Under the pieces are notes generated by a model, which was not told the origin of the DNA, ran no database searches, and worked only from the letters and a program-made list of their open reading frames with translations. Below, piece after piece: positions 1 through 64,000 of a DNA stretch of 64,000 nucleotides. Source of the stretch: Procambarus clarkii (Eukaryota > Arthropoda > Malacostraca > Decapoda > Cambaridae); contig NC_091172.1 of assembly GCF_040958095.1 (NCBI RefSeq), forward strand, positions 25,174,562 through 25,238,561, written 5' to 3'. How positions within the stretch are numbered: the stretch's first letter is position 1; every line of letters starts with the position of its first letter. Made by a program: the position numbers and the translations under genes.

Positions 1-140
1 CCTTTTTTATGAATGAAAAAGGGTTTACACACGACTCACAACTGATTTCGTTCGAACACTTCCGGAACAAGTGCTTCACTGACGAATTTTGTTCGAACCA
101 CAACGCTGTAAATGCTTCACCCACGTACTACAAATACAAA

Positions 141-516
141 TAATCGCCAACAGAACCTAAACACCTAACATAACCTAACCTATGCCTATTTATACACAAT
201 ATCCTAATATATTATAATATTAATTTATACTTGAGAAAATTCCCGTTTTGAATGAACAGCATGTTAAAATTTATGAATGCGTCTGTGGGGTTGACCGCTG
301 AATGTAATGGACTTGAGTCGAGGGCGGGTTGAATAATCACCAACAAAACCTAAACACCTAATCTAACCTAACTAATGCCTAAATATGCCCAATATGCTAA
401 TATATAATAATATTAATTTATATTTTTGAACATTCCCGTTTTGAATAAACAACACGTTAAAATTTATGAATGCGATTTTGGGATCGACCGCTGGATGGAA
501 TGGACTTGATCTGAGG
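141..516. repeat. Imperfect tandem duplication, two ~184-bp copies
   Basis: Copy 1 (141-324) and copy 2 (334-516) share the same order of blocks: a CCTAA-rich start, an AT-rich middle (TAATATTAATTTATA), TTCCCGTTTTGAAT, GTTAAAATTTATGAATGCG and a shared end ATGGACTTGA. They differ by scattered substitutions, so the duplication is old. No coding potential is visible. Confidence 0.8.
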
Positions 517-959
517 ACATTGCGGGCCACTTGTCGCCTGTCTCTTTCAACTCTTCCCTGATAGTGTTCTAATATTTTTCCTGTCTCTAATGTTTTTCAC
601 TGTTATGTTTACCCTTTTTGACACTATTTCAAGTGGCCGCGGCGGGGACAAGAATACTGTAACTCGTGAACTCTCTCTGTATTCTTCTGTATTCTTTCTG
701 ATAATATTTTCCAAATCTATTTTTAACTGTAGTGTTATCTGGGGCTTGGAGGGTAGGCTGCCGTATTGGTTTATTACTCTCTGGAAGAAGAATGTTTAAC
801 TGTTGTCTGTTCTTTATATAAGTGAGGTCTCTGCATAGATACAATAGATAAGGAATTGTTGGCTGATTATTCCAAGAGGCTTTGTTCACAACTGCTCCAA
901 CTTGTTGTGTTGCATGTTGGACAATCACGATAAGGTCCTTTTATTTTCTACCAATTGCA
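517..959. other. Noncoding stretch, nothing recognised
   Basis: Short open frames occur on both strands here, but none has a recognisable domain or convincing splice sites. It is probably old repeat-derived DNA. Confidence 0.5.
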
Positions 960-1460
960 ATTCAGCGCCGTCAATATGACCATTGTGATGCTCGGGGTTG
1001 AGTTCCACCTGCAGGGTCTGGCGTTGAGTAACTTTTACAAATATTTGTGCCACTGTTGAAATTCATTTTTGATCTTTTTGCACGAACGTAAAGGTTCTCT
1101 TCTCTTTTCACTTTACCATAAATCTTCGTGTCGTCTGCGAATTTTATGGTATGCTTAGAGATGTGGTCAACAATGTCACTGTAATAGATTATGAACAGGT
1201 AATTATAGATTATATAATTATATAGATTATATTACAGGTGTGAAATAGATTATGTTCTCAGAATTATTCCTTGACTCAAAAACATTATTTCAGTCGACTA
1301 CTACTCCATTTAGGACGACTGTCTTCTGTGGTTCCATCGTCGCCTCATCCATTCTAGTATTTTGAAAAAATAATTCCATCAATCAAGAATTTGTTCATGT
1401 GGTACTTTACGGAATGCCTTCAGGAAGTTAATGCCTACTATGGCACCTAACATTTCTTCG
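960..1460 (-). mobile_element. Degenerate CR1/Jockey-like LINE reverse transcriptase fragment
   Basis: Read on the minus strand, the sequence gives pieces typical of non-LTR reverse transcriptases: INFLKAFRKVPHEQILD around 1390-1440, and farther downstream FADDTKIYGKV around 1100-1150, which contains the catalytic A-D-D box. Frameshifts and stops separate the pieces, so this is a dead copy. The clade is inferred from the FSKAFDKVPH and FADDTK style. Confidence 0.7.
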
Positions 1461-1854
1461 TCTGCAGTTTCAAGACATGAGACTAAGTTTGTTAGTCAAG
1501 ATTTGTTATCAACAAATCGATGTTAAGTTGATGGCTTCCTTCAAAATTATTTTGAACTTGTAAATATGAAAATATAGACGTTAGTGCCTTTACAATAATT
1601 CAAGTTCAAGTATGTTTATTGAGACAAGAAAGAAAATACATCTCAAATGGATAGAGTAGCTTAGGCTATTTCTAACCCCCTTCCCCCTTTACAATAATAC
1701 AATTTGCGCACCAAAATTATTATAATATCCAGTGTACTTTTATGAAAGTAAGAAAATAAATATGTAAGTTCTGATGTTGTTGAAGACAGGGGCAACATTG
1801 AATTTGTCTTGAGGTCTAGGGATTTTGGACGGAATTCCGTCTACCGCCTGGGAA

Positions 1855-2118
1855 TTGGGTGCTTGACAGCTGGGTGGACAGCGCTTCGGATTCGTAGTCC
1901 TGAGGTTCTGGGTTCGATCCCCGGTGGATGCGGAGACAAATGGGCAAAATGTTTCTTTCACCGTGATGCCCCTGTTACCTAGCAGTAAACAGGTACCTGG
2001 GAGTTAGACAGCTGTCACGGGCTGCTTCCTGAGTGTTGTGTAACAAAAAGGAGGCCTGGTCGAGGACCGGGCCGCGGGGACGCTAAGCCCCGAAATCATC
2101 TCAAGAAGATAACCTTCG
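1855..2118 (+). mobile_element. tRNA-derived SINE (family A)
   Basis: The head carries a tRNA-like region with a B-box-type GGGTTCGATCCCC at about 1910. The body has ACAAATGGGCAAAATGTTTC and AGGTACCTGGGAGTTAGACA. The tail is rich in GGACCGGGCCGCGGGGAC and ends near AAGATAACC. Clear relatives lie at 55640-55850 and 60310-60570 on the same strand and at 14938-15235, 54640-54945 and 59640-59800 on the opposite strand. The tRNA origin is inferred from the promoter boxes. Confidence 0.8.
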
Positions 2119-2149
2119 AGGTTTTATAGTCTTTAAAAAGGGGAGACTT

Positions 2150-2320
2150 TTGCCAAGCCGCTGGATTCTTGTCCCCGTCGAGGCCACTGGAGATGGTGGC
2201 CCTCACTCTGAAACGATTCAGAGTTACAGCCCCGCTCCTGTGCCAGGTAAGTCCACTACGGGCTCACCATAGCCCGTGCTACTTGCAACGTTTTGTTCCG
2301 AGAAGCTGAATCTACAACAA
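2150..2320 (+). repeat. Dispersed composite repeat (GTCGAGGCCACT ... GGGCTCACCATAGCCC)
   Basis: Two recurring blocks sit here. The first (CCCGTCGAGGCCACT) recurs at 14130, 59838 and, on the other strand, at 8550 and 62950. The second (CTACGGGCTCACCATAGCCC) recurs at about 13055 and on the minus strand at about 63475. It ends just before the first coding exon of the C1q gene, so it occupies that gene's 5' flank or 5' intron. Confidence 0.65.
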
Positions 2321-2366
2321 CGAAATGATTGTTATAATGTTTTTGATATTTCAGTACGTACTGAGG

Positions 2367-5145
2367 ATGAGGACCTTCACACTGGTGGTGCTGGCGGTGG
2401 TGGCTCTGACTGCCGCATCGGCTGAGGAAGCAGGGAAGGAGAAGAAAGCGGCTTCAGAGAACGATGGGAAATCCATCACCAAAACTGCCGCCCGGAGGGA
2501 AGACCTCCAAACGACTTGGAAGAGCCCTCAGGTCTACAGTTACAGGTCACCCGCCCAGGGAGCAGGCAGCGGAAGCATCTATCCCTCCAGTTACTATCCC
2601 AGCAACGTCATCCCCTCCAGCTACTATCCCAGCAACGTCATCCCTTCCAGCTACTATCCCAGCAACGGCATCCCCTCTAAGAACCCGTCCATCGTGCCTA
2701 CAGTGTATCCCTACACCCCACGGGTTGGGGACGGGTCACCAGAGGCCTTCACCGCCCGACGAGCCTCCTCCTACACCACTGCAGGGGGCAAGGTCTTCTT
2801 CGCTGAGGGAGTCACCCAGGTCTGTGTGCATTATTTTTCTTAGGTGTGCTTGCGTTGATTAGCCTCAAGCTCCTGAGCCCCACCTTCTAGCTACCAGGAG
2901 GTAGTTGCAATGACTTCCAAACCTCTTAGTCATTTCGTATTCATAACAACATTTAAGCTATGGATGGAGTTGGCCTCTGCATAAATACTTTCTCATTTTC
3001 CACTGCTTTGCGAGTGTGTGGGTGTTTACTTTCCTAACAGTTTTTTATATGACCGAGCTTAAGCTCATGGGGCCCCCGCCTTTCCAGTTGTTGGTCATCT
3101 AATACGACTCTCGTCCCTTTAGTTTTCTGTCATATCCACTCTTAAGACAAGAGATGGTGTAATCCTCTGCTAGATTCCCTTCTGACTGCTCTGATACATA
3201 AGAAGTGTTTCCTTGATTGATTGATAAAGATTAAGCCACCCAAGAGGTGGCATAGGCATGAATAGCCCGTAAGCGTTTCCTTGTATACCTGTGGCTGATC
3301 TGCTTGTCTAACGGCCTCTTTCTTATTCCCATGCTCCCTAGTGTTATCTGGGGAGATATCTCCCGTCACGCAGGGTGCAGTCGCATCTCCACAGATCTCC
3401 AGTATCATCTATTGATACTGGTAATGGCTCAAAAGGGCCACCACTTACCGGTTATTCATGCCCGTGTCACCTTTTGAGTGGCTTAATCTTTATCAATCAT
3501 CAGTGTTATTTATCTAATATAGTTATGCTCCCTGTGCCCCGCCCTGACACGGCGTCGTGCAGCAGGTCGGGTCAGGATGGAACACCGCCACCAGTGAGTT
3601 CCTCGCCCCTTCTTCAGGAGTCTACTTCTTCACCTTTGCTGCCATGTCCGACCGCTACACAAACTTTAGGTGAGTTGCACGCTTATTTATTCACACTTCA
3701 GGTGAGTTACACTCTGGTCTACACACACTTCAGGTGAGTTACACTCTGGTCTACACACACTTCAGGTGAGTTACACTCTAGTTTACACACACTTCAGGTG
3801 AGTTACACTCTGGTCTACACACACTTCAGGTGAGTTACACTCTAGTCTACACACACTTCAGGTGAGTTACACTCTGGTCTACACACACTTCAGGTGAGTT
3901 ACACTCTGGTCTACACACACTTCAGGTGAGTTACACTCTGGTCTACACACACTTCAGGTGAGTTACACTCTGGTCTACACACACTTCAGGTGAGTTACAC
4001 TCTGGTCTACACACACTTCAGGTGAGTTACACTCTGGTCTACACACACTTCAGGTGAGTTACACTCTGGTTTACACACACTTCAGGTGAGTTACACTCTG
4101 GTTTACACACACTTCAGGTGAGTTACACTCGGGTCTACACACACTTCAGGTGAGCTGTTCTCTTTTATTACAAATTCACAAAGGTCTTCAAAGGATGAGC
4201 TTCATTTGTACGAGACCTGGAGAAGCTTTCCCCATAAAGGAACCTAGGACGGGGGGAATAAACATTACTCACAATTATTGTTTGTTTGTCATATTTTTTC
4301 CAAATATGCTGATTGTTTTCAGTTCACCTACCTGCAGATGCTACACATACACGGAATGAGAACTTTCTGACCTCTCTGTACCTCAGCTGATTTTCCAGTT
4401 CTCACCTCTGACCTCCCGTTCGGTATTTTCCCCCTTTACTTGGAATTATTTGTTATTGTCCACCTTATATATTTATTTTTGTATCTTGTACATCTGAATC
4501 ATGTCCCCTCTGGCTCTTCTCTTCTCTTCTCCAGTGCTTAAAGCAGGTCTCTCCGTCTGTTTTCGTAGATCAGTCTTATAATTTCGATATCAGTCTTGTG
4601 CACTGATAACTTCTCAGTCTTATGTTGACCAATCCACATACTAGAAAATGAAGGGACGACAACGTTTCGGTCCGTTCTGGACTATTCTCAAGTCGACCTG
4701 AGAATGGTCCAGGACGGACCGAAACGTCGTCGTCCCTACATTTTCTAGTGTGTGGATTGGTCAACATACTTCAGCCACGTTATTGTGACTCGTCGCCTTC
4801 TCAATCTTATATTTGTGTTTTACAGGAACCCAAGCTGGGTTCCTGTTTGGCGCCGCATACCCGAGTACTGACCTGACATAGGCTGTGTATGCATATAGGA
4901 ACACTTGCTGCTGCAGCGCCGATACAAATATCTTACCCCCGTGTTGCAGGGTGAGTCTGATCCACAACGGTGCGGAGGTGGTGAGCGCCTACGGCGACGC
5001 CGACGGGTACCAGATGGGCAGCCAGAGCGCCGTCATCCGCCTCAACGCTGGAGATCGAGTCTACCTCCAGCTCCAGGAAGGACGACTCTATGACGTGTCT
5101 TCTTCCAGGGCCTATAACTCTTTCTCCGGCTTCAAGGTCCTCTGA
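2367..5145 (+). CDS. Secreted C1q-domain protein, 3 coding exons
   Basis: The coding exons are 2367-2819, 3566-3669 and 4950-5145; they join in frame to 250 aa. Exon 1 probably begins at an acceptor (TTTCAG, ending 2354). I chose the ATG at 2367 because it starts a classical signal peptide (MRTFTLVVLAVVALTAASA); an in-frame ATG at 2325 lies upstream of that acceptor. Residues ~72-105 are Ser/Tyr/Pro-rich with three copies of PSSYYPSNVI or a close variant. Residues ~126-250 form a complete C1q fold: an AFTARR start, then WNTATSEFLAPSSGVYFFTF, RVSLIHNGAEV and the C-terminal SFSGFKVL. The intron phases are 0 and 2. C1q proteins are secreted, usually trimeric pattern-recognition or adhesion molecules. 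There is no collagen stretch, so it resembles the short ghC1q type. The exact ligand cannot be read from sequence. Acceptor 3562 instead of 3565 would add one Gln. Intron 2 holds a striking donor-site array and a nested foldback. Confidence 0.88.
3222..3500. repeat. Inverted pair of a dispersed repeat inside C1q intron 1
   Basis: The block GGGCTATTCATGCCC ... GGTGGCTTAATCTTTATCAATCA occurs on the minus strand at 3222-3272 and on the plus strand at 3448-3500. More copies lie at 12967-13021 and 13127-13178. The facing pair could form a long stem in the intron RNA. Confidence 0.7.
3670..4149 (+). repeat. 32-bp tandem array, 15 units, each carrying a donor-like site
   Basis: The unit runs from GTGAGTTACACTC to CACACACTTCAG, exactly 32 bp. 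The first unit begins at the authentic exon-2 donor (exon ends 3669, GTGAGT at 3670), and each later unit begins at 3670+32k up to 4150. Every junction reads CAG|GTGAGT, which matches the 5' splice-site consensus. The first unit is the most divergent (TAG|GTGAGTTGC), while the inner copies are nearly identical, differing mainly at TGGTCT/TAGTCT/TGGTTT. Confidence 0.95.
4622..4794. mobile_element. Foldback dimer related to the Penelope-like termini
   Basis: Two arms of about 73 bp, 4622-4695 and 4696-4768, are inverted copies of one another with only a few mismatches; the centre is AGTCGACCTGAG. The right side continues into a further 26 bp (TTCAGCCACGTTATTGTGAC) that is found in related units at 25808-25978 and 45356-45459. 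The element interrupts a minus-strand LINE fragment (about 4795-4910, reading AYTAYVRSVLGYAAP) just upstream of C1q exon 3. Confidence 0.85.
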
Positions 5146-5250
5146 GGGAAGTTGCTCTATGACTTATGCACCTTCTCTTAGATGTATGTTTAACCACTCT
5201 ATAAATCCATCAATATTTGTATCACACCTTGTATGTATGTACGTTACCTG

Positions 5251-5256
5251 AATAAA
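5251..5256 (+). promoter_or_regulatory. Polyadenylation signal of the C1q gene
   Basis: AATAAA occurs 106 bp after the stop codon in an AT-rich 3' UTR, a usual distance for a 3'-end signal. The cleavage site itself is not visible. Confidence 0.7.
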
Positions 5257-5289
5257 TATTTTGTTTCACTTGTCCTCGTCATGTCTAGG

Positions 5290-6595
5290 ACCTCCACTAT
5301 TATATTCGTCTAGATTGATATTGAGGAGCTTTACCGGCATGGGGAGAGACAGTACCTGATGCTAGAATGACTGTGCAGCACATGGGAAGAATATTAGGAC
5401 AGACTAAGATATGGGATTTGAAGACGGAGTGAAGGAACGATGCCCAACCACTCCGATATCGGGGATCGAAATCCGACCCTTCAAGAAGTGGGGCCGTCAC
5501 TGTACCGATCTCTTTAAGTGGATTGACATTGAAGGTTGTGTGGAACACCACCTTATCTTCCAGATATCTGCCACCTTCAAGAAAATTACCGATAGAACAA
5601 GACATCACTTTTTCACTAGTGTTGCAAAATGTTGCCTCAAAAGTTCGTGTAGGGTATTAATGACCCAGTTTTGGGTGCTTTCCAAAGTAGTTTCACTTTA
5701 TAAAATTATGACAGATTGGTTTGAAAAATACTGAACAATTTTTAGATACAAGTTGGTTAAATAATTTGCAACTCTTGTTTGCCTGTTTGCAAATTTCATT
5801 CGTATGGCGCATTTGAAGAGTTACAATAACGTGTTCTCGTACATATTCCGGAATATGTGTTCCATTTTCAATTTTATCAACAGTTTCGTTGCAAACGATT
5901 TACGTATTATTGCACAACGTGTCCCCTAGAATAATACATCGCATTTTTAAGTCAAAATCCTCAACGGACAAAATATGATGTACTATAAATCATAGCGGCT
6001 CACAAACATTCACGTTTTCTATGAGTGGATTGCTAGGTTAGATTCGGGTGTTTAAGTACACCATTTTCTGTCCGTTATGGCAACTCGAGAGGACGGGCTC
6101 TATTGTAACCCTGAATAAATGGCATATATGAACATTAGGTACAAGTTGTGTTTATCATTGACATACTTTACAAGTCTCTATGTCTCCCCGATTAGGATAC
6201 CTTGATTTTGTCAGCCTTATTCCTGGTGTTTACCTATTCTTTTGAATGGTTTCCGTTAATTATATTAATATTTATAATATAATTTATATTGTCAGATATG
6301 CCTCACAGTATAGAACATATTTAGTTCACAATTAATGTTACTAAAGTATTTAATGTACATGAGAAATAGGTTATTTCTTCAATGTAGGTGCAAGTCTCTA
6401 GCCTAATAGAGTGCCGTTTAGTATTTTGGAGCTTGAAAATTATTCTGTGTGTGTATATTAATGCTCTTTGAATTTGAATATTATTGTAGAAGGCGCTAGT
6501 GAAGGAAAGGTGGTTCTGGGAGGAGCTTCACATATGATCAGACCGGAAGGTCTTTCCTGAGATAAAGGCTGGTGTTCCGGGTTGGTTCCTTTGTC
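5290..6595. other. Intergenic, AT-rich, no gene recognised
   Basis: A 107-codon plus-strand frame (5411-5734) and an overlapping minus frame have no recognisable motifs. A block at 5965-6045 resembles one near 52990-53060, so the area is at least partly dispersed repeat. The 24-base phrase beginning AGCCTAATAGAGTGCC at about 6399 recurs at about 8088. Confidence 0.5.
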
Positions 6596-6599
6596 TAGA

Positions 6600-7321
6600 G
6601 AAGTTCTTCCCTGAGCCTAACCTTGCCCCTGGCTTGTGAAGCTCTTCCCTGAATCAAACCTTGCCCCTGGCTTGTGAAGCTCTTCCCTGAATCAAACCTT
6701 GCCCCTGGCTTGTGAAGCTCTTCCCTGAATCAAACCTTGCCCCTGGCTTGTGAAGCTCTTCCCTGAATCAAACGTTGCCGCTGGCTTGTGAAGTTCTTCC
6801 CTGAATCAAACGTTGCCGCTGGCTTGTGAAGCTCTTCCCTGAATCAAACGTTGCCCCTGGCTTGTGAAGCTCTTCCCTGAATCAAACCTTGCCCCTGGCT
6901 TGTGAAGTTCTTCCCTGAATCAAACGTTGCCCCTGGCTTGTGAAGCTCTTCCCTGAATCAAACGTTGCCCCTGGCTTGTGAAGCTCTTCCCTGAATCAAA
7001 CGTTGCTCCTGGCTTGTGAAGCTCTTCCCTGAATCAAACCTTGCCCCTGGCTTGTGAAGTTCTTCCCTGAATCAAACGTTGCCCCTGGCTTGTGAAGCTC
7101 TTCCCTGAATCAAACGTTGCCCCTGGCTTGTGAAGCTCTTCCCTGAATTAAACGTTGCCCCTGGTTTGTGAAGCTCTTCCCTGAATCAAACCTTGCCCCT
7201 GGCTTGTGAAGTTCTTCCCTGAATCAAACGTTGCCCCTGGCTTGTGAAGCTCTTCCCTGAATCAAACCTTGCCCCTGGCTTGTGAAGTTCTTCCCTGAAT
7301 CAAACCTTGCCCCTGGCTTGT
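6600..7321 (+). repeat. 38-bp minisatellite, 19 units
   Basis: The unit starts GAAGCTCTTCCCTGAATC and ends CCCCTGGCTTGT, with exact 38-bp spacing from 6600 to 7321 and a partial unit after that. The units differ at a few positions (GCTC/GTTC, AACCTT/AACGTT, GCCCCT/GCCGCT). No conserved open frame is expected because 38 is not a multiple of three. Confidence 0.95.
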
Positions 7322-7329
7322 GAAGTTCT

Positions 7330-8015
7330 TCCCAGAGCCAGAAGACCCTACATAGCAGGTGTTCTCATTTCCCTATATTCATGCATCAAATCTTGGCATT
7401 GCTCCTGAAATTTGTCAAGTTCATAACTTGAACACTTCTTATCTGATTTGTCTGTTATGGAATTTATTTTGTACGTGATACCCAACTGTTTAGTACACAG
7501 AGTACCTTAAAGTTTCTTTTATTCTAGGATAAGATTTTGAGAAGTTAAGATTAAAAGAAAAAGATTGCCGACAATGGTACAGTAGTTATAGTGGTGATGT
7601 TTGTTCTTTTAAACATTCACTAAATCAATGTGTAGTGGCGTATGTAAAGCATGCAAATGTTGTAATGTATTCTGTACATTGATGCATATTAAGAGCTGTA
7701 TTTCCTGAAATATGATAACATTAAAAATATGCAAACATTAACTTTTACAAAATAAAAATATCCTGAGACTATTTTTTTTAATCCTATTGAAAAGAAATCA
7801 AAGTGCAACGAAAAATTAAATATATTTAGGCTATCTTGTTTAATCCTGTTGAAATGAAATCAAGGTGCAAACTGTGAATGTATTGACTGAAGCACTTGTT
7901 CTCTGATGGGAATTGACATTAAGTACCACCGGTAAGTGGCCGTTACAAATAACGGACGATTACTGTATTGTCTCGACTGTGATGGGTTAACGAACGTTGA
8001 ACAGCGCAGTCAATA
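7330..8015. other. Intergenic, nothing recognised
   Basis: AT-rich sequence with a short internal repetition (TTTAATCCTRTTGAAA at about 7780 and 7840). No coding or RNA features are visible. Confidence 0.5.
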
Positions 8016-8019
8016 CAAA

Positions 8020-8520
8020 TATTTTATATGCGGTGACCAGAGATATTATGCAGATGGCTGTGTTGTTAAGCAGAGATATTATGCTTAGCCTAATAGAGTG
8101 CCGTTTAGTAGACCGGTATTTAGACTAATAGTAATAGTTTAGTATTTAGACTAATAGTAGTGCCGTTTTTAGTAACCACTCAACCAACCATTTGTGGTTG
8201 GTTGAGTGGTTAGCCAGAGATATTATATGTTGTTAGTTGTAATGTTAACCACAGATACTATATGTTGTTGGCGGTGTTGTTAACCACTGAGACTACGTTG
8301 TTGACTGTGTTGTTAATCGCAGATGCTGTTGTTGGTTGTGTTAACCACTGATGCTATGTTGCTGGTTGTGTTGTTAACAACTGATACTACGTGGGGTGGC
8401 TGTGGTAGCTAGAGACACTATGTTGTTGGCTGTGTTGTTAACCACATTACTATGTTTCTGACTGTTTTTAGCCATAGATACTATATTGTAGCCTGTGTTG
8501 TTTGCTAGAGATACTATTTA
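8020..8520 (+). repeat. Degenerate ~42-bp tandem repeat with an 18-bp hairpin
   Basis: A loose unit of the form GTGTTGTTAACCAC-AGATACTATGTTGTTGGCT repeats roughly every 40-45 bp. At 8173-8212 there is a perfect 18-bp inverted repeat (TAACCACTCAACCAACCA) around a 4-nt loop. A single related copy lies near 9755. Confidence 0.75.
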
Positions 8521-8639
8521 CCTGGGGGCCATCTTTTCTCTATATAGTGGCCTCGACGAGGACAGGAAGCTGGAGGCTTGATAAAAGTCCCCCTATTTTT
8601 CGTAATGCTTTTTTACAACTAGATTTGAAACTGAATTAA

Positions 8640-9000
8640 TGCCTTGGCTTTTACAGCTTCGGCGGGTAGGCGGTTCCAAGATTTTGGAACCGTGATGAGT
8701 TAAAAAGCATCTCCTATTTTCTGTCCTACGTTGTTGCTTCTTGAGTTTGAAGCTGTTGCCCCTTGTATGTGTTATTTTTACCGTTTAAAAAAGTGATCAG
8801 GATTAAAATCCTTCAACTTGGTCAGTATTTTAAGTTACGATGAGCTCAACACTGTCATGTCTAGTTTCCACTGATGTTAGTCCTGCGGCTCTCAACTGTT
8901 CCTGGTATGAGAGTCGACTTAATTCTGCGATGATTTGTGTCGCTCTGCATTGCACTTTCTCCAAACGGGGACGCGCCAGAGATTTGAACAGCTAAATAAC
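8640..9000 (-). mobile_element. LINE reverse-transcriptase C-terminal fragment
   Basis: The minus strand reads LEKVQCRATQIIAELSRLSY, QEQLRAAGLTSVETR and later GNSFKLKKQQ, the usual C-terminal part of CR1/Jockey-like ORF2. It has stops and frameshifts. It is close to the plus-strand copy at 13640-14050. Confidence 0.75.
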
Positions 9001-10027
9001 CACTTTCTTTTACTTGAAGTCAAAGGTTCGTTTAATTCCTGATTTTTGTTAATGCAGCTTCCCCCTTACTGTGCAACTTTCAATTACTAGTGGATTTTGA
9101 CTCCTAGGTATTTGTTCTTCTTCGCAAATCTACCGCATGTGTTGATTTTATTGTTTTGATGTGCACTGTTATGTCTCATATATGCAAGGTGAGGTAAAGG
9201 AAAAGCATTGCCAGACATGTGGTTTTATTGAGCAAATAATTACATTATAGTTACATCCTGCAATAACACAAGCCATATAATATACAATACTTATAATGAA
9301 TAAACAGTGCTTAAACTATATATAATAATAAGCCAACTGCACATGACTAAAGCTAGAACAAAAAGAAATTAAACTAGGAGTTAACATTCAACTAACCTGT
9401 ACACAGGCACGACACAGCTGATCTGACAAAAAGAAGTCAGTCAAGCGAGCATCCAAACAAAACAGTCAAGCGAGCATCCATCCAGGTACAATAATATAAT
9501 AACACTTACTACACAAGGTCTTGCATTTTTCAATATTAAAAGTATTTACCTGTCTTTCGACCATTTGTGCAATTCAAATAGATCGTTTTGTAAGCCCTCA
9601 GTATAATTTTTCACTTCCTATTTTACACTAGATCTTAGTGTCACCTGCAAATTTGATGATAAAAAGTATGTCCATGTTGCGGTTTTTATACTAGATCGTT
9701 CACTGTAAGATGGTGAATGATTCCATCCATTAGGATTCTCTCCGTGAGCTTGCAGAGACTATTGCCTGTGTTGTTAGCCAGAGATGCCGTTAGCTGCCCA
9801 TGCAATGATGCAAGTGTCTGTCAATCACCCGCCTGACGCAAGATGACTTAACCATCTGCAGAGACGTCTGCCACAGCTAAGACAAGCCCTCCTATCACAT
9901 CATAATCCACTCAACTGTCGGCCAGCCTCTGGTGTTTGCACCAGTACCACAATTACAGACTATAAGGTCTAAGACCTGAGAGAAGTACATACTCCCCTAC
10001 GGTATTGTTATTCTATAAACAAACTTA
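9001..10027. other. Intergenic with LINE-like antisense remnants
   Basis: Around 9600-9760 there are phrases typical of decayed LINE 3' regions (for example GTGTCACCTGCAAATTTGATGA). Nothing can be assigned confidently. A tandem AACAGTCAAGCGAGCATCC pair lies at about 9440-9480. Confidence 0.4.
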
Positions 10028-10300
10028 ACGTAACTAAACTTAACCTAACTCACCCCAACTTAACATAACCTAACTCACCCCAACCTAACCTAACCCAACT
10101 TCATCTATGTTAATTTATCCCAATCTAACCTAACATAACTTAACCCAACTCATCCCAACCAAACCTAACCTAGCCTAGTCTAGCCTAATTTTACATAATC
10201 TTGGCCAGCCTAACAAGACTTAACTCAACCCAACCTAACATAATTTCTTTCAACCTAACCTAACCTACCGTAACCTAACTTACTCTACTCTCTACTCTAA
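10028..10300. repeat. Degenerate CCTAA-rich (TTAGG-like) stretch
   Basis: CCTAA, CTTAAC and CCCAAC pentamer-to-hexamer variants repeat over about 270 bp. TTAGG is the common arthropod telomere motif, so this could be a decayed interstitial telomere-like array. Such AACCTAACC-rich DNA is also common in arthropod genomes without any telomeric origin. Confidence 0.6.
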
Positions 10301-11454
10301 CGAAAATAAGATGTAAACATTTGATATGATGCGACGTCACTGTGGCGTCATTCACGTCGTCACAGGTTTTAAATCCTACTACAAATAGTTCAAGACAAGT
10401 GATCAAGCAGGCGCTGCTTGATCTCTTAGTGGCCAAAGGCACTACACAAGCATGTCGCCTCTTGTTTCGTTAGTATAGACTAAGGAGAAAGAGGTATAGA
10501 AAAGGGAGTGGATGATAGAATGTACGTAATAAGAACGTGTCTAAGATGAACTTGATACATTCATGTAAATTAATTGGCAAACATGAATATTGAGCATGAT
10601 ATTTATGGCGGCTCCAGGCATGGCAGGGACTCATCCCAGAAGAGATTTGTACGTCCAGCCTTCATCAGAATTTTCAAACAAACGAACACTTATCTTTCCC
10701 AAGATGTAAGGATGATCAGAGTGCGGGGTTTGTAATAGTAATCTGCCTGCAGGTTACGGTTAAGGCTGCAGGTTAAGATAAAAACTAAAAACTACCTAAT
10801 AAACTCCATGTAGCCTACCTTACCCCTAAATGTCAACCCATGTCTTATTATTGTAATCAATGCTGTTTGTTGACCAACTTGTATAATTGCTATTCTCTGC
10901 CTTGTTCCCCCCCCCTTTTTTTTATTTTTTATTATTTTTTCAACGCAACACACCATACACCATAAAATACCATGCCCAAGATTACCAACCGAGTGCCGGC
11001 AGGGCACTCTATGCTTAAAACAATGAGGATGGAATTGAACTTGCAGAGTATTGGGGATATAATTCCAGAGATAAATGTAGCTCCGGCGATTAGATTACTG
11101 AGAGGCGGGGAAGCTAATGAATTAATCCTCTTCAAAAGGTGGGAAGAAATGAACACTGTTAAAGTATAATAAGAGAGCATATGTGAGATCCTTATGTTCT
11201 AATGTTACAAAGTATGATGTCTTTCAAGAATGTATTGTATCGCCAAAGACACAACACCGTCATGGGAGGAATGTAACGTAGATGTAGTAAATATTCCATC
11301 TATTTTCTTCCATGACGAGTTTTCAAACTCTGAAATTTGCCACTGTTTGTGTATTCACTGAGAAGCAATAGCCTCTTGCACACAGACTCCCAACATTTGA
11401 ACAGGGGCAGTCCACTGTTAAATTTATTTTAACGGTGCTTCTTACTCAACACTT
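10301..11454. other. Intergenic, nothing recognised
   Basis: A 65-codon plus-strand frame (10972-11169) and minus-strand frames overlap here but show no known motif. The stretch just before 11455 may be the outer part of the Penelope-like element. Confidence 0.4.
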
Positions 11455-11517
11455 TTGCTATGATGACCAAACCACACGTCACAAAGTGGAGAAATGACGT
11501 TTCGGTCGTCTTAGTAC

Positions 11518-12082
11518 AACTCCCGTACATATATGCTCCTCTGATTTCTAACCCTTTGGATCGCCTTAAAACTTCCTTCAACCTCAAACTAAGACAGCTC
11601 TCTAATCTTTGTCCACCTGACTTCGATCTAATAAAACGTTACCGTGTCATTTGTCTTTCTCTTCCTTATTTGTACGGTCTTCCTAAGACTCATAAACCAG
11701 GTGTAAACCTTCGTTCTATCATTTCTTCTTGGCTTGCCAAAATTCCCTCTCCTTATCTTGGTACTTTTTTCCTGTCATATCCGTTACTCTCAGACCTTCG
11801 TAGAAAGACTGCGCCTTCAACCTTCCTATAAGATGCTTAGTCGTGATGTCGACTCTCTGTTTACTAATGTTCCCCTTGAAGACGTTTTCTCTTTCCTTAG
11901 TCAGCAGGCGACCGAGGGCCTTCTTCTTCTCCCGCTTCCCACTGACGTTTTCCTCGAACTCATCAGACTGTGTTGACTCTAACTCCTTCTCTTACAATGG
12001 AAAATACTTCTCTCAAACTTTCGGTGTCGCTATAGATTCCCCTCTCTGCCCTGTTCTTGCCCATCTCTATACTAATAATTAA
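11518..12082 (+). pseudogene. Broken Penelope-type reverse transcriptase
   Basis: Fragments in three frames together follow the family order: LYGLPKTHKPGVNLRSIIS (11671-11727), LSRDVDSLFTNVPLEDVFSF (about 11836-11895, with the first catalytic Asp in motif A) and NGKYFSQTFGVAIDSPLCPV (about 11997-12056). KTHKP and SLFTNVP are characteristic of Penelope-like RTs. The segment that should hold the second Asp pair is too decayed to read. It is not functional. Confidence 0.85.
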
Positions 12083-12568
12083 TGAACTATATGGAGTATA
12101 GTTCATAGGATACTCTCTGTCCGGTTTCTCTTTTACTGTTTACTGCAAATTTATGCACAGTAGTATGTACATTCACTTCTTTTCCAACCATCCTCCTTCT
12201 GTTAAGAAAAGTGTTCTCGCCTCTCTCTCCCACGCGCTCTACGTATCTTAGTTTCTTGATTCTGAATTTTTTTTATTTGCAAATCTTTCTCTCGCCTTGG
12301 ATACCCCCTTACATTTCATCAACTATGCTTGTTCTCAAGCTAAACGTAATTTATTTCATCCCAAACCTATTTTCAACTCTAGTACCACTGTGCTCTGCCT
12401 TCCCTTCACATCTAAACTCAAAAATATCACTAATGCCCTTGGTCCTCTTGATGTTAAGCTCGCCTTTCGACAAACTAACACTCTTTCCTACTGCTATTCC
12501 TGTTTCCAATGCGGCTGGTGTTTTCCAATGCTGCTGATGAAGGGAAGATTTATGGAAAGGAAGATTGA

Positions 12569-12880
12569 TTGATTGATCCTATTTCCTGTTCGTCTTGTCC
12601 TCTCCAATACTTTGGTGAAACTGGCCGTACACTAAATGACAGACTTAAGGAACACAAAAGGAGTGTTAAGTCTGCAGGCACAAACAATGCTCTCTTCTGT
12701 CATGTTAGGGATTCTAATCATCCTATTGATTGGTCTTCTTCTAAAATAATCTTTCCTGCCTCTACTCTTCACAGACGTCATCTTCTTGAATCGGTTCTGA
12801 TACAATACATAACCAACATGAACCTTCGTTCTGGCTTTGTTGTTGTTGACTCATCCCTTTCACAGTTATTCTTACATTGA
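12569..12880 (+). pseudogene. GIY-YIG endonuclease domain of the Penelope-like element
   Basis: An open stretch reads CSSCPLQYFGETGRTLNDRL, then KEHKRSVKSA, NALFCHVRDSNHPIDW and RRHLLESVLIQYI. The CxxC, Y-G-E-T-G-R, R-L-x-E-H and H-x-H-x-I-x-W pattern is that of the endonuclease that nicks target DNA in Penelope-like elements. The upstream junction is frameshifted (GATTGATTGATT expansion at about 12563), so it is no longer fused to the RT. Confidence 0.85.
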
Positions 12881-12964
12881 TCCTATTCTTACGTTTCTCT
12901 TACCTGCTCCTCACCTCACTCTCTTATTTGCTCCTCACCTCACTCTCTTACTCCCTTTTCCTTT

Positions 12965-13185
12965 TTACGGGCTATTCATGCCCGTGCCACCTCTTGGGTG
13001 GCTTAATCCTTATCGATCAATCAATCTTCCTTTCAATCAGTCTTCCCTTCACTACGGACTCACCATAGCCCTTACTACTTAGAACTTTTTGTTCCAAGCA
13101 GCTGAATCTAAAACAGCAACTCTTCTTATGGGCTATTAATGCGTGTGCCGCTTCTTGGGTAGCTTAATCTTAATCAATCTCTTCT
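12965..13185 (+). repeat. Dispersed GGGCTATTCATGCCC repeat, two direct copies
   Basis: Copies at 12967-13021 and 13127-13178 share GGGCTATT-ATGC, the GGTGGCTTAATC core and AATCAATC ends with the pair in C1q intron 1. The block between them (13055-13110) is the CTCACCATAGCCC module seen at 2260. Confidence 0.7.
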
Positions 13186-13639
13186 GATTGATCAGAAAAT
13201 CAACAATCTCTTCTTTCAATCTCTTCTTCTTGATAATGGTCCAGGACAGACCGGAACATCGTCGCTTCTCCACTTTCTGACGTGTAGTTTGGTCATTATA
13301 TCTTCAGACACGTTACTGTGACGCCTCGTCTGCTTGTGCAGTTACTACAATTAGAGGTAACGCTATTTTTAACTATGTCTTCAACTTCTATTTTGTAAAC
13401 CATTTTTCTTTACCATTTGTCTTAACTTTTTCCACAACATTGGGTTAAACTCATCACTGGGTTTCACTGTCATCACTGGTGGATAGTTCATTCCATCAGT
13501 GACACTCCATCCTCTTCCTTACTTTCTTCCCTCTCCGCGTCACTCCCCCCTACTTCATTCCCCACTACTGTTTGCCCTAGCTAACTTTTCTATAGCTTCA
13601 TTTCTCTTGTCGAACATTTTAATAATACTAATATATGAA

Positions 13640-14050
13640 TAAAACCCAGAGGAATAATAAAGGGAACATTTGACTTCAAGGAAAAGAAGGTAGTTATTCA
13701 AGTGTATAAATCTCTGGTGCGCCCCCGCTTGGATTAATATTGTATACAAACTTGGAGACCTCATCTTCAGAAAGACATAACTTCTTTGGAGAAAGTTCAA
13801 CACCGGGCAACAAAAATCATTCCAGAACTAAGTCGACTCTCTTACCAGGACCGGTTGAGGGCCACAGGGCTAACACCACTGCACACCAGAGATGACAGGG
13901 GCTGATATCGAAACTTTTAAAATACTGAATAGTTTGAAAGATATTGATGCAGACAACTTCTTCAAAAGGTCAGATGTAACACAGCAATTCTTTCAAGCTC
14001 AACAAGGCGCAGCAGCAGGGTACCCGCCGAAGCTATAAATGTCAAAACAC
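13640..14050 (+). mobile_element. LINE RT C-terminal fragment
   Basis: The frame reads VVIQVYKSLVRPRLD, LEKVQHRATKIIPELSRLSY and RLRATGLTPLHTRDDRG, and then phrases of the DADNFFKRSD type. It belongs to the same general family as 8640-9000 but is in plus orientation and interrupted by stops. Confidence 0.75.
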
Positions 14051-14266
14051 TGCTGAATTTTTTAATTCAGCTTGAAAATATCATCAGGACAAAAGGGGGG
14101 GACCTTTGACAAGTCGCCGGCTTCCTGTCCTTGTCGAGGCCACTAGAGAATAGTGGCCCTCAGATAAAACAAAATGATACCAGAGGCACCCCCTCTGCTG
14201 TCTAACTTTCCAAACGATTGGTTTGTATCCTGGCTGGGGAGAACTGATTAGGCGCCAATCCTTAAT

Positions 14267-14269
<3 letters not shown>

Positions 14270-14352
<83 letters not shown>
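14270..14352. repeat. (AC)n microsatellite
   Basis: An uninterrupted CA-dinucleotide run of about 83 bp immediately abuts the 5' end of the LINE copy that follows. Confidence 0.98.
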
Positions 14353-14353
<1 letters not shown>

Positions 14354-14935
14354 CGTTCAGGAACATGTGTAAGGAATCATTCAGAATCTTGTACACCACA
14401 TATGTAAGACCAATCCTGGAGTATGCGGCCCCAGCATGGAGCCCGTACCTTGTCAAGCACAAGACGAAGCTGGAAAAAGTCCAAAGGTATGCCACTAGAC
14501 AAGTCCCAGAACTAAGAGGCATGAGTTACGAGGAAAGGCTGCGGGAAATGCACCTTACGACCCTGGAGGACAGAAGAGTAAGGGGAGACATGATCACAAC
14601 CTACAAAATCCTCAGGGGAATCGACCGGGTAAACAAGGATAAACTATTCAACACTGGTGGGACGCGAACAAAGGGACACAGGTGGAAACTGAGTACCCAC
14701 ATGAGCAGCCACAGGGACATTAGAAGGAACTTTTTCAGTGTCAAAGTAGTTAACGGATGGAATGCATTAGGCAGTGATGTGGTGGAGGCTGACTCCATAC
14801 ACAGTTTTAAATGTAGATATGATAGAGCCCAGTAGGCTCAGGAATCTGTACATCAGTTGATTGACAGTTGAGAGGCGGGACCAAAGAGCCAAATCTCAAC
14901 CCCCGCAAGCACAAATAGGTGAGTACACACACACC
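14353..14935 (+). mobile_element. 5'-truncated CR1-like LINE with intact terminal frame
   Basis: An open frame, 14365-14835, encodes 156 aa of RT C-terminus (ILYTTYVRPILEYAAPAWSP, LEKVQRYATRQVPELRGMSY, EERLREMHLTTLEDRRVRGD). It ends at a natural stop followed by a short 3' UTR with TGAGAGGCGGGACCAAAGAG and CCCCCGCAAGCACAAATAGG, then GTGAGTACACACAC. The undamaged frame suggests a relatively young insertion. A second 3' end of this family lies at 53205-53312. Confidence 0.88.
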
Positions 14936-14937
14936 CA

Positions 14938-15235
14938 CACACATATATTCACCTAGTTGTGCTTGCGGGGGCTGAGCTCTGGCTATTTCGGCCCGCCTCT
15001 CAACTGACACTCAATCAATTGATTTTTTCCTCCACACACACAAACCCAGGAAGCAGCCCATAGTAGCTGTCTAACTCGCAGGTACCTATTTACTGGTAGG
15101 TGAACAGGTGCATCAGGGTGAAAGAAACCCTGCCCATTTGTTTCCGCCATCGCCGGGGTGGAACGATCCCCGGACCCCAGGATTACGAATCCCGCGCGCT
15201 GTCCACTCAGCCGTCAGGCGCCCTACCATGAATCG
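14938..15235 (-). mobile_element. tRNA-headed SINE with a LINE-like tail
   Basis: Reading on the minus strand, the tRNA-like head lies at 15235-15130 (with a GGGGATCGTTCCACCCC-type B-box region), the body (AACAAATGGGCAGGGTTTCT) follows, and the tail at 15010-14938 (CAGTTGAGAGGCGGGCCGAA, CCCCCGCAAGCACAACTAGG) closely matches the 3' UTR of the LINE at 14353-14935. The two elements meet tail to tail across a short CA-rich spacer. Confidence 0.85.
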
Positions 15236-15899
15236 GATGTGGATATATATCAATGAGTTTGTGTGGATATAAACAGGGGCTGTCATTTATGGGCCAATAG
15301 GCCTTCTGCAGTCTTCTTGCTTCTTATGTTCTTAACTTATCCAGTGTGTATTAATTGTTTCGTTTTCAGTTTTGTGTTAATATATTTAACTCGTAATTAA
15401 TATTCCATCAATGGTGACACTTTTTCATGCTGACAAATTATCTTCTGTGCATAGAGTAGGTCTATCGGTCTATTGTATGATAGGCCTATGTAGGTGAAAG
15501 CATCAGTTGTAATTAATATGACAACCTTATTTTGTCTGGAATATTATGAAATCATTCTCGAGGATAGGAAGCCGGTTAACAATCATCGAGTTCCTTAATA
15601 GTCAAAGGAGAAGCTATCCAAGGAGGATCACAAATTGAATTACAAACTAGATCTGACTGTGCTTAACCTGACTGATGAGCCAATGATATGCCTCTAGTGA
15701 TGCTAAAAAACAACTGACCAGTGAATCCTTGCAACACACGAAGGATGTCTCTCGTCCCCTTACACTTAGTCATAACCGTTATGCTATGGATATGCAAACA
15801 GTGTTTTTAAGTGTAGATTAGATTAGGAGTGCTTTGGGTACTTCGTCAATAACACACACATTGTAAATGGCAAGAAAAGTGTAAGGTTGCGAGACTAAG
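15236..15899. other. Intergenic upstream of the U2SURP promoter
   Basis: No gene or strong repeat is recognised. The phrase GGGCCAATAGGCCTTCTGCA at about 15291 resembles the 3' region of decapod LINE copies such as the one near 45200. Confidence 0.45.
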
Positions 15900-16250
15900 G
15901 GAGCCATCACGGAGCGACATGACCCGTGCGCATCCCTCCCTGCAGATGTCAGTTGGTCACGTGACTTTAGAAAATGGCGTCGTGATGCGTCGCTCCCCGC
16001 CATGTAAACAATTTGGTCAGACTAACCGTAGTACACTGCGTTTGGTGATATCTGGGCGGTCATCTGGTGGTATTGAGGCTGAGAGTGAGAGTGTGTGGGT
16101 GGTGGGTGACGGAGGCGGCGGGCCGCAGGCGGCAGCTCTGTGTCGGGAATTACCTCCATTGATTTTGTCCTGACGCGGCCCCCCCCCTACATTACGCTCC
16201 CCTTGTGCTGTTGACACGCTCCCGAGGTGCCACTTGGATCACGACACGAG
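15900..16250 (+). promoter_or_regulatory. Probable U2SURP promoter and noncoding first exon
   Basis: The local base composition switches from AT-rich to GC/CpG-rich. It contains a perfect palindromic E-box GTCACGTGAC (15956-15965) and AAAATGGCGT (15971-15980), a YY1-like motif. There is no clear TATA box, as is common for housekeeping genes. A strong donor, CACGAG|GTAAGG, ends a probable noncoding exon at 16250. The next exon begins at 19063 (acceptor TATTTCAG) and carries the start codon at 19111. The transcription start is inferred to lie between about 15980 and 16150. Confidence 0.55.
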
Positions 16251-16454
16251 GTAAGGACTTGGGGCTTTGTGGGGCACGTTTGCTGGCCGGCGTCTTGGGA
16301 GACGGAGGTCAGGGCTGGGTGATGTGTGTTCATTGATCTTGTGTAGCGGCTCCGGGCAGAGGGGGCCCCAGCGGGCCCTAAACTGGGCTCCCCCGGGCCT
16401 CCCTCAGGGGTCACGGTGCAAGAACATGCTCTAATTCTCGGATCCTCCCCCCCG

Positions 16455-17855
16455 GTCAGTGGAGGCTGGCCTCCCCCCGGTCAGTGGAGGCTGTCCTCCC
16501 CCCCGGTCACTGGAGGCTGTCCTCCCCCCCGTCACTGGAGGCTGTCCTCCCCCCGGTCACTGGAGGCTGTCCTCCTCATGGTCACTGGAGGCTGTCCTCC
16601 CCCAGGTCACTGGAGGCTGTCCTCCTCCTGGTCACTGGAGGCTGTCTTCCCCCAGGTCACTGGAGGCTGTCCTCCTCCTGGTCACTGGAGGCTGTCCTCC
16701 CCCTGGTCACTGGAGACAGACCTTCCCCGGCCAGTGAAGGCTGTCCTCCCCTGGTCAGTGAAGGCTGTCCTTCCCCTGTCAATGAAGGCTGTCCTCCCCC
16801 TGTCAATGAAGGCTGTCCTTCCCCGGTCACTGAAGGCTGTCCTCCCCCGGGCAATGAAGGCTGTCCTCCCCCGGGCAATGAAGGCTGTCCTCCCCCGGGC
16901 AATGAAGGCTGTCCTCCCCCGGGCAATGAAGGCTGTCCTCCCCTGGTCAGTGAAGGCTGTCCTTCCCCTGTCAATGATGGCTGTCCTCCCCGTCAATGAA
17001 GGCTGTCCTCCCCCTGTCAATGAAGGCTGTCCTCCCCCGGTCAATGAAGGCTGTCCTCCCCCGGTCACTGAAGGCTGTCCTTCCCCGGTCACTGAAGGCT
17101 GTCCTCCCTCGGTCACTGAAGGCTGTCCTCCCTCGGTCACTGAAGGCTGTCCTCCCCCGGGCAATGAAGGCTGTCCTCCCCTGGTCAGTGAAGGCTGTCC
17201 TTCCCCTGTCAATGATGGCTGTCCTCCCCGTCAATGAAGGCTGTCCTCCCCCTGTCAATGAAGGCTGTCCTCCCCCGGTCATGTCACTGAAGGCTGTCCT
17301 CCCCCGGTCACGGCAGGCTGTCCTCCCCTCCCTCGGTCTGTGAAGGCTGTCCTCCCTCGGTCACTGAAGGCTGTCCTCCCTCGGTCACTGAAGGCTGTCC
17401 TCCCTCGGTCACTGAAGGCTGTCCTCCCTCGGTCACTGAAGGCTGTCCTCCCTCGGTCACTGAAGGCTGTCCTCCCTCGGTCACTGAAGGCTGTCCTCCC
17501 TCGGTCACTGAAGGCTGTCCTCCCTCGGTCACTGAAGGCTGTCCTCCCCCGGTCACGGCAGGCTGTCCTCTCCTCCCTCGGTCTGTGAAGGCTGTCCTCC
17601 CTCGGTCACTGAAGGCTGTCCTCCCTCGGTCACTGAAGGCTGTCTTCCCTCGGTCACTGAAGGCTGTCCTCCCCCGGTCACGGCAGGCTGTCCTCTCCTC
17701 CCTCGGTCTCTGAAGGCTGTCCTCCCTCGGTCACTGAAGGCTGTCCTCCCTCGGTCACTGAAGGCTGTCCTCTCTCGGTCACTGAAGGCTGTCCTCCCTC
17801 GGTCACGGCAGGCTGTCCTTCCCCGGACACGGCATGTTGTCCTTCCCCAGTCTGA
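16455..17855 (+). repeat. 24-25 bp GC-rich minisatellite in U2SURP intron 1
   Basis: The unit GTCACTGAAGGCTGTCCTCC plus CTCG or variants repeats about 57 times. Zones differ: GTCACTGGAGG units at 16455-16730, TCAATGAAGG units at 16770-17030, and near-identical GTCACTGAAGG units from 17340. A higher-order repeat of about 240 bp is visible because the TCAATGATGGCTGTCCTCC block recurs at 16970 and 17210. Long open frames on both strands are an artefact of the 24-bp period. Confidence 0.97.
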
Positions 17856-18609
17856 TGAATTAGTCAAATAATGTTATTGAAAAGGGGGTGCCATAGGCAC
17901 AATCAGAGAACACTGACCATTAGGGGCCCACGACTGTTCACCCCCCCCCTTAGAGTACTTGAAATTTTAGTTAAATGTTCTACGTTTGGCTGCTGTTGAT
18001 TATGCATGTACGATATGTAGCCTTCCGTTACTACCCATTACGTGGGCATTGTGTGCATGATAGGCAAGTTAAAATTTTCTATAACTAGCTCAACACAAAT
18101 GTAAATTGCATACCTTAGGTGGTTGTAGTTCAGTTCTTGACCCAAAATGTTACCTTGAAACCTTTTTGTCACTTGCCCACAAGGTGGGAATGGAGTCCAT
18201 AATAATCTAAGTAAAACTTATCATTTGTTGTGTTAAAGCGTCTTGGAATCATGGTTATGTTAGTTTGATAAACTGTGAAAAGTTTGTTTATACAGTACAG
18301 TATATTTGTTAACAAACTTCTGTACTGTGTTAACTTGTTCATCAAGGCTGTAACTTGCTTAATTTAACTAAACATAATTTGGTATTTGGTTCCCGAGCCT
18401 ATTACATGCCCCTGTAACCTTTTCCAATACAGCTTGCATTTAGCTTAGCTTAATAAACTAAGCTAAACTAAATGGTTATGGTTTCCCATAGTCGGGGGAA
18501 GAAAGCCGTTACACTTATTGAGGTCCCTCTAGGCCAAGTATAGTACTGCACTGCACTGTCCTGTACTGTACTTGCATTTCCAAGAATGCAACCAATAGCA
18601 ATTGCCTAA

Positions 18610-18745
18610 CTGTTGGTTAGCTGTTTACTGCTAAATAAAGAGAGGCATCAGGTTAAAGGAAACCTTGCCCAAATGTTTTGGTCCTACTGCAGTCATTGAA
18701 CCTGGGATATTCCCAGCTGTGATTTATAGTTCAATGGTCGATGAT
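18610..18745 (-). mobile_element. Decayed family-A SINE copy
   Basis: On the plus strand the order TAGCTGTTTACTGCTAAATA, GGCATCAGGTTAAAGGAAAC, TTGCCCAAATG, GTCATTGAACCTGGGAT mirrors the antisense of other SINE copies (compare 54785-54900). It is heavily mutated. Confidence 0.55.
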
Positions 18746-19110
18746 ATTTGGACCTCAAGTGATATATGAAAACACAAATAAGAGTTGCTACACCTAAAGC
18801 AGCCGTAACATTTAAGCATTCAAAAACAGGCATTCATGGTTCAGTTAAACTTATATCCTAGGAATTTAAAATACATATTAATTTATTTAAATTTACCAAA
18901 GTAAATTTAAGTAATAAAATTAGTTTAAATTTTCCATCTACATGATTTAGCTAATTCACTAATGTGTTAACCTCTATTTTACATTATCCACGGGATAGGT
19001 TTTATTTTTATTTTGCAACGGAATTCACATATTATTCAGTACTAATATTTATTTTATTTCAGGGTTGTGATCAAACCAGCATATATAAAATTTAAAGGGA
19101 GAGCAGCACA

Positions 19111-51360
<32,250 letters not shown>

Positions 51361-51408
51361 GGATTTCATTGTTGTGGGGAATTTTTATTTATTTGCTGCC
51401 ATGTTTAA

Positions 51409-51414
51409 AATAAA
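51409..51414 (+). promoter_or_regulatory. U2SURP: Polyadenylation signal of U2SURP
   Basis: AATAAA lies 49 bp after the stop codon. A second AATAAA near 51640 (AAAAAAATAAACC) could give a longer 3' UTR. Confidence 0.65.
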
Positions 51415-51719
51415 TTATACAGTATATACAATCACATTTTGTGACAAAGAGTACCAGGTCATACACCACTTCCAGCTTGATATCTCTTACGGCAATTGTA
51501 CAATTACACTTTTTCAGATGTGAAATACACAAGTTTAAAACTGAAATTAAAGAAATTTCCTGTTAATAAATATTTGATCATAATGTTGTTGTTTTTCTTC
51601 TTCTTACAGTGCTTTGTGAATATTGTATTTTTGCTTAAAAAAATAAACCTAAAAAAAAACCTTAAGTGACGAGGGAAAATGTAATGAGAAAGCAAGATCC
51701 TTTCCAACTTCATTTAAAT

Positions 51720-52284
51720 GAAAATGAATTTTTTTTTACCAATTTTGCTTTAGTTCTTAGTGGTATGCTCAGTGTTAGAACTATTGGACATGGTCAAGCT
51801 GTTCTTAGAGGCAATCTTGTTCAACAACTTGGGCTGGACAGTAGAGCGATGGTCTTGCTTCATGCAGGTTGGCGTTCAATCCCAGACCGTCCAAGTGGTT
51901 GGGCACTATTCCTCTTCCCCCGTCCCATCCCAAATCATTATCCCGACTCCTTCTAAGCGCTATATAGTTGTAATGGCTTGGCACTTTCTCCCGATAGTTC
52001 CCTTCCATCCTGCTGCCTAGTTGTGTTAGTCTGGTAGAAATTTACTTGGGCAATTTTTAAACCTTCACCCATGAACCAATTAGGGTATTTACTCAATAAA
52101 GTAGGATACTCTAATTGGTTCCAGGGCGAAGTTTTCAAAGTTGCCAAGGTAAATTTCTACCAGGATAACTCCACTAGGCAGCAGGAGATCGCTTCTAAGA
52201 ACAGCGTGGTCATTCCATATAGTTCTAACATAAGAGCATGCTGCTAAGAATTTAAGCAAAATGGGTACAAAAAAAATCATTTTC
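51720..52284. mobile_element. Long inverted-repeat element split by a SINE
   Basis: Left arm 51720-51817 plus 52009-52095 is an inverted copy of 52105-52284. Shared phrases include TTAGAACTAT, GCTGTTCTTAGA, CTGCTGCCTAG, GGTAGAAATTTAC and AACCAATTAG. The SINE at 51818-52008 has no counterpart in the right arm, so it inserted later. The hairpin arms are about 180 bp. No transposase is seen, so it is a MITE-like foldback. Confidence 0.8.
51818..52008 (+). mobile_element. SINE family B, inserted in a foldback
   Basis: It matches 21521-21712 throughout: ACTTGGGCTGGACAGTAGAG, GACCGTCCAAGTGGTTGGGC, GCTATATAGTTGTAATGGCT. The boundaries come from comparison with the uninterrupted right arm of the host foldback. 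Confidence 0.85.
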
Positions 52285-53190
52285 AGTTATGCAAATAAAG
52301 TTGGCAAGGAATTAGTAAATGTATATTGTATATATGTATTTATAAAAGAAAAGCTAAGGTGCGGGAATCTGTAAGATTCCTTGTAACGATTGTAATAGTT
52401 TATTATGGCCAAAGAGGCATAAATCTAAAAATCCATATTACTGTACACAAATGGTCTGTTTGATGCGGCTGACAAAGCTCAAAATATATGAACATGTGAG
52501 TGAGACCAATCCTGAAATTATATGGAATAATTCTTGTATAATTATCCCTAATGCTATGGTCCTCCCCATAGGAAAAAATACTTATATATATTATATATAC
52601 TCTGCAGTGCTTACCAGATTTGATGAGCAATTATGTAACAAGAGGGAGTAGAGAGAACATATACGGCCCACTTGAAGATGATAATGCGTCTAAATTATTT
52701 GGACTGTCTCAAAGCTTTAGCTTTAAAATGTCCTATCTAGGAAGGAAACGAGAGAGGTATCAGTATATAGACATGAAAGATACAGGAAGGCGAGGTCCCA
52801 AATTTATACAGTAAAATAACGACTTAATGGAGGGAACAATACAGTAGGATATGCAGAATAGAACCAGTGAGCAGAAGTGCCATACGCACATGCTGTGAAC
52901 CTCTGATGTGTATCAGAGATCCACAGCATCAACCTGTCCTCTCAAATAATTTATACATTGCATTTTGATGTAAAAATCCCCACTGTCGAAATGTAATGAA
53001 CTATAAATCATAGCAGTTCGCTTAATTGACAGGCTGTTATTTTCTATTATTGGATCCTCGGTTAGGTAAGGTAATTATCAAGAAGAAGCACTAAGACACT
53101 TCGACTATATAGCACTTGGAAGAGACGTCAGTATAAGGACTTAGGATAGAACGGAGGAGGTTAGGCTCGGGCAATTTGGTACATCATTTT
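52285..53190. other. Intergenic downstream of U2SURP, nothing recognised
   Basis: Several 60-75 codon frames on both strands lack motifs. A block near 52990-53060 resembles 5965-6045. A minus-strand SINE-B tail fragment lies at about 53110-53150. Confidence 0.45.
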
Positions 53191-53204
53191 TGTGACGTGA
53201 AATG

Positions 53205-53810
53205 TAGATATGATGGGGCCTAGTAGGCTCAGGAATCTGTACACCAGTTGAGAGGCGGGACCAAAGAGCCAGAGCTCAACTCCCGCAAGTACAACTAGGT
53301 GAGTACTACTCGAGAGGTGAGCCAACTCAACAAGCATAAATACTGCCGGAACAAAAATAGACTAAGTAAAAATTAGACGCATTCCTGCAAGAAGTATGGG
53401 ACCTTAAAAGTTGTTATTGCTATTGTGGGCCGCTACACAACCCGTTCTCGCACTTTCTTTAAGTCAATATTGACTTATTAAATAAGTGCATATGTGACAT
53501 ACTAATTTATTGTGAATATTTTAGTTTACCTTGAAAAGCTTCATAGAAAACACCGACCTTACCTAACCTTCTTTTTTTTTTTTTAGTATGTTAAGATAAG
53601 CATCTTATTGCTTCGTAATTACAATTATTACTTAGCCAATTATAGGTATTTAATAAGTCAATATTGACTATAAGAAAGTGCGAGAACGGGTTGCGCTACA
53701 AGCAACACCCTGTTGGACCAAGCTATCAAAAGTCAAGCCGTGACCCAGCCCGGGCTTTGGGAGTAGAATAAATCCCAAAACCCACTCCATGTATGACGTG
53801 GTCCCAGACC
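53205..53810 (+). mobile_element. Two adjacent LINE 3' ends, the second split by a MITE
   Basis: 53205-53312 repeats the 3' UTR of the LINE at 14353 (TAGGCTCAGGAATCTGTACA, TGAGAGGCGGGACCAAAGAG, CAACTAGGTGAGTAC). 53313-53430 plus 53694-53810 is the other LINE family, like 48920-49165 (AAGCAACACCCTGTTGGACC). The latter is interrupted at 53437 by the MITE described separately. Confidence 0.8.
53438..53693. mobile_element. 256-bp MITE with 48-bp terminal inverted repeats
   Basis: The ends CAACCCGTTCTCGCACTTTC form terminal inverted repeats of about 48 bp with two mismatches. They include a perfect 18-bp palindrome TAAGTCAATATTGACTTA in the left arm. A 7-bp direct repeat CGCTACA flanks it (53431-53437, 53694-53700), and excision restores the LINE phrase GGCCGCTACAAGCAACACCC. 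A related end (GCAACCCGCTCTCGCAC) lies at about 54475. The superfamily is not assigned. Confidence 0.88.
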
Positions 53811-54639
53811 TAAGGGACCCCGGGAAATAGGCGAGACCTGAACATTAGATTCACATTCATAAAGTAAATAAGATCGAAAGGAGACAAAGAAATGCAAGAG
53901 ATCAAAAGTTGATAGGCAAAGTCGGTTTACCGTGGGATGACAGTAGAAATAACTGCCTAACAGAAATGACAAAGTAGGCAGGAACAACTACTTTCCATGG
54001 TAGGAATGACAAAGTGGACAGGGAATGTACTATTTGGTATGAGAGGGAAGAGATCGAGACACGTGGAAACTGAAAGCAAAGGGACCGAGGAATACTCAGT
54101 GAGAGCAGGAAGACGGTGGACCGCCTTAGAGAGAGTGGTAGTCTATAGTCTATACTTGATCTCTAATGAAGGTGAGACAAAATAGGTCTTCAGAGCCGGA
54201 TTCCCAGCCAGTCTCTGGTGTCAGGGAAGAGATGGCGCGCACTTGTGGTGACTTTACTGACGTCAATGCTAATTATCGAGGTAGATATCGGGTTTGGTTG
54301 GCACTCGGGCTATCAGCAGTGGGTGCCTGACAATACCGCAAGCTATTGTAATTGAGAGAGATAGTGTGTACCTAACGCACTGGTGTGATGGGTGGTTCGG
54401 GCGAGGAGGGCCCCTGGGACCTGTATCCTGTCGAGAAGAACCTGAAGATGGCATGACAGGAATTGGCTTTGTGCAACCCGCTCTCGCACAAGACAGTGCA
54501 TATATGACTTGTTGCTTATAGTCACTATTTCGCTTATAAATAAGTATATATATATATGACATTCTGTGACATTATATGTGACATATGTGACACGGTTGCA
54601 ACGTGTGTATATGTTCATGTGTGTGTGTGTGTGTGTTCA
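53811..54639. other. Intergenic, one MITE-like end, otherwise unassigned
   Basis: Apart from the MITE-end-like sequence at 54475-54560 and a short (TG)n run at 54617-54636, nothing is recognised. Open frames at 53997-54521 have no motif. Confidence 0.45.
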
Positions 54640-54945
54640 CCTATTTGTGCCCACACAATCGAGCTGTTAGCTTTTGAATCCCGCCCTTCCAACTGCCGGT
54701 TTTCTAATGTAATGACTCCCGACCTATTTTATCATATCTGTTTGGCCATCCACCAACCATCTCCAAGATGCAACCCGCAACAGCTGTCTAACTCATCAGT
54801 ACCTATTTACTGCTTGGTGGAAGAGATATCAGATGAAAGGAACCGTTGCCCAAACGCGTCTTTACTGCCGCGGGGATCAAACACACAATCTTCGGTTGTG
54901 AACCAACGACTGAGCCCACTGCGCTCTCACATTTCCATGTTTTTG
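54640..54945 (-). mobile_element. Family-A SINE with (AC)n tail
   Basis: On the plus strand it shows the antisense order: tail CACCTATTTGTGCCC, body CAGCTGTCTAACTCATCAGT, ACCTATTTACTGC and head GCGGGGATCAAACACACAAT. On the minus strand the tail runs straight into (AC)n, as for the LINE at 14353. Confidence 0.75.
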
Positions 54946-55639
54946 TGTGTTCGTACTCACCTATCAGTGACCACGGGAAAGTGAGGTCTAGCTGTTTATT
55001 AGTAGGTTACTGAGCCTACTAACCTTGCTATACATGCTGCGTTATAATTTAACTATTCTGACGTTCAAATTCTTTGTCGAATTTGGTCTTAAAGTTGTGG
55101 ATGGAGGTGGCTTCCACAACCTGTTCTTTCAGTGCATTTTACTTGTTGACCCCCCCCCCCCGTCCCCCGTACAGGGTACGAATATTTCCTTACATTCCTT
55201 CGACTCATGTGCGTGTCCAGTTTCTACTCACGTACGCTTGTTCTACTTCTTCTCAATTCAAAGAATCTGTTTTTGTCCACCTGGTTTATACCTCAGTATC
55301 TTCTATATTGTGATCATATTCCCTCTCACTATTCTATCCTATAGGGTTGTGATATTTAGTTCCCCTATCCTTAACCCTCTTAGCTCTGGAACTAATTTTG
55401 TTGCAAATTTCTGTACTATTCAGTTTTGGTTTTATGTTTCACAAGGTGTGGATTTCTAGCCGGTGCTGCATATTCCGTTATTGGTCTCGCATATGCTGTG
55501 TAGAATGCCTTGAAATAATCATTAAAGTTTTACAACGACGTTCTCAAGATTGCCAACATATTCTCATATGCTGTTGATGTAACCCTGTTTATGATATACA
55601 TGTGTAATGTGCTCATCTAACCCATTGGATGAGTCTGTG

Positions 55640-55850
55640 GCTGTTTGGAGACCTGACGGCTGAGAGGACAGCGCTCGGGGTTCATAGTCCTAAGGGTCCG
55701 GGTTTGATCCCCGGCGGAGACGGAAACAAATGGGCAGAGTTTCTTTCACCCTGATGCCCCAGTATCCTAACGGTAAATAGGTTCCTGGGAGTTAGACAGC
55801 TGCTACGGGCTGCTTCCTGAGGGTATGTGTGAAAATTAGGATTAAGGACT
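55640..55850 (+). mobile_element. Family-A SINE
   Basis: Head GACCTGACGGCTGAGAGGAC with B-box GGGTTTGATCCCC, body ACAAATGGGCAGAGTTTC and AGGTTCCTGGGAGTTAGACA. It ends just before the 17-bp minisatellite. Confidence 0.8.
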
Positions 55851-55898
55851 TGCCGCAAACGCTATGCGTGCTAGTACAAGACTGTAAGAATGTAAGGG

Positions 55899-57180
55899 TG
55901 TGTGGCTGTGGAGGGCGTGTTGCTGTGGAGGGTGTGTGGCTGTGGAGGGCGTGTTGCTGTGGAGGGTGTGTGGCTGTGGAGGGCGTGTTGCTGTGGAGGG
56001 TGTGTGGCTGTGGAGGGCGTGTTGCTGTGGAGGGCGTGTTGCTGTGGAGGGTGTGTGGCTGTGGAGGGTGTGTGGCTGTGGAGGGCGTGTTGCTGTGGAG
56101 GGCGTGTTGCTGTGGAGGGTGTGTGGCTGTGGAGGGCGTGTTGCTGTGGAGGGCGTGTTGCTGTGGAGGGTGTGTGGCTGTGGAGGGCGTGTTGCTGTGG
56201 AGGGCGTGTTGCTGTGGAGGGTGTGTGGCTGTGGAGGGTGTGTGGCTGTGGAGGGCGTGTTGCTGTGGAGGGCGTGTTGCTGTGGAGGGCGTGTTGCTGT
56301 GGAGGGTGTGTGGCTGTGGAGGGTGTGTGGCTGTGGAGGGCGTGTTGCTGTGGAGGGCGTGTTGCTGTGGAGGGCGTGTTGCTGTGGAGGGTGTGTGGCT
56401 GTGGAGGGCGTGTTGCTGTGGAGGATGTGTGGCTGTGGAGGGCGTGTGGCTGTGGAGGGTGTGTGGCTGTGGAGGGTGTGTGGCTGTGGAGGGCGTGTTG
56501 CTGTGGAGGGCGTGTTGCTGTGGAGGATGTGTGGCTGTGGAGGGTGTGTGGCTGTGGAGGGTGTGTGGCTGTGGAGGGCGTGTTGCTGTGGAGGGTGTGT
56601 GGCTGTGGAGGGCGTGTTGCTGTGGAGGGCGTGTTGCTGTGGAGGATGTGTGGCTGTGGAGGGTGTGTGGCTGTGGAGGGTGTGTGGCTGTGGAGGGCGT
56701 GTTGCTGTGGAGGATGTGTGGCTGTGGAGGGCGTGTTGCTGTGGAGGATGTGTGGCTGTGGAGGGCGTGTGGCTGTGGAGGGTGTGTGGCTGTGGAGGGT
56801 GTGTGGCTGTGGAGGGCGTGTGGCTGTGGAGGGCGTGTGGCTGTGGAGGGCGTGTGGCTGTGGAGGGCGTGTGGCTGTGGAGGGCGTGTGGCTGTGGAGG
56901 GCGTGTGGCTGTAGAGGGTGTGTGGCTGTGGAGGGCGTGTGGCTGTGGAGGGCGTGTGGCTGTGGAGGGCGTGTGGCTGTGGAGGGCGTGTGGCTGTGGA
57001 GGGTGTGTGGCTGTGGAGGGCGTGTGGCTGTGGAGGGCGTGTGGCTGTGGAGGGCGTGTGGCTGTAGAGGGCGTGTGGCTGTAGAGGGCGTGTGGCTGTA
57101 GAGGGCGTGTGGCTGTAGAGGGTGTGTGGCTGTGGAGGGTGTGTGGCTGTAGAGGGCGTGTGGCTGTAGAGGGCGTGTAA
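55899..57180. repeat. 17-bp GC-rich minisatellite, ~75 units
   Basis: Units are GCGTGTTGCTGTGGAGG, GTGTGTGGCTGTGGAGG and GCGTGTGGCTGTGGAGG. The TTGC variant is mixed in only up to about 56740; TGGC units dominate after that, and GTAGAGG units are confined to about 57060-57180. Because 17 is not divisible by three and the unit lacks stops, all three plus frames and two minus frames stay open for 1-1.5 kb. These are not genes. Confidence 0.97.
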
Positions 57181-57873
57181 CTGTAGAAAGTCAGAGAAGG
57201 GAGGTGTAAGGGTGAGGAGCGAGGGAGTACGTGCCTTGCTCCACACCTCCCACTGAACAATACGGGGAGGCAGCGACCAACACGGTGATAACCTGTATCC
57301 CCCCGGTGGTCAGAGATCACCAGCTCCCCTGCACGCTTCACCTCCCCACGCACGCCCCTGCACGCCTCTAATACAACAGCTGTCACTCCCAGAGTCAAAC
57401 GTACATCAAAAAAGCAGCACAGCCACAACCCAAATCTGGATCTTCAAGAAGGATGGCGGTGGGACTCAGCACAGTCTAGTAAACGGGAGTGTGACGCCCC
57501 TTCCGTGATTATCAAGGCACCATGGTAGACCACAAGCAGTGTGCTATAGTTACCACTGTGTTTCTCCCCCACACCCGTCTGCGGTCGCTGGATTGAATAC
57601 CCACTTCACCCTGGCCATATAAACAATGATGCCCAGCTCTCGGCGCCAAGTTGTGCAACTGACTCGCTGACGAACGCTCCATTCTCATGACCCTCTCGTA
57701 GACTTTTGATCTAATTGATTTGGAGAGGCGCATTTAAAATATTAGGCTAGAGCTTTTTGCCAGCGGGGCTTTAACATCAACGCAAAACTTTCTGACTTGT
57801 GTTTAGACCTACCGTACATGCCCGTCGGATGATATTCCTGCTACACTCAACGTACCTCCAGTAGCTCCGAACT
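57181..57873. other. Upstream region of the 57874 exon
   Basis: No gene is recognised. A TATAAA-containing sequence (CCATATAAACAATG, about 57615) could serve as a core promoter, but no initiator can be fixed. Confidence 0.35.
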
Positions 57874-58140
57874 ATGTGGGTGAAGGTGTTCATGTGCTCG
57901 GTGGCGGCGCAAGCCATCGTTCCTGCCTTCGTCGATGGCCGAGTTGTCCTTCCTGGTAGTGGTCAGGGAGACGGAGCTCCAAGGGTGTTACCTCCTGCTT
58001 TCCCAGGTCGTTTTCAGCAGGAGACTCACAGCAAGGACCCGCAGCGCCATACACCGGTCGCCACCCACGCACGACCCAATGGAAACACGGTGATCATTTG
58101 CGCCATGTGTCCTCAGCCTCAGGACATCTACCCGTGCACG
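57874..58140 (+). CDS. Probable first coding exon of a secreted protein (partial gene)
   Basis: The exon encodes 89 aa from ATG 57874 to a strong donor CACG|GTAAGT at 58141 (phase 0). Residues 1-20 (MWVKVFMCSVAAQAIVPAFV) resemble a signal peptide. A Gly/Pro-rich segment follows, and the end reads CAMCPQPQDIYPCT. A Cys-Pro-x-Pro-x-x-Ile-x-Pro-Cys motif of this sort begins the mature part of crustacean leucine-rich-repeat proteins related to the Oplophorus luciferase non-catalytic subunit. That assignment rests on one short motif recalled from memory and is tentative. No following exon was found in the remaining 5.8 kb, so the gene probably continues beyond the window. It could instead be a chance open frame. 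Confidence 0.45.
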
Positions 58141-58708
58141 GTAAGTTTCCCTTTGAGCACCTCAAAATGATGATTAATTGTATTAAAATAAGTAGATATA
58201 TTTATATGCATAGATAAATTTAATTGTTTAGAGATAACGAATCGTAAAGTAGCTCAATACCAAGGCTTGTGTGTACACGAGTACTGACGCCTCACGGCGT
58301 GGCGTCCAGAGCAAGTTCAGTAAACGTCGCATTTCGCTCGTGTGCGTTACATAAGGCCAACACAAATTGTCGTACTAGAAAATGGAAGCGGCTCGCGAAA
58401 GTGACGTACTGTCTCGTTTTCTGTTTTAGGTCCTCTGGTAGGTTAGGAGTGGACACTTTAAATGGACCGTTTTCTTGACGTTGGGAAACCTTAGGAATAC
58501 GGGATCACTAAATACGTTAAGTATAATTAAGACAATGTCGCAGAAATACTAAAACGTAATCCCAAATGAACAAATCTTCTGTTTTGAAGATCTTCAAGAT
58601 CTTCTGTTACTCAATGCAACATTGAGTAACAAATACCACAATATAAATCATGAACTAATAAGATCGACCTACTTCCATTTGTAAGCACACAAACTCATTT
58701 GGGATTTA
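58141..58708. other. Possible intron, nothing recognised
   Basis: Starts with a consensus donor and contains AT-rich sequence with a small palindrome around AAGATCTTCAAGATCTTCTG (58589-58608). Confidence 0.4.
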
Positions 58709-58873
58709 CACACAGAAATCACAATTACGTGATGCATCAAATGAACAAATCCACAAGGGCCGTGACGAGGATTCGAACCTACGTCCGAGAGCATCCCAGA
58801 CGCTGCCTTAATCGAGTGAGCTACGACATGGTTTTGTTCATTTGATGCATCACGCAATTGTGATTTCTGTGTG
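58709..58873. mobile_element. Foldback with tRNA-like core (copy 3)
   Basis: The 41-bp arms 58709-58749 and 58833-58873 are inverted with only one mismatch (CACACAGAAATCACAATTAC start). The loop carries, on the minus strand, a tRNA-like sequence with A-box GTAGCTCACTCGATTAAGGC and B-box GGTTCGAATCC. The near-perfect arms imply a recent or conserved foldback. Confidence 0.88.
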
Positions 58874-59639
58874 TACTGCTGATGTTATTTGATTCCTGCA
58901 GCTGCTTCCTCTGTCTTAGTCCCTTCTCCTACACCTTATTTCTTGACATTTGTGAAATTTAAGTCCAGTACCCATTTGTCTGCCTACTATTGGTCACTGT
59001 TGTCATATACTACACCTATATTAGCCTTGATGTAGTTTCAGGCAGTCATTGTTAGTCTTTACCTTTTTCAACTGTGAATGCCTAAACTTGTTAATAACAA
59101 AAATAAATGAGTTCAGCATCGTCTGCCTACAGTGACATGTACGACCCTTCCTGCTCCAGGAGGTCGTCTACACAAATCAGGAAGAGTAGTCGTCCAAGTA
59201 CGGTTGACGTACTTTCCCTCGATCTAGACACGTCACCCATAACCTCTCTAGGTTTTCAGATACTCAATAATTTAGTAAAAATAACTTCCTAAATATCCCA
59301 GCCTGCTTTTCCAACTTATGAATCAGCCTTTTATGGCATTGGCAAAGACTTTTTTGATCATCTAGATCTCTAGAAAGAGATAATTCACCAATCTCTCCAT
59401 CTCTAGCCGTACCTTGGTGACTTATTAAATGAATGTAATACAGCAAACAGGAGATGACTTTTCACCCATACGGTTATAAATCCATAGAACTGCATACCCG
59501 CCAAAGGCATAAATACCAAGACATTATTGTAGTTGAAAAGAAATTAGGAACAACAATTCATTTTCTCGGGGAAAGATATAGGCTGTATACATGCGTTAGG
59601 CTTATATCGAGGTCCACTCCAAACTCGAATTAGAGACCC
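58874..59639. other. Noncoding with LINE-like remnants
   Basis: GTGACATGTACGACCCTTCCTG and neighbouring text around 59100-59280 resemble decayed LINE antisense sequence, but no diagnostic motif survives. Confidence 0.35.
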
Positions 59640-59800
59640 TCCCCCAGGATGCGACCCCACAACAAGCTGATTATTAACTCCAGAGTACCTATTTACTGCT
59701 AGGTGAACTGGGAAACTTGCCCGACCATTTCTGTCCCGCCTGGGATCCGAACGCGGGATTTCCGATTGTGAGTGGAGAACGAGCCCAAAGGGATTATTCA
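59640..59800 (-). mobile_element. Decayed family-A SINE
   Basis: Antisense order on the plus strand: AGTACCTATTTACTGCTAGG, CTTGCCCGACCATTTCTG, CCTGGGATCCGAACGCGGG (B-box area). The GTCGAGGCCACT-type module follows at 59838. Confidence 0.7.
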
Positions 59801-60309
59801 AGACTGCTTCTTTAACAACCCTCCAGCTTCCTGTCCCCATCGAGGCCACTAGAGAGAGATGGTGAACCTCAAGTATATTCAGGAATTCAATCAGGCTCGC
59901 CAGGCATACTCTGCCTCATCTGAGATTCATGTCGGCTCTCGGTTAAAAAGTTACGCCTCTCCAGGTGTTCTACTATCCATGTTCTGACAGTTATGACGGA
60001 GACGTCCTCACGGACCTGCTGGTGTTGAGTCGCTCACTCGGGTGTCCCGGCCACTCTCTGTGAATGTGTCCTCCCATATCCTGTGTCGCAACTGATCTGT
60101 GATATAACCACACATTACAGTCTTGGTTAAACTGTGTCTTTCATTATCCTCTTTTAGAGATGTGGACAAACTTGTCAATTGCTTGTCAAAAAGAGCGAGT
60201 TAGTCTATCATGTGTTGTGTTGTCTCATTAAGAACGGCTTTGCATGGCAATCCTATTATGAACTTTTATTTAACGTTTCATACTTTTTCCTTTGGTATGC
60301 CAAAGGAAA

Positions 60310-60570
60310 AAACGCCTGACAGCTGGGTGGACAGCGCTTCGGATTCGTAGTCCTGAGGTTCAGGGTTCGATCCCCGATGGAGGCGGAGACAAATGGGCAA
60401 AATGTTTCTTTCACCCTCATGCCCCTTTTACCTAGCAGTAAATAGGTACCTGGGAGTTAATCAGCTGCTACAGGCTGCTTCCTGGGAAGTGTAACAAAAA
60501 AGAGGCCTGGTCGAGGACCGGGCCGCGGGGACGCTAAGCCCCGAAATCATCTCAAGATAACCTCAAGATG
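60310..60570 (+). mobile_element. Family-A SINE, well preserved
   Basis: It is nearly identical to 1855-2118 over its whole length: GACAGCTGGGTGGACAGCGC, GGGTTCGATCCCC, AGGTACCTGGGAGTTAATCA, GGACCGGGCCGCGGGGACGC and the AAGATAACC end. The high similarity suggests recent activity of this subfamily. Confidence 0.88.
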
Positions 60571-61370
60571 CCAAAGTTTGTTCATCCTGATCAGGTCATC
60601 CATTCTTCACCAGATGCTCAAATATCAGTATTTAGTGACTACTCGTTTCAACGGGATCTTCTAAAATTATTTCTCTTATTTTTAGCATTCAAAATAAATA
60701 CAGATTCTTTCTGACTCGTCATTATCCCTTAAGAGAGTTTATCACTGCTGCTTCCATTAGTTTATCTCTCCATACATCCATGCTACATGTACTATCTGGT
60801 CTCCCAGTCTACTTTGGCATTGTTGAACGTGCCAATCTATGATTAATAGTCGAGAGTCATTCCAAACGGCACCTGAAGCTGTTCTTTCTATTACTGTAAC
60901 AGACGCAATACTATTTATGGCTTATTATTTTGTGGGTCTTCTGTAATTTAGTGGAGACAAATAACTATTAGTACAATATTGGACCCTTCTATTACGGTGC
61001 CTGTAATGTAGTAATGGAGTCACTTGGTACCCTGCATAGAATCACCTGGTGTTCTGGAATCACTTGCTGTGGAGCCTTGATGAAGCTCAACACTTGTACT
61101 ACTCCACATTACAGTGAGCGAGTGCTCAACCCACACTCCAGGGTGACCTTCCAAACAACTGGCCGCAATACTTAACACGGGGTCGCACTCGTGTCTCAAT
61201 ATGTGCCTCTAATACCAATTAAAACTTACACTGGATAGAACTTGAAAACGTCTTAAAAACATTCATTAATGGTTTGGTCCCAGCTTGAAAAAGGCCTTGC
61301 CTAAACTTAAGAAAGATCTAGTCTCAACTTTAGAAAAGCCTGGTCCCAACTGAAGAAACTTTTAATCAAA
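60571..61370. other. Noncoding, nothing recognised
   Basis: No gene or defined repeat is seen. There are minor internal repetitions around AATCACTTGG and AATCACCTGG (61017-61070). Confidence 0.45.
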
Positions 61371-61373
61371 GTG

Positions 61374-61500
61374 AGGTCCCTGCTGGGCACAAGACCAGAC
61401 ACCAGGGGAGGGTACGAGGTCCTGCTGGGACACAATACCACACACCAGGGGAGGGTATGAGGTCCTGCTGGGGCACAAGACCACACACCAGGGGAGGTTG
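61374..61500. repeat. ~43-bp tandem repeat, 3 units
   Basis: GGTCCTGCTGGGACACAATA, CCACACACCAGGGGAGGGTA and variants repeat three times with 42-43 bp spacing. Confidence 0.85.
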
Positions 61501-61660
61501 GCAGGGAGCCACACAAACAAAGAGGGCGGCAGGTGGGTTCTTCACAACAGTGGCCGATAGTGTGGGAAGCGCACACATGAGCACGACCCACATTTCATAA
61601 CACGGCCGTCACAACACAGGTAACCCGACCACCTGTCCTCGTGAAGTCCCCCACCCACCC

Positions 61661-61822
61661 GTCGACGCCCCCACCACCCGTCGACGCACCCAACCCACCC
61701 GTCGACGCCCCCAACCACCCGTCGACGCCCCCACCACCCGTCGACGCACCCAACCCACCCGTCGACGCCCCCAACCCACCCGTCGACGCCCCCCAACTAC
61801 CCGTCGACGCCCCCCAACCCAC
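61661..61822. repeat. ~20-bp CpG/SalI-containing minisatellite, 8 units
   Basis: The core CCCGTCGACGCCCCC occurs at 61661, 61680, 61701, 61721, 61740, 61761, 61782 and 61803, with spacings of 19-21 bp. Each holds a GTCGAC site. An isolated related GTCGAC lies at 61875. Confidence 0.93.
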
Positions 61823-62531
61823 CCACCACGAACATGTATCAGCCGCTACTCACAGCCAACCAGCCATATCTACCGTCGACATCCACAACCCAGCCACCAC
61901 CCACTTCCTGTCTTCCTAGCTCGCTCCACCACTCCACTACCACGACAAGTTCCACTTCTAATGCCACCCGTCAATCATCTGAGTGTTCAGCTTCCATCTG
62001 TGTCCATTTGGACCTTTCCTTCCCACGGCGGCGGGCGGCTGGTGGCCGTGCACACCTCATCTCCTCACACGCAGGGAACTTCTCATTTGGCCATTCCTCG
62101 TAATTCATGTCCTTCAGGACCAATCTGGTGGTGATCCTCTGAAAGTTTGAGAATCGTCTGATGTACCTGGTATTACAAAACCTTGAAGGCATTATTTGCA
62201 ATAAGCAGTCTTTGACATGCTGCTGATAGCATCGGGGTCTAGGTACATTCCAGTAGCTAAAGGAGATTATGTGTGTCGTCTACCATCAAATCCTGTTCGC
62301 AGCATGATAGAGTTGGTTTTAAAGGCGCCAAACTTGGTGCTTATCAGGTCATTCCTCGAGTCTGTCCCACTGCTCTTGCATCTGGTTCTTTGTATTCTCC
62401 TCATAAGGTTGTTGCGTAATGTGTAGATATGGATGCAGCATTAATATTACCCATAATCTATATCTATAAGAGATTATGTCTACCAGTTGGGTTGTGCGCC
62501 CAAAGTGATCCCGCCTCTCAACTTGTGAACA

Positions 62532-62649
<118 letters not shown>

Positions 62650-63219
62650 CGGCATTCTTAACATACATTAAACTTTGTATCTAGTTCATCAAGGCTGTAT
62701 AACTTGCTTAGATAAATGAAGTTTGGTTTTCAGTTCCTGAGCTCAGTATATGCCCCAGATACCTATTACCCCCTCACAGTGTAAGTACAGGGAGCACAAT
62801 AAGCTCTAAACTTGAAACTATCGAACTGGGGGGTTCAACGACTTCCTCATCTAGTCAATTCAACTTATTTACGACTTACACTGAAATTCTCTGTGACATC
62901 TCTGTGACTTATTTGTGTCTCCAGTTTACCTGATTTACCTTTACTTCGACGAGGACAGGAAGCCAACGGCTTGTCGAAGGTCCCCCCCCCTCTCCCACTT
63001 GCCTTGAACGTTTCTAATTACGCCCCATCGTTCTACTGTTCCTCACTCTGAACACTGCTTCTTTATCTACTAGGTCAATTTCCCCTTATAATCTTGTACG
63101 TCGTTATCATGTCTGGTCTTTCCTCCAGTGTACAAGACAAAACAGTCAGCATGATTATTTCGTCTTGTTGTGTCGGCTTGTTTGTGTCGGCTTGTTTGTG
63201 TCGGCTTGTCTCAGTACAT

Positions 63220-63220
<1 letters not shown>

Positions 63221-63270
<50 letters not shown>
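63221..63270. repeat. (TG)n microsatellite
   Basis: About 50 bp of GT/TG repeat, preceded by three copies of TGTGTCGGCTTGTT (63168-63210). Confidence 0.95.
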
Positions 63271-63274
<4 letters not shown>

Positions 63275-63424
63275 TGTGAGTGCGTGGGAGTTATCTGGGA
63301 AGACAGAATCAATACCGGCCGTCCATGTGAATATGTGCCACCAGCCGATCATCACAGTCTCATTCCTTGGGATATTCGCAGGCTCGGTGTTCACCCTACT
63401 GTAACCTGCTGTAATAGAATGGTT

Positions 63425-63525
63425 GTTGTTGTTATAGATTCAGCTACTCGGAACAAGTTCCAAGTAGCACGGGCTATGGTGAGCCCGTAGTGGACTTACC
63501 TGGCACAGGTGCGGTGAAAAGAATG
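63425..63525 (-). repeat. Dispersed CTCACCATAGCCC module, minus orientation
   Basis: ATAGATTCAGCTACTCGGAA, GCACGGGCTATGGTGAGCCC and GTGGACTTACCTGGCACAGG are the inverse of 2225-2320. Confidence 0.8.
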
Positions 63526-63710
63526 GTTATTCCGATTCTTTTATAATGTTCACCCACCTCCTGTAGAATGTTCACCATATACTGGTAAGAGTGTTCATCC
63601 AGCTAGCGCTTAACACTGGTGATGTTAGTTCATCTTACTGTATCAGGCTTTGGAGGATTATCATGGTACTGTGAACGACACCGGAATGTTCAGCTTATCA
63701 TTTGAAATGA

Positions 63711-64000
63711 TACTGCAGCAGACATGGACGTGTTCACCATACTGCAGCAGACATCGACGTGTTCACCATACTGCAGCAGACATCGACGTGTTCACCATAC
63801 TGCTGCAGACATCGACGTGTTCACCATACTGCAGCAGACATCGACGTGTTCACCATACTGCAGCAGACATCGACGTGTTCACCATACTGCAGCAGACATG
63901 TACGTGTTCACCATACTGCAGCAGACATCGACGTGTTCACCATACTGCAGCAGACCTCGACGTGTCCACCATACTGCAGCAGACATCGACGTGTTCACCA
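63711..64000. repeat. 29-bp minisatellite reaching the window end
   Basis: The unit CCATACTGCAGCAGACATCG plus ACGTGTTCA repeats 10 times at 29-bp spacing and is cut by the window edge. Variants include CATGGACG, CTGCTGCAG and GTGTCCACC. Confidence 0.96.

Follow-up and report, generated by a model that had tools for sequence, protein, structure and literature searches.

A 32-nt minisatellite repeating the splice donor at the exon 2/intron 2 junction of a predicted C1q-domain gene

Introduction

The closest described counterparts of the locus treated here are the "mirage" minisatellites of lancelets, which are known from Adh3, the globins BflGb6 and BflGb9, troponin C and PGBD5, the last two having been added by the second of the papers concerned (PMC3087553; PMC3902484). 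In the account given of the globin mirages, the AG/GT signals of the repeats are said to be able to act as cryptic splice sites, and the boundary units of the BflGb6 mirage are described as escaping homogenisation (PMC3087553). The lancelet Adh3 and globin data are nevertheless taken there to suggest that regular splicing goes on undisturbed (PMC3087553), and the formation of aberrant mRNA is reported not to occur at the mirages of Adh and troponin C (PMC3902484). A human example is the minisatellite of the interferon-induced gene 6-16/IFI6, two downstream units of which are said to be donors, giving three mRNA species and different isoforms (Turri, Cuin and Porter, 1995). The Rogers model, as related in PMC3087553, explains intron gain through the tandem duplication of AG/GT proto-splice sites.

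The array described here lies in a C1q-domain gene within a 64,000-nt stretch of DNA, referred to below as the window. Judged by its letters, it appears to share the layout and the structural features of the lancelet mirages and would thus belong to a kind that is already known. As reported of those mirages, it consists of many units with AG/GT signals; as reported for BflGb6, its 14 inner units are near-identical, with the first unit and the right edge diverged; and its 32-nt unit falls within the 10-72 bp quoted for lancelet Adh3. Unlike the lancelet cases as described, it sits in a C1q-domain gene and repeats the donor side in about 15.6 short units, whereas BflGb6 repeats the acceptor side and BflGb9 the donor side, both in units given as 150-160 bp. 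The accounts of the mirages also differ from the present case in that the predicted pairing with U1 is stronger here at every additional donor copy (decoy) than at the authentic donor, and in contrast to what is said of 6-16/IFI6, every decoy is predicted to stop translation at once after residue 186. The duplication of AG|GT creates donor- and acceptor-like sites, as in the Rogers model as summarized, but in the C1q gene a pre-existing intron has had its donor multiplied and no new intron is evident. A literature search on crayfish minisatellites, splicing and introns returned nothing on the subject by title, and we make no claim of novelty for arthropods beyond that.

The C1q Gene

The exon structure, as deduced from frame, splice signals and homology, probably comprises three coding exons on the forward strand. 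The first (2367-2819) opens with an ATG at 2367 and a start that looks signal-peptide-like by eye, fits the joined frame and is followed by the donor CAG|GTCTGT at 2820. Exon 2 (3566-3669, 104 nt) encodes the first half of the C1q domain and ends in ACTTTAG, and exon 3 (4950-5145), which begins G|GTGAGT, holds the second half of the domain and the stop. Joined, the three give an open frame of 250 aa, residues 127-247 of which match the Pfam family C1q (PF00386) with 68.9 bits against a cut-off of 23.7 (E 6.1e-19); BclA_C, the one further family among the matches listed, stays below its cut-off. In the printed alignments with cerebellin-1, VSL..NG follows the junction of exons 2 and 3 in register, with the nearest gap four residues before it, although one of three printed alignments with C1q-subunit domains has a two-residue gap directly before the junction, which counts against the placement. 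The open C1q frame and the cerebellin-1 register across the junction thus speak for 3670 being the authentic donor. Shortly before the ATG at 2367, an acceptor-like TTTCAG that ends at 2354 makes a preceding untranslated exon likely.

Several further features accompany the gene. The first coding exon contains an in-frame 30-bp coding minisatellite (2583-2677) that encodes SSYYPSNVIP-like repeats, and intron 1 holds a MITE-like inverted repeat (3218-3499) with 56-nt arms that are 88% complementary and 170 nt apart. Intron 2 carries, downstream of the array and before exon 3, an inverted repeat (4606-4783) that looks like a foldback element; its two 89-nt arms are 85% complementary and adjoin directly, with no spacer. 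At the start of exon 3 (4949-4956) the spliced mRNA would read AGG|GTGAGT, which places a donor-like site one nucleotide past the junction; the U1 duplex predicted for the genomic site is -10.1 kcal/mol.

Structure and Origin of the Array

Sixteen GTGAG sites follow one another in phase from the authentic donor onward (3670, 3702, 3734 and so on to 4150), spaced by exactly 32 nt without indels. Tandem Repeats Finder (TRF) places the repeat at 3655-4154 (period 32, 15.6 copies, 95% matches, no indels). When evenly spaced GTGAG chains with spacings of 10-100 were sought, the longest had 16 members, while none of 100 dinucleotide shuffles of the 64,000-nt window produced a chain of more than 2. 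AG|GTGAG, which carries the AG/GT signals found in mirage units, is present at all 16 phased sites. The authentic donor, TAG|GTGAGTT, opens the boundary unit 0 (3670-3701), and the near-identical 32-bp units 1-14 (3702-4149) each begin with CAG|GTGAGTT (sites 3702-4118, n = 14). The last in-phase copy reads CAG|GTGAGCT (GTGAGC at 4150-4155); there the array passes into single-copy intron, its likeness to the unit fading soon after 4154. The inner units are homogenised and the boundary units diverged, with 6 of 448 nt differing from the unit consensus in units 1-14 compared with 7 of 32 in unit 0, where all differences fall within positions 8-22; the variant units (3, 5, 12, 13 and 14) are interspersed within the array. 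No close copy of the unit occurs elsewhere in the window, the best match on either strand being 19/32, a figure for which no null was computed. The exact 22-nt unit pattern had no match in prokaryotic contigs or in viral contigs, a search confined to these two groups and therefore uninformative. The 560-nt piece from 3601 has a predicted fold of -113.6 kcal/mol, a value without a control.

An earlier note on this DNA had described a phased 32-bp donor array from 3670 to 4150, coordinates that hold, and had let the array start exactly at the donor base, which needs correction. The repeat begins at 3655 and takes in the final 15 nt of exon 2 (3655-3669, CTACACAAACTTTAG), which are identical to the end of the unit (CTACACACACTTCAG) at 13 of 15 positions; TRF begins at the same base. 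Among 63,481 forward-strand positions scanned outside the array, with this exonic half-unit included, it is the sole one at 13/15, and one other reaches 12/15. The tandem repeat (TRF 3655-4154) hence spans exonic and intronic sequence of a boundary deduced from frame and homology, and since it begins inside exon 2, its unit is made of 15 nt of exon and 17 nt of intron, so that whole splice junctions have been copied. The idea that the array grew out of the splice site itself is thereby strengthened.

The mechanism would be tandem duplication of this 32-nt block (15 exonic and 17 intronic nucleotides) at the exon 2/intron 2 junction, followed by growth through slippage or unequal exchange, every unit receiving a complete 5' splice site. 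Among eleven arrays selected from the TRF rows, AGGTRAG is present in the C1q array and in none of the remaining 10, which is what a unit derived from the donor itself would lead one to expect. The right edge counts against a junction-born minisatellite, as it bears no clear trace of an ancestral single-copy intron: compared with unit 0 it matches at 8 of 16 positions without gaps, a level that 2,866 of 63,383 positions reach, and its local alignment score is reached by 5.7% of shuffles. The eleven arrays cover 5,192 of the 64,000 bases (8.1% of the window), so that an array on a junction needs no special cause and a chance location is plausible; the genome appears to form minisatellites readily, and genome-wide one on a junction would be unsurprising.

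Elsewhere in the window there are two large minisatellites, one at 16449-17852 (24-bp unit, 57 copies), which would be PPVTEGCP-like if in frame, and one at 55895-57178 (17-bp unit, 75 copies), which is open in several frames. On the minus strand, a stop-to-stop frame at 32469-33041 resembles a remnant of a non-LTR reverse transcriptase; it contains a FADD motif, which we take to be a mark of such enzymes.

Predicted Donor Strength and Consequences of Decoy Use

For the duplex with the 5' end of U1, the prediction is -10.6 kcal/mol at the authentic donor, -12.2 at each of the 14 inner copies, which share the same 11 scored bases, and -11.1 at the last copy, an ideal site reaching -14.0. Predicted pairing is thus stronger at 15 of 15 decoys than at the authentic donor, in agreement with the earlier remark that the inner copies fit the consensus better than the authentic site. 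The titration of U1 snRNP by the array, also suggested, was rejected as implausible on general grounds, U1 being far more abundant than any single pre-mRNA.

Spliced to exon 3, each of the 15 decoys yields the same 186-aa protein, which ends in SDRYTNFR and breaks off after Arg186, midway through the C1q domain: the terminal AG of exon 2 is continued by the retained donor as G TGA (AGG TGA). The distance from this stop to the new junction is 28 nt for decoy 1 and 60-476 nt for decoys 2-15. A full-length protein is possible from the first donor copy alone. Of the outcomes that the earlier note had envisaged for decoy use, peptide inserts of unit length are excluded, all 15 products being truncated at residue 186, and a stop is what every decoy gives. 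Its statement that any decoy would change the frame fails for decoys at 3, 6, 9, 12 and 15 units, whose multiples of 32 nt keep it; the point is moot throughout, as the immediate AGG TGA stop in every decoy isoform makes the frame irrelevant.

On the acceptor side, every unit ends in CTTCAG, hence AG|GT stands at each internal boundary, and the acceptor-like unit ends pointed out before are indeed there. A recursive splice site (ratchet point) would call for a working acceptor, with branch point and pyrimidine tract, immediately ahead of a donor. Use as acceptors seems doubtful for most inner units: branch-point-like YTNAY sites occur at three places in the 14 inner units, 11 of which have none, and where inner unit ends were scored (units 1, 4 and 14), 11-12 of 18 positions are pyrimidines. 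The AG at 3701, which ends unit 0, has 14/18 pyrimidines and three YTNAY and is the best acceptor-like site of the array among those scored. The acceptors of the gene itself (ending at 2354, 3565 and 4949) have one YTNAY nearby each, and one of them has only 8/18 pyrimidines, which makes this scoring a weak test. Because a unit ends in TTCAG and begins with GTGAG, the leftover that decoy k would keep in the mRNA, exactly 32k nt, runs from the authentic donor to the AG of that decoy and has the form of a GT-AG intron itself. It could conceivably be removed by a second splicing that restores the correct junction, a self-erasing splice ladder that we regard as very unlikely and to which the acceptor scoring lends no support; if it were true, splicing from a decoy about two or more units away could be undone, and the array would amount to a series of recursive exons of zero length.

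A Probably Neutral Repeat and a Possible Brake on Expression

We favour, with a probability of about 0.72, the explanation that the array is a neutral minisatellite which arose at the boundary of exon 2 and intron 2, in which the first donor is preferred and the decoys are a minor leak. What the analysis gives directly is the structure of the array, the effect of each decoy on the reading frame and the U1 pairing as predicted; the preference for the first donor and the neutrality of the inner ones we infer. Position and exon definition would favour the first donor, most mRNA being spliced from 3670, and an occasional mRNA from a downstream donor would stop after Arg186 and be degraded or yield a short protein. 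The loss to decoys would accordingly be small, would depend on copy number and would consist of non-productive mRNA. That all 15 decoys truncate at 186 aa while an intact gene persists suggests that the first donor is used sufficiently. The lancelet reports of undisturbed splicing (PMC3087553; PMC3902484) speak for the same reading. The inner donors would be passengers, alike through recent expansion and not as selected decoys. Selection on them was considered and is unsupported: all 6 differences among units 1-14 lie outside the 9-nt donor, an outcome that has a chance of 0.14 if differences are independent and is thus no evidence for selection, and those of unit 0 lie outside it as well (chance 0.07). 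The stronger U1 pairing predicted for 15 of 15 decoys would count against a passenger role.

The main rival, which we consider unlikely, takes the array for a length-dependent brake: decoys would be used often, a longer array would turn out less C1q protein and more mRNA that contains the stop and is non-productive, and copy number would thereby set the level of expression. In its favour are the predicted advantage of all 15 decoys over the authentic donor in pairing with U1, their common stop after residue 186 and its distances from the new junctions, together with the use of downstream units as donors that is attributed to 6-16/IFI6 (Turri, Cuin and Porter, 1995). For competing donors of DOK7, the intron-proximal site is described as the main one (PMC5585400), which makes appreciable decoy use quite possible, and the Caenorhabditis elegans minisatellite CeRep25B is reported to be over-represented near regions of alternative splicing (PMC4039745); these two reports are why the brake remains the foremost alternative. 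Against it, lancelet arrays of the same layout are reported as harmless to regular splicing (PMC3087553; PMC3902484), and the inner donors are without a sign of selection.

Two other explanations carry far less weight. An assembly error, in which the copy number or the array itself would be wrong, is very unlikely: near-identical short units are easily miscounted, and one mirage of the lancelet draft is said to appear aberrantly assembled (PMC3087553), but the interspersed variant units and the diverged first unit argue that the array exists, its exact copy number being uncertain. U1 bound to a transcript can also protect it, in what is called telescripting. The least credible proposal is that the array offers U1 landing sites which guard the transcript against premature 3' end formation at a candidate intronic poly(A) signal, the AATAAA at 4257-4262 on the forward strand, about 100 nt past the array. 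Besides the authentic donor, 15 U1-complementary sites lie upstream of this hexamer, which is 107 nt past the last donor copy and is followed by a GT-rich stretch. It was found by motif count and may well be there by chance: 3670-5300 contains two AATAAA (4257 and 5251) and the forward strand of the window 54, so that about one is expected in a 1,280-nt intron, and a single donor already provides U1 binding.

Significance

The locus is a natural competition experiment, in which 15 copies stand at fixed spacing behind an authentic donor, the first 14 near-identical and the last a variant. All decoys are predicted to be better partners of U1 and yet are non-productive, so that donor usage would reveal how far position overrides the fit to U1. 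Copy-number variants among individuals would tell whether such arrays are harmless passengers or set the level of gene expression. Its repeat families hint at a decapod crustacean as the host; if this is indeed no lancelet, the array suggests that junction minisatellites of the lancelet type exist in other animals too.
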